The notes beneath the pieces are model-generated. The model was not told the origin of the DNA. It was given only the letters and a program-made list of their open reading frames with translations, and ran no database searches. A DNA stretch of 64,000 nucleotides from Alphaproteobacteria bacterium (GTDB lineage: Bacteria; Pseudomonadota; Alphaproteobacteria; UBA828), in NCBI GenBank assembly GCA_022826665.1, contig JAJDUK010000089.1, positions 1 to 64,000 on the forward strand. The letters are read 5' to 3'. The position numbers and the translations under genes were made by a program. Positions 1 through 64,000 of this stretch are shown in pieces (positions within the stretch are counted from its first letter, which is position 1; every line of letters begins with the position of its first letter).

Positions 1-157
1 GTTGCCGGACGGGACGGAGATGGTGATGCCGGGCGACAACGTGACGATGCAGGTTGATCTGATTGCGCCGATTGCGATGGACGAGGGCTTGCGCTTTGCC
101 ATCCGCGAGGGCGGGCGCACCGTCGGCGCCGGCGTCGTCGCAAAAATCGTCGAGTAG
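1..157 (+). CDS. tuf: Elongation factor Tu, C-terminal end (cut by window edge)
   Basis: The reading frame is open from base 2 to a TAG at 155-157 and gives 51 residues. They match the last beta-barrel domain of EF-Tu, the GTPase that brings aminoacyl-tRNA to the ribosome: PGDNV near the start, then the [15 protein letters not shown] block that closes bacterial EF-Tu. The gene lies 37 bases before rpsJ, the standard str-to-S10 junction in alphaproteobacteria. The start and the GTPase domain are outside the window. Confidence 0.97.
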
Positions 158-194
158 ACCCAAACCGAGGCGGACAAGAGGCCGGGCACGCACG

Positions 195-509
<315 letters not shown>

Positions 510-518
510 GAGGGCGTC

Positions 519-1400
519 ATGGCCGGCCAGGCGGCAGCGCGCAGGCGCACGGGCGTGATCACCGAGAAGCTCGGCATGTCCCGCGTCTTCAACGACGCCG
601 GCGAGCATGTGCCGGTGACCGTGCTGCGCGTGGACGGTTGCCAGGTTATCGCCCAGCGGACCCGCGACGCGGGCGGCTATGTCGCGCTCCAGCTCGGCGC
701 CGGCCGGGTCAAGGTCAAGAACACCCCGCGTGCGCTGCGCGGGCATTTCGCCAAGGCAAAGGTCGAGCCCAAGCGCCACGTGGCCGAGTTTCGGGTGAGC
801 GAGGACGCTTTGGTGGATGTCGGCGCCACGCTCGGCGCCGACCACTTCGCCGCGGGTCAGTTCGTCGATGCGGTCGGCACCTCCATCGGCAAGGGCTTCG
901 CCGGCGGCATGAAGCGGCACAATTTCTCGGGCCTGCGCGCGAGCCACGGCGTCTCCGTCTCGCACCGCTCCCACGGCTCGACCGGCCAATGCCAGGACCC
1001 CGGCAAGGTCTTCAAGGGCAAGAAGATGGCGGGCCAGCTCGGGAACGCACGCGCGACCGTGCAGAACCTCGAGGTTGTGGCGACGGATGCATCGCGGGGC
1101 CTGATCATGGTCAAGGGCGGCGTCCCCGGCCCGAAGGGCGGCGTCGTGCTGCTGTCGGACGCGAAGAAGCGCAGCCTGCCAGACGATGTGCCGTTCCCTG
1201 CGGGGCTCTTCGTACAGCCGGAACCGGAGGCGGCAGACCCTGAGCTTGAGGATGACGCTCCCGCCGCCGAGGCTGAGGACGAGACCGTTGACGACGACAG
1301 CGGCGAGCCCGCCGAGGCGCAGGAGGAGGACGGCGGCGAGCCTGCCGCCGAGGAGACCACAGAGGGCGCCGCCGACGGTGACGAGGAGGAGTCCTCGTGA
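519..1400 (+). CDS. rplC: 50S ribosomal protein L3 with a long acidic C-terminal tail
   Basis: L3 binds 23S rRNA near the peptidyl-transferase centre and nucleates 50S assembly. The core spans about residues 10-232 and includes [13 protein letters not shown] (124-136) and the [13 protein letters not shown] loop (161-173). Gln159 aligns with the glutamine that PrmB methylates in E. coli L3. At 293 residues it is about 80 longer than the usual 210. Nearly all the excess is a tail from about residue 233 made mostly of Glu, Asp and Ala, with no Lys or Arg. A strong AGGAGG lies just before the ATG. The stop overlaps the rplD start as GTGA. Confidence 0.96.
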
Positions 1401-2017
1401 AGGTCGACGTCATCGACTTCAAGGCCAAGCGCGTTGGCGAGATCGAGCTCGCGGACGAGGTGTTCGGCGTGGCCGTGCGGCCCGACCTGATGCAACGCAC
1501 CGTGCGCTGGCAGCTCGCCAAGCGCCGCGCCGGCACGCACAAGACCAAGTCGGTGGCGGAGATACGCGGGTCGACGCGCAAGCCCTTCAAGCAGAAGGGT
1601 ACGGGCCGCGCCCGCGCAGGCTCTCGCCGCGCAGCGCACCATCGGGGCGGCGTGGCGATCTTCGGTCCCGTGCTGCGCGACCACGCGCACAAGCTGCCCA
1701 AGAAGGTGCGCAAGCTCGCGCTTAAGTCTGCGCTCTCCAGCAAGCAGGCGGACGGCAAGCTCTCGATCGTGGAATCCCTCGACCTCGGCTCGGCCAAGAC
1801 CAGGGTGCTGGCCAATCGCATCGCGCGCCTCGGCTGGTCGTCTGCGCTGGTTATCGACGGCGACGAGGTCGATGCCGGCTTCGCCAGGGCCGCGGGCAAC
1901 CTGACTGAGATTCAGGTGCTCCCGCAGCTGGGCGCCAACGTCTACGACATCCTCCGCCGCGACCACCTGGTGCTGACCCGGAGCGCGGTGGAAAGCTTGC
2001 AGGCGAGGCTCGCATGA
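1397..2017 (+). CDS. rplD: 50S ribosomal protein L4
   Basis: L4 binds 23S rRNA domain I and its extended loop lines the exit tunnel; in E. coli it also represses the S10 operon. The 206-residue product has the L4 signature: [17 protein letters not shown], then [15 protein letters not shown] and the [15 protein letters not shown] loop. The GTG start at 1397 overlaps the rplC stop by four bases, and the gene end overlaps rplW by four bases, so translation is probably coupled. No leader for L4 feedback can be seen because the operon is continuous with tuf. Confidence 0.97.
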
Positions 2018-2319
2018 GCGTCGAGCCCAAAGAGCGCTGGTACGACACGATTCTCGGTCCAGTCGTGACCGAGAAGTCGACTCAGGGCTCGATGTACAAC
2101 CAGGTCACCTTCAAGGTGCGCACCGACGCGACCAAGCCTCAGATCAAGGAAGCCGTGGAAGGGCTGTTTGAGGTCAAGGTGAGGAAGGTCAACACCAGCA
2201 TGGTCAAGGGCAAGGTCAAGCGCGGCCCTCGCGGCCGGCTGGGCAAGCGTTCGGATTGGAAGAAAGCGACGGTTTCGCTCGGCGAAGGCGATACCATCGA
2301 CGTGATGACCGGGCTCTAG
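2014..2319 (+). CDS. rplW: 50S ribosomal protein L23
   Basis: L23 sits at the tunnel exit and docks trigger factor and SRP. The 101-residue product has the family pattern [11 protein letters not shown] near residue 14 and [17 protein letters not shown] in the middle, followed by the basic loop ending [13 protein letters not shown]. The ATG overlaps the rplD stop by four bases, and rplB starts three bases after the stop. Length and order are normal. Confidence 0.97.
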
Positions 2320-2322
2320 GCG

Positions 2323-3150
2323 ATGGCACTCAAGAACTACAAGCCGACCACGCCGGGGCGCCGCCAGCTCATCCTGGTGGATCGCTCCGACCTCTGGAAG
2401 GGGAAGCCGGTCAAGAATCTGACCGAAGGATTGAGCCAGAAGGGCGGGCGCAACAGCGACGGCCGAATTACCATGCGCCATCGCGGGGGCGGGCATAAGC
2501 GCCGCTACCGTAAGATCGACTTCAAGCGGCGCAAATTCGATGTGCCGGCGACCGTGGAGCGGCTCGAGTACGACCCCAACCGCTCGGCCTTCATCGCGCT
2601 GATCCGCTACGAAGACGGTGAGCAGGCCTACATCCTCGCCCCGCAGCGGGTCTCGCCGGGCGACAAGGTGGTTTCCGGCGACCGCTGCGACATCAGGCCC
2701 GGCAACGCGATGCCGATGAGCAACATTCCCGTCGGCACGATCATCCACAATGTCGAGATGAAGCCGGGCAAGGGTGGCCAGATCGCACGCTCGGCCGGCA
2801 ACTACGTACAGCTGGTCGGCAAGGATCAGGGCTACGCGCAGCTCAGGCTGCCGTCGGGCGAGCAGCGTATCGTCCATGGCCGATGTATGGCCACCATCGG
2901 CGCAGTCTCCAACCCGGACAACCAGAACACCAACCAGGGCAAAGCCGGCCGCATGCGCTGGCAAGGCCGGCGCCCCAAGGTGCGCGGCGTCGCCATGAAC
3001 CCGGTGGACCATCCCCACGGTGGCGGCGAGGGCAAGTCCTCGGGCGGGCGGCATCCGGTCACTCCCTGGGGCGTGCCCACAAAGGGCAAGCGCACGCGCA
3101 GCAACAAGAGAACCGACCGCTTCATCATGCGGCGTCGGGGCAAGAAGTAG
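2323..3150 (+). CDS. rplB: 50S ribosomal protein L2
   Basis: L2 is a primary 23S rRNA binder needed for subunit joining and peptidyl transfer. The 275-residue product starts [15 protein letters not shown] and carries the C-terminal [18 protein letters not shown] block, which includes the conserved histidine near the catalytic centre. Length and motifs are normal. It sits between rplW (3-base gap) and rpsS (15-base gap) in the S10 operon. Confidence 0.98.
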
Positions 3151-3165
3151 GGCGGGGGACAGTCG

Positions 3166-3444
3166 ATGGCGCGTTCCGTATGGAAAGGCCCCTTCGTCGA
3201 CGGCTATCTTCTCAAGAAGGCCGAAGAGGCGCGGGCGACAGGCCGCAAGGACATCATCCGCACCTGGTCGCGGCGCTCGACCATCCTGCCGCAGTTCGTG
3301 GGCCTCACCTTCGGCGTCTACAACGGGCGCAAATTCCTGCCTGTGCTGGTCAACGAGAACATGGTCGGCCACAAGTTCGGCGAGTTCTCGCCGACGCGGG
3401 TCTTCCACGGTCATGCCGGCGACAAGAGGGCACGGCGGGGCTGA
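3166..3444 (+). CDS. rpsS: 30S ribosomal protein S19
   Basis: S19 lies in the 30S head and contacts the A-site finger and S13. The 92-residue product starts [18 protein letters not shown] and contains [22 protein letters not shown] and the [11 protein letters not shown] motif, all typical. The spacing to rplB and the two-base gap to rplV fit the S10 operon. Nothing unusual. Confidence 0.97.
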
Positions 3445-3446
3445 TC

Positions 3447-3827
3447 ATGGGCAAGACTGCGCGATCCCGGCGGCTCGGCGAAACCGAGGCCCAGGCGGTG
3501 ATCCGGAACCTCCGGATCAGCCCGCAGAAGCTCGGCCTTGTCACCGAGACCATCCGCGGGCGTCCGGTGGGCGAGGCGCTGATCACGCTGGCGCATTCGC
3601 GCCGCCGCATCGCCGGCGACGTGCGCAAATGCCTGCAGTCGGCGATCGCGAACGCGGAGAACAATCACGAGCTGGATGTGGACCGGCTCGTCGTCGCCGA
3701 AGCGACGGTCGGCAAAGGTTTGGTGATGAAGCGCTGGCGGCCCCGTGCACGCGGCCGGGTCGGGCGCGTGATGAAGCCGTTCAGCCATCTCACCATCGTG
3801 GTGCGCGAACGCGCCAAGGGGGCCTGA
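3447..3827 (+). CDS. rplV: 50S ribosomal protein L22
   Basis: L22 reaches from the 50S surface into the exit tunnel, where macrolide-resistance changes are known. The ATG at 3447 gives 126 residues beginning [21 protein letters not shown]. The frame is open upstream through rpsS, but that part resembles nothing. The core contains ISPQKLGLV, the [12 protein letters not shown] block and the tunnel-loop end [12 protein letters not shown]. The stop overlaps the rpsC start as TGATG. Confidence 0.96.
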
Positions 3828-4504
3828 TGGGTCAGAAGGTCAATCCCGTCGGGCTGCGTCTCGGCATCAACCGTACCTGGGATTCGCGCTGGTATGCCGA
3901 TGACGACTATGCCCAGCTACTGCACGAGGACCTGCAGATCCGCAATTTCCTGTTCGATCGGCTGAACCAGGCGGGTATCGGGCGCATCGTCATCGAGCGC
4001 CCCGCCAAGAAGGCGCGGATCACCATCCATACAGCCCGGCCGGGCGTCGTGATCGGCAAGAAGGGCGCCGACATCGAGCGGCTGCGCACCGACATCACCA
4101 AGATGACGGGGAGCGACGTTCATCTGAACATCGTCGAAATCCGCAAGCCCGAGATCGAGGCCAAGCTGGTGGCCGAGAACATCGCTCAGCAGCTCGTGCG
4201 ACGCGTGGCGTTCCGCCGGGCCATGAAGCGGGCGGTACAGTCCGCGATCAGGCTTGGCGCGCAGGGCATCCGGATCAACTGTGGCGGCAGGCTCGGCGGG
4301 GCCGAGATCGCGCGGACCGAGTGGTACCGCGAGGGCCGGGTGCCGCTCCACACGCTCCGGGCCGATGTGGACTTCGGGCTCGCCACGGCGCGCACAGCCT
4401 ACGGCACCTGCGGTGTCAAGGTCTGGGTGTTCAAGGGCGAGATCATGGCGCACGACCCCATGGCGCAGGACAAGCGCGCCATGGAGCAGGCCACGCCCCG
4501 CTAG
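3827..4504 (+). CDS. rpsC: 30S ribosomal protein S3
   Basis: S3 forms part of the mRNA entry channel. The ATG at 3827 overlaps the rplV stop and gives 225 residues starting [20 protein letters not shown]. The N-terminal KH domain shows its GxxG loop in [13 protein letters not shown]; the C-terminal domain has [20 protein letters not shown] and [15 protein letters not shown]. The long in-frame extension upstream of 3827 is out-of-frame readthrough of the preceding ribosomal genes and is not coding. Confidence 0.97.
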
Positions 4505-4531
4505 GGCCGGACGGGGACCGGGGACCGGATC

Positions 4532-4954
4532 ATGCAACAGCCGAAATCCACCAAGTACCGCAAGGCCCACAAGGGCCGCATCCACGGCAAGGCCAAGGGC
4601 GGCTCGCAGCTCAATTTCGGCGCCTACGGGCTCAAGGCGATCACGCCCGGCCGCATCACGGCACGCGAGATCGAGGCCGGCCGGCGCACCATCACGAGGC
4701 ACATGAAACGTGCCGGCAAGATCTGGATCCGCATCTTCCCGGACGTGCCGGTCTCGACCAAGCCCGCCGAGGTGCGCATGGGCAAGGGCAAGGGCACGCC
4801 GGAATACTGGGTCGCCAAGGTGAAGCCCGGGCGCATCATGTTCGAGGTGGACGGCGTGCCGCGCGCGGTGGCGGAAGAGGCGTTCCGCCGCGCGTCCGCG
4901 AAGTTCAGGGTGCAGACCAGGGTGGTGACCCGGCTCGGCGAAGGGGCGTCCTGA
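4532..4954 (+). CDS. rplP: 50S ribosomal protein L16
   Basis: L16 helps position the A-site tRNA on the 50S subunit. The 140-residue product starts [21 protein letters not shown], matching the usual ML-QPKRTKFRK start with small changes. It contains [39 protein letters not shown] and the conserved arginine neighbourhood. The last base of its stop is the first base of the rpmC ATG. Confidence 0.97.
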
Positions 4955-5160
4955 TGAACGGTGTCGAAGTCCGCCTCAAGACCGACGACGAGCTCAAGAC
5001 GATGCTGCTCGCGTTGAAGAAGGAGGCGTTCAACCTGCGCTTCCAGCGGGCCTCCGGCCAGCTCGAGAACACCGCGCGTATGCGCGCCGTGAGGCGCGAC
5101 GTAGCCCGCATCAAGACGATCGTCGCCGAGCGCAAGCGCGCTGCCGGCGGCGAAGCCTGA
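4954..5160 (+). CDS. rpmC: 50S ribosomal protein L29
   Basis: L29 is a small two-helix protein by the tunnel exit, next to L23. The ATG at 4954 gives 68 residues: a [23 protein letters not shown] helix, then [16 protein letters not shown]. It overlaps the rplP stop by one base. Longer upstream versions of this frame are rplP read out of frame. Length and pattern are normal. Confidence 0.95.
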
Positions 5161-5191
5161 GGATCTGGGAGATGGGTGAAGGAGAGCTGGC

Positions 5192-5440
5192 ATGCCGCGC
5201 CGTGTAATGCGGGGAACCGTGGTCGGCGACAAGGCGGACAAGACCGTCGTCGTCCGCGTCGACCGCCGCGTCATGCACCCGCTCTACAAGAAGGTCGTGC
5301 GCCGCTCCAAGCGCTACACCGCGCATGACGACGGCAACAGTCACAAGGTCGGCGACATCGTGCAAATTCGCGAGTGCGCCCCTATCTCCAAGCGCAAGCG
5401 CTGGATCGTGCTCGACGATGCTGGCGCCGAGCAGGGCTGA
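5192..5440 (+). CDS. rpsQ: 30S ribosomal protein S17
   Basis: S17 is a primary 16S rRNA binder with an OB fold. The 82-residue product has the family block [25 protein letters not shown] with the usual KT-VV core, KRYTAHDD, and [19 protein letters not shown]. It follows rpmC after 31 bases and precedes rplN by 33 bases. Normal length. Confidence 0.96.
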
Positions 5441-5473
5441 ACGGCGCGGTAGAGAGCGGAAGGGTCGAGTGAC

Positions 5474-5842
5474 ATGATTCAGATGCAGACGAATCTGGAT
5501 GTCGCCGACAATTCCGGTGCGCGGCGCGTGCAATGCGTGAAGGTGCTGGGCGGGTCGAAGCGCAAGACCGCCTCGGTGGGCGATACCATCGTGGTCACGG
5601 TCAAGGAAGCGATCCCGCGTGGCAAGGTGCGCAAGGGTGAGCTTCACCGTGCCGTCATCGTGCGCACCGCGAAGGAAATCCGGCGCCCGGACGGGAGCGC
5701 GATCCGCTTCGACCGCAATGCGGCCGTCCTCATCACCGCCCAGGGGGAGCCAATCGGAACCCGCATCTTCGGGCCGGTGACCCGCGAGCTCCGTCAGCGC
5801 CGGTACATGAAGATCATCTCACTCGCGCCCGAAGTGCTGTAG
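5474..5842 (+). CDS. rplN: 50S ribosomal protein L14
   Basis: L14 forms an intersubunit bridge and is the docking site for RsfS. The 122-residue product starts [18 protein letters not shown] and has [22 protein letters not shown], the [10 protein letters not shown] strand, [12 protein letters not shown] and the final ISLAPEVL, all typical. It is the first gene of the classical spc operon, although here the S10 and spc sets are continuous. Confidence 0.97.
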
Positions 5843-5848
5843 GCCGCC

Positions 5849-6172
5849 ATGCGCAAGCGAAAGATACGCAAGGATGACGAGGTCATCGTCCTCACCGGAC
5901 GAGACAAGGGTAAGCGCGGCGCCGTGCTTCGGATCATCACCAAGACCGACCGCGTGCTCGTCGAGGGCGTCAACGTGACCAAGCGCCACGTCAAGCCGAC
6001 TCAGGGCGATCCGCAGGGCGGTATTGTCGAACGCGAGGCGCCGATCCATATATCGAACGTGGCGCTGGTCGATCCCGAGAGCGATCGGCCGACCCGGGTG
6101 CGCTACAAGAATCTCGAGGACGGGCGCAAGGTGCGCGTCGCCGCCCGCTCGGGGGAAGTGATCGATGTCTGA
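5849..6172 (+). CDS. rplX: 50S ribosomal protein L24
   Basis: L24 is an assembly initiator on the 5-prime domain of 23S rRNA. The 107-residue product shows the KOW segment [21 protein letters not shown] and then [20 protein letters not shown]. It starts six bases after rplN and overlaps the start of rplE by eight bases. Normal length. Confidence 0.96.
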
Positions 6173-6761
6173 AGCGAACGGCCAGAACGGCGGCCAGGTG
6201 AACGGCGAGGCGAAGGGCCCGAGCCGGCTGAAATTGCTCTACGAGAGCGAAATCAGGCCCGGTCTGATGCAGCAGTTCGGTTACACCAACATCATGCAGG
6301 CGCCGAAGCTGGACAAGATCGTGATCAATATGGGCGTCGGCGAAGGGGCCACGGACAACAAGAAGATCGATGCCGCGGTTCAGGACATGACGCTGATCGC
6401 GGGCCAGAAGCCGATCGTCACCAGGGCGCGCAAGTCGGTCGCCGCATTCAAGGTGCGCACCGGCATGCAGGTCGGCTGCAAGACCACGCTTCGGCGCGAG
6501 CGGATGTACGAGTTCCTCGACCGGCTGGTGACGATTGCACTGCCAAGGGTGCGCGATTTTCGCGGGCTTTCGGCCCGCGCCTTCGACGGCCGTGGCAACT
6601 ACGCATTAGGCCTCAAGGAGCAGATCATCTTTCCCGAGATCGACTACGACAAGGTCGATCAGGTGCGTGGGTTGAATGTCGTCATTTGCACGACGGCGAG
6701 GACCGATGACGAGGGCCGGGCGCTGCTCGCCGGCTTTCAGATGCCGTTCGTCGGCCAGTAA
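6165..6761 (+). CDS. rplE: 50S ribosomal protein L5 with a short extra N-terminus
   Basis: L5 binds 5S rRNA and contacts the P-site tRNA. The core starts near residue 20 ([15 protein letters not shown]) and includes [42 protein letters not shown] and the final IICTTA-like strand and GFQMPF. The total is 198 residues, against about 180 in most bacteria. The excess is a polar N-terminus rich in Gly, Asn and Gln. The ATG lies inside the end of rplX. Confidence 0.96.
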
Positions 6762-6783
6762 GGGCAAAGGGCCAGGCTGAAAG

Positions 6784-7089
6784 ATGGCGAAGAAGAGCAC
6801 GATCGAGAAGAACAAGCGGCGCCAGCGGATGGCGAAGCGGGATGCGGCCAAGCGGGCGGACCTGCGCGCCATCGTGCGCGACCGTTCGCTGCCGGCGGAG
6901 GAGCGCTTCGCCGCGCAGCTCAAGCTCGCGAAGCTGCCGCGCAACGGCGCGCAGGTGCGGGTGCGGAACCGCTGCGGGCTGACCGGCCGGCCGCGCGGCA
7001 CCTACCGCAAGTTCGGGCTCTCGCGCATCGCTCTGAGGGAACTCGCCTCGGCGGGCCAGGTGCCCGGCATGGTCAAATCGAGCTGGTGA
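6784..7089 (+). CDS. rpsN: 30S ribosomal protein S14, zinc-free type
   Basis: S14 is in the 30S head beside S3 and S10. The 101-residue product starts [16 protein letters not shown] and ends with the block [22 protein letters not shown]. It has one cysteine in place of the CxxC pairs of the short zinc-binding form, so it is the long C-minus type usual in proteobacteria. It stands between rplE and rpsH as in the classical spc operon. Confidence 0.96.
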
Positions 7090-7099
7090 GGCGCAGGCC

Positions 7100-7495
7100 A
7101 TGATGACCGACCCCCTGGCGGACATGCTGACCCGTATTCGGAACGGGCAGCAGGCACGCAAGTCCGCCGTTCTGTCGCCGGCGTCCAAGCTGCGCGCTGG
7201 CGTGCTCGATGTGCTTCAGCGGGAAGGCTACATCCGCGGCTATTCGGCGGCGGAGTCGGACACCGGCAAGCCGGCGTTCTCGATCGAGCTCAAGTACCAG
7301 GAAGGCCGCCCGGTGATCGCCGAGCTCCATCGGGTGTCGAAGCCCGGACGGCGGGTCTATTCGGGCATCAAGGACCTGCCGCGATACTACGGCGGCCTCG
7401 GAATCTCCATTCTGTCGACGCCGCGCGGCGTGCTTTCGGACAACGAGGCGCGCCAGCAGAACGTCGGCGGCGAAGTGCTCTGCCGGGTGTTCTGA
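7100..7495 (+). CDS. rpsH: 30S ribosomal protein S8
   Basis: S8 binds 16S rRNA helix 21; in E. coli it also represses the spc operon. The 131-residue product starts [19 protein letters not shown] and ends with [20 protein letters not shown] and GGEVLCRVF, the canonical C-terminal block. Two adjacent ATGs (7100 and 7103) are possible starts and differ by one residue. The stop lies just before the rplF ATG. Confidence 0.96.
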
Positions 7496-7496
7496 G

Positions 7497-8030
7497 ATGT
7501 CCCGCGTCGGCAAGAACCCGGTCCCTGTGCCCGACGGCGTCGAGGTGACGATCGACGGCGCGGCGGTCGCGGTGAGCGGCAAGCTGGGCCGCTTGGAGGC
7601 CACCATCGCGTCCGAAGTGAGCGCCGTGCTCGAAGGCGGCCAGGTCTCGGTCACGCCGCGCGGGGACGACAAGCGCTCGCGCCAGCTGTGGGGGCTCACC
7701 CGGAGCATCATCAACAACATGGTCGTGGGCGTGAGCCAGGGCTTCCACAGGGACCTGCAGATCGAGGGCGTCGGCTACCGAGCCGCGGTCGAAGGCCGCA
7801 CTCTGACGCTCGATCTCGGCTACAGCCACCGGATCCGCTATCCCATTCCAGACGGCATCGAGATCGCGTGCGAACGGCCGACAGCGATCAGGGTCACCGG
7901 CTATGACCGCCAGGCGGTCGGCCAGGTCGCCGCCGAGATACGTGCCTTCCGCAAGCCCGAGCCCTACAAGGGCAAGGGCATCCGCTACGTCGGCGAATAC
8001 GTCCGGCGCAAGGAGGGCAAGAAGAAGTAG
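7497..8030 (+). CDS. rplF: 50S ribosomal protein L6
   Basis: L6 sits near the factor-binding site of the 50S subunit. The 177-residue product starts [19 protein letters not shown] and has two similar domains, with [30 protein letters not shown] and, near the end, [20 protein letters not shown], the L6 signature. Gap to rpsH is one base and to rplR two bases. Normal length. Confidence 0.97.
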
Positions 8031-8032
8031 CC

Positions 8033-8383
8033 ATGAGCAGGACCGACTTCGATAAGCGCAAGCAACGTGTGCGGTTCAGGCTGCAGGCAGCCGCCGGCGG
8101 CAGGCCGCGACTCTCGGTCTTCCGCTCCAACCGCCACATTTACGCCCAACTCATCGACGATGGAGAGGGCAGGACCGTGGCTGCCGCATCGACGATGGAA
8201 GGTGCGCTGCGCAGCCAGAATGGGGCGGACCGCGAGGCCGCGGGCCGTGTCGGCGCACTCATCGCCGAGCGCGCACTCGCTGCCGGGCACAAGGAGGTCG
8301 TGTTCGACCGCGGCGGATACCAGTATCACGGGCGCGTCAAGGCGCTCGCCGAGGCAGCCCGCGAAGGCGGCCTCTCTTTCTAG
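8033..8383 (+). CDS. rplR: 50S ribosomal protein L18
   Basis: L18 brings 5S rRNA to the 50S subunit together with L5. The 116-residue product has the family pattern [25 protein letters not shown], then an AASTMEG segment and [25 protein letters not shown], typical of bacterial L18. It sits between rplF and rpsE in the expected order. Confidence 0.96.
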
Positions 8384-8398
8384 GGGGAAGGGCCAAGT

Positions 8399-8983
8399 AT
8401 GGCACGACCAGGCATGGAGCGGGATCGAGATCGGGATCGCGGCGGTCGCGGACGTGACCGCGAAGAGCCCGAGCTTCTGGACAAGCTGGTCAGCATCAAT
8501 CGTGTCGCGAAGGTGGTGAAGGGCGGCCGGCGCTTCGGCTTCTCGGCGCTCGTCGTGGTCGGCGACCAGCGCGGGCGCGTGGGCGGTGGCTCGGGCAAGG
8601 CGCGGGAGGTACCGGAGGCCATCCGCAAGGCCACCGAGCAGGCCCGGCGCCGCATGGTCCGCGTGCCGCTTCGCGAGGGACGCACGCTGCATCACGATGT
8701 CCAGGGCCGCTTCGGCGCGGGCAAGGTGATCATCCGCGCGGCACCGCCCGGCACCGGCATCATCGCCGGCGGGCCGATGCGCGCCGTGTTCGAGATGCTA
8801 GGCGTGAAAGACGTGGTCGCCAAGTCGGTGGGCACGTCGAACCCGCAGAACATGGTCAAGGCGACCTTCGACGCGCTCGGGCGCTGCCACTCGCCGCGCG
8901 CCGTGGCCGCCAAGCGCAACCGCACGGTGGGCCAGATCTTCGGCCAGAGCGACTCCGCCAAGGAGCAGAAGGAGCAGGCGTAG
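8399..8983 (+). CDS. rpsE: 30S ribosomal protein S5 with an Arg-Asp-rich N-terminus
   Basis: S5 affects decoding accuracy and the mRNA entry site. The conserved core begins near residue 25 ([19 protein letters not shown]) with the double-stranded RNA-binding fold ([17 protein letters not shown]), followed by [17 protein letters not shown] and [16 protein letters not shown]. The 194-residue length is slightly above E. coli. Residues 7-20 are almost entirely alternating Arg and Asp with some Gly. The start ATG at 8399 fits the spacing from rplR. Confidence 0.96.
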
Positions 8984-8986
8984 GCC

Positions 8987-9211
8987 ATGGCACGGAGCAA
9001 AAAGGCCGCGGCGGCGCCCAAGGTGCGGGTGACCCAGATCGGCAGCCCCATCGGCCGGCCGGCGAACCAGCGCGCGACCCTGGTGGGCCTCGGCCTGAAC
9101 AAGATGCACCGGAGCCGCGTGCTGGAAGACACGCCCGCGGTGCGTGGCATGATCGACAAGATTCCGCACCTCGTGCGGGCCGAGCCGGTGGACGCGGCGG
9201 AGGCTGAGTGA
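8987..9211 (+). CDS. rpmD: 50S ribosomal protein L30
   Basis: L30 is a small 50S protein. Its 74 residues include [38 protein letters not shown], the family pattern, and [14 protein letters not shown] basic, Ala-rich N-terminus adds about ten residues to the usual length of about 60. The stop overlaps the rplO ATG by one base. Confidence 0.95.
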
Positions 9212-9714
9212 TGAGGCTGAACGAACTCGCTGACCGTGCCGGCGCGTCAAAGAAGGGGCGCAGGCTCGGGCGCGGCATCGGCTCAGGCCGTGGCAAGACC
9301 TCGGGACGCGGCCACAAGGGCCAGAAGTCGCGGGCCGGCGTCGCCCTCAAGGGCTTCGAGGGCGGCCAGATGCCGCTCTACCGGCGTCTGCCCAAGCGGG
9401 GCTTCACCAACGCGCGCTTTCGCAAGACCTTCGAGACCGTCAACATCGGACGCCTGCAGGAGGCGATCGAGAGCGGGCGGATCGACGCGGGCGCTCCCGT
9501 GACCGAGGCTGCGCTGGCTGCGGCCGGGCTCGCGCGCGGGCGGCACGGCGTGCGTCTGCTCGCCAAGGGCCGGATCGAAAGCGCGGTTGCCGTCGAGGTC
9601 ACCGGTGCATCGAAGGCGGCCATCGCCGCGGTGGAAGCCGCCGGCGGCTCGGTGACCCTGAGCGGGGCGGTTGAGGCCGAGAAAGCGGCCGAGGAAACGG
9701 CAGAGGACGCCTAA
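9211..9714 (+). CDS. rplO: 50S ribosomal protein L15
   Basis: L15 is a late 50S assembly protein. The ATG at 9211 overlaps the rpmD stop and gives 167 residues; a GTG three bases earlier is less likely. It has [23 protein letters not shown] near the start, the [15 protein letters not shown] block and a C-terminal Rossmann-like part. The last 16 or so residues are an acidic, Ala-rich tail, a small version of the one on L3. Confidence 0.96.
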
Positions 9715-9719
9715 CGAAC

Positions 9720-11059
<1,340 letters not shown>

Positions 11060-11063
<4 letters not shown>

Positions 11064-11707
11064 ACCTGATCCTTCTCGGCCCACCGGGGGCGGGCAAGGG
11101 CACGCAGGCGCAAAGACTGGTCGAGCGTTTCGGCATCGTCCAGCTTTCCACGGGCGACATGCTGCGCGCGGCGGTGAAAGCCGGCACGGCGCTCGGCACC
11201 CAGGCCAAGGTGATCATGGAGGCCGGCGAGCTGGTGCCGGACGCGCTCATGGTCGCGCTGATCGCGGAGCGCATCGATGAGCCGGACTGCGCCAACGGCT
11301 TCATCCTCGACGGCTTCCCGCGCACCGTGGCACAGGCCGACGCGCTGGATCGCATGCTGGCCGACCGCGGGCTCGCGCTCGACAGGGTGGTCGCCATCGA
11401 GGTCGACGAGGAGGCGCTGATCGAACGCATCGTCGGCCGCTTCTCGTGCGCAGACTGCGGCGCCGGCTACCACGACCAGTTCAAACGGCCGAGGCAGGAG
11501 GGCGTCTGCGACCAGTGCGGCAGCAGGAACTTCACGCGCCGGGCGGACGACAACCGCGAGACCATGATCGCGCGCCTCGCCGCCTACCACGAGCAGACGG
11601 CGCCGATCATCCCGCACTACGAGGCCGGCGGCCGCTTCGCCCGGGTCGATGGCTCCGGCGGTATAGACACCATCACGGCGGCCATCGTCGCCGCTCTTCA
11701 GGACTGA
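11060..11707 (+). CDS. adk: Adenylate kinase, zinc-lid type
   Basis: Adenylate kinase converts ATP and AMP to two ADP in the cytosol. The 215-residue product has the P-loop GPPGAGKGT (residues 7-15), STGDMLR, and DGFPRT (84-89). The LID carries four cysteines as CxxC pairs at 130/133 and 150/153, which mark the zinc-binding long form. The start is TTG at 11060, overlapping the secY stop by four bases, so it is probably translated by coupling. The usual rpsM gene does not follow. Confidence 0.97.
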
Positions 11708-11750
11708 GGCGCGGCGCGGGCTGCTGCTCGCGCCCGGCGCTGCCGTTGCC

Positions 11751-12437
11751 ATGCCCCGCAAGAGACTGACGCATTTGAAAGCGCGGCGCGCGATCATTGA
11801 TGCCGCCCTCAAGACCGACGCAATCGGCCTCAATCACGGGACCGCGGGCAACATCGGATTCCGGGTGGGCGAACGGTTTCTGGTCACGCCCTCTGGCCTC
11901 CATTACGACACGATGACGCCCGCCGACATCGTCGAGATGGATTTTGAGGGCCGCCAGTGGGGTGCACGAATCCCCACCAGCGAATGGCGCTTCCACCGCG
12001 ATATCTTCGCCTCGCGGCCGGATGTGAACGCGATCCTCCACAGTCATTCGGTTCATTGCACCGCGATCGCCGTGCACGGCATGGAGATTCCGGCGGTTCA
12101 CTACATGGTAGGAACCGCGGGAGGCACTAGCATCCGCTGCGCGCCCTATCGCACGCCCACGACCCAGGCACTCTCCGACGTCGCCGTCGAGGCGCTCAAG
12201 GACCGGCGCGCCTGCTTGTTGCAGAATCACGGCGCCATCGTCCTGGGTGAAACGCCGGATGACTGCGTCAATCTGCTCATCGAGGTCGAGTATCTGGCGG
12301 AGCTCTATTGCCGCGCGCTGGCCATCGGCGCTGCCACTGGCAATGACCCGAAGATCATCTCACAGCGCAAGATGGGCGAGGTGCTGGAGATGTTGAAGAC
12401 CTACGGCCAGCAGCCGGACCCCGACAGCGCAGGGTAG
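11751..12437 (+). CDS. Class II aldolase/adducin family protein
   Basis: The 228-residue protein matches the fuculose-1-phosphate aldolase fold, which uses a divalent metal for aldol cleavage, epimerisation or decarboxylation. Residues seen: the NHGTAGNIG start, TPSGLHYD, Glu78 in SEWRFH (candidate base), His97 and His99 in LHSHSVH, and His160 in QNHGAIV as metal ligands. The substrate cannot be told from sequence. It is the first gene after adk and heads the same-strand block with the amidase and nitrile hydratase genes, 79 bases before the next gene. No clear ribosome-binding site precedes the ATG. Confidence 0.85.
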   Translation: MPRKRLTHLKARRAIIDAALKTDAIGLNHGTAGNIGFRVGERFLVTPSGLHYDTMTPADIVEMDFEGRQWGARIPTSEWRFHRDIFASRPDVNAILHSHSVHCTAIAVHGMEIPAVHYMVGTAGGTSIRCAPYRTPTTQALSDVAVEALKDRRACLLQNHGAIVLGETPDDCVNLLIEVEYLAELYCRALAIGAATGNDPKIISQRKMGEVLEMLKTYGQQPDPDSAG

Positions 12438-12516
12438 GGGGCGAAGGCCCAACCGACGGCGCCCGCCCGCCACCGCCGATCAGACCGTTTGCCCGCCGTC
12501 CCGCCGCGAGGGAGTC

Positions 12517-12954
12517 ATGGACCACGAGACTGACGCGCACGGAATTCCGCTTACCGCGCTTCGGCAGGACTACGCCTTCAAGGCGGTCGATGACTACAAC
12601 GTCCGCATGTACATCCTGCCGCACCTGGTCGATCCGGAAAGCCGCGCCAGGGTCATCGCCGAGCACAAGGCCGACCCGCTCTACAGCCCGACCCGGCCGG
12701 GGGAACCCGCGCCGATTTACAGCCAGGTCCTGGTCCGCCTGATCGACAAGCTCCGCGTGGTGCAGACGGCGGGCAAGCACATCATTGTGGAGACCGAGCC
12801 CGGCCGCGAGTACACCATCGCGCTGCTGCCCGCGACGCGCGGCGAGACCGTCGTGCTCACCGAGGAGACCTACGCGACCAGGGGCGAGGCCGACCACGCG
12901 ATCTTCCTCAAGCGGCTGAAGGCGCTCCTCGCTTCCTACGGCATCGAGATGTAG
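12517..12954 (+). CDS. N,N-dimethylformamidase-type small (alpha) subunit
   Basis: This 145-residue protein matches the small subunit of N,N-dimethylformamidase, which in Paracoccus and Alcaligenes packs with a large catalytic subunit of about 760 residues. The match rests on size, the position 12 bases before the large subunit, and a helical, charged sequence (DYAFKAVDDYNVRMYILPHL; AIFLKRLKALLASYG at the end). It has no catalytic motif of its own. A GAGGGAG ribosome-binding site precedes the ATG. Family assignment is moderately strong; the substrate is unknown. Confidence 0.8.
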   Translation: MDHETDAHGIPLTALRQDYAFKAVDDYNVRMYILPHLVDPESRARVIAEHKADPLYSPTRPGEPAPIYSQVLVRLIDKLRVVQTAGKHIIVETEPGREYTIALLPATRGETVVLTEETYATRGEADHAIFLKRLKALLASYGIEM

Positions 12955-12966
12955 GGGCGCGATCCG

Positions 12967-15360
12967 ATGAGCGACAGGCAGGACCGCATGCTCCGCATCA
13001 CCGGCTACTCGGACCGCCTCTCGGTCCGGCCGGGCGAGGCCATCACCTTCTACGTCCATTCCGAGGAGAACGAGGCCTACGAGGCGCAGACCGTGCGCCT
13101 GATTCACGGTGACACCAGCGCGGAGGGGCCCGGCTTCAAGGAGGAGCCGGTGGAGGCGGCCGTGAACCGCGCGTATCCCGGCACGCATCAGCGGATCGAC
13201 GCCGGCAGCTACATCATCGTGCCGCACGACGCGCGGCTCGCGGTCGAGAGCTTCACGCTTTGCGCCTACGTCTACCCCACGCTGCCGGCGCTCGGGATGC
13301 AGGGCCTGCTCACCAAGTGGAACGAGGCGGACGGCACGGGATACGGCCTCTTCATCGACGAAAACGCCACGCTCTGCCTGCGGATCGGCCGGGACCCCGG
13401 CGCCGAGGAACGGGTCTCGTCCGGCCGGCCGCTCTTCCGCAACGTCTGGTATCAGGTGAGCGCGGCCTACGATGCGGAAAGCGGGCGCGTCCGATTGGTC
13501 CAGCGGCCTTGGGTGACGCAGGCCAACGGCGGCTTCGGCATGAGCCTGATCCACCCGCTGGAGGACACGACCGCCGAGATCGAAGCCCGCGTCAGTCCCG
13601 GCGCGCCGGCGCCCAACGCGTGTCCCTTCCTGATGGCGGCGAGCGTGGCCGAGCCGGACTCGGGCCGCTCCATCTTCGGCGGCCATTTCGCCGGGCTCGC
13701 CGAGCCCTGGCCGATCCCGATCCACACCCACAAGTTCAACGGCAGGCTGGATCGTCCCAAGCTCGCGAACCGCGCGCTAACGCAGGCGGAGATCGACGCC
13801 CTCCTCGCCGGTGCAGGCGTCGAGTACCTGCCGCTCGCCGCCCGCGACCCGGTTGTCGCCGCCTGGGATTTCACCGCCAATATCCGGGACAACGCGGCCT
13901 CCACCGAGATCGTCGACACGGGCCCCTTCGCGCTCCACGGCCGCGGCGTCAACATGCCAGTCCGCGCCATGCCGGGGTTCAACTGGACCTCGGACTACAT
14001 GAGCTACCGCCACGGCAGGGAGGAATACGGCGCCATCCACTTCCACGACGAATCCGTGGACGACGCGCGCTGGCAGCCCGCCTTCACCTTCACGGTGCCG
14101 GACGACCTGAAGAGCGGCGTCTACGCGGCGCGACTGCGGATCGGCGGCGTCGAATCGGCCGAGACCGAGGACTATCTGCCCTTCTTCGTCCGCCCGCCGG
14201 CGAGCGGACCCACCGCGCGCATCGCGCTGGTGATGTCGACGGTGAGCTACCTCGCCTACGCCAACGACAATCTGGGCGTGACCTCTCCGGTGGCCCAGTT
14301 GCTCACCGCCCGCGCGCCGATGCTGCAGCCGAGCGATCTGCTGCTGAACAAGAAGGAGGCCTACGGCCTCGGCACCTATTCCACCTATCGGGATGGCTGG
14401 GGCGTCACCGTCTCCTCGGCGCTCCGCCCGATCCTCAACATGCGGCCGAAATACTCGCACCTCTTCTCGCCCTCGGTCTGGCAGTTCAACGCCGACCTTC
14501 ACCTGGTCGATTGGCTGGAGGCGATGGGCTACGCGGTCGATATCCATACCGAGGAGGACGTGCATCGGGAGGGCGTCGGCCTGCTCGGCCAGTACCGTGT
14601 GGTGCTGACCGCCCACCATCCGGAATACGTCTCCGAGCGGATCATGGACGCCTACCAGGAATACCAGCTCAGGGGCGGGCGCTGGCTCTACCTCGCGGCC
14701 AACGGCTTCTACTGGGTGACCGAATTCCATCCGGACAATCCCAACCTCGTGGAGGTGCGGAAGGGCGATCAGGGCTCGCGCGCCTGGACCGGCATGCCCG
14801 GCGAATACTGCAACGCCTTCGACGGCAAACACGGCGGCGCCTGGCGTATCCGTGGGCGGCCGATGGCGAACCTGCTGGGCGTGAGCTTCACCTCGTTCGG
14901 ACTGACCCAATCTTCCTACTACCGCCGTGCGCCGGACAGCGAGCGCGACGAATGCACCTGGATCTTCGAGGGCGTGGGCCGCGACGAGCCGATCGGCGAT
15001 TTCGGCCTGATCGGCGGCGGTGCTGCGGGCCTGGAGCTCGACCGCGCCGATCTCGAGCTCGGCACGCCGCACCGCGCCTTCCTGCTGGCCCATTCGGAAG
15101 GCCATTCCGACATCTTCGTGCCGGTGACCGAGGAGATCACCTACTCATCGCGCGGCCAGCTTCTCACCGGCACCGGCGAGACCAACCCGAAGATCCGGGC
15201 GGACATGGTCTATTTCAAGACGCCGCAGGAGGGCGCGGTCTTCTCCGTGGGCTCGATGGCCTGGTGCGGCTCGCTCTCCCACAACGGCTACGACAACAAC
15301 GTCTCCCGCATCACCCGAAACGTGATCGACGGCTTCCTGCGCGACGGGCCTCTTCCCTGA
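12967..15360 (+). CDS. N,N-dimethylformamidase-type large (catalytic) subunit
   Basis: Known relatives hydrolyse the amide bond of dimethylformamide to formate and dimethylamine with a mononuclear iron held by two tyrosines and a carboxylate. The 797-residue product has an N-terminal beta region, a LamG-like part (about 75-270, with FTLCAYVYPTLPALGMQGLL and NVWYQVSAAYD) and a C-terminal catalytic domain from about 400. With an offset of about 32 from Paracoccus numbering as I recall it, Tyr431, Tyr471 or Tyr474 and Glu690 fit the iron ligands, and His551, Glu553 and Asn579 fit the other active-site residues. The enzyme is probably active on some amide. The substrate is not shown. Confidence 0.85.
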   Translation: MSDRQDRMLRITGYSDRLSVRPGEAITFYVHSEENEAYEAQTVRLIHGDTSAEGPGFKEEPVEAAVNRAYPGTHQRIDAGSYIIVPHDARLAVESFTLCAYVYPTLPALGMQGLLTKWNEADGTGYGLFIDENATLCLRIGRDPGAEERVSSGRPLFRNVWYQVSAAYDAESGRVRLVQRPWVTQANGGFGMSLIHPLEDTTAEIEARVSPGAPAPNACPFLMAASVAEPDSGRSIFGGHFAGLAEPWPIPIHTHKFNGRLDRPKLANRALTQAEIDALLAGAGVEYLPLAARDPVVAAWDFTANIRDNAASTEIVDTGPFALHGRGVNMPVRAMPGFNWTSDYMSYRHGREEYGAIHFHDESVDDARWQPAFTFTVPDDLKSGVYAARLRIGGVESAETEDYLPFFVRPPASGPTARIALVMSTVSYLAYANDNLGVTSPVAQLLTARAPMLQPSDLLLNKKEAYGLGTYSTYRDGWGVTVSSALRPILNMRPKYSHLFSPSVWQFNADLHLVDWLEAMGYAVDIHTEEDVHREGVGLLGQYRVVLTAHHPEYVSERIMDAYQEYQLRGGRWLYLAANGFYWVTEFHPDNPNLVEVRKGDQGSRAWTGMPGEYCNAFDGKHGGAWRIRGRPMANLLGVSFTSFGLTQSSYYRRAPDSERDECTWIFEGVGRDEPIGDFGLIGGGAAGLELDRADLELGTPHRAFLLAHSEGHSDIFVPVTEEITYSSRGQLLTGTGETNPKIRADMVYFKTPQEGAVFSVGSMAWCGSLSHNGYDNNVSRITRNVIDGFLRDGPLP

Positions 15361-15432
15361 CGCGAACGCGATTGAACGGCCCCCGGCCTGCGGATACCAT
15401 CGGGGCAGGGCTGAGAAGGGAGAGGTTCGGTC

Positions 15433-16041
15433 ATGGCACACGATCACGCCCACAACGCTCCGCCATCCGAGACGGCAATGCGCGTCAAGGCCCTGGAGAC
15501 GCTTCTCACCGAGAAGGGCCTGCTCGACCCCGCCGCCATTGACGCCCTGGTGGAGACCTACGAGACCAAGATCGGCCCGCGCAACGGCGCCAAGGTGGTG
15601 GCGCGGGCGTGGACCGACCCGGACTACAAGCAGAGGCTGCTCGAAGACGGGAGCGCGGCGATCGCCGAGCTCGGCTTCAGCGGCGTGCAGGGCGAGGACA
15701 TGGTGGTCGTCGAGAACACCGACGACGTGCACAACCTGGTCACCTGCACGCTCTGCTCCTGCTATCCGTGGCCGACACTCGGGCTGCCGCCCATCTGGTT
15801 CAAGAGCGCGCCCTACCGGGCTCGCTCGGTCATCGACCCGCGCGGGGTGCTCGAGGAATTCGGCGTCGAGCTCTCCGACGATATCGAGGTGCGGGTGTGG
15901 GACAGCAGCGCCGAGCTCCGCTACCTGGTGCTGCCGCAGCGGCCGGCCGGGACGGAAGGCCTGAGCGAGGACGAGCTGGCGGCGCTGGTGACCCGCGATT
16001 CCATGATCGGCACGGCGCTGGTCGAAGCGCCCGCAAGCTGA
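15433..16041 (+). CDS. nthA: Nitrile hydratase alpha subunit, cobalt-type
   Basis: Nitrile hydratase adds water to a nitrile to give an amide, using a low-spin cobalt or iron bound by the alpha subunit. The 202-residue product has the metal claw CTLCSC at residues 105-110; the Thr at 106 is the cobalt-type residue, where iron enzymes have Ser. The next stretch, [12 protein letters not shown], and [17 protein letters not shown] are typical. Length is normal. It starts 72 bases after the DMFase-type subunit, and the split beta genes follow directly. No cobalt transporter is visible in the window. Confidence 0.93.
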
Positions 16042-16068
16042 CCGGCCGGTTCCGAAGGGAGCACAGCG

Positions 16069-16383
16069 ATGAACGGCATCCATGACATGGGCGGCATGCA
16101 GTGCATGGGCCCGATCGTCCGCGAGGAGAACGAGCCCCAGTTCCACGAGGAGTGGGAAGGCCGGGTCTTCGGCATGTTCTTCACCAACTTCGCCGAAGGC
16201 CACTTCAACGTGGACATGTTCCGCCACGCCATCGAGCGGATGGGCCCGGCCGAGTATCTGGAGACCTCGTATTACGAGCACTGGCTGCACGTCTACGAGA
16301 CCGTGCTGGTGGAACGGGGCATCCTGACCCAGGCCGAGATCGACGATAAGATCGAGAGCCTTCGCGAAGAAGGGGGATCGTGA
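16069..16383 (+). CDS. Nitrile hydratase beta subunit, N-terminal half as a separate gene
   Basis: The 104 residues align with the N-terminal half of the beta subunit: MNGIHDMGGMQCMG at the start, then FRHAIERMGPAEYLETSYYEHW. Arg52 sits where an arginine contacts the oxidised cysteines of the alpha claw. The product ends EEGGS with a TGA that overlaps the start of the next gene as TGATG. In ordinary enzymes this domain and the next one are a single chain of about 220 residues. The split could be natural, as in thiocyanate hydrolase and toyocamycin nitrile hydratase, or reflect a one-base error; the neat start/stop overlap favours natural. Confidence 0.88.
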   Translation: MNGIHDMGGMQCMGPIVREENEPQFHEEWEGRVFGMFFTNFAEGHFNVDMFRHAIERMGPAEYLETSYYEHWLHVYETVLVERGILTQAEIDDKIESLREEGGS

Positions 16384-16736
16384 TGCCAACCCTGACGCCT
16401 GAGATGGTCCCAGGCCTGGTCGCCGGCGGCGCGTCCTGCCGGATGGATGTGGACGTGGCGCCTAAGTTCAAGGTCGGCGACACGGTCAAGGCCCGCGACA
16501 TCAACCCCGTGTCCCACACACGGCTGCCGCGCTACATCCGCGGCAGGACCGGACGGATCGCGCGCGATCACGGCGTCTTCGCGTTTCCGGACACGTCGGC
16601 CGCATCGGGCACTCACTGCGACCCGCAGCACGTCTACAGTGTCCGCTTCGAGGGGAGCGAGCTCTGGGGCAACCACGCGAACGCGAACGCCTGCGTCTAC
16701 ATCGATCTCTTCGACGACTATCTCGATAGCGCATGA
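16383..16736 (+). CDS. Nitrile hydratase beta subunit, C-terminal half as a separate gene
   Basis: The 117 residues match the C-terminal SH3-like domain of the beta subunit: FKVGDTVKARDINPVSHTRLPRYIRGRTG, HGVFAFPDT, and HVYSVRFEGSELWG, then VYIDLFDDYL. PRYIRG contains the second conserved arginine near the metal site. The ATG at 16383 overlaps the N-terminal half's stop and has GGGGG eight bases upstream; a GTG at 16380 is an alternative. It ends overlapping the accessory gene by four bases. The order alpha, beta-N, beta-C, accessory implies a three-chain enzyme. Confidence 0.9.
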   Translation: MPTLTPEMVPGLVAGGASCRMDVDVAPKFKVGDTVKARDINPVSHTRLPRYIRGRTGRIARDHGVFAFPDTSAASGTHCDPQHVYSVRFEGSELWGNHANANACVYIDLFDDYLDSA

Positions 16737-17107
16737 GCGACGCGCAATCGGCCGACGACCTGCCAAAGCTTCCCTGGGAGGCTGAAGACGGGCCGGTCTT
16801 CAAGGAGCCGTGGGAGGCGACCGCCTTCGCCATGGCGGTGCGGCTGTCGGAAGCCGGCAAGTTCACCTGGTCGGAGTGGGTCGATTACCTCTCGGCGGAG
16901 ATCGCGGCGGCGAAGCGGAGAGGCGATCCCGATCTGGGCGATCGCTACTATGAGCACTGGCTGAGCGCGCTCGAGAAGCTCGTGATCGACAAGGGCCTCG
17001 GTTCGGAGGCGGAGCTTGCCAGCCTCAAGCATGACTGGACCGAGGCGACGATCCACACCCCCCACGGCCAGCCCACCGAACTGAAGAAGCGGACACCGGC
17101 CACCTGA
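16733..17107 (+). CDS. Nitrile hydratase accessory (activator) protein
   Basis: The 124-residue product resembles the small activators that sit next to cobalt nitrile hydratases and deliver the metal by subunit swapping. They are homologous to the beta N-terminal domain, and here too a FAMAVRLSEAGKFTWSEWVDYL helix leads to DRYYEHWLSALEKLVIDKGL, closely like the beta-N gene's SYYEHWLHVYETVLVERGI. The ATG overlaps the beta-C stop by four bases. It could also be an extra beta-like subunit; the four-gene order and the charged start PWEAEDGPVFKEPWE favour the activator. Confidence 0.82.
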   Translation: MSDAQSADDLPKLPWEAEDGPVFKEPWEATAFAMAVRLSEAGKFTWSEWVDYLSAEIAAAKRRGDPDLGDRYYEHWLSALEKLVIDKGLGSEAELASLKHDWTEATIHTPHGQPTELKKRTPAT

Positions 17108-17170
17108 TCGAGCAGGCGCCGGCGCCGCCCCGACAGGATTGCGCCACTCGGCGCAGCGAGGAGACGACAA

Positions 17171-18355
17171 GTGCCAGGACCGCTCGACGGCTACCGCGTC
17201 ATCGACCTCACGTCGATGGTCTCGGGTCCCTTCGCCACCATGATGCTGGGCGACCAGGGTGCCGAAGTGATCAAGGTGGAGACCATCGGCCAGGGCGATC
17301 ACACGCGCACGGGCAGCAACCGCTCCAACGGGCTCGCCTCGGGCTTTCTCAACGTCAACCGCAACAAGCGCTCGATCGCCGTCAACCTGAAGGACCCGCG
17401 CGGGCGCGACGCCGTGATCCGGCTCGCGAAGGGCGCCGACGTCTTCATCCAGAACTTCCGGCCGGGCGTGGTCGAGCGGCTGGGGGTCGGCGAGCCCGAG
17501 ATTCGGGCCGTGAACGAGCGCATCGTCTACGTCTCGATCAACGGGTTCGGCGAAACCGGCCCCTACGCGCACAAACGGGTCTACGACCCGATCATCCAGG
17601 CCGCGTCGGGCCTGGCCTCGGTCCAGGGCGGCTCGGACGATGCGCGCCCCCGCCTGGTGCGCACGATCCTGCCCGACAAGCTCACCGGCGTGACTGCGGC
17701 GCAGGCGGTCACCGCCGCGCTGCTCGCCCGCGAGCGCACGGGCGAGGGCCAGCACGTGCGCCTCTCCATGCTCGATGCCGTGGTCTCGTTCCTCTGGGCG
17801 TCGGACATGGGCGGTCAGACCTTCCTCGAACAGGCGCCGACGGAGCAGCGTGCCGCGAGCTTCATCGATCTCATCTACGAGACGAAGGACGGCCACATGA
17901 GCGTCGCCGTGATGAGCGATCAGGAATGGGTCGGCCTCACCCGCGCGCTGGAGCGGCCCGAGTGGCTGGAGGACGCGCGTTTCAAGACGCCGGCGCTTCG
18001 CGACGAGAATATCGACGATCGCCTCTCGCTCACCCAGGAGGTGCTGCGCAGCCGGACCACCGAAGAGTGGATGGAGCGGCTGGAGGCCGAAGGCGTGCCC
18101 TGCGCGCCGGTGCTGACCCGGACCGCGCTGGTCGAGCACCCGCAGGTCGCCGCCGCCGGCACGCTCGTCGAGGCCGACCATCCCATCGCCGGCAGGATGC
18201 GGCAGGCGCGGCCGGCGGCCCGCTTCGAGGCGACGCCCAGCGCGATCCGCCGGGGCGCGCCTCTGCTCGGCGAGCACACGGACGAGCTGCTCGCCGAGGC
18301 CGAGCTTTCCGCCGGCGAGATCGCCGCGCTGCACGACGCCGGCGTCGTCGCCTGA
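17171..18355 (+). CDS. CaiB/BaiF family CoA-transferase (type III)
   Basis: Type III CoA-transferases move CoA between carboxylic acids through an aspartyl-CoA intermediate. The 394-residue protein starts with GTG at 17171 and has GYRVIDLTSMVSGPFATMMLGDQGAEVIKVE, GFLNVNRNKRSIAVNLKDPRGR, and Asp169 in ILPDKLTGVTAAQAV, the position of the catalytic aspartate. The C-terminal part has the usual LPL-domain features. It starts 63 bases after the nitrile hydratase accessory gene. Which acid it activates cannot be told; one made from an amide by the preceding enzymes is a reasonable guess. Confidence 0.9.
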   Translation: MPGPLDGYRVIDLTSMVSGPFATMMLGDQGAEVIKVETIGQGDHTRTGSNRSNGLASGFLNVNRNKRSIAVNLKDPRGRDAVIRLAKGADVFIQNFRPGVVERLGVGEPEIRAVNERIVYVSINGFGETGPYAHKRVYDPIIQAASGLASVQGGSDDARPRLVRTILPDKLTGVTAAQAVTAALLARERTGEGQHVRLSMLDAVVSFLWASDMGGQTFLEQAPTEQRAASFIDLIYETKDGHMSVAVMSDQEWVGLTRALERPEWLEDARFKTPALRDENIDDRLSLTQEVLRSRTTEEWMERLEAEGVPCAPVLTRTALVEHPQVAAAGTLVEADHPIAGRMRQARPAARFEATPSAIRRGAPLLGEHTDELLAEAELSAGEIAALHDAGVVA

Positions 18356-18371
18356 GACCCCTACGGTCTCC

Positions 18372-19916
18372 ATGAGCTGGGAGAAGGAGGTCGACGAGCT
18401 CGCGCGCAAGCGGGCGCTCGCCCAGGCCCAGGGCGGGGAGGAGGGCGTCGCCCGTCAGCACGCGAGGGGGCTGCTCACGATCCGCGAGCGGATCGACGCC
18501 ATGCTCGACGACGGCTCCTTTCAAGAGCTGGGCGGCGCCTCGGGCGATGCCACTCGCGACGGCCAGGGGCAGCTCACAGACTTCTCGCCGGCCAACTTCG
18601 TGCTCGGCTTCGGCACGGTGGACGGGCGCCGCTGCGTCATCGGCGGCGAAGACTTCACCCTCCAGGGCGGCTCGCCCAACGAGGCCGGATTGCGCAAGAG
18701 CGTCTATGCCGAGGAGCTCGCCTGCACCTACCGCGTGCCTCTGGTGCGCCTGCACCAGGGCGCAGGCGGCAGCGTCGCTGGCTCCGGCTCGAAGACGGTG
18801 GGCACGCCGGTCAACGCCGCGCCGCGCTTCGCCTCCGTGGCCAGGGCGATGGCCACCGTGCCGGTCGCCTCGGCGGCGCTCGGCGCGGTCGCGGGCCTGC
18901 CTGCGGCGCGCCTGGTGGCCTCGCACTTCTCGGTGATGACCGAGGCGTCGCAGGTCCTGGTCGCAGGCCCCGCCGTGGTCGAGCGCGCGCTCGGCCGGCG
19001 CCCGAGCAAGGAGGCGCTCGGCGGCGCGGCGGTCCATGCCCGGAACGGCGTGGTCGACAACCTGGTGGCGGACGAGCCTGCGGCCTTTGCCGAGATTCGG
19101 CGCTTTCTCAGCTACTTGCCGCCGAACGTCTGGGAGCTCCCGCCCTGCACGGCGGCCGACGACCCGGCGGAACGCCGCGCCGAGGAGCTGATCGAGATCG
19201 TGCCGCGCAACCGGCGCAAGCTCTACGACATGCGGCGCGTGATCGCGCTGGTGCTGGACGAGGGCTCGTTCTTCGAGATCGGGCGCCTCTACGGGCAAGG
19301 CACGATTACCGGCCTCGCCCGGCTCGCGGGCCAGCCGGTCGGCGTGCTCGCCAACGACTGCTGGCATCTGGCCGGCGCCATGACCGCAGCGGGCTCCCAG
19401 AAGGCGCGCCGCTTCATCGAGCTCTGCGACACCTTCCACCTGCCCATCGTGAGCCTGGTCGACGAGCCCGGCTTCATGCTGGGGACGGAGGCGGAGAAGG
19501 CCGGCACGATCCGCGTCGGCGCCGCCGCCGTGCTGGCGGCCGCAAGCTCGGTGGTGCCCTGGGCGTCGGTGATCGTGCGCAAGGCCCACGGCGTCGCCGT
19601 GGCCGCGCACTTCGGCCCGGACGGCTTCGTCGTCGCCTGGCCGTCGGCCGAGATGGGCGCGCTCCCGGTCGAGGGCGGCGTGGCGGTGGCCTTCGGCCGC
19701 CAGATCGCCAAGGCCGACGACCCCATCGCAGAGCGTGAGCGCCTGGAGGAAGAGATGCTGGCGCGGCAATCGCCGGTGCCGCGCGCGGAGAGCTTTTCGT
19801 TCCACGAGCTGATCGATCCACGCGAGACCCGCCCGGTGCTCTGCGACTGGATCGCCCGCGTGCAGCCGCTGCTGCCTCGCCTCAAAGGGCCGACCAGCTT
19901 CCCGGTGCGGCCCTAA
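18372..19916 (+). CDS. Acyl-CoA carboxylase carboxyltransferase (beta) subunit
   Basis: The 514-residue protein matches the carboxyltransferase subunit of acetyl/propionyl/methylcrotonyl-CoA carboxylases, with a tandem crotonase fold. The N-terminal half has RGLLTIRERIDAMLDDGSFQE and LHQGAGGSVAGSGS; the C-terminal half has DEPGFMLGTEAEKAGTIRVGAAAV and the oxyanion-type glycines near SAEMGALPVEGG. It lies 16 bases after the CoA-transferase. No biotin carboxylase or biotin carrier gene is in the window, so it needs partners elsewhere or acts in another way, for example as a decarboxylase subunit. The next gene is convergent, 13 bases away. Confidence 0.88.
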   Translation: MSWEKEVDELARKRALAQAQGGEEGVARQHARGLLTIRERIDAMLDDGSFQELGGASGDATRDGQGQLTDFSPANFVLGFGTVDGRRCVIGGEDFTLQGGSPNEAGLRKSVYAEELACTYRVPLVRLHQGAGGSVAGSGSKTVGTPVNAAPRFASVARAMATVPVASAALGAVAGLPAARLVASHFSVMTEASQVLVAGPAVVERALGRRPSKEALGGAAVHARNGVVDNLVADEPAAFAEIRRFLSYLPPNVWELPPCTAADDPAERRAEELIEIVPRNRRKLYDMRRVIALVLDEGSFFEIGRLYGQGTITGLARLAGQPVGVLANDCWHLAGAMTAAGSQKARRFIELCDTFHLPIVSLVDEPGFMLGTEAEKAGTIRVGAAAVLAAASSVVPWASVIVRKAHGVAVAAHFGPDGFVVAWPSAEMGALPVEGGVAVAFGRQIAKADDPIAERERLEEEMLARQSPVPRAESFSFHELIDPRETRPVLCDWIARVQPLLPRLKGPTSFPVRP

Positions 19917-19929
19917 TCCCACCAAGCCG

Positions 19930-21312
19930 TCAGTTCGGCATCCCCTTGGCGCGGTCGGCGAGCGAGCGGCTGAACGGGCAGTCCGGCTTCAGAGATACGC
20001 GTTCGTTCGCGAGCGCTCGCGCGAGGCCGTGCTGGCCGTCGCGCATTGCCGCCTCGATCAGCGTGCGGTGGACGATGTCGCGCTGGGCGTGGCTGCCGCC
20101 AAAAGTCTGGGCCCGGTAGCGCACTGGCATCAGCAGGTCCACAGTCTCGCCGTAACGCTCGGCGCCGAAGGCGCGGACGCCGCGCAGGATGGGCAGCCCC
20201 ACCTCGCGAGTCATGCGGGCGTTGGTGCCCGACCCCTCCGCGGTCTCCGCCGCCGCCCGCTCCAACGCGTCGGCGGCCTGGTTCCGGCCGGTCGCGACGT
20301 AGGCCATCATCGCGTGCATGTCGTTGAACGCGTAGAAGCCGTGCTCGCCAAGCGCCTCGTAGGTCGCGGCCAGCTCTTCGTAGCGTCCGCCGGTATCGAC
20401 CCCGCGCAGGCGGAGGCGCCAGAGCAGCGCGGCGGCATCCAGCATCTCGAGCTGGATTTCCGAGGACTCGGGCCGCAGCGCGCCGTCATAAATCTCCAGC
20501 ACCCGGTCGAAGCGGTCGTTGTCGAGATTGAAGAGCGCAACGTGCCACCAGTTGTGGAAGGCGAAGCCGTTGTCGTCCTGCGCCCAGTGGGCCTTGCGCC
20601 CCTCCATGAAGGCGATGCCTTCCTCCTGCCGGGCCTGCATCTCCATGATGTGGCAGACCGCGTGCTGCGCCCAGCAGTCGTCCGGCTCCAGCTCGATGGC
20701 CTGCCGGCCGGCGTCCTCCGCCGCGCCATAGTCCCCGCACTCTTCCAGGCCGAAGGCCGCCATGCCGAGCAGGAAGCCGTATCCGGGGTCGTCTCGGGTG
20801 TAGGCCGGGAGCGCGCGGGCCACCCGGCCGCGCAGGTTGTCCCGGTTGCCGAGGAAGAAGTCGGAGAGATGGCCGACCTGGAGCGCCACCACGTCGCGCG
20901 GCTCGTTGGCGACGACCCGGTCGAGCCGAGCCGACATCCCGTCCCAGTCGCCGGCGGCCCAATCGGCGAGCGCGGCGATGTGGGCGCGCTCGCGCTCCGT
21001 CGCCGTGCCAGCGAGCGCGGCGAGGCGGCCGAGCATCGCCTTGACGTCGGGCAGCACGCTCTGCTCCCAGAGCATGGCGTGCATCTCGGCGCGGAAGATA
21101 TGCCCCGCCACGAAGTCCGGATCGTCCGCCAGCGCCCGGTCGATGGTCTCGACCGCATCGCCCCGGTAGCACTGGAACTGGCGTATCGCCGTCTCCAGGA
21201 TTTCCAGGCTCTCGGGATTGGTCGCCGATGTCGGCACGCCACGCGCGTCACTCAGGGCCACAGGTTCGTCCTCTTCGTCGTCGGGAGCTGCCGGTGCGAA
21301 GCAAGCCAGCAT
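19930..21312 (-). CDS. TTC38-like tetratricopeptide repeat protein
   Basis: The 460-residue helical protein belongs to the TTC38-like repeat family: DARGVPTSATNPESLEILETAI, YRGDAVETIDRALADDPDFVAGH, an AEDAGRQAIELEPDDCWAQHAVCHIMEMQARQ repeat and the HWAQDDNGFAFHNWWHVALF block. It has no signal peptide. Its role is unknown. The ATG at 21312 is chosen; a GTG at 21360 overlaps the upstream MFS stop as GTGA and would add 16 residues, so coupled translation is possible. The very long open frame upstream is MFS sequence read out of frame. Confidence 0.78.
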   Translation of the reverse strand: MLACFAPAAPDDEEDEPVALSDARGVPTSATNPESLEILETAIRQFQCYRGDAVETIDRALADDPDFVAGHIFRAEMHAMLWEQSVLPDVKAMLGRLAALAGTATERERAHIAALADWAAGDWDGMSARLDRVVANEPRDVVALQVGHLSDFFLGNRDNLRGRVARALPAYTRDDPGYGFLLGMAAFGLEECGDYGAAEDAGRQAIELEPDDCWAQHAVCHIMEMQARQEEGIAFMEGRKAHWAQDDNGFAFHNWWHVALFNLDNDRFDRVLEIYDGALRPESSEIQLEMLDAAALLWRLRLRGVDTGGRYEELAATYEALGEHGFYAFNDMHAMMAYVATGRNQAADALERAAAETAEGSGTNARMTREVGLPILRGVRAFGAERYGETVDLLMPVRYRAQTFGGSHAQRDIVHRTLIEAAMRDGQHGLARALANERVSLKPDCPFSRSLADRAKGMPN

Positions 21313-21356
21313 TTGGGCGATCCGTCCAGCCGTTTCGGGCCGGCCGGCGGACGCCC

Positions 21357-22607
21357 TCACGCCGCGCGCGGGCGCCACGCGAGGCTCGCGGCGAGCGCAG
21401 CGGCGACGGCAAGCGCTGCCGTAGCCAGCAGCGACGGCACCACGTAGCTGCCGAGGGAATCGAAGAGCACGCCCGCGAGCGTCGGGCCCACCATCTGGCC
21501 CAGCCCCCACGCTGCGGTCATCAGAGCCAGGTTGCGGCGCGGATCGCCGCCCGAGCGGTGCCGGGCCTCGATTAACCCGATCGCGGTCAGGCCGACGAAG
21601 GTTCCGCCGAGCAGCCCGGACGCCAGCAGAATCAGCCAGATGCCGCCGCCCAGCACGCTGAGCGCGACGCCCACCGCCTCGACCAGGCAGCCGATTGCGA
21701 AGGCGCGCTCGTTGCCCCAGCGCCGCCCGGCCCAGCCCCAGAGCGCCACTGAGGGCGCCGCCGTCAGTCCCACGCAAAGCCAAACCCATTGCTCCGCCGG
21801 TTGGAGTACGGGATCGGCACGCACCATGTCTGCGACGAACGTGGCGGTGATAACGTAGCCGAAGCCGACTAGGCCGTAGGCGAGGATCAACCGAAGCAGG
21901 CCGCCGTCGCCTGCGTCGGTTCGGGCGCTCCGCGCTGCCTGCGCTGCCTGCGCTGCCTGCGCTGGCGCGCGTGGTCTCGGCAGCAGCATCACGACCGGAA
22001 TCGAGAGGGCGAGGCAGAGCGCGCCGCAGAAGAACCACGGGGCCTGCCAGTCGCCGTCTCCCGATGCCGCGGCCGGCACCGCCAGGGAGGAGATCGCGAT
22101 GCCGCTGCCGACGCCTGCGTACATCACCGCCGCCCAGCCGTCGCGGCCGGCGGCAGCCAGCCGGTCCATCACCAGGGAGGACGCGAGCACCATCACCAGG
22201 GCGCCGGCGGCGCCGCCCACGAAGCGCAGGAACAGGAACGTGCCCAGGCTCGTCGTGAACGTCATGGCACCGGTGCTGAGCCCGCTCACGGCGAGCGCGC
22301 CCAGCAGCCAGAAGCGTGCATCGCCCGGCACCGCCCGCCATGCCGCCGCGAGCGCGCCCAGGAGGTAGCCCAGGTAGTTGGCCGATGCGATCAGGCCCGC
22401 CTCCGACTTGGCGAGGTCCAGGCCGGCGCTCATGTAGGGCAGGATCGGCGTGTAGGCGAAGCGTCCGATGCCGATGCCGACCGCCAACGAGAGCAGGCCG
22501 GCCAGTGCCAGAAGCGCCGGATGGCGAGGACGGCCCGGCTCGGTCACGGGACCCGCTTCCGGAGACGGCGGCCGCGCATCCGCGCCGGCGGCTCGGGCGC
22601 GATCCAT
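21357..22607 (-). CDS. YbfB/YjiJ-type MFS transporter
   Basis: The 416-residue product has about twelve hydrophobic segments and the family start GIGIGRFAYTPILPYMSAGLDLAKSEAGLIASANYLGYLLGAL, typical of YbfB/YjiJ permeases. The central cytoplasmic loop contains the repeated Ala-Gln-Ala-Ala unit listed separately. A polar N-terminus of about 30 residues precedes the first helix. Substrate unknown. It is probably co-transcribed with the TTC38-like gene, whose alternative start overlaps its stop, and diverges from the SnoaL-like gene. Confidence 0.85.
   Translation of the reverse strand: MDRARAAGADARPPSPEAGPVTEPGRPRHPALLALAGLLSLAVGIGIGRFAYTPILPYMSAGLDLAKSEAGLIASANYLGYLLGALAAAWRAVPGDARFWLLGALAVSGLSTGAMTFTTSLGTFLFLRFVGGAAGALVMVLASSLVMDRLAAAGRDGWAAVMYAGVGSGIAISSLAVPAAASGDGDWQAPWFFCGALCLALSIPVVMLLPRPRAPAQAAQAAQAARSARTDAGDGGLLRLILAYGLVGFGYVITATFVADMVRADPVLQPAEQWVWLCVGLTAAPSVALWGWAGRRWGNERAFAIGCLVEAVGVALSVLGGGIWLILLASGLLGGTFVGLTAIGLIEARHRSGGDPRRNLALMTAAWGLGQMVGPTLAGVLFDSLGSYVVPSLLATAALAVAAALAASLAWRPRAA
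21932..21964 (+). repeat. Tandem 9-bp repeat inside the MFS gene
   Basis: Three complete GCGCTGCCT copies and a partial fourth lie head to tail. On the coding (minus) strand they encode Ala-Gln-Ala repeats in the loop between the two six-helix halves. The unit is a multiple of three, so copy-number changes would keep the frame. This is a likely slippage site, not a functional element. Confidence 0.9.
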
Positions 22608-22693
22608 CGCAAAGAGGCATCCAGGGTGCTAAGACACATACGAGACCGCCCACGTGCGGGTTTCCATGCGCCCGTGACTAAGGAGCAATGTCG

Positions 22694-23089
22694 ATGTCTG
22701 CAAGAAGCGTCGTGGAGGGCTTTCTCGGTCAGCTCGCGGGCGGGGATGCCGCCGCTATCGTGGCCATGTTCACCGACGACGCGGTGATCGACATGCCGGG
22801 CGGCGACGACCTGCCCTGGGCGGGGCGCTGGCAGGGCCGCGCGGCGATCGAGGACTACTTCCAGGTCATGCCGGCGGCGCTCGCCATGCACGAGCACGTC
22901 ATCAAGACCTGGGTCGTCGACGGCGACACCGTCTCCGTCAACGGCGAAGAGGCCGGCTCGTCCAAGATCAGCGGCAAGCATTACCGCGCGAAGTGGTGCT
23001 GGGTCTTCACCGTGCGGGACGGCAGGATCGCCGTCTGGGACGCCTACGAGGACACGCAGGCGCTCTCCGCCTGCGGCCCCTGGCGCTAG
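22694..23089 (+). CDS. SnoaL-like/NTF2-fold protein
   Basis: This 131-residue protein has the SnoaL/NTF2 pattern: SVVEGFLGQLAGGDAAAIVAMFTDDAVIDMPGGD at the start, GRAAIEDYFQVM in the middle and FTVRDGRIAVWDAYEDTQAL at the end. The fold is used by small cyclases, isomerases and binding proteins, and this one's role is unknown. The ATG at 22694 stands eight bases after AGGAG; the ATG at 22688 is only two bases from it. The next gene, an MFS transporter, starts 12 bases later. Confidence 0.78.
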   Translation: MSARSVVEGFLGQLAGGDAAAIVAMFTDDAVIDMPGGDDLPWAGRWQGRAAIEDYFQVMPAALAMHEHVIKTWVVDGDTVSVNGEEAGSSKISGKHYRAKWCWVFTVRDGRIAVWDAYEDTQALSACGPWR

Positions 23090-23101
23090 GCGACCAGCCG
23101 C

Positions 23102-24361
23102 TTGGCCGGCGTGGACGAAACCGAGGCGAACGGCGCAGTAGGGGACGGCGCGGCGCCCGCCCCCGTGACTCGAACTCGCTGGGGCGTCGTCGCGATCGCA
23201 ATCTTTGTAAGCGTCGTCGTCGGCTATGCCGTCGGCAAGGTGCCGCCGACCATCGGGCTGGTCTCCGACGAGTTCGGGCTGGACCGGGTTACTGCCGGTT
23301 GGCTCGCCTCCATCTTCTTCGCCTACGGTGCGGGCTTCGGCGTGCTGACGGGGATGACCGGGTCGCGCGTCGGCGCTCGCGCGCTCCTGCTCACGGGCAT
23401 TCTCGTTCTCGTCCTGAGCGGTATCGCCGGCGCTCTCGCGACCAGTGCTGCCATGCTGCTCGCGGTCCGCGTCTTCGAGGGGATCAGCTTCGCCGCCATC
23501 GTGGCCTCGGCCCCCAAGATCACTGTCGACGCCTCGCGGCTCGAGGACCGGAACCTCACACTCGGTATCTGGAGCGGCTACATGCCGGGCGGGATGGCGC
23601 TTGCCATGATCGTGGCGCCCTTCCTCGCCGAACCGCTGGGCTGGCGCAGTCTTTGGTGGCTCATGGCCGGAGCGGCGCTGATTGCGACGGTGCTCGCGGT
23701 GGTGGGCACCGCGCGCCGGCGCTGGCCCGAGCAGCCGCGCCGCGACGCAGACGCCGGCTTCGACTGGGCCGGCGTGCGGGCGACGCTACCAGTTGGCGCA
23801 CTCTGGCTCTACGGCGGCGCCTTCCTGCTCTTCACGATCCAATGGTTCGCGATCGCCGCGTGGCTCCCGACCTTCCTGACCGAGACGCAGGGCCGCGGGC
23901 CCATCGGCGCCGCGCTCTTCTCGGCGCTGGTGGTGGGGATGAACGTCACCGGCAACATGATCGGCGGCTGGCTGATGCACCAGGGGGTGCCGCGCTTCGT
24001 CTTGGTGGGGTCGGCGAACGTCATCATGGCTGTCACCGGTGCGTTGATCCTTGCGGGCTTCGTGCCGGACGACGCCAAGATCCCGCTCGCAATCATCTTC
24101 AGCGGCGGCAGCGGCATCCTGCCTGCGGCCGCGTATGCCGGCGCGGCGAGGCATGCGCCGAAACCGGATCTCGTAACGATGGCCAACGGCTTCATGGCCC
24201 AGGGGGCGGCGATCGGCATGCTACTCGGGCCGCCGCTGATGGCGGTCGTGGTCGGCGGCCTCGGCAGCTGGGAGGCCGCCTGGTGGTGCATGCTGGTCTG
24301 CCCGGCCATCGGCCTCGCCATCACCGCAGGCCTGTTCGGGATCGAGCGACGCAGCGCGTGA
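23102..24361 (+). CDS. MFS transporter
   Basis: The 419-residue protein has about twelve hydrophobic segments after a polar start, with GKVPPTIGLVSDEFGLDRVTAGWLASIFFAYGAGFG, GIWSGYMPGGMALAMI and a central loop rich in Arg. It resembles cyanate/drug-type MFS carriers; the substrate is unknown. It starts with TTG at 23102 (alternative GTG at 23111), 12 bases after the SnoaL-like gene, so the two may form a unit. It converges with the EamA gene, 19 bases away. Confidence 0.85.
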   Translation: MAGVDETEANGAVGDGAAPAPVTRTRWGVVAIAIFVSVVVGYAVGKVPPTIGLVSDEFGLDRVTAGWLASIFFAYGAGFGVLTGMTGSRVGARALLLTGILVLVLSGIAGALATSAAMLLAVRVFEGISFAAIVASAPKITVDASRLEDRNLTLGIWSGYMPGGMALAMIVAPFLAEPLGWRSLWWLMAGAALIATVLAVVGTARRRWPEQPRRDADAGFDWAGVRATLPVGALWLYGGAFLLFTIQWFAIAAWLPTFLTETQGRGPIGAALFSALVVGMNVTGNMIGGWLMHQGVPRFVLVGSANVIMAVTGALILAGFVPDDAKIPLAIIFSGGSGILPAAAYAGAARHAPKPDLVTMANGFMAQGAAIGMLLGPPLMAVVVGGLGSWEAAWWCMLVCPAIGLAITAGLFGIERRSA

Positions 24362-24380
24362 TCCTGATGAAAAATGTGGG

Positions 24381-25319
24381 CTAGGAGCGTGCGGGTCCGA
24401 CCGAGCGGCCGGCGAAGATTTCGCCGCGCTGGATCACGAGGCTGGCCGCCAGCACGATGACGACACCGGGGATAGTGAGCATGCTCGGCAGGCCCTTGCC
24501 CAGCGCCCAGTCGATCGCGATGACGAGGGCCGGCAGCAGGTAGCTGTAAGACTGGACGCGGGTCGGGCCGATCCTGATGGTGCCCCACTGCATCAGAAAC
24601 GAGGCGATCACCGTCGAACAGATCGCGACGAAGACGACCCCACCGTAGGCGAAGAGTGGCACATCCATCCACGCCGTGGTCCATAGCGCTTCGTTCGCGA
24701 TGAGCAGGAACAGCACAGCGTTGATGGTCGCGATCCAGAAGGTCATGACCAACACCGGCTCGCCCCGGTGGAAAAGCTTGACCAGCGGGCTGTAGAAGCC
24801 CATCGCGACGCAGCCTGCGAAATAGATCAGGTCGCCCTCGTTGAGGTCGAGTGCGACGAAGCGGTCCCAGTCGCCGCGGAAGACCACCCATAGCGCGCCG
24901 ATCAGGCCAATGCCGAGCGCCGCGAGACGATGCCAGCCCAGACGCTCGCCGACGAGGATCGCGCCCGCGATCGCCGTGAGGCCGGGGATCAGGGTCGAGA
25001 TCGCGCCGGTGTTGAGCGCGCTGGTGGTCCGCAGGCCGTAGAACATGCACCAGAAGAATGCGACCAGCGAGGTGCTGATCGCCGCGTAGCCCGCAAGCGT
25101 GCGCCAGCCCGGCCAGGCGATGCCGTGGCGCCAGGCGACCAGCGGCGCGAAGATCGCCATCGCCAGACCGAAGCGGATGAACAGAAGCGCACCGGTGTTC
25201 AACTCGTTGGCGATGGCCTCGCCCACCGGATAACTGAACGATATGAGGAACATGGCGACGAACACCCCGGCGTGAACGCCGGGCGTGGAGACGCCGCGCG
25301 AGGGCTGGGACTCGGTCAT
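24381..25319 (-). CDS. EamA/DMT family transporter
   Basis: The 312-residue protein has ten hydrophobic segments in two five-helix EamA repeats: SYPVGEAIANELNTGALLFIRFGLAMAIF in the first, DRFVALDLNEGDLIYFAGCVAMGFYSP in the linker and the second repeat after it. These proteins export metabolites or amino acids; the substrate is unknown. The ATG at 25319 opens MTESQPSRG; the open frame runs further upstream but that part is not EamA-like. It diverges from the small heat-shock gene. Confidence 0.82.
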   Translation of the reverse strand: MTESQPSRGVSTPGVHAGVFVAMFLISFSYPVGEAIANELNTGALLFIRFGLAMAIFAPLVAWRHGIAWPGWRTLAGYAAISTSLVAFFWCMFYGLRTTSALNTGAISTLIPGLTAIAGAILVGERLGWHRLAALGIGLIGALWVVFRGDWDRFVALDLNEGDLIYFAGCVAMGFYSPLVKLFHRGEPVLVMTFWIATINAVLFLLIANEALWTTAWMDVPLFAYGGVVFVAICSTVIASFLMQWGTIRIGPTRVQSYSYLLPALVIAIDWALGKGLPSMLTIPGVVIVLAASLVIQRGEIFAGRSVGPARS

Positions 25320-25460
25320 GGCGCGCCACCGTGGCGCAGGGTCGCGCGCAGGTCCAGCGCGGGACACGCGTGCTGGACCTTGAAATCCGGCTGGCGCATC
25401 ACCACGTGATTGGTGCCCAAGGGGGTGCCACAGATTGGGCTCCCAACAGGGCATGGAACC

Positions 25461-25509
25461 GGTTCGGCCATAACGGCGGACCACTGACTGACTTGCTTGA
25501 GAAAGGAGT
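25461..25509 (+). promoter_or_regulatory. ROSE-like RNA thermometer in the hsp20 leader
   Basis: Two hairpins lie directly before the hsp20 start. The first, 25461-25482, has an eight-pair stem with one bulged G and an AUAAC loop. The second, 25491-25509, pairs ACUU.CUU with AAGGAGU through seven pairs, leaving one bulged G inside UUGCU. It hides the whole AAGGAG ribosome-binding site (25503-25508), seven bases before the ATG at 25516. UUGCU with a bulged G opposite the ribosome-binding site is the hallmark of ROSE thermometers in alphaproteobacterial small heat-shock genes. The pairing was worked out by hand. Confidence 0.72.
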
Positions 25510-25515
25510 CACACC

Positions 25516-25968
25516 ATGCGTGCATTCGATCTTTCCCCGCTCTTCAGCACCACGGTCGGTTTCGACCGGATGGCCCGGCTGCTCGAGCAGGTGCCGAGCG
25601 AGACGGCGCCGACCTATCCGCCCTACAACATCCAGAAGATGGACGAGAACGCCTATCGCGTGACGCTGGCCGTCGCCGGCTTCGGCGATGACGAGATCAG
25701 CATCGAGGTGAAGGAGAACCTGCTCACCGTCGCGGGCAAGCTTGCCAAGGAGAATGGCGCGAACGAGAGCTATCTCCACCGTGGCATCGCCACCCGCGCG
25801 TTCGAGCGGCGCTTCAACCTCGCCGATCACATCCAGGTGACGGGTGCGGCGCTCGACAAGGGCCTGCTTCACATCGACTTGGTGCGCGAGCTCCCCGAAG
25901 CGCTCAAGGCGCGCAAGATCGCCATCGAGACCGGCGGCCAGAAGCGGCTCGACCGCAAGGCCTCCTGA
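25516..25968 (+). CDS. Small heat-shock protein, Hsp20/alpha-crystallin family
   Basis: Hsp20 proteins hold unfolding proteins for refolding by DnaK. The 150-residue product has a short N-terminal arm starting MRAFDLSPLFSTTVGFDRMARL and an alpha-crystallin domain with YPPYNIQKMDENAYRVTLAVAGFGDDEISIEV, FERRFNLADHI, and the GLLHIDLVREL signature. The C-terminal extension carries IAIE as a possible IxI-like motif. It is a lone gene with its own thermometer leader and a strong terminator, as usual for ibpA/hspH-type genes in this group. A CTTGAAA at 25379-25385 may be part of a heat-shock promoter, but I see no good -10. Confidence 0.94.
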   Translation: MRAFDLSPLFSTTVGFDRMARLLEQVPSETAPTYPPYNIQKMDENAYRVTLAVAGFGDDEISIEVKENLLTVAGKLAKENGANESYLHRGIATRAFERRFNLADHIQVTGAALDKGLLHIDLVRELPEALKARKIAIETGGQKRLDRKAS

Positions 25969-26013
25969 TCGGTCCAGACCGCCGGATCGCCCTGCGATCC
26001 AGGTGAAGTGAGC

Positions 26014-26045
26014 GGGGCGCGGGCCAAAGGGCTCGCGCCCCTTTG
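26014..26045 (+). terminator. Rho-independent terminator after hsp20
   Basis: The strand forms a 12-pair stem between GGGGCGCGGGCC (26014-26025) and GGCTCGCGCCCC (26030-26041), with one G-T pair and a four-base loop, followed by TTTG. It lies 45 bases after the hsp20 stop. The U-run is short but the stem is very strong. Confidence 0.8.
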
Positions 26046-26092
26046 CTATTCGCGCCGCCCTCTTCGAGCGCGTTGGCGGTGCATTCGTACCA

Positions 26093-26122
26093 CTACGTAG
26101 GGCAGGAAAATTCTCTGCGTAG
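26093..26122 (+). promoter_or_regulatory. Paired CTRCGTAG boxes upstream of the first Liv operon
   Basis: CTACGTAG (26093-26100) is a perfect palindrome, and CTGCGTAG (26115-26122) repeats it 22 bases later, about two turns of B-DNA. They lie 90-120 bases before the binding-protein ATG in a less GC-rich stretch. The arrangement suits a regulator's operator, but no regulator is adjacent and I could not test chance occurrence. Confidence 0.3.
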
Positions 26123-26214
26123 AAATGGTCGCAGGCGTTTCTCCGTGCTAACGTGCGCGCGGACCGAGCGGCGCGCCCTCCGGGCGCGCCTGGTCCTGAC
26201 GCGGGAGGATGGAA

Positions 26215-27579
26215 ATGGCATTGAGGAACGGATTGCGTCGCGGCATGAGCGGAGTGCTGGCTGCGGCAGTGGTTGCCGGCGGGCTTTCGGTGGCGGCCAC
26301 GACGACTTTCACGAGCGGTGAGGCTCAGGCGCAGGACGAGCAGTTCATTCCCCTGCTCGTCTACCGGACCGGGCCTTATGCGCCTAACGGCATTCCGGCC
26401 GCAAACGGCGCGCTTGACTATTACTCGCTGATCAATGAGCGCGACGGCGGGGTCAACGGCGTCGCGCTCGCCTTCGAGGAGTGCGAGTACCGCTATGACA
26501 CGAAGCTCGGCGTCGAGTGCTACGAGCGCCTCAAGAACCAAGGGCCGACGGGAGCGTCGATCGTCATGCCGCTGTCCACCGGCGTGACCTATCAGCTCAA
26601 CCCGAGGGCGCCGGTGGACCAGATTCCGGTGCACTCGATGGGCTACGGGCAGACTGCGGCCTCCGACGGGCGCGTCTTCCCGTGGACCTTCACCTTCCCC
26701 ACCACGTACTGGAGCCAGGCCTCGGCCTTCATCAAGTTCGTCGGCGCCGAGGAAGGCGGCATGGAGAATCTGGCCGGCAAGACGATCGTGCTGGTCTACC
26801 ACAACAGCCCCTACGGCAAGGAGCCGATCCCGACACTGCAGGTGCTGGCGGAGAAGTTCGGCTACACGCTCGAACTGCTTCCGGTCGACCATCCGGGGCA
26901 GGAGCAGAGAGCGACCTGGCTGCAGATTCGCAAGATCAGGCCCGACTGGACCTTCCTGTGGGGCTGGGGCGTGATGAACCAGGTGGCGCTCAAGGAAGCG
27001 GCAGCCATCGCCTATGACATGGAGCGTCTGATCGGCGTGTGGTGGTCTTCCAGCGAGTCGGACGTCGTGCCGGCCGGCGACGATGCCATCGGCTATCGGG
27101 GCGGCTCGTTCCACTCGCCAGGCTCGGGCTTCGCGCTCCACGACGAGATCCTGCAAACCCTCTATGGCGGCGACGCGGCGGCTGCGGCGGAGAAGAACTT
27201 CGGCGAGGTTCTCTACAATCGCGGGCTCCTGAGCTCGGTCTACACGACCGAGGCGATCCGCACCGCCCAGGCCAAGTACGGCAACCGGCCGCTCACCGGT
27301 GAAGAGGTGCGCTGGGGTCTGGAGAACCTCGACCTGACCGAGGAGCGGCTGGCCGAGCTCGGCCTTGCCGGCTTCACTCCGCCGGTGAAGATCACCTGCG
27401 AGGACCATGAGGGCAACGGCCCTGTGATCATCCAGCAGTGGGACGGTTCGGCCTGGAACATCGTCAGCGACTGGATTGAGCCCATGCAGGATGTCGTGCG
27501 CCCGATGATCGAGGCTGCTGCGGCCCAGTACGCGGAGGAGAACAACATCACCCCGCGCGACTGCTCGCAGGAGATGTGA
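26215..27579 (+). CDS. Liv-type ABC transporter substrate-binding protein (operon A)
   Basis: The 454-residue periplasmic-binding protein starts with a clear signal peptide: LRNGLRRG, then a hydrophobic stretch to AATTTFTSGEAQA, with likely cleavage before QDEQ. The mature part looks like family-4 binding proteins: VYRTGPYAPNGIPAANGALDY, VYHNSPYGKEPIPTLQVLAEKFGY and the late WSSSESDVVPAG. The ATG at 26215 is six bases after GGGAGG; the ATG at 26209 is too close to it. The ligand is unknown: branched-chain amino acids, aromatic acids or other small acids are possible. It heads a five-gene importer operon. Confidence 0.88.
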   Translation: MALRNGLRRGMSGVLAAAVVAGGLSVAATTTFTSGEAQAQDEQFIPLLVYRTGPYAPNGIPAANGALDYYSLINERDGGVNGVALAFEECEYRYDTKLGVECYERLKNQGPTGASIVMPLSTGVTYQLNPRAPVDQIPVHSMGYGQTAASDGRVFPWTFTFPTTYWSQASAFIKFVGAEEGGMENLAGKTIVLVYHNSPYGKEPIPTLQVLAEKFGYTLELLPVDHPGQEQRATWLQIRKIRPDWTFLWGWGVMNQVALKEAAAIAYDMERLIGVWWSSSESDVVPAGDDAIGYRGGSFHSPGSGFALHDEILQTLYGGDAAAAAEKNFGEVLYNRGLLSSVYTTEAIRTAQAKYGNRPLTGEEVRWGLENLDLTEERLAELGLAGFTPPVKITCEDHEGNGPVIIQQWDGSAWNIVSDWIEPMQDVVRPMIEAAAAQYAEENNITPRDCSQEM

Positions 27580-28415
27580 CGCTACAATCGGAGAGTGTGG
27601 CCGGGGGTGGCGGCGAGGAAACCGCTGCCACCCCTGAGGCCCTGCTGCGTCTCGACGCGGTCGAGGTCGTCTACGACCATGTGATCTCGGTCCTGCAGGG
27701 CGTCAGCATCGCCGTCCCCGAAGGGGGGATCGTCGCCCTGCTGGGGCCGAACGGCGCCGGCAAGTCCACCACGCTCAAGGCGGTCTCCAACCTGCTGCGC
27801 GTGGAGCGGGGTGACATCACCGGGGGCCAAATCCACTTCCGGGGCGAGCGCATCGACAAGCTCGCGCCGGGCGATCTTGTGCGCCGCGGCATCATCCAGG
27901 TCATGGAGGGGAGGCGCTGCTTCCCCCATCTCACGGTGCACGAGAACCTGCTGACCGGCTCCTATACCAGGAAGGACGGCAAGGCGGCGGTAAGCGCCGA
28001 CCTCGAGCGGGTCTACGCGCACTTCCCCGCCCTCGCCGAGCGGCGTCGCATTCTCGCGGGCTTCATCTCGGGCGGAGAGCAACAGATGCTCGCCATCGGC
28101 CGCGCGCTGATGTCGCGGCCCACCATGGTCCTTCTCGACGAGCCATCCATGGGCCTCGCGCCGCAGGTGGTGGCTCGGATTTTCTCGGAAGTCCGCCTCC
28201 TCAACCGGGAGGAAGGGGTCACCTTCCTGCTTGCCGAGCAGAACGCCAACGTGGCCCTCGGCGTGGCCGATTACGGCTACATCATGGACAGCGGCCAGAT
28301 CGCTCTGGAAGGCACTGCTGAGGAGCTCCACGGAAATCCGGCGGTGAGAGAGCACTATCTCGGCCTCTCGCACGCCGCCGACGCTGCCTCGGATGAAGGC
28401 GGCCATGCCGGCTGA
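27576..28415 (+). CDS. Liv-type ABC transporter ATP-binding protein, LivF-like (operon A)
   Basis: The 279-residue ATPase has Walker A GPNGAGKST (57-65), the GLLLA-like Q-loop region at GIIQVMEGRRCFPHLTVHENLLTG, signature ISGGEQQM and Walker B MVLLDEPSMGLAP, which identify LivF rather than LivG. A Gly-rich stretch of about 20 residues precedes the ATPase core. The GTG start overlaps the binding-protein stop as GTGA. It works with the LivG-like gene that follows, overlapping by 23 bases. Confidence 0.9.
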   Translation: MTLQSESVAGGGGEETAATPEALLRLDAVEVVYDHVISVLQGVSIAVPEGGIVALLGPNGAGKSTTLKAVSNLLRVERGDITGGQIHFRGERIDKLAPGDLVRRGIIQVMEGRRCFPHLTVHENLLTGSYTRKDGKAAVSADLERVYAHFPALAERRRILAGFISGGEQQMLAIGRALMSRPTMVLLDEPSMGLAPQVVARIFSEVRLLNREEGVTFLLAEQNANVALGVADYGYIMDSGQIALEGTAEELHGNPAVREHYLGLSHAADAASDEGGHAG

Positions 28416-29220
28416 TCCGAAGAACGGCCACCCGGCGCCGGGCGAGCCGATGCTCAGCGTGGAGGGCATCGCGCTCCGCTTTGGCGGCGTCCAGGCGTTG
28501 GCCGGTGTCGAGTTCACGATTTATGCCGGCGAGATTTGCGCCATCATCGGGCCCAACGGCGCCGGCAAGACCTCCATGCTCAACGTGCTGAACGGCGCTT
28601 ATCAGCCGAGCGAGGGCACGATCACCTTCAAGGGTCGCACGCGCCGCAAGATGCACCCACGCGTCGCCGCCCTGGAGGGCATGGCCCGCACATTCCAGAA
28701 CGTCGCGCTGTTCAAGGGTATGAGCACGCTCGACAACGTGATGGCCGGCCGCAACCTCAAGATGCACAGCAACTTCGTTGCCTGCCTGCTGCCGGTAGGA
28801 CCGTCGCGGGCGGAGGAAGCGCGCCACCGCGCCCACGCTGATGAGGTCATCAGCTTCCTCGAGATCGAGGACATCCGCAACGTGCCGGTGGGCCGGCTGC
28901 CTTACGGCCTGCAGAAGCGAGTGGAGCTCGCCCGCGCGCTCGCGGCCGAGCCCGATCTGCTCCTGCTCGACGAGCCCATGGCCGGAATGAACCGGGGTGA
29001 GAAGGCCGAGATGAGCCGCTTCATCCTGGAGACCAAGGCGCGCTTCGGCACGACCATGGCCCTGATCGAGCACGACATGAGCGTAGTCATGGAGCTTTCC
29101 GACCACATCGTCGTGCTCGACTACGGCCGCAAGATTGCCGACGGTACGCCCGAGGAGGTGCGCACCGACCAGACCGTGATCGACGCCTATCTGGGCGTCG
29201 CGACCGAGGACGACGCGTGA
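28393..29220 (+). CDS. Liv-type ABC transporter ATP-binding protein, LivG-like (operon A)
   Basis: The 275-residue ATPase begins, after a short polar start, with MLSVEGIALRFGGVQALAGVEFTIYAGEI, Walker A GPNGAGKTS, GMARTFQNVALFKGMSTLDNVMAGR as in LivG proteins, and Walker B DLLLLDEPMAGMNRGE. The canonical SGGQ signature is replaced by LPYGLQKRVELARAL, normal for LivG. The start inside the LivF end may be the ATG at 28393 or at 28405. Its stop overlaps the permease ATG. Confidence 0.9.
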   Translation: MKAAMPADPKNGHPAPGEPMLSVEGIALRFGGVQALAGVEFTIYAGEICAIIGPNGAGKTSMLNVLNGAYQPSEGTITFKGRTRRKMHPRVAALEGMARTFQNVALFKGMSTLDNVMAGRNLKMHSNFVACLLPVGPSRAEEARHRAHADEVISFLEIEDIRNVPVGRLPYGLQKRVELARALAAEPDLLLLDEPMAGMNRGEKAEMSRFILETKARFGTTMALIEHDMSVVMELSDHIVVLDYGRKIADGTPEEVRTDQTVIDAYLGVATEDDA

Positions 29221-30155
29221 TGGAGTTTCTCTGGGACTTCTTCGTCGCGCCCTTCATCGACATGATCGAGTTCCCGATATTCCTGGCCGAGGTCGCGGTC
29301 TCCGGTCTGCTCACCGGCGTCATGTACTCGCTGGTGGCACTCGGCTTCGTGCTCATCTTCAAGGCCTCCCAGGTGTTCAACTTCGCACAGGGCGCGATGG
29401 TGCTGTTCGCCGCGCTCACTCTGGTGGGATTGATGGAGCACGGCGTGCCGGTCTGGGGCGCGCTGCCGGTCACGGCGATCGTCATGGTCGCGCTTGCCTT
29501 CGCGATTGAGCGCGGGATGCTGCGCCCGCTGATCAATCAGCCGCCGATCACGCTCTTCATGGCGACTATCGGACTGAGCTTCCTGCTCGAGGGCGCCGGC
29601 GAATGGGTCTGGGGCTCGAACGTGAAGGCGCTCGACCTCGGCATCCCGAATTCCCCGGTCGATGTCGGTGGCATGCTGCTGAACGAGTTCGACCTCATTG
29701 CCGCTTTGGTGGCGGCGGTGCTCGTGGCGGCGCTGGCGCTGATCTTCCAGCACACGCCCATGGGCCGCGCGCTCAGGGCGGTGGCCGACGACCCGCAGGC
29801 CGCGCTCTCCCTCGGCATCTCGCTCCGGACCATCTGGATCATCGTGTGGTCGGTGGCGGGGGTCGTCGCCATCGTCGCGGGCATCATGTGGGGGGCGAAG
29901 AGCGGCGTGCAGTTCAGCCTGTCGCTGATCGCGCTGAAGGCGCTGCCCGTGCTCATCCTGGGCGGGCTGACGTCCGTTCCCGGCGCCATCGTCGGCGGGC
30001 TCATCATCGGCCTCGGTGAGAAAGTCGCCGAGGTCTATTGGGGCCCGGTGATCGGCGGCGCGATCGAGAACTGGTTCGCCTACATGCTGGCGATGCTTGT
30101 TCTCATGTTCCGGCCCCAGGGCCTGTTCGGCGAGAAGATCATCGAGCGGGTGTGA
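29220..30155 (+). CDS. Liv-type ABC transporter permease, LivH-like (operon A)
   Basis: The 311-residue inner-membrane protein has about eight hydrophobic segments and the LivH pattern: SGLLTGVMYSLVALGFVLIFKASQVFNFAQGAMVL near the start, FQHTPMGRALRAVADDPQAALSLGI in the cytoplasmic loop and GGLTSVPGAIVGGLIIGLGE late. The ATG at 29220 overlaps the LivG stop (TGATG). A GTG three bases earlier is an alternative. Confidence 0.92.
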   Translation: MEFLWDFFVAPFIDMIEFPIFLAEVAVSGLLTGVMYSLVALGFVLIFKASQVFNFAQGAMVLFAALTLVGLMEHGVPVWGALPVTAIVMVALAFAIERGMLRPLINQPPITLFMATIGLSFLLEGAGEWVWGSNVKALDLGIPNSPVDVGGMLLNEFDLIAALVAAVLVAALALIFQHTPMGRALRAVADDPQAALSLGISLRTIWIIVWSVAGVVAIVAGIMWGAKSGVQFSLSLIALKALPVLILGGLTSVPGAIVGGLIIGLGEKVAEVYWGPVIGGAIENWFAYMLAMLVLMFRPQGLFGEKIIERV

Positions 30156-31207
30156 CCGTGCTCAGCTATTTCAACGACCTCTACAGCACCTTCTTCGCGA
30201 CCCGTTCGCGCACGATCAACACGGTCTTCGTGACCGTGATCTCGTTGCTCGCGCTCTTCGCCGTTCCGACGTTGGCGAACGAATACTGGCTGCAGGCAAT
30301 TCTGATTCCGTTTCTGATCTTCGCGCTCGCGGCACTTGGTCTCAACCTGCTCACCGGCTTCGCCGGTCAGCTCTCCCTCGGCACCGGCGGCTTCATGGCG
30401 GTCGGTGCCTATTCAGCCTTCAAGATGACGACCGCGTGGCCCGAGTTGGACATTATCGCCATCTTCTTCATCTCGGGCTTCTTCGCCGCCGGCGTCGGCA
30501 TCCTGTTCGGGCTGCCAAGCCTGCGCATCAAGGGCTTCTATCTGGCGGTGGCGACGCTCGCCGCGCAGTTCTTCCTGATCTGGCTCTTCAACCGGGTGCC
30601 GTGGTTCTACAACGACAACCCGTCGGGCACGATCACGGCGCCGCCACGCACCTTCGCAGGCGTCATGGTCACCGGGCCCGAGGCCGCCGCAGAGGTGCGC
30701 TATCTGGTGGCGCTCGTCTTGCTGGCGGTCTTCGTCTTCTTCTCCTGGAATCTGATGCGGAGCCGCTTCGGCCGCGCCTGGATGGCGGTGCGCGACATGG
30801 ACGTGGCCGCCGAGATCGTCGGCATCCCGCTACTGCGCACCAAGCTGCTTGCCTTCGGCGTAAGCTCCTATCTCTGCGGCGTCGCTGGCGCGCTCTTCGT
30901 CTTCCTTTATCTGGGCAGCGCCGAGACAATTGCCTTCGACGTCAACGTCTCATTCCTGGTGCTCTTCATGATCATCGTGGGCGGCCTCGGGTCGATCACG
31001 GGCTCGATTATCGGTGCCGCTTTCATCACCATCCTGCCGATCTTCCTGACCAACCTGAACCCGATCCTCGGCATCGACTTGGCCGTGGACCTCGCCAAGC
31101 ATATCGAGGTCATCATCTTCGGCGGCCTCATCATCGTGATCCTGATCCTCGAGCCGCACGGCATGGCACGCCTCATCCAGATCTCGCGAGAACGGCTCCG
31201 AATTTAG
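30152..31207 (+). CDS. Liv-type ABC transporter permease, LivM-like (operon A)
   Basis: The 351-residue permease has the LivM pattern: ALAALGLNLLTGFAGQLSLGTGGFMAVGAYS, GLPSLRIKGFYLAVATLAAQFFLIWLF, RAWMAVRDMDVAAEIVGIPLLRTKLLAF, and IVGGLGSITGSIIGAAFI. The start is placed at GTG 30152, overlapping the LivH stop by four bases; a GTG at 30158 is also possible. It is the last gene of operon A, whose order is binding protein-F-G-H-M, and it converges with operon B across a 282-base gap. Confidence 0.91.
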   Translation: MTVLSYFNDLYSTFFATRSRTINTVFVTVISLLALFAVPTLANEYWLQAILIPFLIFALAALGLNLLTGFAGQLSLGTGGFMAVGAYSAFKMTTAWPELDIIAIFFISGFFAAGVGILFGLPSLRIKGFYLAVATLAAQFFLIWLFNRVPWFYNDNPSGTITAPPRTFAGVMVTGPEAAAEVRYLVALVLLAVFVFFSWNLMRSRFGRAWMAVRDMDVAAEIVGIPLLRTKLLAFGVSSYLCGVAGALFVFLYLGSAETIAFDVNVSFLVLFMIIVGGLGSITGSIIGAAFITILPIFLTNLNPILGIDLAVDLAKHIEVIIFGGLIIVILILEPHGMARLIQISRERLRI

Positions 31208-31489
31208 CCCACAGCTTTCGACAGGGTCGTTGACTGTCTACCGTCCCGGCCTGCGGTCCGACTCCCTGGAACATGGTGCGATGCAAGCCGTGCGTCGTTC
31301 GAGCCAGGATCGGGCAATGCAGCGACGATTCCGCCGTGCGCGAACGTGCTCTTGCGCCCGTCACCCTTCGGTAGCAGGCGACTCTGGCGCGCGCGACATC
31401 CCACTTTTCCCACTTATCCAACTTAATCCCGGTGAATCCCGGAAAAAAAGTTGCTTTGCGCGTCTCGCGGGCCATTGGCACGTGTCGCC

Positions 31490-32833
31490 TCAGCGGCCGC
31501 GCCGTTCCGGGATGATGCCGCGCGGGCTGAAGCGCATGACGAGGAGCAGGATCAGCCCCATCACGATCAGGCGCATGTAGGCCGCGCTGTCGAGCAGGTG
31601 GGCGCGGAGCGGTTTGTCTTCGGGAAGGCCAGCGGTGATCGCGTCCATCAGCCAGAAGCCGGCGGGCTCGGCCTCGACCCACACGAACCAGACCAGGAAC
31701 CCGCCGAACACGGCGCCCCAGTTGTTGCCCGAGCCGCCGACGATCACCATCACCCAGACCAGGAAGGTGAAGCGGAGCGGCTGATAGCTGCCCGGCGTGA
31801 ACTGCCCGTCGAGCGTGGTCAGCATGGCGCCCGCAATCCCCGTCACCGCCGCGCCCAGCACGAAGATCTGCATGTGGCGCCGGGTCACGTCCTTGCCCAT
31901 CGCCGCCGCCGCGTCCTCGTTGTCGCGAATGGCGCGCATCATGCGCCCCCAGGGCGAGTTCAGCGCGCGCTCGGCGAGCCAGACGATTGCGATCAGGACC
32001 AGCGCGAACAGCACCGCGTAGCAGAGCTTCACGAAGATGCTGGAGCCCGTGATCGGGTCCGCGCCGAGCCAGTGAACCAGGTCGAGGAACCAGGAACTCT
32101 GTTGCAGGTCGATTTCGTAGGGCACCGGCCGGTCGAGGCCCGTGACGTTCTTCACGCCGCGGCTGAGCCAGTCCTCGTTCTTGATGACGGTGATGACGAT
32201 CTCGGCGATGCCGAGCGTGGCGATGGCGAAGTAGTCCGAGCGCAGGCCGAGCGCGACCTTGCCGATGAGCCACGCCGCGCCGGCGGCGAGCAGACCGCCG
32301 ACAATCCAAGAGAGGATGATCGGCAGGCCGGCGCCGCCCAGATATCCGGTCGTGGCGCTGTCGATGCGTTCGATCTCGTCCACCGCCGGGTCGAAGAAGA
32401 TGCGGGCGATGAAGAAGCCGGCGACGAGGACGACCGCCGTCCCCGCCGTGCGCAGCGGTTTTCTCCGCACGAAACGGCGCAGCAGAACGATCAGCAGAGC
32501 GGCCGCCACCACCACCGCGAGCGCGATGCCGAGACCCGCGCCGCCCGCCGACCATGCGTCCGCCACCGGCGACTGCGAGATGAGCACACCGGCCAGGCCG
32601 CCGAGCGCGGCGAAGCCCATCACGCCGACGTTGAGCAGGCCGGCGTAGCCCCACTGCATGTTGAGGCCGAGCGCCATGATCGCGGAGATCAGGCAGAGGT
32701 TGAGGATCGAGAGGCTGACCACCCAGGACTGGCCGACCCCGACCGCGATCAACAGCGCCGCCATGCCGACGAAGAGCAGAGGCGTGCGAAGCCTGGGCGT
32801 CCAAAGGACGGGCCTAGAGAGCTTCGTCCTCAT
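31490..32833 (-). CDS. Liv-type ABC transporter permease, LivM-like, with extra segment (operon B)
   Basis: The 447-residue permease is about 100 longer than the operon A and C LivM proteins. The normal parts are LGLNMQWGYAGLLNVGVMGFAALGG early, LRSDYFAIATLGIAEIVITVIKNEDWLS, GRMMRAIRDNEDAAAAMGKDVTRR and MVIVGGSGNNWGAVFGGFLVWF. Between about residues 95 and 175 there is an added stretch with two hydrophobic helices and an acidic loop (FFDPAVDEIERIDSATTG). The ATG overlaps the LivH stop by four bases. It is the last gene of operon B. Confidence 0.9.
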   Translation of the reverse strand: MRTKLSRPVLWTPRLRTPLLFVGMAALLIAVGVGQSWVVSLSILNLCLISAIMALGLNMQWGYAGLLNVGVMGFAALGGLAGVLISQSPVADAWSAGGAGLGIALAVVVAAALLIVLLRRFVRRKPLRTAGTAVVLVAGFFIARIFFDPAVDEIERIDSATTGYLGGAGLPIILSWIVGGLLAAGAAWLIGKVALGLRSDYFAIATLGIAEIVITVIKNEDWLSRGVKNVTGLDRPVPYEIDLQQSSWFLDLVHWLGADPITGSSIFVKLCYAVLFALVLIAIVWLAERALNSPWGRMMRAIRDNEDAAAAMGKDVTRRHMQIFVLGAAVTGIAGAMLTTLDGQFTPGSYQPLRFTFLVWVMVIVGGSGNNWGAVFGGFLVWFVWVEAEPAGFWLMDAITAGLPEDKPLRAHLLDSAAYMRLIVMGLILLLVMRFSPRGIIPERRGR

Positions 32834-33846
32834 GACAGCACCCGCCCGCGGAAGATCCCGGTCGGGCGCACCAGCAGCACGACCACCAGGATGACGAAGG
32901 AGATTGCGAGCTTGTAGTCGGTCGATAGCAGCTGCATGAGCCCGCTCGGCTCCCAGCTCTCGGGCACCAGGTAGCGCAGGAACTTCTTGTAGGCGTAAGT
33001 CACCGCGGTCTCTGAAAGCGCCACGATGAAGCCGCCGGCGACCGCGCCGATGGGGTGGCCGATCCCGCCCAGGATCGCCGAAGCGAAGATGGGCAGGAGC
33101 AGCTGGAAGTAGGTGAAGGGCTTATAGCTCTTGTCGATGCCGTACATTGTGCCGGCCACCGCAGCCAGGGTGGCGGCGATCAGCCACGCGTAGAACACCA
33201 CGCGGTCGGGACTCACGCCCGAGAGCAGCGCCAGGTCCTCGTTGTCCGAATAGGCGCGCATCGCCTTGCCGGCCCGCGTCCGGTGCAGGAACCAGAAGAG
33301 TGCAGCCACCGCGATCGCGGCGACAGCGAGTGTCAGCCCTTGCGAGAGCTTGATCGCGAGGCCTTCCTTCAGCCCGGTCGCGGCCTTGAATTCGGAGGCC
33401 TTGATGATGAAGCGCGCGCCGTCGGCGAGGCGCCGGTCGTCGGGGCCGATGATGAAGCGGACGATGCCCTGCAGCGCGAACATCACGCCGACCGAGGCGA
33501 TCAGCAGGATCACCGGCGGGCTCTTGCGCCGCCGGTAGAAGCGGAAGACGACGCGGTCCGCAGCCAGGTTGAAGGCGGCCGCGCCCACGATCCCGAAAGG
33601 CAAGGCGATGAGCGCCGTCGGCAGCGGCGCGATGCCGACGCCCATGCCCTGGAACCACCACGTGGTCAGCAGCACGACCATGGTGCCGAACGCCATCACG
33701 TCGCCGTGGGCGAAGTTGGCGAAGCGCAGGATGCCGAAGATCAGCGTGACCCCGAGGGCGCCGAGGGCAAGCTGGGAGCCGTAGGCGACGCCCGGCACGA
33801 TGACGAAATTCAGCAGCAGGACGATCGCGTTCGCGACGTCGGTCAT
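32830..33846 (-). CDS. Liv-type ABC transporter permease, LivH-like (operon B)
   Basis: The 338-residue membrane protein has the LivH pattern: GSQLALGALGVTLIFGILRFANFAHGDVMAFGTMV at the start, VVFRFYRRRKSPPVILLIASVGVMFALQGIVRFIIGP, and GGIGHPIGAVAGGFIVALSE late. It follows LivF by three bases and overlaps LivM by four. Together with the A and C copies it makes three LivH paralogues in the window, clearly different in sequence. Confidence 0.91.
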   Translation of the reverse strand: MTDVANAIVLLLNFVIVPGVAYGSQLALGALGVTLIFGILRFANFAHGDVMAFGTMVVLLTTWWFQGMGVGIAPLPTALIALPFGIVGAAAFNLAADRVVFRFYRRRKSPPVILLIASVGVMFALQGIVRFIIGPDDRRLADGARFIIKASEFKAATGLKEGLAIKLSQGLTLAVAAIAVAALFWFLHRTRAGKAMRAYSDNEDLALLSGVSPDRVVFYAWLIAATLAAVAGTMYGIDKSYKPFTYFQLLLPIFASAILGGIGHPIGAVAGGFIVALSETAVTYAYKKFLRYLVPESWEPSGLMQLLSTDYKLAISFVILVVVLLVRPTGIFRGRVLS

Positions 33847-33849
33847 GGG

Positions 33850-34554
33850 CTACCCGCCGAGGAACGAACGCCGGACTTCGGGGTCGGCGAGGAGTGCTTC
33901 GCCGGTGTCCGTGTGGCGGTTCTGGCCGGTGACGAGCACATAGCCCCGATCGGCGATGGTGAGCGCCTGGGCGGCGTTCTGCTCGACCATCAGGATGGCG
34001 ATGCCGGTCGCGCGGATCTCCAGGATGCGGTCGAAGAGATCGTCCATAACCACCGGGGACACGCCGGCGGTGGGCTCGTCCAGCATGAGCAGCCGGGGCT
34101 CGGTCATCAGCGCCCGGCCGATGGCCACCTGCTGGCGCTGGCCGCCCGAGAGCTCGCCGGCGGGCTGGCGCCGCCTCTCCTTCAGGATCGGGAAGAGATC
34201 GAAGACCCGCGCCATGGTGTCGGCGACGCCCTCGGAGCGGATGTAGGCGCCCATCTCCAGGTTTTCCTGAACCGTCATGGTGGTGAAGACGTTACGCTCC
34301 TGCGGCACAAAGCCCATGCCCTTGCGCACGCGCTCCTGCGGGCTGAGCCGGGTGATGTCCTCGCCGTCGAGCCGGACCGCGCCCTCCCGCAGCACGATCA
34401 TGCCGAAGACTGCCTTCATCGCGGTCGACTTGCCCGCGCCGTTGGGCCCCACGATGACGGCGACCTCACCCTGCTCGGCCTCGATGGTGCAATCGCGGAT
34501 GATGTCCGCGCCGCCATAGCCGCCGGTCATGCCTTCGCCGGCGAGAAAGCTCAT
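33850..34554 (-). CDS. Liv-type ABC transporter ATP-binding protein, LivF-like (operon B)
   Basis: The 234-residue ATPase has Walker A VGPNGAGKST, the MGFVPQERNVFTTMTVQENLEMGAY block, signature LSGGQRQQVAIGRAL, Walker B LLMLDEPTAGVSP and LMVEQNAAQALTIADRGYVL, typical of LivF. The ATG at 34554 overlaps the LivG stop by four bases. Confidence 0.91.
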   Translation of the reverse strand: MSFLAGEGMTGGYGGADIIRDCTIEAEQGEVAVIVGPNGAGKSTAMKAVFGMIVLREGAVRLDGEDITRLSPQERVRKGMGFVPQERNVFTTMTVQENLEMGAYIRSEGVADTMARVFDLFPILKERRRQPAGELSGGQRQQVAIGRALMTEPRLLMLDEPTAGVSPVVMDDLFDRILEIRATGIAILMVEQNAAQALTIADRGYVLVTGQNRHTDTGEALLADPEVRRSFLGG

Positions 34555-35390
34555 GATGCGCCCGCGCCGCGCCGCCGCCCGCGCCCGAGGTAGGAATCGA
34601 TCACCCGTTGGTCCGACTTGACCTCGGCCGGCGAGCCCTGGGTCAGCACCTTGCCCTCAGCCATGACGATCACCGGCTGGCACAGGCGCGAGATGAAGTC
34701 GATGTCGTGCTCGATCATGCAGAAGGTGTAACCGCGCTCCCGGTTGAGGCGGAGGATGGCGTCGCCGATGCTCCGCAGCAGCGTGCGGTTAACGCCGGCG
34801 CCGACCTCGTCGAGGAACACGATCCGGGGCTCGGCCATCATCGTCCGGCCGAGCTCCAGGAGCTTCTTCTGCCCGCCGGAAAGCGCGCCTGCGCGCTCGG
34901 TGGCCACCCGTTCCAGGCCGAGAAACGTGACGACGTCCCAAGCCCGGTCGCGTATCTCCGCTTCCTCGGCACGAACCTTGTCGCGGCGGAACCAGGCGTT
35001 GACCAGCGCCTCGCCGGCCTGACCACCCGGCACCGTCGTCAGGTTCTCCAGGACCGTGAGGCTCGAGAACTCGTGCGCGATCTGAAAGGTGCGCAGAACG
35101 CCCCTGTGAAAGAGCTGGTGCGGCTTCAGGCCGGTGATCTCCTGCTCTTGCAGGAACACCCGGCCTTCGGAGGGCGGATACACGCCGGCGATGACGTTGA
35201 AGAGGGTTGTCTTTCCGGCGCCGTTGGGGCCGATCAGCCCGGTGATCGACCCCTCCTCAATCTCCACACTGACGCCGTCGACGGCGCGGATGCCGCCGAA
35301 ATGCAGATGCAGGTTCTCGACCCGGATCATGGCAGGCGCGCCGTTCGCGCTGCCTTCCGGGGCAGGGGATGCGGCCGGCGGCCCGGTCAT
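34551..35390 (-). CDS. Liv-type ABC transporter ATP-binding protein, LivG-like (operon B)
   Basis: The 279-residue ATPase has an N-terminal polar stretch of about 20 residues, IRVENLHLHFGGIRAVDGVSVEIEEGSITGLIGPNGAGKTTLFN, the GVLRTFQIAHEFSSLTVLENL block, signature LSGGQKKLLELGR and Walker B IVFLDEVGAGVNRT. The aspartate-glutamate pair is kept but DEP is DEV, slightly unusual. It follows the binding-protein gene by 33 bases. Confidence 0.9.
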   Translation of the reverse strand: MTGPPAASPAPEGSANGAPAMIRVENLHLHFGGIRAVDGVSVEIEEGSITGLIGPNGAGKTTLFNVIAGVYPPSEGRVFLQEQEITGLKPHQLFHRGVLRTFQIAHEFSSLTVLENLTTVPGGQAGEALVNAWFRRDKVRAEEAEIRDRAWDVVTFLGLERVATERAGALSGGQKKLLELGRTMMAEPRIVFLDEVGAGVNRTLLRSIGDAILRLNRERGYTFCMIEHDIDFISRLCQPVIVMAEGKVLTQGSPAEVKSDQRVIDSYLGRGRRRGAGAS

Positions 35391-35423
35391 CGCTGCCCGA
35401 GCCGCCGTCCGTCATTGCGCGAT

Positions 35424-36632
35424 CTAGCGGATTTCCTTGGTCATGAAGGCGCCGCCCTCGACCTCCATCACCGCATAGGAGCCAGCGGCCTCGCCCACAT
35501 CGGTGAGCTCGACGTTGGTCGCACCCTGATAGTCGATCTCGCCGCCGTCGGCGAGGATTTGCAGAGCCTTGCCGAGCTCACCCGGTCCGATCTGCTCGCC
35601 CGGCGCGTTGGCGACCTCCAGCACCTTGGACGCGGACGCGCCGCGATCGGCCGTGCCCGCCGCCTGCATGGAGAGCGCGATCAGCGCCGCGGCGTCGTAA
35701 GACTCACCGCGGAACGGGCCGTCGCCGTCCACGCCGTTGGCTGCCGCAAGCTCGACAAATGCCGCAGCGCCCTCGGAGGCCGAGCCCGGCGCGGTGCCGA
35801 TCGTGCCGGTCAGCGCGTCGCCGATCGCCTCGATCAACGAGTCCCCGATCATGCCGTCGCCAACGATGAAGTTCTCGAAGGCGCCAGTGTCGACGGCCCC
35901 CTGGATGATCCCCTTGCCGCCCTGATCGATATAGCCGAAGACCACAAGGTGCTCCGCGCCCGAGGCTGCGAGCGCGCCCACTTCGGCCGAGTAGTCGCCT
36001 TTGCCGTCCTCGTGCGCCGCCGAGATCTCGACTGTGCCGCCGAGGGCGGCGAACGCCGCGCCGAAGCTGCCGTCGAGGCCCTTGCCATAGTCGTTGTTGG
36101 TGTAGGTGACGGCAACGCTGCTGATGCCCCGCTCGATCAGAACCTCGGCGAGCACCTGCCCCTGCCGCGCATCCGACGGCGCGGTGCGGAAGAACAGGCC
36201 GTTGTCTTCGATCGTGGTCAGCGCCGGCGAGGTCGCCGACGGCGAGATGATGACCACGCCATTCGGCACCGCGACGTTGTTGGTGATGGCGATGGTGACG
36301 CCCGAGCAGTCGGCACCGAAGATCGCGGCGACGCCCTCGGCAGTGACCAGACGCTCCGCCGCAGCGGTTGCGGCGGCGGCGTCGATGCAGGTCGAATCGC
36401 CCCTGACCGGGACCATCATCTTGCCGCCGAGGAAGGCGCCTGAATCCGACACCTCCTTCATGGCCAGCTCAGCCGAATCCCCCATGGGGGGCGTCAGCGA
36501 CTCGATCGGGCCGGTGAAGCCGAGAATGACCCCGACCTTCACCTCGTGGCCGTCAGCCTTGGCGTCCGGCGCCAGCCCAAGACAAAGCGCAGCGGCAGCC
36601 GCGACAAATGCAACCCAACCTTTCCTTCTCAT
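35424..36632 (-). CDS. Liv-type ABC transporter substrate-binding protein (operon B)
   Basis: The 402-residue protein starts with a signal peptide (MRRKGWVAFVAAAAALCLGLAPDAKADG) and continues as a family-6 periplasmic-binding protein: VKVGVILGFTGPIESLTPPMGDSAELAMKEV, GAIFGADCSG-like ligand loop, SATSPALTTIEDNGLFFRTAPSDARQG and VTYTNNDYGKGLDGSF, as in LivJ/LivK. A good GGGAG lies before the ATG at 36632; the frame is open further upstream but lacks a signal. The amino acid or other ligand is unknown. It heads operon B (order K-G-F-H-M). Confidence 0.9.
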   Translation of the reverse strand: MRRKGWVAFVAAAAALCLGLAPDAKADGHEVKVGVILGFTGPIESLTPPMGDSAELAMKEVSDSGAFLGGKMMVPVRGDSTCIDAAAATAAAERLVTAEGVAAIFGADCSGVTIAITNNVAVPNGVVIISPSATSPALTTIEDNGLFFRTAPSDARQGQVLAEVLIERGISSVAVTYTNNDYGKGLDGSFGAAFAALGGTVEISAAHEDGKGDYSAEVGALAASGAEHLVVFGYIDQGGKGIIQGAVDTGAFENFIVGDGMIGDSLIEAIGDALTGTIGTAPGSASEGAAAFVELAAANGVDGDGPFRGESYDAAALIALSMQAAGTADRGASASKVLEVANAPGEQIGPGELGKALQILADGGEIDYQGATNVELTDVGEAAGSYAVMEVEGGAFMTKEIR

Positions 36633-36704
36633 GATTCGTGCTCCCTGTCCGAGGGTCGCGGCCGCACGCCCCAGCGATGGCGCGGTGCGCCGACCGGTTC
36701 GCAA

Positions 36705-36734
36705 ATCATAGCGTGCTTTGACCGGTGTTTCGAA
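36705..36734 (-). promoter_or_regulatory. Possible sigma-70-type promoter for Liv operon B
   Basis: On the minus strand, TATGAT (36710-36705) lies 18 bases after TTCGAA (36734-36729). The -10 is good (5 of 6), the -35 poor (3 of 6). It points to the binding-protein gene starting at 36632 and overlaps the candidate uvrC promoter. Confidence 0.35.
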
Positions 36735-36747
36735 CGGATTGGCTAAT
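36718..36747 (+). promoter_or_regulatory. Possible sigma-70-type promoter for uvrC
   Basis: TTGACC (36718-36723) and GCTAAT (36742-36747) are 18 bases apart, about 100 bases before the uvrC ATG. Five of six -35 and four of six -10 bases match the consensus. It overlaps the divergent candidate for operon B, so the two could exclude each other. Confidence 0.35.
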
Positions 36748-36850
36748 CGAGTCATGTCTCGTGATCTGCAGTTGCCTTGGTTCGCGCGTTGACGGGCCGC
36801 GGGGCAGGGACTATCTCTCAGCCCAAGCGGCGCATCAGGCGGATGACGCG

Positions 36851-38788
36851 ATGGTGGACGTGCAGATCGAGCGGCCGACCACGTCCGTCACGGACGATGC
36901 GGCGGCGCTCGCCGAGTCGGGCGTCTCGCTGGAACGCGGCGTCGCGACGCTGCGCGCGGCGCTGGGGACGATGCCGGCAGGCGCTGGCGTCTACTGCATG
37001 CGCGACCGGCACGAGAAGCCGCTCTACGTCGGCAAGGCCAAGAGCCTGCGCAAGCGCGTCGCGACCTACGTCAACGTCCGCACGCTGCCGGTCCGCCTGC
37101 AGCGCATGATCGCAGCCACGACGTCGGTCGAGGTGATCACGACCGAGGGTGAGGTCGAGGCGCTGCTGCTCGAAAGCAACCTGATCAAGCGGCTCAAGCC
37201 GCACTACAACATCCTGCTCCGGGACGACAAGTCGTTCCCCTACATCTTGCTTCGCCGGGGCCACACCTGGCCGCAGATCACCAAGTACCGCGGCGCCAAG
37301 AGCGCAGAGGGCGACTACTTCGGCCCGTTCGCCTCGGCGGGCGCGGTGAACCTCACGATCAACGCGCTGCAGCGGGCGTTCCCGCTGCGGTCCTGCTCCG
37401 ATTCGGTGCTGGAGAGCCGCACCCGGCCCTGCCTGCAGTACCAGATCAAGCGCTGCACCGCGCCCTGCGTCGGCCGCATCAGCAAGGCCGACTACGACGT
37501 GCTGGTGGAGGAGGCGCGGTCCTTCCTCGCCGGGCGCAGCAGGCAGGTCCAGAGCCGGCTGACCGAGCGGATGACCGCGGCGAGCGACGCGCTGGAATTC
37601 GAGACCGCCGCCGCCTACCGCGACCGCATCAAGGCGCTCGCCCACATCCAGATGCGCCAGGGCATCAACCTGCCCACCATGGACGATGCCGATGTCGTCG
37701 CGATACACGACGAGGCCGGCCAGGCCTGCGTGCAGGTCTTCTTCTTCCGCTCCGGCCAGAACTATGGCAACCGGGCGTTCTTCCCGCGTCACGGGGCGGA
37801 CGAGACGGCCGAGGCGATCCTCCGCGCCTTCATCGGGCAGTTCTACAGCGCGCGGGAAGCGCCGCCGCTGGTCCTGGTCAACCGGTCGCTGGTGGAGGCC
37901 CCGCTGCTCGCCGAGGCGCTGACGGTCCGGGCCGGGCGGCGGGTCAGGCTGCATCGCCCGCAGCGCGGCGAGAAGCGCAAGCTGGTGGAGGACGCCGAGC
38001 GCAACGCCCGCGAAGCGCTCGCCCGCAGACTCGGCGAGAGCACGGCCCAGCGGCGCCTGCTGGAGAGCCTGGCCCAGAAGTTCGGGCTGGAGAGCGCGCC
38101 GGAGCGGATCGAGGTCTACGACAACAGCCACATATCGGGCACCGATGCGGTCGGTAGCCTGATCGTCGCGGGGCCGGACGGCTTCATCAAGAACGCCTAC
38201 CGCAAGTTCACGATCCGGTCCGTGGCAGCGGCGGAGGACCCTGCCGCGCCCGGCGACGACTACGCCATGATGCGCGAGGTGCTGGCCCGGCGCTTCTCCC
38301 GCCTGATCAAGGAGGACCCCGGCCGCGCGGGCGAATCGTGGCCGGACCTGGTGCTGATCGACGGGGGCGCCGGCCAGCTGGGCGAGGCGCGCCGGGTGTT
38401 CGCCGACCTCGGCATCGCCGACCTCGCGGTCGCCGCGATCGCCAAGGGGCCGGAGCGCAACGCCGGCCGCGAGCGCATCTTCCTGCCCGACAGGCCGCCG
38501 GTCTCGCTCGGCGCGCGCGAGCCGCTGCTCTACTTCCTGCAGCGCCTGCGGGACGAGGCGCATCGCTTCGCCATCGGCACCCACCGGGCCAAGCGCGCCA
38601 AGGCCCGCGCCCGCTCGGCGCTGGACGAGATTCCGGGCGTCGGCCCCCGCCGCAAGAAGGCGCTGCTGCACCGCTTCGGCTCGGCGCGAGGGGTGAGCCA
38701 GGCGGGCCTCGCCGATCTGGAGACCGTGGACGGCATATCGAGCACGGTCGCGCGCGCGATCCATGACCACTTCCGCGCCGATCATTAG
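36851..38788 (+). CDS. uvrC: Excinuclease ABC subunit C
   Basis: UvrC makes both incisions in nucleotide excision repair. The 645-residue product has the N-terminal GIY-YIG nuclease (GVYCMRD at 46, YVGKAKSLRKR at 59), four cysteines spaced C-x11-C-x7-C-x3-C (from CSDSVLES to APC) like the iron-sulfur site reported for UvrC, a UVR motif (AFEFETAAAYRDRIKAL-like), the RNase-H-like C-terminal nuclease with VYDNSHISG and LVLIDGGAGQL, and a helix-hairpin-helix end (LDEIPGVGPRRKKALL). The ATG at 36851 gives normal length; earlier in-frame starts lack similarity. Its end overlaps pgsA by 26 bases. Confidence 0.96.
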   Translation: MVDVQIERPTTSVTDDAAALAESGVSLERGVATLRAALGTMPAGAGVYCMRDRHEKPLYVGKAKSLRKRVATYVNVRTLPVRLQRMIAATTSVEVITTEGEVEALLLESNLIKRLKPHYNILLRDDKSFPYILLRRGHTWPQITKYRGAKSAEGDYFGPFASAGAVNLTINALQRAFPLRSCSDSVLESRTRPCLQYQIKRCTAPCVGRISKADYDVLVEEARSFLAGRSRQVQSRLTERMTAASDALEFETAAAYRDRIKALAHIQMRQGINLPTMDDADVVAIHDEAGQACVQVFFFRSGQNYGNRAFFPRHGADETAEAILRAFIGQFYSAREAPPLVLVNRSLVEAPLLAEALTVRAGRRVRLHRPQRGEKRKLVEDAERNAREALARRLGESTAQRRLLESLAQKFGLESAPERIEVYDNSHISGTDAVGSLIVAGPDGFIKNAYRKFTIRSVAAAEDPAAPGDDYAMMREVLARRFSRLIKEDPGRAGESWPDLVLIDGGAGQLGEARRVFADLGIADLAVAAIAKGPERNAGRERIFLPDRPPVSLGAREPLLYFLQRLRDEAHRFAIGTHRAKRAKARARSALDEIPGVGPRRKKALLHRFGSARGVSQAGLADLETVDGISSTVARAIHDHFRADH

Positions 38789-39413
38789 GGGCGCCGAGGT
38801 CTCGGAGTCCGTGACGGAGGCCGACCCGCTTCGTGTCGCGAGCTGGCCCAACGCGGTCACCGGGCTCCGCATCGTCATGGTACCCGTGCTCGTCGGCTCG
38901 TTCTTCGTCGCCGGTGCGAGCGGACTCTGGCTCGGCTTCGCGGTCTTCGCGGCGGCAGCGCTCAGCGACTTCTTCGACGGCTGGCTGGCGCGCAGGCTCG
39001 ATCAACATTCGCTGCTGGGACGGATTCTCGATCCCATCGCCGACAAGCTCCTGGTCGCGGCGGCGCTGGTGATGCTGGCGACCGAAGGGCGCGCGCCGGT
39101 GATCGCCGTGGTGGCGATTCTCGCCCGTGAATTCCTGATTGCCGGGCTGCGAGAGGCGCTCGCCGGCAAGGTGGCGCTCCCGGTTCAGCCGCTCGCCAAG
39201 TGGAAGACCGCGGCGCAGATGGTCGCCATCGCGCTGCTGCTGCTGGCCCCGGCCATCGCGCCCTGGCTGACCGAAGCCACAGGCGCAGGGCTCGCGACCG
39301 CCGGCGAAGGGCTGCTCTGGCTCGCGGCAGTGCTGACCTGGGCCAGCGCGATCGGCTATGTTCGGGGCGCCGTGCGCGGCCTGCGGGCGGCACGGCCAGA
39401 ACGGGAGGAGTAG
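38763..39413 (+). CDS. pgsA: CDP-diacylglycerol--glycerol-3-phosphate 3-phosphatidyltransferase
   Basis: PgsA makes phosphatidylglycerophosphate, the first step to phosphatidylglycerol and cardiolipin, in the inner membrane. The 216-residue protein has the CDP-alcohol transferase motif DG-x2-AR-x8-G-x3-D-x3-D as DGWLARRLDQHSLLGRILDPIAD, and several hydrophobic segments. A polar stretch of about 25 residues precedes the WPNAVTGLRIVMVPVL start of the fold. It overlaps the end of uvrC, the usual alphaproteobacterial pair. Confidence 0.94.
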   Translation: MTTSAPIIRGAEVSESVTEADPLRVASWPNAVTGLRIVMVPVLVGSFFVAGASGLWLGFAVFAAAALSDFFDGWLARRLDQHSLLGRILDPIADKLLVAAALVMLATEGRAPVIAVVAILAREFLIAGLREALAGKVALPVQPLAKWKTAAQMVAIALLLLAPAIAPWLTEATGAGLATAGEGLLWLAAVLTWASAIGYVRGAVRGLRAARPEREE

Positions 39414-39962
39414 GTGCGGCGGTTCGGGGTCACGGGGCTGAGCGACAGCGGCAAGACCACGCTGGTTTGCCGGCTGCTGCCGCGGCTGCGCGCGCGGGGC
39501 TTGCGCGTCGCCACGGTGAAGCATGCCCACCACGGCTTCGACCTGCTGCCCGAGGGCCATCCCGCCCACACGTGGCGGGCTGCCGGCGCCCGCGACATCG
39601 TGCTGGCAGGCTCGGATCGCCTCGCCCACCTGCGCGAGACTGGCGATGACGGCGAGCCGCCGCTGGACCGCCTGCTCGAACGCCTGGAGCCGGCCGACCT
39701 CGTGCTGATCGAGGGCTACAAGCGGGGCGGCCACGACAAGATCGAGGTGCGGCGCGGCGCGAGCGGGGCGCCGCTTCTCGCTGCGGCGGACCCCACCGTC
39801 GTCGCCATCGCGAGCGACCGGCCGGTGCCGGCGGCGGCTGCGCTCGGGCGCCGGGTGCCGGTCTTCGATATCGACGACGTGGATGGGATCGCCTCGTTCG
39901 TGGTGGCGCACTGCGGCGTTGCGGAGAGCGACGAGCCGATGTTGGCCCATGGCACAGCTTAG
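39414..39962 (+). CDS. mobB: Molybdopterin-guanine dinucleotide biosynthesis protein MobB
   Basis: MobB is a GTP-binding partner in molybdenum-cofactor maturation. The 182-residue product has the P-loop LSDSGKTTLVCRL (9-21), VATVKHAHHGFDL, and DLVLIEGYKRGGHDKIEVRR, the MobB signature with the lysine and glycine-rich region. The GTG start at 39414 directly follows the pgsA stop. It overlaps moeA by 14 bases. In other alphaproteobacteria pgsA is usually followed by moaD, so mobB and moeA look inserted or shuffled. Confidence 0.92.
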   Translation: MRRFGVTGLSDSGKTTLVCRLLPRLRARGLRVATVKHAHHGFDLLPEGHPAHTWRAAGARDIVLAGSDRLAHLRETGDDGEPPLDRLLERLEPADLVLIEGYKRGGHDKIEVRRGASGAPLLAAADPTVVAIASDRPVPAAAALGRRVPVFDIDDVDGIASFVVAHCGVAESDEPMLAHGTA

Positions 39963-41205
39963 CGACGACTGCTTCGCCTTCGGCGGCGCGCTGACTCCGG
40001 CGGCGGAGGCGCTGGCACAGCTGGAGAGCATCGTCCATCCCATCGCCGAGACCGAGACCGTCGACCTGCGCGCGGCCAATGGGCGCATCCTGGCGGAGAC
40101 CGTCGTCTCGGAACGCGCGGTGCCGCCGCACGACAACGCCGCCGTCGACGGCTACGCGGTCTACTTCGACGACCTCAACGCGGCAGACGACACGCGCCTG
40201 CCCTGCACCGGACGCGCTGCCGCCGGGCACCCCCTCGGGCGGTCCGCCGAGCGGGGCGAGGCGATCCGCGTCTTCACCGGCGCGCCGATGCCTGCGGGGC
40301 CCGATACCGTGCTGATGCAGGAGGATTGCCGGGTCGACGGCGACGCCGTCGTCGTGCCGCCCGGGATCAAGCGCGGCGCCAACCGTCGGAACGCAGGCGA
40401 GGACATCGCGCCCGGCACCACCATCCTCACCGCCGGCCGGGCCTTGCGCCCGCAGGATGTCGGCCTCGCCGCCTCCATCGGACGCACCGAGCTCCTGGTC
40501 TTCCGGCGGCTCAGGGTGGCGATCTTCTCCACCGGCGACGAGGTCTACGAGCCGGGCGTGGCGCTCGGCGAGGGCGGCATCTACGACTCCAACCGCTACG
40601 TCATCGCCGGCCTCGCGGAGCGGCTCGGCTGCGCCCTCACCGACATGGGCATCCTGCCGGACAGGCTCGACGCGATCGTGGGCGCGCTGGCCGAGCGCAG
40701 CCGCGATCACGACCTGCTGCTCACCTCCGGCGGCATGTCGACCGGCGACGAGGATCACGTCAAGGCAGCGGTGGAGGCGCTCGGCCACCTGCATTTCTGG
40801 CGCCTCGCCATCCGGCCGGGGCGCCCCATCGCTCTCGGCCAGGTCGGTCGCGTGCCCTTCATCGGGCTCCCAGGCAACCCGGTGGCCGTCATGGTCACCT
40901 TCCTGCGCTTCGCGCGCCCGCTGATCCTGCGCCTCGGCGGCTGCACCGAAGTGGAGCCCGCGCACTATCGGGTGCCGGCGGCCTTCGACTACAAGAAGAA
41001 GCGGGGGCGACGCGAATGGCTGCGGGCGCGGCTCTCGGCGCGGCCGGACGGCACCCTCGGGGCGGAGAAATTCGCCCGCGACGGCGCCGGAATCCTCACA
41101 TCCGCGGTCTTCGCCGACGGGTTGATCGAGCTGCCTGAAGACCTCACCTCGCTCAGCGTAGGCACGATGGTGGACTTTCTCCCGTTCAACGAGATGTACC
41201 GATGA
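39949..41205 (+). CDS. moeA: Molybdopterin molybdenumtransferase MoeA
   Basis: MoeA inserts molybdate into adenylated molybdopterin. The 418-residue protein has the domain order of MoeA: RILAETVVSERAVPPHDNAAVDGYAV early, IRVFTGAPMPAGPDTVLMQED, RRNAGEDIAPGTTIL, then the MogA-like domain with VAIFSTGDEV, GGIYDSNRYVIAG, and LLLTSGGMSTGDEDHVK, and a C-terminal domain with GLPGNPVAVMVTF. The ATG at 39949 gives the right start; it overlaps mobB by 14 bases and moaD by four. Confidence 0.95.
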   Translation: MAQLSDDCFAFGGALTPAAEALAQLESIVHPIAETETVDLRAANGRILAETVVSERAVPPHDNAAVDGYAVYFDDLNAADDTRLPCTGRAAAGHPLGRSAERGEAIRVFTGAPMPAGPDTVLMQEDCRVDGDAVVVPPGIKRGANRRNAGEDIAPGTTILTAGRALRPQDVGLAASIGRTELLVFRRLRVAIFSTGDEVYEPGVALGEGGIYDSNRYVIAGLAERLGCALTDMGILPDRLDAIVGALAERSRDHDLLLTSGGMSTGDEDHVKAAVEALGHLHFWRLAIRPGRPIALGQVGRVPFIGLPGNPVAVMVTFLRFARPLILRLGGCTEVEPAHYRVPAAFDYKKKRGRREWLRARLSARPDGTLGAEKFARDGAGILTSAVFADGLIELPEDLTSLSVGTMVDFLPFNEMYR

Positions 41206-41462
41206 CATTGCTTTACTTTGCCTGGGTCCGGGAACGGATCGGCCGTGATTCAGAGGAGATCGCGCTTCCCGCCGATGTGCAGACGGTGGCGGCATTGCTC
41301 GACTGGCTGCGCAGCCGCGGCGGCGGCTATGCCCAGGCGCTCGAAGACTTGTCGGTGATTCGTGTCGCAGTCAATCAGGAGTTCGCCGGGCCGGATCACG
41401 CGGTGGCCGACGGCGACGAAATCGCGCTCTTCCCGCCGGTGACGGGCGGAGCCCGGCCGTGA
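41202..41462 (+). CDS. moaD: Molybdopterin synthase sulfur carrier MoaD with three extra C-terminal residues
   Basis: MoaD carries the thiocarboxylate sulfur on a C-terminal Gly-Gly. The 86-residue product has the ubiquitin-like pattern LLYFAWVRERIGRDSEEI, VAALLDWLRSRG, and DGDEIALFPPVTGG. In nearly all relatives the protein ends at GG; here three residues, ARP, follow before the TGA. The tail would block adenylation by MoeB unless it is removed. The reading frame through the tail is clear: GGC GGA GCC CGG CCG TGA. It overlaps moaE by four bases. Confidence 0.92.
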   Translation: MTLLYFAWVRERIGRDSEEIALPADVQTVAALLDWLRSRGGGYAQALEDLSVIRVAVNQEFAGPDHAVADGDEIALFPPVTGGARP

Positions 41463-41923
41463 TCCGGGTCCAGCGCGAGGACTTCGACATCGGCGCCGAG
41501 ATCGAGGCGCTGACGGGCGGCAACGATCAGATCGGTGCCGTCGCGTCGTTCGTCGGCATCACCCGCGCCGATGCGGGCGCCGCCGCCGGCGACGCGGTGA
41601 CCGCGATGACGCTGGAGCACTACCCGGCGATGACCGAGAAGCAGCTCGCGGACATCGAGGCCGAGGCGTGCCGGCGCTGGGAGCTCACCGCGTCGCTGAT
41701 CGTCCACCGTTATGGCCGGCTGGAGCCCGGCGACCGCATCGTGCTCGTGGTGACTGCCGCGGCGCACCGCCGCGCCGCGCTCGATGCCTGCGCCTTCCTC
41801 ATCGACTGGCTCAAGACCAAAGCGCCGTTCTGGAAGCGCGAGGAGACCGCCGAGGGTGACCGCTGGGTCGCGGCGCGCGACGCGGACGACCGCGCCGCCG
41901 AGCGCTGGCACAGCGGGTCATAA
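41459..41923 (+). CDS. moaE: Molybdopterin synthase catalytic subunit MoaE
   Basis: MoaE forms the heterotetramer with MoaD that turns precursor Z into molybdopterin. The 154-residue product has GAVASFVGITRAD, MTLEHYPAMTEKQLADIEAEA, LIVHRYGRLEPGDRIVLVVTAAAHRRAALDAC and TKAPFWKREET, which include the conserved lysine and arginine residues. The GTG start overlaps the moaD stop as GTGA. The DNA just after it becomes less GC-rich. Confidence 0.95.
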   Translation: MIRVQREDFDIGAEIEALTGGNDQIGAVASFVGITRADAGAAAGDAVTAMTLEHYPAMTEKQLADIEAEACRRWELTASLIVHRYGRLEPGDRIVLVVTAAAHRRAALDACAFLIDWLKTKAPFWKREETAEGDRWVAARDADDRAAERWHSGS

Positions 41924-41986
41924 TCTGACTACCGAACCTTCAAACAACGAAACACCTGCTCGTCACAGTTAGCACCCCCAGTTCTC

Positions 41987-42931
41987 ATGTCGGTTGTTGA
42001 GCGAATTCTGGTTATCAAGCATGGCGCGCTCGGGGATTGGGTCCTCGCCACGGGATGCTTCGCGGCGATCCGCCGCCATCATCCGTCTGCACGCATCACC
42101 CTGCTGACGACGCCCGCCTTTGCCGAATTGGGCGGGCGTTGCGGCTGGTTCGACGAGGTTTGGACGGACGAACGTCCGAGCATTCTGGCCGATCCCCTGG
42201 CGTGGATCAGGTTACGCAGGCGCCTGATCGAAGGTGAATTCCTGCGCGTCTATGACCTCCAGACATCGAGCCGCACCGGGCATTACTTTCGTATGCTGCC
42301 GCGCCGCTGCCGCCCCGAATGGTCGGGGACCGCCTCCGGCTGCTCGCACCCGCATCGCAATCCCCAACGGCCGTTCATGCACACGCTAGAGCGTCTGGCG
42401 GAACAACTCGGCATCGCCGGCATTGGGGACGTGCCGGCACCCACTCTCGAGTGGCTGGATGCCGATATCGACGCGTTGGCACCACCCGGCGCCTTCGCGC
42501 TCATCGTGCCGGGGGGATCGGCACACCGGCCGGAAAAGCGCTGGCCGTCCCGGCGGTTTGCCGACCTCGCCCGGCTCTTGTCCGCACGCGGCATGATCCC
42601 CGTCCTGATCGGCGCGGAGGCCGAGGCGTCGGTACTCGATGACATCGCGGGACACGTGCCAAGAGCAACTAATTTGGGCGGTCGCACCAGCCTGGGTCAG
42701 GTCGCCGCCCTAGCGCGACGCGCGATGTGCGCCGTGGGCAACGACACGGGTCCCATCCATATCGCTGCCACGGTCGGTTGCCCCACCGTTGCGCTATTCG
42801 GCGCCGGCTCTGACCCCATCCAATACGGGCCGCGCGGAGAGGCGGTAGAGGTCCTGCGTCGCGTGCCGCTGGCGAGCCTGCCTGTCGCCGAAGTCATCGC
42901 CGCGGCCGAGCGGATTGCGGCGCGCGCCTGA
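41987..42931 (+). CDS. Glycosyltransferase family 9 (heptosyltransferase-like)
   Basis: Family-9 enzymes add ADP-heptose or related sugars to lipid A-core. The 314-residue protein starts RILVIKHGALGDWVLATGCFAAIRRHHP, the family's N-terminal signature, and has LIVPGGSAHRPEKRWPSRRFADLARLL and the VGNDTGPIHIAATVGCPTVALFG motif. The sugar and acceptor are unknown. It lies 63 bases after moaE and seven bases before the ligase-like gene, in a lower-GC pair with different codon use from its neighbours. Confidence 0.88.
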   Translation: MSVVERILVIKHGALGDWVLATGCFAAIRRHHPSARITLLTTPAFAELGGRCGWFDEVWTDERPSILADPLAWIRLRRRLIEGEFLRVYDLQTSSRTGHYFRMLPRRCRPEWSGTASGCSHPHRNPQRPFMHTLERLAEQLGIAGIGDVPAPTLEWLDADIDALAPPGAFALIVPGGSAHRPEKRWPSRRFADLARLLSARGMIPVLIGAEAEASVLDDIAGHVPRATNLGGRTSLGQVAALARRAMCAVGNDTGPIHIAATVGCPTVALFGAGSDPIQYGPRGEAVEVLRRVPLASLPVAEVIAAAERIAARA

Positions 42932-42937
42932 CAGACC

Positions 42938-44194
42938 ATGAGTCGCGAAATGACCCCGTCCACTTTGAGCAGCGGCGAAGAACACCCTAGAACCAGAGCT
43001 GGGTCAGGAACGCTCCTGAACGGCATCTTTCGCGCGTTTGCCCTGTTGCTGCCGATCGTCAGCGTCGCAGCGCCCAAAGGCACCGTGGTGCTTCTGCTGC
43101 TCGCGGCGGCCCTCGCCGTTCCGACCTATTGGTGGGCGAACAGGCGAATCCCGATTCCCGATTTGAGGATTGCGATCGCCCTTGCGCTATTCGTCGCGTG
43201 GTGTGCGATCGCCTCCACCTGGAATGTCGACGCCGCACGCTCTCTTGGGCTCGCGCTCCGCATTGCCGTGATCCTCGCGGGCGGCATGGTGCTGTTCCCT
43301 GTCGCGGCCGCATTGGACGGAGCCGTGAGGAGAGAGATCGGCCGATGGCTCGTCGTCGGGTTAGGCCTGAGCCTTGCTTTCGTGGCCGTGGAGACGGGGC
43401 TCGACTATCCGGTGCTTCGATTGTTCAAGACGGCGGAACCCGGAAAAGAGGCGGTCTGGTTCAATCGTGGCGCTGTTGCGATGGCGATGATTGTCTGGCC
43501 GGTGACCGTCCATCTCTGGAAGGGAAGGCTTGGCTGGAAGGCCCTCTTTGTTCCCGTTTTTCTCGGAACCGCTTCACTATTTCTGGAAAGTGAGTCAGCG
43601 ACGCTCGGCTTCGCCGCGGGCGTCGCGGTCGTACTGTTGGCCGTCATTCATCGCAAGGCCGGCCGGACGATCACCATTGCGGCAACCCTTTTGGCGTTCG
43701 TCGCAATGCCTTTCGTAGCTCTGGAATTGCACAATCGTGGGTGGCACCGGGCGGACTGGCTGCCCGCATCGGCCCAGCACCGCGTCGAGATTTGGGACTT
43801 CACCGTCCAGCGTATCGCCGAGAAACCCGTATTCGGGTGGGGCTTCGACGGTTCTCGTCACATGGGATCGTTGTTCCCTGCACCTAGCGACACCGGTCGC
43901 GACGTCGCGGCCTTGCACCCCCATAGCGCGCCGCTGGAAGTCATGCTCGAACTCGGCGCCGTCGGCGCCGTTGTCGCGCTCGCGTTACTGTGGCTCGTCG
44001 TGATGCGTTTAGACCGGGTATCCGACCACACACGGGTGTTCGGGCAGGCCCAATTCGTCGCCACAATGGCCATAGGCTCCGTTTCGCATGGCGCTTGGCA
44101 AAACTGGTGGCTCGCCCTGGTCGTTTCCGCAGCCCTTATGATTTCTCTCACCGCGGAACCAAGCGAGCCCAAGAACGCGATGGAAAACAGTTGA
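42938..44194 (+). CDS. O-antigen ligase-like membrane protein (WaaL/Wzy_C family)
   Basis: The 418-residue protein has about ten to twelve hydrophobic segments and a large periplasmic loop late in the chain (DWLPASAQHRVEIWDFTVQRIAEKPVFGWGFDGSRHMGS), whose H-RVEIWDF-x-GWG-x-H shape matches WaaL/Wzy polymerase-ligase proteins. It probably joins O-antigen to the lipid A-core or polymerises it. The ATG at 42938 follows the glycosyltransferase stop by seven bases. Base composition is clearly lower in GC than the surrounding genes. Confidence 0.82.
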   Translation: MSREMTPSTLSSGEEHPRTRAGSGTLLNGIFRAFALLLPIVSVAAPKGTVVLLLLAAALAVPTYWWANRRIPIPDLRIAIALALFVAWCAIASTWNVDAARSLGLALRIAVILAGGMVLFPVAAALDGAVRREIGRWLVVGLGLSLAFVAVETGLDYPVLRLFKTAEPGKEAVWFNRGAVAMAMIVWPVTVHLWKGRLGWKALFVPVFLGTASLFLESESATLGFAAGVAVVLLAVIHRKAGRTITIAATLLAFVAMPFVALELHNRGWHRADWLPASAQHRVEIWDFTVQRIAEKPVFGWGFDGSRHMGSLFPAPSDTGRDVAALHPHSAPLEVMLELGAVGAVVALALLWLVVMRLDRVSDHTRVFGQAQFVATMAIGSVSHGAWQNWWLALVVSAALMISLTAEPSEPKNAMENS

Positions 44195-44280
44195 GGTGAG
44201 GGCCCCAACCTCCAGGCCGGAATGACGTGTCAGGAAAGTCGCGGGAAACCCGCGCCCGCAGACAATGCAGACGCGCCGGC

Positions 44281-45162
44281 CTAATCCCGTGCGCGCACCG
44301 TCGTCGCGTAGTCCGCCATCAGTGTGCGGGTGACTGGCCCGACCTGGAAGTTGTGCTCGTCGATCGCGCCGACCGGCGTGACCTCAGCAGCGGTGCCGGT
44401 GAGGAAGATCTCGTCGCTCTTCGGGATTTCGTCGGGCATGATCGCGCGCTCGATCACCTCGTAACCGCGCTCTTCTGCGAGCTCGATGACCGTGCGCCGA
44501 GTAATCCCGTCCAGGAAGCAATCCGGCGACGGTGTGTGAATGACGCCGTCCTGGACGAGGAAGATGTTGGCGCCGGTCGCTTCGGAGACCTGTCCGCGCC
44601 AGTCGAGCATCAGTGCGTCGTGACAACCCTCCCGCTCGGCTTCGTGCTTGCTGAGGGTGCAGATCATGTAGAGCCCGGCGCATTTCGCCTTCACCGGTGC
44701 CGTATCCGGCGCCGGCCGGCGCCAGCGCGCGGTCTTCAGCTTAATGCCTCGCGTGACCGCGTCCTCGCCGAAATAGGCCGGCCACGCCCAGGCGGCGATC
44801 GCCACGTGTATCGTGTTGTGCTGCGCCGAAACGCCCATCATCTCGGCGCCGCGCCAGGCCACCGGCCGCACATAGCCGTCGCCGATGCCGAGCCTGTCGA
44901 CGACGAGCTTTGAGGCCTCCACCAGCGTCTCGCGGCTGTAGGGGATCTCGAAGCCCAGCGCGTCGGCGGAATCCAGCAGCCGCTGGGTGTGTTCCTCCAC
45001 CTTGAAGATGCGGCCGTCGTAGACCCGTTCGCCTTCGAACACGCAGCTCGCATAGTGCAGGCCGTGGCTCAGCACGTGCAGCTTCGCGTCGCGCCACGGC
45101 ACCAGCGCGCCGTTGTACCAGATGTCTCCGTCGCGATCGTCGTAGGGAATGAGGTCGGCCAT
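44281..45162 (-). CDS. ilvE: Branched-chain-amino-acid aminotransferase
   Basis: IlvE makes valine, leucine and isoleucine from their keto acids with PLP. The 293-residue product has the fold-type IV pattern: VLSHGLHYASCVFEGERVYDGRIF, the lysine in TAPVKAKCAGLYM that holds PLP, DALMLDWRGQVSEATGANIFLV and GTAAEVTPVGAID. The ATG at 45162 gives MADLIPYDDRDG; upstream sequence in frame is unrelated. It diverges from the MarR gene, a typical alphaproteobacterial neighbourhood. Confidence 0.94.
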   Translation of the reverse strand: MADLIPYDDRDGDIWYNGALVPWRDAKLHVLSHGLHYASCVFEGERVYDGRIFKVEEHTQRLLDSADALGFEIPYSRETLVEASKLVVDRLGIGDGYVRPVAWRGAEMMGVSAQHNTIHVAIAAWAWPAYFGEDAVTRGIKLKTARWRRPAPDTAPVKAKCAGLYMICTLSKHEAEREGCHDALMLDWRGQVSEATGANIFLVQDGVIHTPSPDCFLDGITRRTVIELAEERGYEVIERAIMPDEIPKSDEIFLTGTAAEVTPVGAIDEHNFQVGPVTRTLMADYATTVRARD

Positions 45163-45235
45163 GGCGCTCACGGATGGTCGGTGGGTGGTCAGAAAGCTGT
45201 TGCGCTCCCTATCATCGGCCTGCATATAAGTCAAC

Positions 45236-45718
45236 GTGACTGACGTAAAGGCCGGGCCCAATCCGCTCTATCTGCGTGAAGACCAGCTTCACGAGGCGAT
45301 GGAGCTGCTGTTCTTCGCCTATCGGGATTTTACGACCGAATGCGATGCAATCCTCGCGTCCCACGGCTTCGGGCGCGCACATCACCGGGTCGTCTATTTC
45401 GTCGGCCGCAATCCGGACATCTCGGTCACATCGCTGCTGGAAATCCTGAGGATCACCAAGCAAAGCCTGTCGCGGGTGCTCGGCCGGCTGGTGAGCGAGG
45501 GATTCGTGACGACCCGGCAGGACCCCGCCGACGGACGCCGCCGGTTGCTCGCCCTCACGGCGAAAGGCCGGAGTCTGGAGAGCCGCCTGTCCGCGACCCA
45601 GCGGGCCCGCATTGCCAAGGCTTACCGCAGCGCGGGCGGCGTCGCCGTGGAGGGATATCGGGAGGTGTTGATGGGAATCATCGACGAGGCTGACCGGCGC
45701 CGCTTCCACCGGCCCTGA
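45236..45718 (+). CDS. MarR family transcriptional regulator
   Basis: The 160-residue product is a winged-helix regulator of the MarR family: AHHRVVYFVGRNPDISVTSLLEILRITKQSLSRVLGRLV is the helix-turn-helix and the wing follows with GFVTTRQDPADGRRRLLALTAKGR. It starts with GTG at 45236, 73 bases from the divergent ilvE start, so it may regulate itself or ilvE. I did not see a clear operator. Confidence 0.9.
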   Translation: MTDVKAGPNPLYLREDQLHEAMELLFFAYRDFTTECDAILASHGFGRAHHRVVYFVGRNPDISVTSLLEILRITKQSLSRVLGRLVSEGFVTTRQDPADGRRRLLALTAKGRSLESRLSATQRARIAKAYRSAGGVAVEGYREVLMGIIDEADRRRFHRP

Positions 45719-45763
45719 GGCTGGCGTGTCGGATCGGCCCATCCGGCGAGGGACAATGCGTCG

Positions 45764-46498
45764 ATGAACGACGAGAGCGCAGCGACCAGCGTCGCCCACC
45801 GGGAGGCGCCGCCGGCCGAGGCGGAGCACATCCTGGTGGTGGACGACGACGACCGCCTGCGCAAGCTGCTCGGCCGCTATCTGCGGGATAACGGATACCT
45901 CGTTTCCACCGCGAGCACGGCCGCCGAGGCGCGGGCCAAGCTCGACGGCATGACCTTCGACCTCATCGTGCTCGACGTGATGATGCCGGGCGAATCGGGA
46001 GTCGAGTTCACGCGCGGGCTGCGTCGTTTGGACGCGGTTCCGGTCTTGCTGCTCACGGCCATGACCGAGCCGGAAGACCGCATCGCGGGGCTGGAAAGCG
46101 GCGCCGATGACTATCTGACCAAGCCCTTCGAGCCACGTGAGCTGCTGCTGCGCGTCGCCACCATCCTGCGACGCACGGCGGCTGCGCCCCCTGCGACACC
46201 CGAGACCTGCGTCGTAATGGGGGAGGTCCGCTATTTTCCGGCGCGGGATCAGCTCCTGCGGCGCGACGAGCCGGTACGGCTGACCACGGCCGAGGCCGAC
46301 CTCCTCCGGGCCTTCGCTGCCAATCCGGGAGAAACGATGAGCCGGCACGCGCTGAGCGAGCGTCTCGGCGGCGGCGCCTCGCGCCGCGCGATCGACGTGC
46401 AAATCGCCCGGTTGAGGCGCAAGATCGAGCCAGAACCCCAGAATCCGCGTTACCTGCAGACCGTCTGGGGCCGGGGCTATGTGTTGCGATCCGATTGA
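45764..46498 (+). CDS. Two-component response regulator, OmpR family
   Basis: The 244-residue protein has a receiver domain with the acidic pair in HILVVDDDDRLRKLLGRYL, phosphoacceptor Asp71 in LIVLDVMMPG and Lys in DDYLTKPFEPRELLLRV, then a winged-helix DNA-binding domain (LTTAEADLLRAFAANPGETMSRHALSERL to RYLQTVWGRGYVLRSD). About 20 polar residues precede the receiver. It sits 30 bases before its kinase and 45 after the MarR gene. The signal is unknown. Confidence 0.93.
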   Translation: MNDESAATSVAHREAPPAEAEHILVVDDDDRLRKLLGRYLRDNGYLVSTASTAAEARAKLDGMTFDLIVLDVMMPGESGVEFTRGLRRLDAVPVLLLTAMTEPEDRIAGLESGADDYLTKPFEPRELLLRVATILRRTAAAPPATPETCVVMGEVRYFPARDQLLRRDEPVRLTTAEADLLRAFAANPGETMSRHALSERLGGGASRRAIDVQIARLRRKIEPEPQNPRYLQTVWGRGYVLRSD

Positions 46499-46528
46499 GT
46501 CGCGGCGTCCGCAGAGGGAGCGTTCGCC

Positions 46529-47857
46529 GTGAACCTGCTACGGACATTCATGCCGCGCGGCCTTTTCTGGCGGGCGTTCCTGATCATGCTCATCCCGCTG
46601 ATTCTGGTTCAGGCGACGGTGGTCTACATCTTCTTCGAGCGACACTGGGATACGGTGAGCAACCAGCTGGCATTGGATGTCAGCGGCGATGTCCTCTCCA
46701 TCATGCGTATGTCGGAAGGCGTGACCGACCCCGCGGAGCGTGCCCGGATCGACGAGATCGCCCGGCGGGAGATGCAGTTCGGGGTCGTCTTCGAGGATGG
46801 CGCGGTGCTGCCCGACGAGGCTCCGCGGCAGAGCGGTGGCATCTCTTACGAAATGCTGCACCGGCAGCTCGACCAGCGCATCGGGGCCCCCTACCATCTC
46901 GATAGCACTCTGCCCGACAAGGGAATGACAATTCGGGTCCAGCGGCCGGACGGCGTGTTGACCCTGCTGACGACGACCAGGCGCTTGCGGGAATCGACCA
47001 CCGTCCTACCCTTCCTGTGGATGGCAGGGATGGCGCTCGTGGTGACGACAATCGCCGTCCTGTTTCTGCGTAACCAGGTTCGCCCGATCAGGCGGCTGGC
47101 GGCTGCCGCCGACGCGCTGGGCAAGGGCCGGCCCGTGACCGACCTCAAGCCCGCAGGCGCGTCCGAGGTTCGTCTCGCGGGCGCCGCCTTCCTGGAGATG
47201 CAAGGGCGGATCCAGCGTCAGATCACGCAGCGCACCGAAATGCTCGCCGGGGTCTCTCACGATCTTCGGACCCCGCTGACCCGGGTGCGGCTGCAGCTCG
47301 CCATGCTGGCCGATGCGCACCCCGATTCGCGGGCCGAAATCGGCGAATCCGAGCAGGACCTGCTGCTCATGGAGCACATGATCGACGAGTACATGGCCTT
47401 CGCCCGCGGCCAGGGCGGGGAGGCGCCGGTCAGCACCGACCTTGCCGAGATCATCGACGATGTCACGGCGGACGCCCGCGACAAGGGCAGCCCGATCACG
47501 CTCGAGGTCGAGCGCCCCCTGGTCATGGCGCTCCGGCCGAACGCCATCCGCCGCTGCCTAACCAACCTGGTGGAGAATGCCGTACATCACGGCGCACAGG
47601 TCGCGATCAGTGCCGTTCGCCGGGACGACATCGTCTCGGTGGCGATCGAGGACGACGGGCCGGGCATTCCCGAAGACCAGCGGGAAGAGGTGTTCAAGCC
47701 GTTCTTCCGGCTCGACGACGCGCGCAACCCGCGCACCGGCGGTGCCGGTCTCGGGCTCGCGATCGCGCGCGATGTCGCGCGCGGGCATGGCGGCGACATC
47801 CGCATGAGCGGCGGCTCGCTCGGCGGCTTGCGCGCCGAGCTTCGCCTACCGGTTTAG
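46529..47857 (+). CDS. Sensor histidine kinase, EnvZ-like
   Basis: The 442-residue protein has two transmembrane segments (about 15-35 and 159-180) around a periplasmic domain, a HAMP region (RNQVRPIRRLAAAADALGKGRPV), the H-box with His244 in GVSHDLRTPLTRVRL, N-box NLVENAVHHG, and G-boxes DDGPGIPEDQ and GGAGLGLAIARDVARGHGG. It starts with GTG at 46529. It forms a pair with the preceding regulator and resembles EnvZ in its domain order. The input is unknown. Confidence 0.92.
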   Translation: MNLLRTFMPRGLFWRAFLIMLIPLILVQATVVYIFFERHWDTVSNQLALDVSGDVLSIMRMSEGVTDPAERARIDEIARREMQFGVVFEDGAVLPDEAPRQSGGISYEMLHRQLDQRIGAPYHLDSTLPDKGMTIRVQRPDGVLTLLTTTRRLRESTTVLPFLWMAGMALVVTTIAVLFLRNQVRPIRRLAAAADALGKGRPVTDLKPAGASEVRLAGAAFLEMQGRIQRQITQRTEMLAGVSHDLRTPLTRVRLQLAMLADAHPDSRAEIGESEQDLLLMEHMIDEYMAFARGQGGEAPVSTDLAEIIDDVTADARDKGSPITLEVERPLVMALRPNAIRRCLTNLVENAVHHGAQVAISAVRRDDIVSVAIEDDGPGIPEDQREEVFKPFFRLDDARNPRTGGAGLGLAIARDVARGHGGDIRMSGGSLGGLRAELRLPV

Positions 47858-47866
47858 GTCGGAAGC

Positions 47867-48511
47867 TTACCCGGCTTCGGCGGCCTGGGCGTCGCGCCAG
47901 CCGCGGCGCGGCGCGAGGCGGCAGAGCGAGCGCGTCATTCGGTCGAGGCGCTTGAGCCGACGGTCGAGCACGGCCATGGTGCGCGCCATGTCCTCGCTGT
48001 CGTCATGGATCCAGACCCGGAGCATGGTGAGATAGAGCGTGCACAGCGCGTTCACCCGAAGCTCGCCGCGCAGACCGGCGCTGCTCAAGTCGGCCGCTTC
48101 GAGCATCCAGCGCATCGAGCGCCGCATCGTGAGCGACCCGCACAGCACGCCTTCCGGGTTCGATGGGGCGCTCCGCACGATCGCGACGACCCCTTCCCTG
48201 CGAGTATTCAGCAGATCGAAGCGCTTCATCAGCACGTCGAACAGGCGCTCGGTGGCTGGGCGCCCGGCCATCTCGGGGTCCCGTGCGGCCAACACCTCGC
48301 GGTCGACGCTGGCAGAGTAGGCCGCGACGATGGCGCTCTTGGAGGAAAACTCCGCGCGCAGCTCCGCGAGGGAGACTCCGGCGGCCTCGGCGATGTCGCC
48401 GAGGCTGACCCGCGCCCAGCCGCTGCTCGCGGCCAGTGTCAGCGCACCTTCGATGATGGTCTGGGGCACGTCCTTGCGCTTGCCGGCCCCTGCTGCAGTC
48501 TTCCTTGGCAT
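47867..48511 (-). CDS. TetR family transcriptional regulator
   Basis: The 214-residue protein has a TetR-type helix-turn-helix near the start (TIIEGALTLAASSGWARVSLGDIAEAAGVSLAELRAEFSSKSAIVAAY) and a variable helical C-terminal domain (RREGVVAIVRSAPSNPEGV). It converges on the histidine kinase gene, nine bases away, and is followed upstream by proC. Ligand and targets are unknown. Confidence 0.8.
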   Translation of the reverse strand: MPRKTAAGAGKRKDVPQTIIEGALTLAASSGWARVSLGDIAEAAGVSLAELRAEFSSKSAIVAAYSASVDREVLAARDPEMAGRPATERLFDVLMKRFDLLNTRREGVVAIVRSAPSNPEGVLCGSLTMRRSMRWMLEAADLSSAGLRGELRVNALCTLYLTMLRVWIHDDSEDMARTMAVLDRRLKRLDRMTRSLCRLAPRRGWRDAQAAEAG

Positions 48512-48591
48512 GGTCCTGCACCTCGCCGCCGCCAGAGCCTGAAGTGTAGGCCGCTGTAAATCCGGCGGTCAACGCGTCCGCGGTGGAGCGA

Positions 48592-49410
48592 CTACGATGG
48601 GGCGAGGGCGCGGCTACGCTCGGCGGCGGCGCGCACCGCGCGGGTCATGAGCGGGCTGAGCCCGTCCGCCGCCATCAGGACCGAGAGCGCGGCCTCCGTG
48701 GTGCCGCCGGGGCTGGTCACGTTGCGGCGAAGCTGGGCGGCGTCGTCTTCCGCCTGCGCCAGCAGGGCGCCGGCGCCGCTCACCGTGCGCTCGGCCAGCA
48801 GGCGGGCGAGGTCCTCGGGCAGTCCGGCATCGACGGCGGCCTCTGCCAGGCATTCCGCGAGCAGGAAGACGTAGGCCGGGCCGCTGCCGGAGACCGCCGT
48901 CACCGCATCCATGTGGGACTCGTCGTCGATCCAGGAGACGGCCCCCACCGCCCCCAGCAGCCCCTCGCAGAGTGCCTTCTGATCCCCGCTTGCGGCCGCA
49001 TTGGCCCAGGCGACGGTCATGCCCTCGCCGATGGCGGCCGGCGTGTTGGGCATGGCGCGGACGATGGGCACGTCGCCGAGGTCACGCTCCAGCAGGGCGG
49101 AGGGCCAGCCGGCGGCGATGGAGAGGTGCACGCAATCCGGGGCGCCGAAGCCCGCGTATTGGGGCACGACCTCCGCCATTACCTGCGGCTTGACCGCGAA
49201 GACGATCGCCGAGGGATTGAGCGTGACGGGCAAGGCTGCGGGCTCGCGCACGCGCGCCACCCCGAGCGGGGCGAGACGTTCGGCCACGCCGTCGTCCGGC
49301 TCGACGATTCTGAGCTGCGCGGCCTCCAGCGGCCCGCGCAGCCACCCGACCGCGAGCGCGCCGCCCATCCTGCCGCCGCCGACCAGGACGATGGGGCCGG
49401 GAGCCGTCAT
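48592..49410 (-). CDS. proC: Pyrroline-5-carboxylate reductase
   Basis: ProC reduces pyrroline-5-carboxylate to proline with NAD(P)H. The 272-residue product has the Rossmann start IVLVGGGRMGGALAVGWLRG, IVFAVKPQVMAEVVPQY, VRAMPNTPAAIGEGMTVAWAN, and the VTAVSGSGPAYVFLLAECLAEAAVDAGLPEDLAR block with RRNVTSPGGTTEAAL near the end. The ATG at 49410 overlaps the YbjN stop by four bases; longer upstream starts are not supported. The YbjN-proC pair is usual in alphaproteobacteria. Confidence 0.95.
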   Translation of the reverse strand: MTAPGPIVLVGGGRMGGALAVGWLRGPLEAAQLRIVEPDDGVAERLAPLGVARVREPAALPVTLNPSAIVFAVKPQVMAEVVPQYAGFGAPDCVHLSIAAGWPSALLERDLGDVPIVRAMPNTPAAIGEGMTVAWANAAASGDQKALCEGLLGAVGAVSWIDDESHMDAVTAVSGSGPAYVFLLAECLAEAAVDAGLPEDLARLLAERTVSGAGALLAQAEDDAAQLRRNVTSPGGTTEAALSVLMAADGLSPLMTRAVRAAAERSRALAPS

Positions 49411-49913
49411 CAGGCCCTCCCGCGCGGTTCCATGAGCGCCGCCTCGAACGCCTCTTCGGGCGCGAGGCCCGCCTGGATCACCTGCTGGAAGGCCGGATAG
49501 AAGCGCTCGCACTCGGCGACGCCCACGGTCACCACCTCGACGATCTGCGAGTCCTCCACGCCCTGGGTGCCGCGCAGCAGGAGCGCGTGGCGCCAGGTCG
49601 GCCGGCCCTCCTCGGCCCAGAGGTCGAAGTGGCCGACCCACAGGCTCTCGTTGATCAGGTTGACCAGGGCGCAAACCGCCGGCCTGCGCTCATCGGGCAC
49701 GCCCATGTCGAAGCCGCTGGCGAAATGCAGCACGTCGAGATCGGCGCGGTAGGCGAACCAGAGCTGGTATTCGCACCAGCTGCCCGTCAGCGAGCCGGTA
49801 AGGTCCTCTTCGCCCATGCGCTCGAACGAGAGCCGGCTCGCCATCATCACCCGCTCGACCGCATCGAGCGTGTCGCTGGACAGGCGCTCCGGTTCCACAA
49901 GCGACACCGCCAT
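49410..49913 (-). CDS. YbjN domain-containing protein
   Basis: The 167-residue protein fits the YbjN/TY3H family found beside proC in alphaproteobacteria: LSFERMGEEDLTGSLTGSWCEYQLWFAYRADLDVLHFASGFDMGVPDERRP, then LVNLINESLWVGHFDLWAEEGRPTWRHALLLRG. The biochemical role is not known; related proteins are linked to stress and motility phenotypes. The ATG at 49913 is the preferred start because upstream sequence in frame carries no similarity. Translation of proC is probably coupled to it. Confidence 0.85.
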   Translation of the reverse strand: MAVSLVEPERLSSDTLDAVERVMMASRLSFERMGEEDLTGSLTGSWCEYQLWFAYRADLDVLHFASGFDMGVPDERRPAVCALVNLINESLWVGHFDLWAEEGRPTWRHALLLRGTQGVEDSQIVEVVTVGVAECERFYPAFQQVIQAGLAPEEAFEAALMEPRGRA

Positions 49914-50051
49914 CTCATCGCCCCGTCGTAGTGCCAACACACGCGGCAGGCGTTGCTGCCTACCACATATGACGCTAACTACAATAAGATGGGATGGCGA
50001 GATAGAAAATCCCAAAATGTTGCGTCTTGGGGTCCCGAAGGTACCGGCGGG

Positions 50052-50609
50052 CTAAATCGGAAGCTGCGGCGCGGCGCCGTCGGGCAAGGGAACGCGATGC
50101 TCGTTCAACGTCATCGCGATCATCGCGTAGTAGCCGTTGAGCGCCGTCAGCTCGACCACCCCGGCGGGGCCGAACAGCGCGAGCGTTTTGTCGTAGGTCT
50201 CGTCGCTGACCGCGCGGTTGATCTGCAGCTCGCAGGTGAAGTCGTAGACCGTCACCTCGTCCTCGGCCGAGAGCGGCGGCGGGCGCCGGTGCTTGATCGC
50301 CTCGATCACCGCATTCGGCAGGCCCGCGCGCGCCGCCTCGGCCGCGTGCCAGTGCCATTCGTACTGGCACGACCAGTGGCGGGCGACCGCGAGGATCGCA
50401 AGCTCGCTCAGCCGCGGCTCCAGGCTGGTCTGGTAGCGCAACAGGGCGCCCAGCGCCTGCACGCGGTCTGCGAGCTCGGCGTTGTGCAGGAGCACCATGA
50501 AGAGGTCGGGCACCGTGCCGCGCGGCCCGCTCTGGATCGCGTCGCAGACGCGGCGTTGCTCCGCCGTCAGCTCTTCGACGCCGGGCAGCGGTAGCCGCGT
50601 TGCGGTCAC
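50052..50609 (-). CDS. Carboxymuconolactone decarboxylase-like protein
   Basis: The 185-residue protein has the AhpD/CMD fold: [35 protein letters not shown], the segment that in this family holds the active-site Cys, Glu and His. It has one Cys and no CxxC, so it is unlikely to be an AhpD-type peroxidase. The role is unknown. It starts with GTG at 50609, overlapping the gpt stop as GTGA, and so is likely co-translated with gpt, an odd partner. Confidence 0.78.
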
Positions 50610-51106
50610 GCCGCGCCCCGCTCCCTGCCGGCCGCCTCGCGCTCGGCAATCGGCGGCACGAATTGCAGGTCGGTGTCCCAGGGAAAGAAGATCCAGGTGT
50701 CCTGGCTGACCTCGGTCACGAAGGTGTGCGCCTCGCCCCGGCCGGCCGGCTTGGTATAGACGCAGGCGAAGTGGGCCTTCGGCAGCATCTCGCGGACGAT
50801 GCGGGCGGTGGCCCCGGTATCGGCCAGATCGTCGACGATCAGGACGCCCTCGCCGTCGCCCGACACCGGCTTGAGGACTTGCGCGGAGCGCTGGTCCTGG
50901 TGGTCGTAGGAAGAAATGCAGACGGTGTCGATCATACGAATGTCCAGCTCGCGCGCGACAACGGTCGCCGGCACCAGGCCGCCGCGGGTGACCGCGACGA
51001 TGCTGCGCCAGGGGCCGAGCTCCGCCAGCCGCCAGGCGAGCGCGCGCGCGTCCCGATGTAGCTGATCCCACGAAACCGGGAAGCCCTTTGCGTATCGTTC
51101 TGTCAT
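50606..51106 (-). CDS. gpt: Xanthine phosphoribosyltransferase
   Basis: Gpt salvages xanthine and guanine by transfer to PRPP. The 166-residue product starts [23 protein letters not shown], has [36 protein letters not shown], and the PRPP loop [19 protein letters not shown], then IFFPWDTD at the end as in E. coli Gpt. It is divergent from the MoxR gene. Confidence 0.94.
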
Positions 51107-51259
51107 CTCGTTCCCCGTCCTGAGCCGTTGTCGCGTGGGCGCACATGCAACCGGACAACGCCCGGCGGGGCAAGGGGACCATTGTCCGTAGAATCAGGGC
51201 GGCATGACTGCAGCCGCGCCGCCTTTCGATCCCGGCTCGATGCGGGTAAGAAGCGGCGC

Positions 51260-52168
51260 ATGGCGGACCGAGTGCGGGCGCTGCCGGGCAGCGAAGCCGA
51301 GACGCGGGCGCTCCTCGAGGAGGGGCGCTATGTGGCGGACGATGCGCTGGTCAAGACCCTCTACCTGAGCTTTGCCCTCGGCCGCCCGCTGCTGCTGGAG
51401 GGCGAGGCCGGCTGCGGCAAGACCCAGCTCGCCGCGACGCTGGCCGAGACCCTGGGCCGCCGGCTGCTGCGCCTGCAGTGCCACGAGGGCCTCGACTCGG
51501 CCGCAGCCGTCTACGAGTGGAACTACGCCGCCCAGATGCTCGCGATTCGCCTGGCCGAGCGCGGCGGCACCGGGCGCGACGCCCTGGCCGAGGACATCTT
51601 CGGCGAGCGCTTCCTGGTCAAGCGCCCGCTGCTCACGGCGCTGGAGCCCGATCCCCTCGGCCCGCCGGTCCTGCTGATCGACGAGATCGACCGGGCCGAT
51701 GCGCCCTTCGAGGCCTACTTGCTGGAGGTGCTCTCCGAATTCCAGGTGAGCGTGCCCGAGGTCGGCACGGTGACGGCCGCCGAGCGCCCCATCGTCGTCA
51801 TCACCTCCAACCGCACGCGCGAGGTGCACGACGCGCTCAAGCGCCGTTGCCTCTACCACTGGGCCGACTATCCCGACGCCGCGCGGGAGAAGGCCATCCT
51901 GCGCGCGCGCCTGCCGGGGGTCGAGCAGCGGCTGAGCGACAACATCGCCGCCTTCATCGAGCGCATGCAGAAGGCCGACCTCTCCACGGTGCCGGGGCTG
52001 GGCGAGGTGATCGCGTGGTCGAGCGCCGTGGTCCAGCTCGACCAAATCGAGCTCGACCCCGAGACCATCCAGGCCAACCTCGAGCGCTTGCTCGCCTATC
52101 AACGGGGCCTCGCGGAGGCCAGCGGCCGCGCCCCGGCAGCGCCGCCCCGGCCCGGGCAGCGGCCGTGA
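51260..52168 (+). CDS. MoxR-type AAA+ ATPase (CoxD-like)
   Basis: MoxR ATPases act as chaperones that insert cofactors, usually with a partner that has a von Willebrand A domain. The 302-residue protein has Walker A LEGEAGCGKTQLA (47-59), Walker B PVLLIDEIDRAD, sensor-1 region VVITSNRTREVHDALKRRCLYHW and the usual lid. The ATG at 51260 gives MADRVRALPG; the open frame upstream is not similar to anything I recognise. The CoxE-like partner starts inside its stop as GTGA. The pair recalls the coxD-coxE genes used to mature molybdenum CO dehydrogenase. Confidence 0.88.
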   Translation: MADRVRALPGSEAETRALLEEGRYVADDALVKTLYLSFALGRPLLLEGEAGCGKTQLAATLAETLGRRLLRLQCHEGLDSAAAVYEWNYAAQMLAIRLAERGGTGRDALAEDIFGERFLVKRPLLTALEPDPLGPPVLLIDEIDRADAPFEAYLLEVLSEFQVSVPEVGTVTAAERPIVVITSNRTREVHDALKRRCLYHWADYPDAAREKAILRARLPGVEQRLSDNIAAFIERMQKADLSTVPGLGEVIAWSSAVVQLDQIELDPETIQANLERLLAYQRGLAEASGRAPAAPPRPGQRP

Positions 52169-53379
52169 CGACCTGGCAACAGACGTTCGAGACCGAGGCG
52201 GGCGGCACGCTCGCCTATAACGTCATGCATTTCGTGCGGGGCTTGCGCGGCGCCGGCCTGCCGGCAGGGCCGGGCAAGACCATCGAGGCGGTGCGCGCCG
52301 TCGAGGCGGTCGACCCCATCCGGCGCAGCGATCTCTACTGGGCGCTCCACGCGGTGCTGGTCGAGCGGCGCGATCAGCACGACCTCTTCGACCAGGCGTT
52401 CCGGCTGTTCTGGCGCGAAATCCGGATGGAGAGCGCGGTCCAGGGGCCGGTCATGGGGACCGACAGACTGCCCCAGCCGGAGGCTCCGCCGGCAAGCCGG
52501 CGGGCCAGCGAGGCCATCGCGCCCCGCCTGCCGGAAGAGGAGGAAAAAGAGGAGAACGTCGAGATCGAGCTCGACGCCGTGCTCACCTTCTCCCCCCAGG
52601 AAGTGCTGCAGGAGATGGACTTCGAGGACATGTCGGCGGACGAGCTGGCAGAGGCGAAGCGGGCGATCGCGGCGCTTCGGCTGCCGATCAAGCCGGTGCC
52701 GACGCGTCGCTTCCGGCCCGACCCGCTCGGCCGGCGCATCGACATGCGCGCCACCCTCCGCGCGAGCCTGCGTTCCAGCGGCGACATGATGCCGCTCAAG
52801 CGCCGCTCCCGCGCCGAGCGGCTGCCGGCGCTGGTGGTACTCTGCGACGTGTCGGGCTCCATGAGCCGCTACTCGCGCATGTTCCTGCACTTCGTCCACG
52901 CCGTGACCAACGACCGCGACCGGGTGCACAGCTTCCTCTTCGGCACCCGGCTCACCAACATCACGCGCCACCTCCGGCACCGCGACGTGGACGTCGCCAT
53001 GAGCCGCGCGAGCCGCGCCGTGCGCGACTGGTCCGGCGGCACCCGGATCGGCCCCTGCCTCAAGGACTTCAACCATTACTGGTCGCGCCGCGTGCTGGCC
53101 CAGGGCGCGTTGGTGCTGCTGATCACCGACGGGCTCGACCGCGACGATCTCGTCATTCTGCAGGCCGAGGTGGAGCGGCTGCACAAGTCCTGCCGCCGCC
53201 TGATCTGGCTCAACCCGCTGCTCCGCTACGAGGGCTTCAAGCCCGAGGCCGGCGGTGTGCGCACCATCCTGCCGCACATCGACGAGTTCCGGCCGGTCCA
53301 CAACATCGCGAGCCTGATGGACATTGCCGCCGCCCTGAGCGAGCCGGCGGACGCCGATCCGAGCACCACCTGGAGCTGA
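52165..53379 (+). CDS. CoxE-like von Willebrand A domain protein
   Basis: The 404-residue protein fits the CoxE family: a helical N-terminal part, an acidic EEEEKEENVEIELD stretch near residue 115-130, then a von Willebrand A domain with the MIDAS start LVVLCDVSGSMSRYSRM and the ALVLLITDGLDRDD block. It starts with GTG at 52165, overlapping the MoxR stop. CoxD and CoxE work together in CO dehydrogenase metal-centre maturation; no molybdenum hydroxylase is in this window, so the client is elsewhere. Confidence 0.86.
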   Translation: MTTWQQTFETEAGGTLAYNVMHFVRGLRGAGLPAGPGKTIEAVRAVEAVDPIRRSDLYWALHAVLVERRDQHDLFDQAFRLFWREIRMESAVQGPVMGTDRLPQPEAPPASRRASEAIAPRLPEEEEKEENVEIELDAVLTFSPQEVLQEMDFEDMSADELAEAKRAIAALRLPIKPVPTRRFRPDPLGRRIDMRATLRASLRSSGDMMPLKRRSRAERLPALVVLCDVSGSMSRYSRMFLHFVHAVTNDRDRVHSFLFGTRLTNITRHLRHRDVDVAMSRASRAVRDWSGGTRIGPCLKDFNHYWSRRVLAQGALVLLITDGLDRDDLVILQAEVERLHKSCRRLIWLNPLLRYEGFKPEAGGVRTILPHIDEFRPVHNIASLMDIAAALSEPADADPSTTWS

Positions 53380-53466
53380 GACCGGGCCTACAAACCCCCG
53401 CTTCAACGAAAGCCGCCCGGCGGGCAGCTTGAAGCGTGAGTCTGGCGCGGCTAAGCTTCCTATGAG

Positions 53467-53495
53467 TTGTCGAGTGGCAAATTAGTGAACAAAAT
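53467..53495 (+). promoter_or_regulatory. Possible sigma-70-type promoter for Liv operon C
   Basis: TTGTCG (53467-53472) and CAAAAT (53490-53495) are 17 bases apart in an AT-richer stretch that ends 24 bases before the binding-protein ATG. A strong AAGGGAGG site (53507-53514) follows. Only moderate matches to consensus. Confidence 0.35.
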
Positions 53496-53518
53496 TCGGC
53501 AGAAGAAAGGGAGGCACC

Positions 53519-54829
53519 ATGAATTCAATAGCAAGGACGACCCTTCGATCGGCTGGAATACTCGCGATTGCCGGCGCTCTCGCGTTCGGCACGCTGTCAG
53601 CGGCGAAGGCGGAAGACAACGTCGGCGATCCCATCGGCATCGGCTTCAATGCACCGCTGTCCGGCCCGGTCGCGGGCTGGGGTCTGCCTGGGCTCACCGG
53701 CCTGAAGATCCTGGCCGACTGGATCAACTCGGAAGGCGGGCTCCTGGTCGGTGACACGCGCCATATGATCGAGATCCACCAGTTCGACAACGAGTATGTG
53801 CCGAGCAAGGCTCTGCAGGGCGCGAAGCAGCTTGTCTTCGAGAACGAGGTCAAGATGGTGCTGGGTGTCGGCGGCACGACCGGGGACTCCCAGATCCCGT
53901 TCCTGATGGACAACGGCGTGTTCTATGCGCCGCTTGCGTCCACCGACATCAACCCCAACCGCCCCTACGTGATCGCCGGCGAGGACTCGTTCCCACGCGG
54001 CGAAATGATGCGTCCGCTCTACATCAAGAACGTCTATCCGGAGCTCAAGACCTACGGGGTGATCGCGCAGGAGGACGCGGTGACGTTTGTCGGTCAGGCC
54101 TGGGAAGTCGGCGCGGCCAAGGCGGCGGGTTGGGAGATCGTCTACGACGAGCACTTCTCGCCCGAGACCACAGATTTCGCGCCCGTCGTGACCGCACTAC
54201 TTGCGGCCAAGCCGGACGCGGTGGCGCTCAACATCACCTGGCCCGATTTTATTCCGCTGGTGATGGAGCAGCTCTATCTGCAGGGCTTTGAAGGGCCTAT
54301 CAACGCGAACTACATCGAATGGGAATCGGTGCTGCAGAAAGTGCCACCGGAATGGGCCGCGAAGGTTGGCGGCTACGACAGCTATCCCACCATGGACGAC
54401 CCCTGGTGGGGCAACCCCTCGATGCAGAGCCAGTTCGTTGACGATTGGCAGGCCCGCTTCGGCGACGGTGCGCCGGAAGACGTGAACGCGCCGATGACCG
54501 GCATCGATTGGCTCTACATGCCGATCGTTCAGGTCTACCTGCACGGTTTGGAGAAGGCTGGCAGCTTCGATCCCGACGCGGTGCTGGAGGCCATCCGCGC
54601 CGAGAAGGCCATCATGACGATCGAGGGGCCGGCGTTGATCTCGGGTGAGGACATGTGGGGCATCAAGAACATGATGTCGCATCCGATCCCGACCAACGTC
54701 TTCGACGCTGACTGCAACTGCAAGCGCATCGTCTCCATGATGCGTTTCGAGCCCTGGTTCGACGCCCACAAGGAGTCGATCATCGCCCACGTGCGGGATC
54801 GCGGTCAGATGTGGGATCAGCGCCAGTAA
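53519..54829 (+). CDS. Liv-type ABC transporter substrate-binding protein (operon C)
   Basis: The 436-residue protein has a signal peptide (ARTTLRSAGILAIAGALAFGTLSAAKA, likely cut before EDNV) and a mature part similar to amide/amino-acid binding proteins of the Liv group: IGFNAPLSGPVAGWGLPGLTGLKILADWINSEGG, EVKMVLGVGGTTGDSQIPFLMDNGVFYAPLAS, and CNCKRIVSMMRFEPWFDAHK near the end. The ligand is unknown. A terminator and a second hairpin separate it from the permease genes, so it can be made in excess. Confidence 0.9.
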   Translation: MNSIARTTLRSAGILAIAGALAFGTLSAAKAEDNVGDPIGIGFNAPLSGPVAGWGLPGLTGLKILADWINSEGGLLVGDTRHMIEIHQFDNEYVPSKALQGAKQLVFENEVKMVLGVGGTTGDSQIPFLMDNGVFYAPLASTDINPNRPYVIAGEDSFPRGEMMRPLYIKNVYPELKTYGVIAQEDAVTFVGQAWEVGAAKAAGWEIVYDEHFSPETTDFAPVVTALLAAKPDAVALNITWPDFIPLVMEQLYLQGFEGPINANYIEWESVLQKVPPEWAAKVGGYDSYPTMDDPWWGNPSMQSQFVDDWQARFGDGAPEDVNAPMTGIDWLYMPIVQVYLHGLEKAGSFDPDAVLEAIRAEKAIMTIEGPALISGEDMWGIKNMMSHPIPTNVFDADCNCKRIVSMMRFEPWFDAHKESIIAHVRDRGQMWDQRQ

Positions 54830-54839
54830 GCATGTGAAA

Positions 54840-54880
54840 GGGGCGGGCGAATCAACGACATGAACGCCCGCCCCGCTTTT
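54840..54880 (+). terminator. Terminator-like hairpin after the operon C binding-protein gene
   Basis: A perfect 10-pair stem, GGGGCGGGCG (54840-54849) with CGCCCGCCCC (54865-54874), encloses a 15-base loop and is followed by GCTTTT. It starts 11 bases after the binding-protein stop. It would end most transcripts or protect the mRNA, lowering expression of the permease genes. Confidence 0.82.
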
Positions 54881-54908
54881 CCGTATCGGACACGATAGTG
54901 TACGGTCC

Positions 54909-54937
54909 AGCGGTCTCCGGATAGTCTGGAGACCGCT
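54909..54937 (+). promoter_or_regulatory. Perfect inverted repeat just before the operon C permease gene
   Basis: AGCGGTCTCC (54909-54918) pairs perfectly with GGAGACCGCT (54928-54937) around a nine-base loop. It ends 17 bases before the ATG at 54955. It could be an RNA hairpin that affects translation, or a dyad operator. No U-run follows, so it is not an ordinary terminator. Confidence 0.55.
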
Positions 54938-54954
54938 GCTCAGAGTCCGGTCGT

Positions 54955-55824
54955 ATGGACACCGTTACCCTGATTCAGACGCTGCTGAACTCGGTTGTGG
55001 CGTCGTCGATCTATGCGCTGGTGGCGGTGGGGCTGGCGCTCGCGTTCGGCGTCATGAAGATGGCGAACTTCGCCCATGGCGAGTTCTTCATGGTCGGCGC
55101 CTACTGCGTCTACGTTCTCTACGCGCTCGTCGGTCTACCGTTCCCGCTCGCAGTCATCCTTGCGATCCCGATCGTGGCACTGTTCGGGTTGGTGGCGGAG
55201 CGCCTGATCTTCCGACCGACGCGAAAGAACATCCTGGCCGGATTCATGGCCACCGCAGGGCTCGCGTTTATCCTGCAAGTGCTCGCGGGACAGATTTGGG
55301 GCGTCGGCATCGCCAAGAGCATTCCCACGCCCTACATGGGTGCCGCCGACGTGGGCGACGCCACGATCGGCTGGCAGCGCCTGATCGTCATCCCTTGCGC
55401 GTTCGCGATGCTCTTGGCGCTGCGCTTCTTCCTCTACCGCGTCAAGCTGGGCAAGGCGTTGCGCGCCTGTGCGCAGGATCCCGAAATCGCTGCGCTGCAG
55501 GGTATCCGCACCAACCGCATGACGGCTTTGGCGATGGCGCTCGCCGGCGCCTCGGCGGGGCTCGCCGGCGCGCTGATGGCGCCCATCCATTCCGTCACGC
55601 CCTACATGGGCCATGGAGTCATCCTGATCGCCTTCGTGGTCGTGATCGTAGGCGGCATGGCCAGCATCGAAGGCGCAATCCTGGCCGCGGTGATTCTTGG
55701 CTTCATCCACACCTTCGTCACGACGGTGACCGACAACCTGATCGCAACGATGGTTGGCGTCGGCTTCATGGCGCTCACTCTGATCGTTCGCCCGCAGGGG
55801 CTGCTCGGCCGTGAGCGCGCCTGA
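54955..55824 (+). CDS. Liv-type ABC transporter permease, LivH-like (operon C)
   Basis: The 289-residue permease has the LivH pattern: SSIYALVAVGLALAFGVMKMANFAHGEFFMVGAYC, RVKLGKALRACAQDPEIAALQGI, and IVGGMASIEGAILAAVILGF. It has about eight hydrophobic segments. Its ATG follows the 54909-54937 inverted repeat with only a weak ribosome-binding site. It overlaps the LivM gene by 14 bases. Confidence 0.91.
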   Translation: MDTVTLIQTLLNSVVASSIYALVAVGLALAFGVMKMANFAHGEFFMVGAYCVYVLYALVGLPFPLAVILAIPIVALFGLVAERLIFRPTRKNILAGFMATAGLAFILQVLAGQIWGVGIAKSIPTPYMGAADVGDATIGWQRLIVIPCAFAMLLALRFFLYRVKLGKALRACAQDPEIAALQGIRTNRMTALAMALAGASAGLAGALMAPIHSVTPYMGHGVILIAFVVVIVGGMASIEGAILAAVILGFIHTFVTTVTDNLIATMVGVGFMALTLIVRPQGLLGRERA

Positions 55825-56857
55825 CGAAGCGGCCAATTCGAGCTTGGCATCCGCGACCGCGCTGCGGCGCTTCGCGCCGTTGCTCCTCCTCGCCGCGGTG
55901 CTCGCCGTCCTGTGTGTCCTCGGCTTCGAGCTGAAGCCCTACCACCGCGAGCTCGCGATCGTTTTCTTCATCAACGTCATCATGGTGACGAGCTATCGGC
56001 TCATCACCACGACCGGGGACTGGAGCTTCGCCCATGTCGTGCTGATGGGCGCCGGTTCCTATGGCGCGGCGCTGATTGCAAAGCATGCCGGCCTGCCCTT
56101 CGGGGTCGTCGTGCCGATGGCCGGGATCACCGCCGCGATCGTGGGCGCGGCTTTCATCATCCCGCTGCTGCGAACGGCAGGCTTTGGCTTCTTCATCGCC
56201 TCCTTCGCCATGGGCGAGCTGGTGCGGCTCATCTGGGTAAAGGTGCAGTTTCCGTTCGGCGGCACGCGCGGCATCATCAACATTCCGTCGCCGGAAATCG
56301 TGGGGCTCAGGTTGTCGCCGCCGGTGCCGTTCTACTTCACCTGCTTCATCGTCATGCTCGCCGCCGTCTTCATCATGTGGAGGCTTGACAAGTCGCGGAT
56401 CGGCAACGCCTGGAAGTCGATCCACAGCGACGATCTTCTCGCAGAGTGCGTCGGCATCGACGTTGCGCGGTACCGCAGCCTCGCCTTCATCACAGGTGCG
56501 TTCTTCGCCGGCATCGCCGGCGCTCTGCTGGCCTACAGAATGGGCTCAATCGATCCGCGCAACTTCGACCTGACCACGATGATCTATCTGATCATCTGGG
56601 TGGTGGTCGGCGGTACGGCGACCTTCTGGGGACCGATCGTGGGATTGGTGGTGGTGACCATCGCCTTCGAATGGAGCAGGCCACTGCTCGAATGGCGCCC
56701 GCTGATGTTCGGTGCCGTCCTCATCTTCTTCCTGATCTTTCTGCCGGGTGGGCTGGAGAGCCTCTTTCCCAAGGTCGGCAGTGCACTGCGCACACCGCCG
56801 GGGCAGCAATTCCAGCGTCTGCGCACCTGGTTCACGACCTTCGCTTCGCGAACGTAG
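55811..56857 (+). CDS. Liv-type ABC transporter permease, LivM-like (operon C)
   Basis: The 348-residue permease has the LivM pattern: IVFFINVIMVTSYRLITTTGDWSFAHVVLMGAGSYGAAL, LRTAGFGFFIASFAMGELVRLIW, IGNAWKSIHSDDLLAECVGIDVARYRSLAF, and IIWVVVGGTATFWGPIVGLVVV. It starts with GTG at 55811 inside the LivH end. Operon C order is K-H-M-G-F, different from A and B. Confidence 0.9.
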   Translation: MSAPDEAANSSLASATALRRFAPLLLLAAVLAVLCVLGFELKPYHRELAIVFFINVIMVTSYRLITTTGDWSFAHVVLMGAGSYGAALIAKHAGLPFGVVVPMAGITAAIVGAAFIIPLLRTAGFGFFIASFAMGELVRLIWVKVQFPFGGTRGIINIPSPEIVGLRLSPPVPFYFTCFIVMLAAVFIMWRLDKSRIGNAWKSIHSDDLLAECVGIDVARYRSLAFITGAFFAGIAGALLAYRMGSIDPRNFDLTTMIYLIIWVVVGGTATFWGPIVGLVVVTIAFEWSRPLLEWRPLMFGAVLIFFLIFLPGGLESLFPKVGSALRTPPGQQFQRLRTWFTTFASRT

Positions 56858-56868
56858 GGGCCGGTCTC

Positions 56869-57654
56869 GTGTCGCTCCTCGAAGTCAGGAAACTGAGCAA
56901 GCGCTTCGGCGGTCTGCTCGCCATTGCCGATCTCGACATGACAGTCGAGGAAGGCGAAATCCGCGGGATCATCGGACCCAACGGTGCGGGCAAGACCACG
57001 CTCTTCAATGTCATCTCGGGCACGTACAAGCCGACCTCGGGCGACGTCTTTCTCAACGGCGACAAGCTCACCGGCCTGCGCCCGAGCCGCATTGCCGGCA
57101 AGGGCGGGGTGCGCACCTTTCAGCGCTCCGCCATGTTCAGCGACTTCACCGTGCTGCAAAACGTGTCGATCGCGCGGCACCTGCACGCGCGCGAGAGTCT
57201 GTTCGGCGCGATCGTCGGCACGGCGCGCAGCATGGAGAAGGCCAATGAGGCGCGGGCACTGGAAATCCTCGAATTCATCGGCTTGAGCGCATTCAGGGAC
57301 GAACTCGCGCCCAACCTCTCTCACGGCCATCAGAGAGCGCTCGGCGTCGCAATGGCGCTTGCCACCGAGCCGCACATCCTCATGCTGGACGAGCCGGTCG
57401 CCGGCATGAACCCTGCCGAGACGGAACGAATGACCGGCATCATTCGCAAGCTGCGGGATGAGTGGAACATCACGATCATTCTGGTCGAGCACGACATGAA
57501 GACCGTGATGGGGCTCTGCGAGCACATCACGGTCCTGAACTTCGGAAAGAAGCTTGCAGAGGGTGTGCCGGCGGAGATCGTTTCGAACCCGGAGGTGATC
57601 GAGGCCTATCTCGGCTCCGAGGACATCTTGGGAGACGACGACTTTGCTGCTTGA
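56869..57654 (+). CDS. Liv-type ABC transporter ATP-binding protein, LivG-like (operon C)
   Basis: The 261-residue ATPase starts with GTG at 56869 (VSLLEVRKLSKRFGGLLAIADLDMTVEEGEI) and has Walker A GPNGAGKTT, RTFQRSAMFSDFTVLQNVSIARHL, the LSHGHQRALGVAMAL signature region and Walker B HILMLDEPVAGMNPAE, typical of LivG. It overlaps LivF by 11 bases. Confidence 0.91.
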   Translation: MSLLEVRKLSKRFGGLLAIADLDMTVEEGEIRGIIGPNGAGKTTLFNVISGTYKPTSGDVFLNGDKLTGLRPSRIAGKGGVRTFQRSAMFSDFTVLQNVSIARHLHARESLFGAIVGTARSMEKANEARALEILEFIGLSAFRDELAPNLSHGHQRALGVAMALATEPHILMLDEPVAGMNPAETERMTGIIRKLRDEWNITIILVEHDMKTVMGLCEHITVLNFGKKLAEGVPAEIVSNPEVIEAYLGSEDILGDDDFAA

Positions 57655-58354
57655 GCTCGAGGACGTATCGGTCCGCTATCGCAAGATCGAGGCCGTAAAG
57701 GGAATTACCATCGGCGTCGAGGAGGGTGAGATCGTCACCCTGATCGGTGCCAACGGCGCGGGCAAGTCCACCACATTGCGGGCGATCTCGGGCCTGGAAC
57801 GGCTGAGCGGCGGCGAAATCCGCCTTGAGGGCAAGCGCATCGACGGCGCCTCGCCGGAGAAGATCGCCGGGCTTGGCATCGCCCACGTGCCCGAAGGACG
57901 GCGCGTCTTCCCCATGATGACGGTGCGCGAGAATTTGGAGATGGGCGCCTACCTGCGCAAGGATGCCGACGGCCTGCGCGCGGATTTCGACGACGTGTTC
58001 AGGCGCTTCCCCCGGTTGCTGGAGCGCGCCAACCAACTCGCTGGTACGCTCAGCGGCGGCGAGCAGCAAATGCTCGCCATGGGACGTGCGCTGATGTCGA
58101 AGCCGAACGTGATTCTGATGGACGAGCCGTCACTCGGACTCTCGCCCATCATGTGCCGCGAAATCGCGCGCATCATCCGTGCGTTGCATAGCGAGAAGCG
58201 GACGATCGTGCTGGTCGAGCAAAACGCTCGCCTCGCCCTCGCGCTTGCCCAGAAGGGATACGTGATGGAGACGGGGCGGATCGTGCTCGAGGGCCCGGCG
58301 TCCGACCTGCGCGAGAGCGACAAGGTGCAACACACCTATCTCGGCGTCGCTTAG
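57644..58354 (+). CDS. Liv-type ABC transporter ATP-binding protein, LivF-like (operon C)
   Basis: The 236-residue ATPase has LLELEDVSVRYRKIEAVKGITI, Walker A GANGAGKST, AHVPEGRRVFPMMTVRENLEMGAYL, signature LSGGEQQMLAMGRALMS and Walker B VILMDEPSLGLSP, then VEQNARLALALAQKGYVMETG, all LivF. It starts with TTG at 57644 inside the LivG end. The stop at 58354 is followed by an SDR gene 41 bases later. Confidence 0.91.
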   Translation: MLLELEDVSVRYRKIEAVKGITIGVEEGEIVTLIGANGAGKSTTLRAISGLERLSGGEIRLEGKRIDGASPEKIAGLGIAHVPEGRRVFPMMTVRENLEMGAYLRKDADGLRADFDDVFRRFPRLLERANQLAGTLSGGEQQMLAMGRALMSKPNVILMDEPSLGLSPIMCREIARIIRALHSEKRTIVLVEQNARLALALAQKGYVMETGRIVLEGPASDLRESDKVQHTYLGVA

Positions 58355-58395
58355 GCTAAGCTGGTCGCGATGTCGGCAGCCTTGGAGAGAGAGGC

Positions 58396-59181
58396 ATGAA
58401 CGTAGGACTGGAGGGAAAGCGAACACTGGTTACGGGAGCCGCGAGCGGCATCGGGCGCGCGATCGCCGAGGCATACGCGGCAGAGGGCGCGACGGTCGCG
58501 GTTCACGCGCGGAGCGAGGAACGGGCGGCGGAGACACTCGACGCCATCGCCGGTGCCGGCGGCAAGGCCTTCGCCGCACCGGCGGATCTCACCGACCCCG
58601 CGGCCATCGAGGCGATGTGCAAGGCCGCCATCGAGAGGCTCGGCGGCATCGACGTGGTCGTGAACAACGCCGGGGTCGCCGACGTCAAGAAGGTCGTCGA
58701 CATGGACGAGGCCATGTGGGACTGGATCATGGCCGTCAACCTGAAGGCGCCGTACCTGGTCTCCAAGCACACGCTGCCGGCGATGATCGAGCAGGGCACG
58801 GGCGGCGTGCAACTCTTCAACGCGTCCACCAACGCCAAGACGGCGGATGCGGAGTGGACCGCCTACAACACTACCAAGCACGGCCTGGTCGGCTTCGTGC
58901 GCTGTCTTGCCGCCGAGGTGGGCGAGCACGACATCCGGGTCAACGCCATCTGTCCCGGCTGGATCGAAACCAAGATGGCGGTGGCGCTGCATGAGGACAT
59001 GGCGCGCGATCTCGGCGAGCCTTACGAGAAGGTCTATGACGAGAGCATGCGCACCAACATGCTGGGCGCCCTGATCCCGCCGACTGCGATCGCCGAGATG
59101 GCCGTCTATCTGGCCGGCGAACCCGGCCGTTACGTCACCGGCCAGGCAATCAACGTCTGCGCAGGACTCAGCATCCACTGA
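58396..59181 (+). CDS. Short-chain dehydrogenase/reductase
   Basis: The 261-residue protein is a classical NAD(P)-dependent SDR: TGAASGIG (13-20), NNAG (90-93), Ser144, Tyr157 and Lys161 (YNTTK) as catalytic residues, and NAICPGWIETKM after the active site. The substrate is unknown. It lies 41 bases after operon C and may be co-transcribed with it. It converges with the hydrolase gene, 15 bases away. Confidence 0.9.
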   Translation: MNVGLEGKRTLVTGAASGIGRAIAEAYAAEGATVAVHARSEERAAETLDAIAGAGGKAFAAPADLTDPAAIEAMCKAAIERLGGIDVVVNNAGVADVKKVVDMDEAMWDWIMAVNLKAPYLVSKHTLPAMIEQGTGGVQLFNASTNAKTADAEWTAYNTTKHGLVGFVRCLAAEVGEHDIRVNAICPGWIETKMAVALHEDMARDLGEPYEKVYDESMRTNMLGALIPPTAIAEMAVYLAGEPGRYVTGQAINVCAGLSIH

Positions 59182-59196
59182 GGAGCGGCTGGGGGC

Positions 59197-60084
59197 TCAG
59201 CCGGGCTGGCGATCGAGGAAGTCGCGCAGCGCCGCGAAGTAAGCTTCGGGCTCCTCGAAGAACGGCGTGTGCGAGCTGTTGGGAAAGACCACGCTCGTCG
59301 CGTTCGGCAGCACGTCCTGCATGAGCATGGCGCCTTCGGGCGTGAGCTCGTCGTGGAGGCCGCTCACGATCAGGCAGGGCACGGTGATGCGCCCCATCTC
59401 CGCGAGCCGATCCCAGTCCTTGAGCGTGCCGACGCAGCAGAACTCGTTGGGGCCCCACATGGTGCCGTAGACGTCCATGTTGATGCCGTCGAGCGAGCGT
59501 TGCAGCGGCGCGGGCCACGCGTCGAGCCGGCACAGGTGCCGGTGGTACAGGATCGTGATGGCGGCCTCATACGTAGGGTGGTCGGTGGTTCCTTGGGCCT
59601 CGTGGCGCTGCATCATGGCCACCGTCTCGGGCCCCAGGGCGGCGCGGAGGCGCTTCATCTCCGAGACCGTGTGCGGCACGCAGCCTGAGCCATTGGCGAT
59701 CACGTATGACGCCACGTTCTCCTGATATTTCAGGCAGTAATCGGTGCCCAGCCAGGTTCCCCAGGATTGCCCGAGCAGGTGGACGCGGCCGAGCCCGAGT
59801 GCGGTCCGCACCGCTTCGACCTCGTCGACGTAGCGTGCCACGTTGTAGAGCGAGGTATCGTCCGGCTTGTCCGACTGGCCGCAGCCGAGCTGGTCGTAGG
59901 CCACCACGCGCCAGCCGTGGTCCGCCATTACCGAGTGGCTGTCCCGCACGTAGTCGCAGGGCAGGCCGGGGCCGCCGTGAAGAACGAGCAGAACGCGCTC
60001 GCCCGTGCCGAAGCTGTAGACGGCCACCTCGCCGCCGTCGACGGCGACACGGCAGGTCTCGTCAGGCTGTCTCTCTTCGCTCAT
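59197..60084 (-). CDS. Proline iminopeptidase-like alpha/beta hydrolase
   Basis: The 295-residue protein has the proline-iminopeptidase signs: LVLHGGPGLPCDYV (oxyanion region), nucleophile Ser107 in LLGQSWGTWLG, a candidate Asp in SGLHDELTP and His in PNSSHTPFFEEPEAY. Substrate could be an N-terminal proline peptide or another small ester or amide. It follows the phosphotransferase gene by 15 bases and is probably in the same minus-strand run. Confidence 0.85.
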   Translation of the reverse strand: MSEERQPDETCRVAVDGGEVAVYSFGTGERVLLVLHGGPGLPCDYVRDSHSVMADHGWRVVAYDQLGCGQSDKPDDTSLYNVARYVDEVEAVRTALGLGRVHLLGQSWGTWLGTDYCLKYQENVASYVIANGSGCVPHTVSEMKRLRAALGPETVAMMQRHEAQGTTDHPTYEAAITILYHRHLCRLDAWPAPLQRSLDGINMDVYGTMWGPNEFCCVGTLKDWDRLAEMGRITVPCLIVSGLHDELTPEGAMLMQDVLPNATSVVFPNSSHTPFFEEPEAYFAALRDFLDRQPG

Positions 60085-60099
60085 CGATCGGTTCCTCCG

Positions 60100-61077
60100 C
60101 TACCCCGAGGCGCCGTAGGTGTCGCGATACTCGGCGTACATGCGCTCGTAGCGCTCCGCATTCATCGTGGAGTAGATGCGAAAGTCGAAGTCGATGGGCT
60201 TGTCCATCACCTCGGAGACGAAGCTCCAGGTCGTCTCGCGGATGGCGGCGACCACCGTCGCGGCCGCGAAGCGGTGGCGCAGCTCGTCGGTGGCCGGCGT
60301 CTCGAAATAGGTCTCGAGATAAGGGTCGATCTCGTCCGGCCTGATCTCGATGTTCATGGCCAGCACCCCGAGATCGAACAGATCCACCGTGAACCCGCCG
60401 AACTCCCAGTCGACGAACCAGACCCGCTCACCGTCGTCCATGATGTTCTGCGGGTTGAGGTCGTTGTGGCCGAAGACGATGGTCGCCGGTCCCATCGCGC
60501 GTTCCAGCGCCTCGTTCGCTGCGGCGAGGCCCGGCAGCATGTCGCGCCATCGTTCGTAGAGCCGGTCCGAGCGCTTCCGCAATAGCCGGATGTACGCGCG
60601 ATGATGCTGGAACGGCCAGAACATGAAGCCGGTCGAGTCCAGGTGTTTGTGGGCCTCACCATGTAGCTGGCGAAAGAGGCGGGCCACCTTGGCGAGCTGC
60701 GCCGGCTCGTGCACGTCGGCCGGCAGGAGCGAGCGGCCTTCGATGAAGCGGATCACCATCAGGCCGGGCTCGGCGTAGACCACTTCCGGCGCGACGCCCG
60801 CCGCATGGGCGGCGCGAAAGGCCCGGAGCTCATTTTCGCGGGAGACGCCGAAGAAGGGCTCGTCCTCGCCAACGCGGATCACGTAGCGCTGACCGGCGTC
60901 GTCTGCGGTGAGGTTGATGTTGCTCAATCCTCCGCTCAGCAGGACGGGCTCGACCGGGTCGCTCCAGATCGGCAGCGCGCGGGCGCGTTCGATCGCGGCA
61001 CCACTGCGCGCCTCCATGCCGCGGGAGCCGCCGATCAGATCGTAGACGTCGTCGTCGGAGGTGGGAGTCTTGGTCAT
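60100..61077 (-). CDS. Choline/ethanolamine kinase-like phosphotransferase
   Basis: The 325-residue protein belongs to the APH/choline-kinase family: LLSGGLSNINLTADDAGQRYVIRV (nucleotide-binding part), PEVVYAEPGLMVIRFIEG, the Brenner motif GHNDLNPQNIM and VDWEFGGFTVDLFDLG, which has the metal-binding aspartate. Its substrate could be choline, ethanolamine or a related amino alcohol. The ATG overlaps the flavoprotein stop as ATGA, so the two are coupled. Confidence 0.85.
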   Translation of the reverse strand: MTKTPTSDDDVYDLIGGSRGMEARSGAAIERARALPIWSDPVEPVLLSGGLSNINLTADDAGQRYVIRVGEDEPFFGVSRENELRAFRAAHAAGVAPEVVYAEPGLMVIRFIEGRSLLPADVHEPAQLAKVARLFRQLHGEAHKHLDSTGFMFWPFQHHRAYIRLLRKRSDRLYERWRDMLPGLAAANEALERAMGPATIVFGHNDLNPQNIMDDGERVWFVDWEFGGFTVDLFDLGVLAMNIEIRPDEIDPYLETYFETPATDELRHRFAAATVVAAIRETTWSFVSEVMDKPIDFDFRIYSTMNAERYERMYAEYRDTYGASG

Positions 61078-63521
61078 ACCCTGACCCGGTCATTGCCGGG
61101 GTCGTAGAGCGGCCGCAGGTGGATTTCGGCCGGCACCTCGCGGGTCGCGACTTCCAGCGAGTACGTGCCGCTGGCCAGGTAATCGTCGCTGACACCCGCC
61201 GGGTTCCGCACATAGCCCATGCCGATGCTCCGGCCGACGGTATGGCCGAAGCCGCCGGAGGAAAGCCAGCCCACCCGCTCGCCGTTTCGGATGATCGTCT
61301 CGCGGCCCCAGAGCTGCACCTCGGGATTGTCCGCGATGGTGAAGGTCACGAGCCGGCGGGTCAGCGGCTGTTCCCGCTGCTTGCGCACGGCGTCCTGGCC
61401 GATGAAAGGCGTAGCCTTGTCGAATGCGACCGCGAAGCCGAGGCCCGCCTCCAGCGGATTGAAGTCCGGACCGATATCCGCCGCCCAGACGCGGTAGCCC
61501 TTTTCCAGCCGCAGGCTGTCGATCGCGCGATAGCCCGCATCGTGCAGGCCGTGTTGGGCGCCCGCCTTCTTGAGCGCATCGTAGACCGTGAGCATGTACT
61601 CGGTGGCGACGTGAAGCTCCCAACCGAGCTCGCCCACGAAGGTGATGCGCATGGCGCGCACAGGCGCACCCGCCACGTAGATCTCCCGCACTGCACCGAA
61701 GGGGAAGGCTTCCGCCCCCAAATCGCCCTCCGCCACGGACGCGAGGATTTCGCGGGCGCGCGGTCCCGTCAGCGCGAGAACCCCGTAGGCCGAGGTGATG
61801 TCGACCAGCGAGGCGTGGGCGTCGGGGTCGATGTTCCGGCCGATGTGGTCGAAGTCGTGGGTCGCGAAGCCCGTGCCGGTGACGATGTAGAAGGAGTCCT
61901 CTGCGATACGGGCGACGGTCAGGTCGCATTCGATCCCGCCGTGGCGGTTGAGCATTTGCGTGTAGGTGACACGCCCCGGCGGCTTGCCGACATCGGCGGC
62001 ACAGATGCGCTGCAGGCAGGCCTCCGCATCGCGCCCGACCAGGGCGAACTTGGCGAAGGACGACTGGTCGAAGAGCGCGGCCGCATCCCGACAGGCCGCG
62101 TGCTCGACGGCCACGTGCGCGTGCCAGTGGGGGCGCGTGAAGCTGTCGATCTCCACCGGCTCCACCCCCGCGGGCGCGAACCAATTGGGTCGCTCCCAGC
62201 CGAACTTGGCGCCGAAGCAGGCGCGATTGTCCCTGAGGCGATCATAGATCGCGCTGCGCCGGAGCGGTCGCCCTGCCTTCATCTCCTCGCGGGGCCAGAC
62301 GATGGTGTAGTGGTGGCCCTGGCCCTCCAGCGAGCGAACTAGGACCTGGCTGTCGGCGCGGTGGTAGCCGGCAAAGCGGCGGATATCGAAGCTCCAGATG
62401 TCGTAGGGCGGCTCGCCGTTCAGAATCCACTCGCCGAGCGCCATGCCGGCGCCGCCACAGCCGGTGAGCCCGTAAGCGTTGAAGCCCGCGCTCACGAAGA
62501 TGTTGCGCACCTCCGGCGCCTCGCCCATCACCGGATTCTGATCCTCGGTGAAGGATTCCAGGCCGTTGAACCAGCTCTTGATGCCGGCGGTCTTGAGCAC
62601 GGGAATCCAGTCGAGCAAGCCCTCGAGCCGCGGCATGAAGTGGTCGAGGTTCTCGGGCATGAGCTTGAACTCATGGTTCTTCGGGATCGGATCAGTGAAC
62701 GGGATCGGATCGGGATCGTACTGGCCGACGAGCAACCCGCCGACCTCCTCCCGGATGTAGTGCCAGAGGTCCGGGTCTCGCGTCGTCGGCAGGTCGCGGG
62801 TGACGCCCTCGATCGGCTCGGTGATGAAGTAGCAGTGATGCGAGGGCTGGATCGGGATATTCACACCCGCGAGCCGCCCAATCTCGCGCGACCAGATGCC
62901 GCAGCAGATCACCGCGATCTCGCAGCGGATCGTGCCGCGCTCCGTCGCCACGGCGGCGACGCGGCCCTGCTCGATCTCGAAACCGGTGACCGCCGTATCC
63001 TCGAAGAGCCGGGCGCCGTACTGGCGCGCCCCCTTGGCGAGCGCCATGCACGTATCCGACGGGCTCAAGGCGCCGTCGGTGGGGATGTAGAGGGCGCAAT
63101 CCACGTGATCGATGGTCATGAAAGGGAACAGCGCCTGCGCTTCCTTCGCCGATATCAGCTCCATCTCGACACCGAAGGAGCGCGCCGTCGTAATCGCCCG
63201 CTCGTACTCGCGCCGGCGGTCGCGATTGGAGGCGACCCGCATGCCGCCCGTCCGGTGCCAGCCGGTGGCCTGCCCCGTCTCCTCCTCCAGCGAGGCGTAG
63301 AGGTCCGCGCCGTAGGCCATGAGCCGGCCGGCATTGGGGTCGGTGCGGAACTGCGCGAAGGCGCCGGCGGCGTGCCAAGTCGAGCCCGACGTGAGCTTGG
63401 CCTTCTCGACTAGGACAACGTCCTCGCGGCCGTGTTTGGCCAGATGGTACGCGGTGGCACAGCCGATCGCTCCGCCGCCGATGATCACGACGCGCGCCTG
63501 GTCGGGAAACCCCTGGGTCAT
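61074..63521 (-). CDS. Dimethylglycine/sarcosine dehydrogenase-like flavoprotein
   Basis: The 815-residue protein has the two-domain design of dimethylglycine dehydrogenases: an N-terminal FAD domain with the GxGxxG region VVIIGGGAIGCATAYHLAKHG, WHAAGAFAQFRTDPN (near the FAD histidine site) and GLTGCGGAGMALGEW, then a C-terminal GcvT-like folate domain from about residue 440 (VTYTQMLNRHGGIECDLTVAR, TGPRAREIL, GELGWELHVATEYM, LEKGYRVWAADIGPDFNPLEAGL). Members oxidise N-methyl groups and pass the carbon to folate. The exact amine substrate is not known. It is 82 bases after the PYROXD2-like gene. Confidence 0.9.
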   Translation of the reverse strand: MTQGFPDQARVVIIGGGAIGCATAYHLAKHGREDVVLVEKAKLTSGSTWHAAGAFAQFRTDPNAGRLMAYGADLYASLEEETGQATGWHRTGGMRVASNRDRRREYERAITTARSFGVEMELISAKEAQALFPFMTIDHVDCALYIPTDGALSPSDTCMALAKGARQYGARLFEDTAVTGFEIEQGRVAAVATERGTIRCEIAVICCGIWSREIGRLAGVNIPIQPSHHCYFITEPIEGVTRDLPTTRDPDLWHYIREEVGGLLVGQYDPDPIPFTDPIPKNHEFKLMPENLDHFMPRLEGLLDWIPVLKTAGIKSWFNGLESFTEDQNPVMGEAPEVRNIFVSAGFNAYGLTGCGGAGMALGEWILNGEPPYDIWSFDIRRFAGYHRADSQVLVRSLEGQGHHYTIVWPREEMKAGRPLRRSAIYDRLRDNRACFGAKFGWERPNWFAPAGVEPVEIDSFTRPHWHAHVAVEHAACRDAAALFDQSSFAKFALVGRDAEACLQRICAADVGKPPGRVTYTQMLNRHGGIECDLTVARIAEDSFYIVTGTGFATHDFDHIGRNIDPDAHASLVDITSAYGVLALTGPRAREILASVAEGDLGAEAFPFGAVREIYVAGAPVRAMRITFVGELGWELHVATEYMLTVYDALKKAGAQHGLHDAGYRAIDSLRLEKGYRVWAADIGPDFNPLEAGLGFAVAFDKATPFIGQDAVRKQREQPLTRRLVTFTIADNPEVQLWGRETIIRNGERVGWLSSGGFGHTVGRSIGMGYVRNPAGVSDDYLASGTYSLEVATREVPAEIHLRPLYDPGNDRVRV

Positions 63522-63603
63522 CGGCTGCCGGACCTCCCCCTCTGCGTCTGGCGGGCGCGAGTGTACCAGCGGGGTGTCCGGATCACGAAGCGAGGCCGGG
63601 GTG

Positions 63604-64000
63604 TCAGGCGTTGGCGCGCAGAATGTGGTGGGCCGCGTTGTGACCGGGAGCGCCGGTGACCTCGCCGGCCGGGTGCGTGCCGCCTCCGCAGAGGTAGAAG
63701 TTGCGGATTTCGGTATCGTAGCCCAGCCGCCCGCTCAGGAACTGGCTCGGCACGACGTCGAGATGGCGGATCGCGCCGTCGGTGATCCCCGTGCGCTGCT
63801 CGATGTCCCACGGGCTCATGAACATCCATTCACGGATGGCGGAGCGGAAGTTGGGAACGAACCGCGTCACGTAATCGATGACCCCTTCGCCCACCTCCTC
63901 GCGGCGCTCCTCCCAGGTGCCTGTGGCGAGACGGGGCGGCGCATAGAGGCCCCAGATCGAGCAAATGTGCCCGTCCCGGTCAGTCAGAGTCTCGTCGTGG
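63604..64000 (-). CDS. PYROXD2-like FAD-dependent oxidoreductase, C-terminal part (cut by window edge)
   Basis: The frame is open from the window edge to a stop at 63604 and gives 131 residues. They resemble the C-terminal part of PYROXD2/phytoene-desaturase-like flavoproteins: DGHICSIWGLYAPPRLATGTWEERREEV, then PNFRSAIREWMFMSPWDIE, and the final FAD-binding block FYLCGGGTHPAGEVTGAPGHNAAHHIL. The start lies outside. It is upstream of the dimethylglycine dehydrogenase-like gene on the same strand and probably in its operon. Confidence 0.8.
   Translation of the reverse strand, partial: HDETLTDRDGHICSIWGLYAPPRLATGTWEERREEVGEGVIDYVTRFVPNFRSAIREWMFMSPWDIEQRTGITDGAIRHLDVVPSQFLSGRLGYDTEIRNFYLCGGGTHPAGEVTGAPGHNAAHHILRANA

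Follow-up and report, generated by a model that had tools for sequence, protein, structure and literature searches.

The 5' leader of an ibpA-type hsp20 mRNA very probably harbours a ROSE-type RNA thermometer, which would be a complete and testable one in an alphaproteobacterial lineage known mainly from metagenome assemblies. The gene lies in a 64,000-nucleotide stretch of DNA (the window), and its leader and surroundings comprise the following features:

25489 to 25511, forward strand: hairpin III, the presumed thermosensor, which holds the ribosome-binding site (6 bp, bulged G25495, 3 bp, loop GAGA)
25493 to 25498, forward strand: anti-Shine-Dalgarno strand UUGCUU with the ROSE U(U/C)GCU motif, read from the sequence
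25503 to 25508, forward strand: Shine-Dalgarno AAGGAG, read from the sequence and predicted to be paired at 0.94-0.95 at 25 C
25461 to 25482, forward strand: hairpin II (6 bp, bulged G25467, 2 bp; helix 2 of alignment A3, 87.0% of cells paired)
25421 to 25444, forward strand: hairpin I (6 bp, bulged G25427, 3 bp; helix 1 of alignment A3, 86.8% of cells paired)
25516 to 25968, forward strand: hsp20, an ibpA-type small heat-shock protein of 150 aa (PF00011, 66.2 bits)
24384 to 25319, strand opposite to hsp20: divergent exporter-like gene (model match below cut-off)
25379 to 25407, forward strand: sigma-32-like promoter, CTTGAAA, a 14-nt spacer and CACCACGT (pattern match)
25413 to 25415, forward strand: presumed transcription start, placed from the -10-like box

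By homology the hsp20 product is an alpha-crystallin small heat-shock protein; the IbpA model is its best match (2.7e-45), but at 153.8 bits it stays below that model's cut-off of 212. Since the divergent exporter-like gene lies on the other strand, the leader is intergenic. The string CTTGAAA-N14-CACCACGT has its sole match in the 64 kb here and is found in 0 of 100 shuffles, a rarity that is illustrative only, the pattern having been composed after the site and its relatives had been viewed. CTTGAAR with the 14-nt spacer recurs 106-109 nt ahead of the ATG in all six same-genus leaders, followed by CNCCAYNT in five of them and by TCCCATAT in the sixth (L001). The site was called promoter-like by comparison with the sigma-32 consensus; its position implies a leader of ~100 nt, putatively transcribed from this promoter, and lessens the worry that the transcript might start downstream of 25461.

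In the predicted fold, the outer stem of hairpin III comprises U25489-A25511, G25490-C25510, A25491-U25509, C25492-G25508, U25493-A25507 and U25494.G25506, and the inner stem, beyond the bulged G25495, comprises C25496-G25505, U25497-A25504 and U25498-A25503, with all six bases of AAGGAG paired. The final hairpin of the original prediction, UUGCU with one bulged G against AAGGAG, is thus seen in both the sequence and the folds, and the second hairpin that it had placed just upstream depends little on where the transcript begins: with the 5' end set at seven positions between 25405 and 25421 (30 C), hairpins III and II hold with mean pair probabilities of 0.81-0.82 and 0.85, respectively. The interval that it had assigned to the element, 25461 to 25509, is slightly short, as the last stem reaches 25511, and its inventory, correct for hairpins II and III, had overlooked hairpin I at 25421-25444 and the promoter. 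Among 23 Shine-Dalgarno-preceded starts in the window, a mechanical list of ORFs of at least 140 aa that are not all real genes, the one ahead of hsp20 has its Shine-Dalgarno paired most fully at 25 C (0.94, the runner-up reaching 0.78).

The pairing was then compared across 68 collected hsp20 leaders (63 distinct; the lower-scoring matches of one search were left out), 57 of the 63 having UYGCU opposite RGGA no more than 45 nt from the start. In these 57, hairpin III has 91.9% of its cells paired and a covariation score of 0.459, versus 0.210 for shuffled and at most 0.179 for slid rows; as these rows had been selected for carrying the core motif and the geometry had been set to maximise pairing, it is the four outer pairs and the innermost one that carry the weight. 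Twenty-six leaders from outside the window's genus, picked by eye from 57, were aligned whole, and RNAalifold drew the three hairpins unaided, with changes on both sides in 17 of 21 pairs; adding six pairs manually brings the count to 21 of 27 and the score to 0.416, compared with 0.206 after shuffling and no more than 0.158 after sliding (0 of 500 shuffles). By helix, alignment A3 has changes on both sides in 7 of 8 pairs of hairpin II and 7 of 9 of hairpin I. These comparisons show that the predicted leader hairpins keep their pairing through compensatory changes among relatives. Within the genus (n=6) only 1 of 31 pairs changed on both sides, a variation too low for testing pairs. The 5' hairpins of hsp20 leaders carry a single bulged purine at the same place; at least one such upstream hairpin is present in 54 of the 63 leaders versus 21.2% of shuffles, and at least two in 30 versus 0.6%. 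Single-sequence folds of the relatives at 30 C gave uneven Shine-Dalgarno pairing, from 0.43 to 0.99 as measured at the first GGA, which is not always the core.

A covariance model (R1) built from the same 26 leaders, none of them from the window's genus, matched the window at 25407-25521 with 51.1 bits (E 7e-16; next 8.3), and in the whole genome this site is the best (next 16.2); R1 spans the start codon with its ATGCGT context, a stretch from which any leader of this kind gains score. Of 38 sources outside the training set, one being the window, 26 reach E 4e-5 or better and 6 others give weaker matches (E 0.0035-0.22), while L009, L013, L059, L065, L066 and L067 have no match at E up to 1. 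R1 also scores the hsp20 leader L058, from the window's family, at 50.0, and finds the E. coli K-12 ibpA (23.1 bits, E 1.3e-6) and ibpB (18.8 bits) leaders. The Rfam ROSE model RF00435 gives 44.8 bits (cut-off 45) on L058, and 34.7 and 33.8 on L056 and L055 of the same family. It is because R1 finds both the window and E. coli ibpA, and because RF00435 comes this far on a same-family leader, that we assign the element to the ROSE type; the ROSE arrangement put forward in the original prediction is thereby borne out, with covariation and the held-out model behind it. On the window itself RF00435 gave no match, even when 351 bases were searched with E as high as 10, and its gathering threshold of 45 bits, a database setting and no biological criterion, was not reached; at gathering threshold Rfam returned nothing in the window or in 20 other loci. 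The relaxed Rfam search of the 351 bases matched only a microRNA family (E 4.9), which was taken as noise. The second hsp20 of the same genome (L065, contig C92) has UCGCU facing AGGA ahead of its start; R1 scored its leader at just 12.6 bits (L020, E 0.031) and, with E allowed to reach 1, had no match in L065, and we do not claim this paralogue as a thermometer.

Across 144 genomes of the class, searched with stricter filters for both models and at E up to 0.001, R1 matched 88 places in 79 genomes. Protein search puts hsp20 behind 79 of these places, and reading adds one. We fetched 82 of the 88 (the other 6 being the window and five already known hsp20 leaders), which comprised 73 hsp20 by tblastn, one Hsp20 by reading (L136), four rpoH and four other. 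RF00435 gave 3 matches in the same genomes, 0 above cut-off, which suggests that Rfam's ROSE model is narrow; it also found nothing in 14 control genomes, Caulobacter among them, so that the sensitivity of this search is itself in doubt. The R1 matches at L161 (secA-like ORF) and L142 were judged by eye to be false positives. At L160 and L162 the matches have UYGCU ahead of a small protein and an alcohol-dehydrogenase-like ORF, possibly other targets or possibly chance.

FourU thermometers place four consecutive U opposite the Shine-Dalgarno; the facing strand in the window is UUGCUU, and this class was set aside. ROSE-like elements are defined, in PMC3669281 and PMC11342760, by U(U/C)GCU imperfectly paired to the Shine-Dalgarno with one bulged G, as is found here. 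The window likewise has this hairpin 3'-proximal in the 5' leader of a small heat-shock gene, the transcription of that leader resting on the promoter-like site, and one to three further 5' hairpins, II being robust and I supported by covariation but weak in the window's own fold. It is also homologous to characterised members, R1 finding the window, L058 and E. coli ibpA, whose RNA thermometer is counted among the best-studied ROSE-like ones in PMC3669281. ROSE ahead of hsp20 is well established in the literature (PMC3669281, PMC11342760, PMC3989490, PMC12857270), and the window element adds one overlooked member to this well-known kind.

With the alphaproteobacterial ROSE (RF00435; B. japonicum hspA ROSE1) the window shares the target gene, the hairpin order, U(U/C)GCU over the Shine-Dalgarno and the bulged G in hairpins I and III; it differs in scoring below the Rfam threshold, in having a bulged purine in hairpin II as well, and in that its possible start-codon clamp (see below) lies upstream of hairpin II, whereas the start-codon-facing strand of the RF00435 consensus adjoins hairpin III. 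E. coli ibpA folds with the same software into a like bulged-G hairpin over the Shine-Dalgarno, but its sequence is remote and its final stem shorter (3+3 bp versus 6+3 bp in the window). According to PMC3669281, the short ROSE-like elements of Pseudomonas ibpA share U(U/C)GCU in a 3' hairpin, a 5' hairpin and sigma-32 control, but have two hairpins in 61-62 nt, compared with three conserved hairpins in ~100 nt here. ROSE-like elements also exist outside hsp20, ahead of ABC transporter genes, and resemble the window in UUGCU, bulged G and Shine-Dalgarno pairing while differing in target gene (PMC11342760).

Homology to such elements strongly suggests that the window leader functions as a thermometer, and opening by heat would follow by analogy. 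At growth temperature hairpin III would block 30S binding; on heating, its weak stem with the U.G pair and the bulged G would open while the G+C-rich 5' structure would remain folded, translation would rise, and sigma-32 would contribute transcriptional induction on top. It is unlikely, and rather more than mildly so, that a stable hairpin instead lowers hsp20 translation at every temperature, with induction coming from sigma-32 transcription alone. The sigma-32-like promoter is compatible with such constant repression, as is the modest fall in Shine-Dalgarno pairing predicted by ViennaRNA for the window (0.95, 0.89 and 0.77 at 25, 42 and 60 C, respectively), but the E. coli ibpA control is equally flat with the same software (0.99 to 0.97 at 42 C). 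Since this control also stays flat, nearest-neighbour folding misses the opening reported for such elements, and we dropped the predicted melting curves as evidence either way. Constant repression is further countered by the retention of the UYGCU-RGGA core among relatives with the position opposite the bulge left unpaired. A chance hairpin above an ordinary Shine-Dalgarno is hardly credible: folding energy is weak (z -1.86 for 58 nt, with 7 of 200 shuffles equally stable; z -0.62 for 126 nt, with 54 of 200) and the motif by itself is not rare (TTGCT-N2..14-AGGAG-N3..10-ATG has 5 sites in the 4.6-Mb genome versus 3 for the reversed pattern), for which reasons neither was retained as proof on its own, but covariation and the held-out model contradict chance.

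Other readings concern the 5' half of the leader, where two more pairings come into play:

25414 to 25453, forward strand: alternative helix, UGCCC 25414-25418 with GGGCA 25449-25453 (RNAalifold and folds)
25451 to 25456, forward strand: GCAUGG, a possible start-codon clamp on CCAUGC 25514-25519 (fold)

Hairpin I is drawn in the fold of 25418-25530, in which all three hairpins consist of 6 bp, a bulged G and 2-3 bp, and its probability in the window is 0.66-0.73 from a 5' end at 25418 or 25421. From the presumed starts at 25413-25415 it is only 0.12-0.13, the UGCCC/GGGCA helix pairing instead (0.64-0.85), and the fold from 25405 also substitutes another structure. The case for hairpin I is therefore comparative: it covaries in relatives, and the held-out R1 aligns the window to it. 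The alternative helix competes with both hairpin I and the clamp in the window's own fold; within 25414-25519, GGGCAUGG is common to two mutually exclusive long helices, and the exact 5' end decides which of them wins. These predicted helices could be a switch or folding noise.

A start-codon clamp by GCAUGG is an unproven outcome of the folding model, and it is unlikely that the start codon is the main gate, with GCAUGG clamping CCAUGC and UGCCC pairing to the GCAUGG strand to release the start codon as a two-state switch. Such a gate would fit the pairing of the AUG in the fold of 25418-25530 (1.00 at 25 C, 0.97 at 60 C), the five pairs of the alternative helix kept in 6 of 6 same-genus leaders, and the sharing of the molecule between this helix and the clamp for 5' ends 25413-25415, where the competing helix reduces the clamp to 0.22-0.52 (0.97-0.98 from 25416 on). 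However, RNAalifold detects no covariation in the alternative helix, the 6-bp run of the clamp, found in 5 of 6 same-genus leaders, is also reached by 295 of 5000 shuffles and by 5 of 57 leaders outside the genus, and the best partner of the start codon attains only 0.27-0.63 in 4 of 6 genus members and is another base in L002. The leader also contains a six-codon ORF, MEPVRP (25453-25473), in frame with hsp20 in the window. That GCAUGG is conserved as the start of this ORF (ATG 25453 to its stop) rather than for pairing is very unlikely; the ORF is readable in 5 of 6 genus members, but it lacks a well-placed Shine-Dalgarno, and in L017, which has lost the stop, it reads through into hsp20. 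We thus retain a ROSE-type thermometer centred on hairpin III as the preferred reading.

The R1 searches further picked out candidate ROSE-type leaders ahead of rpoH, outside the window. The four class-wide matches at rpoH coincide with TIGR02392 matches above cut-off. A pattern scan of 90 rpoH leaders, with the R1-matched copies of G065 and G071 not among them, turned up 3 matches (one doubtful) and 0 in the reversed control, and was first read as a sporadic occurrence; family-level R1 searches overturned this reading. In G089's family R1 matches rpoH in 9 of 12 genomes (L263-L271), the match falling on the start codon in 8 of them and, in L269, on an ORF of 4 codons. G065's family has 47 R1 places in 25 of 26 genomes, and among the 30 examined, 22 (in 22 genomes) lead into rpoH (L274-L284, L287-L289, L291-L294, L296-L299) and 8 into hsp20, the highest-scoring rpoH case being L274 with 65.1 bits. 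Azospirillum contributes A. lipoferum 4B, Azospirillum sp. B510, A. ramasamyi, A. thermophilum and A. brasilense, with R1 matches of 31.1-39.5 bits ending at the rpoH start (L303-L307). In all, 8 rpoH loci were retrieved from 52 plasmid records, and R1 found no match in the remaining three (L308, L309, L310). Hairpin III is strongly conserved in sequence in the rpoH set (33 distinct rows). The rpoH leader of the window's own genome is without UYGCU.

On balance we favour the view that the window leader belongs to an alphaproteobacterial ROSE lineage, with like-shaped hairpins that each carry a bulged purine, which is also placed over rpoH in two families and in Azospirillum, on the rpoH start or on a short leader ORF, and that heat would open regulator and chaperone messages alike. 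No report of ROSE ahead of rpoH in alphaproteobacteria was found in a literature search conducted mostly by title and abstract, with subscription papers largely outside it; we offer these predicted leaders as a lead, more novel than the window finding, and make no claim of priority. The E. coli rpoH RNA device differs from the ROSE type. If the rpoH leads hold, RNA thermometers would gate the heat-shock sigma factor in some alphaproteobacteria, unlike the E. coli device.

The 22 rpoH cases in G065's family fall into two equal groups: in 11 the match sits on the rpoH start itself, and in the other 11 on a separate ORF, 7-31 codons long (nine in 7 of these), which ends 2-88 nt ahead of the approximate rpoH start; in L287, with the 31-codon ORF, the UYGCU core was not found. 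At ten of these loci (L274, L275, L276, L278, L280-L283, L294 and L299) the R1 match ends on the start of an ORF of 7-12 codons (nine codons in 7) that itself ends 47-88 nt ahead of rpoH, which raises the question of whether the short ORF encodes a thermometer-gated leader peptide.
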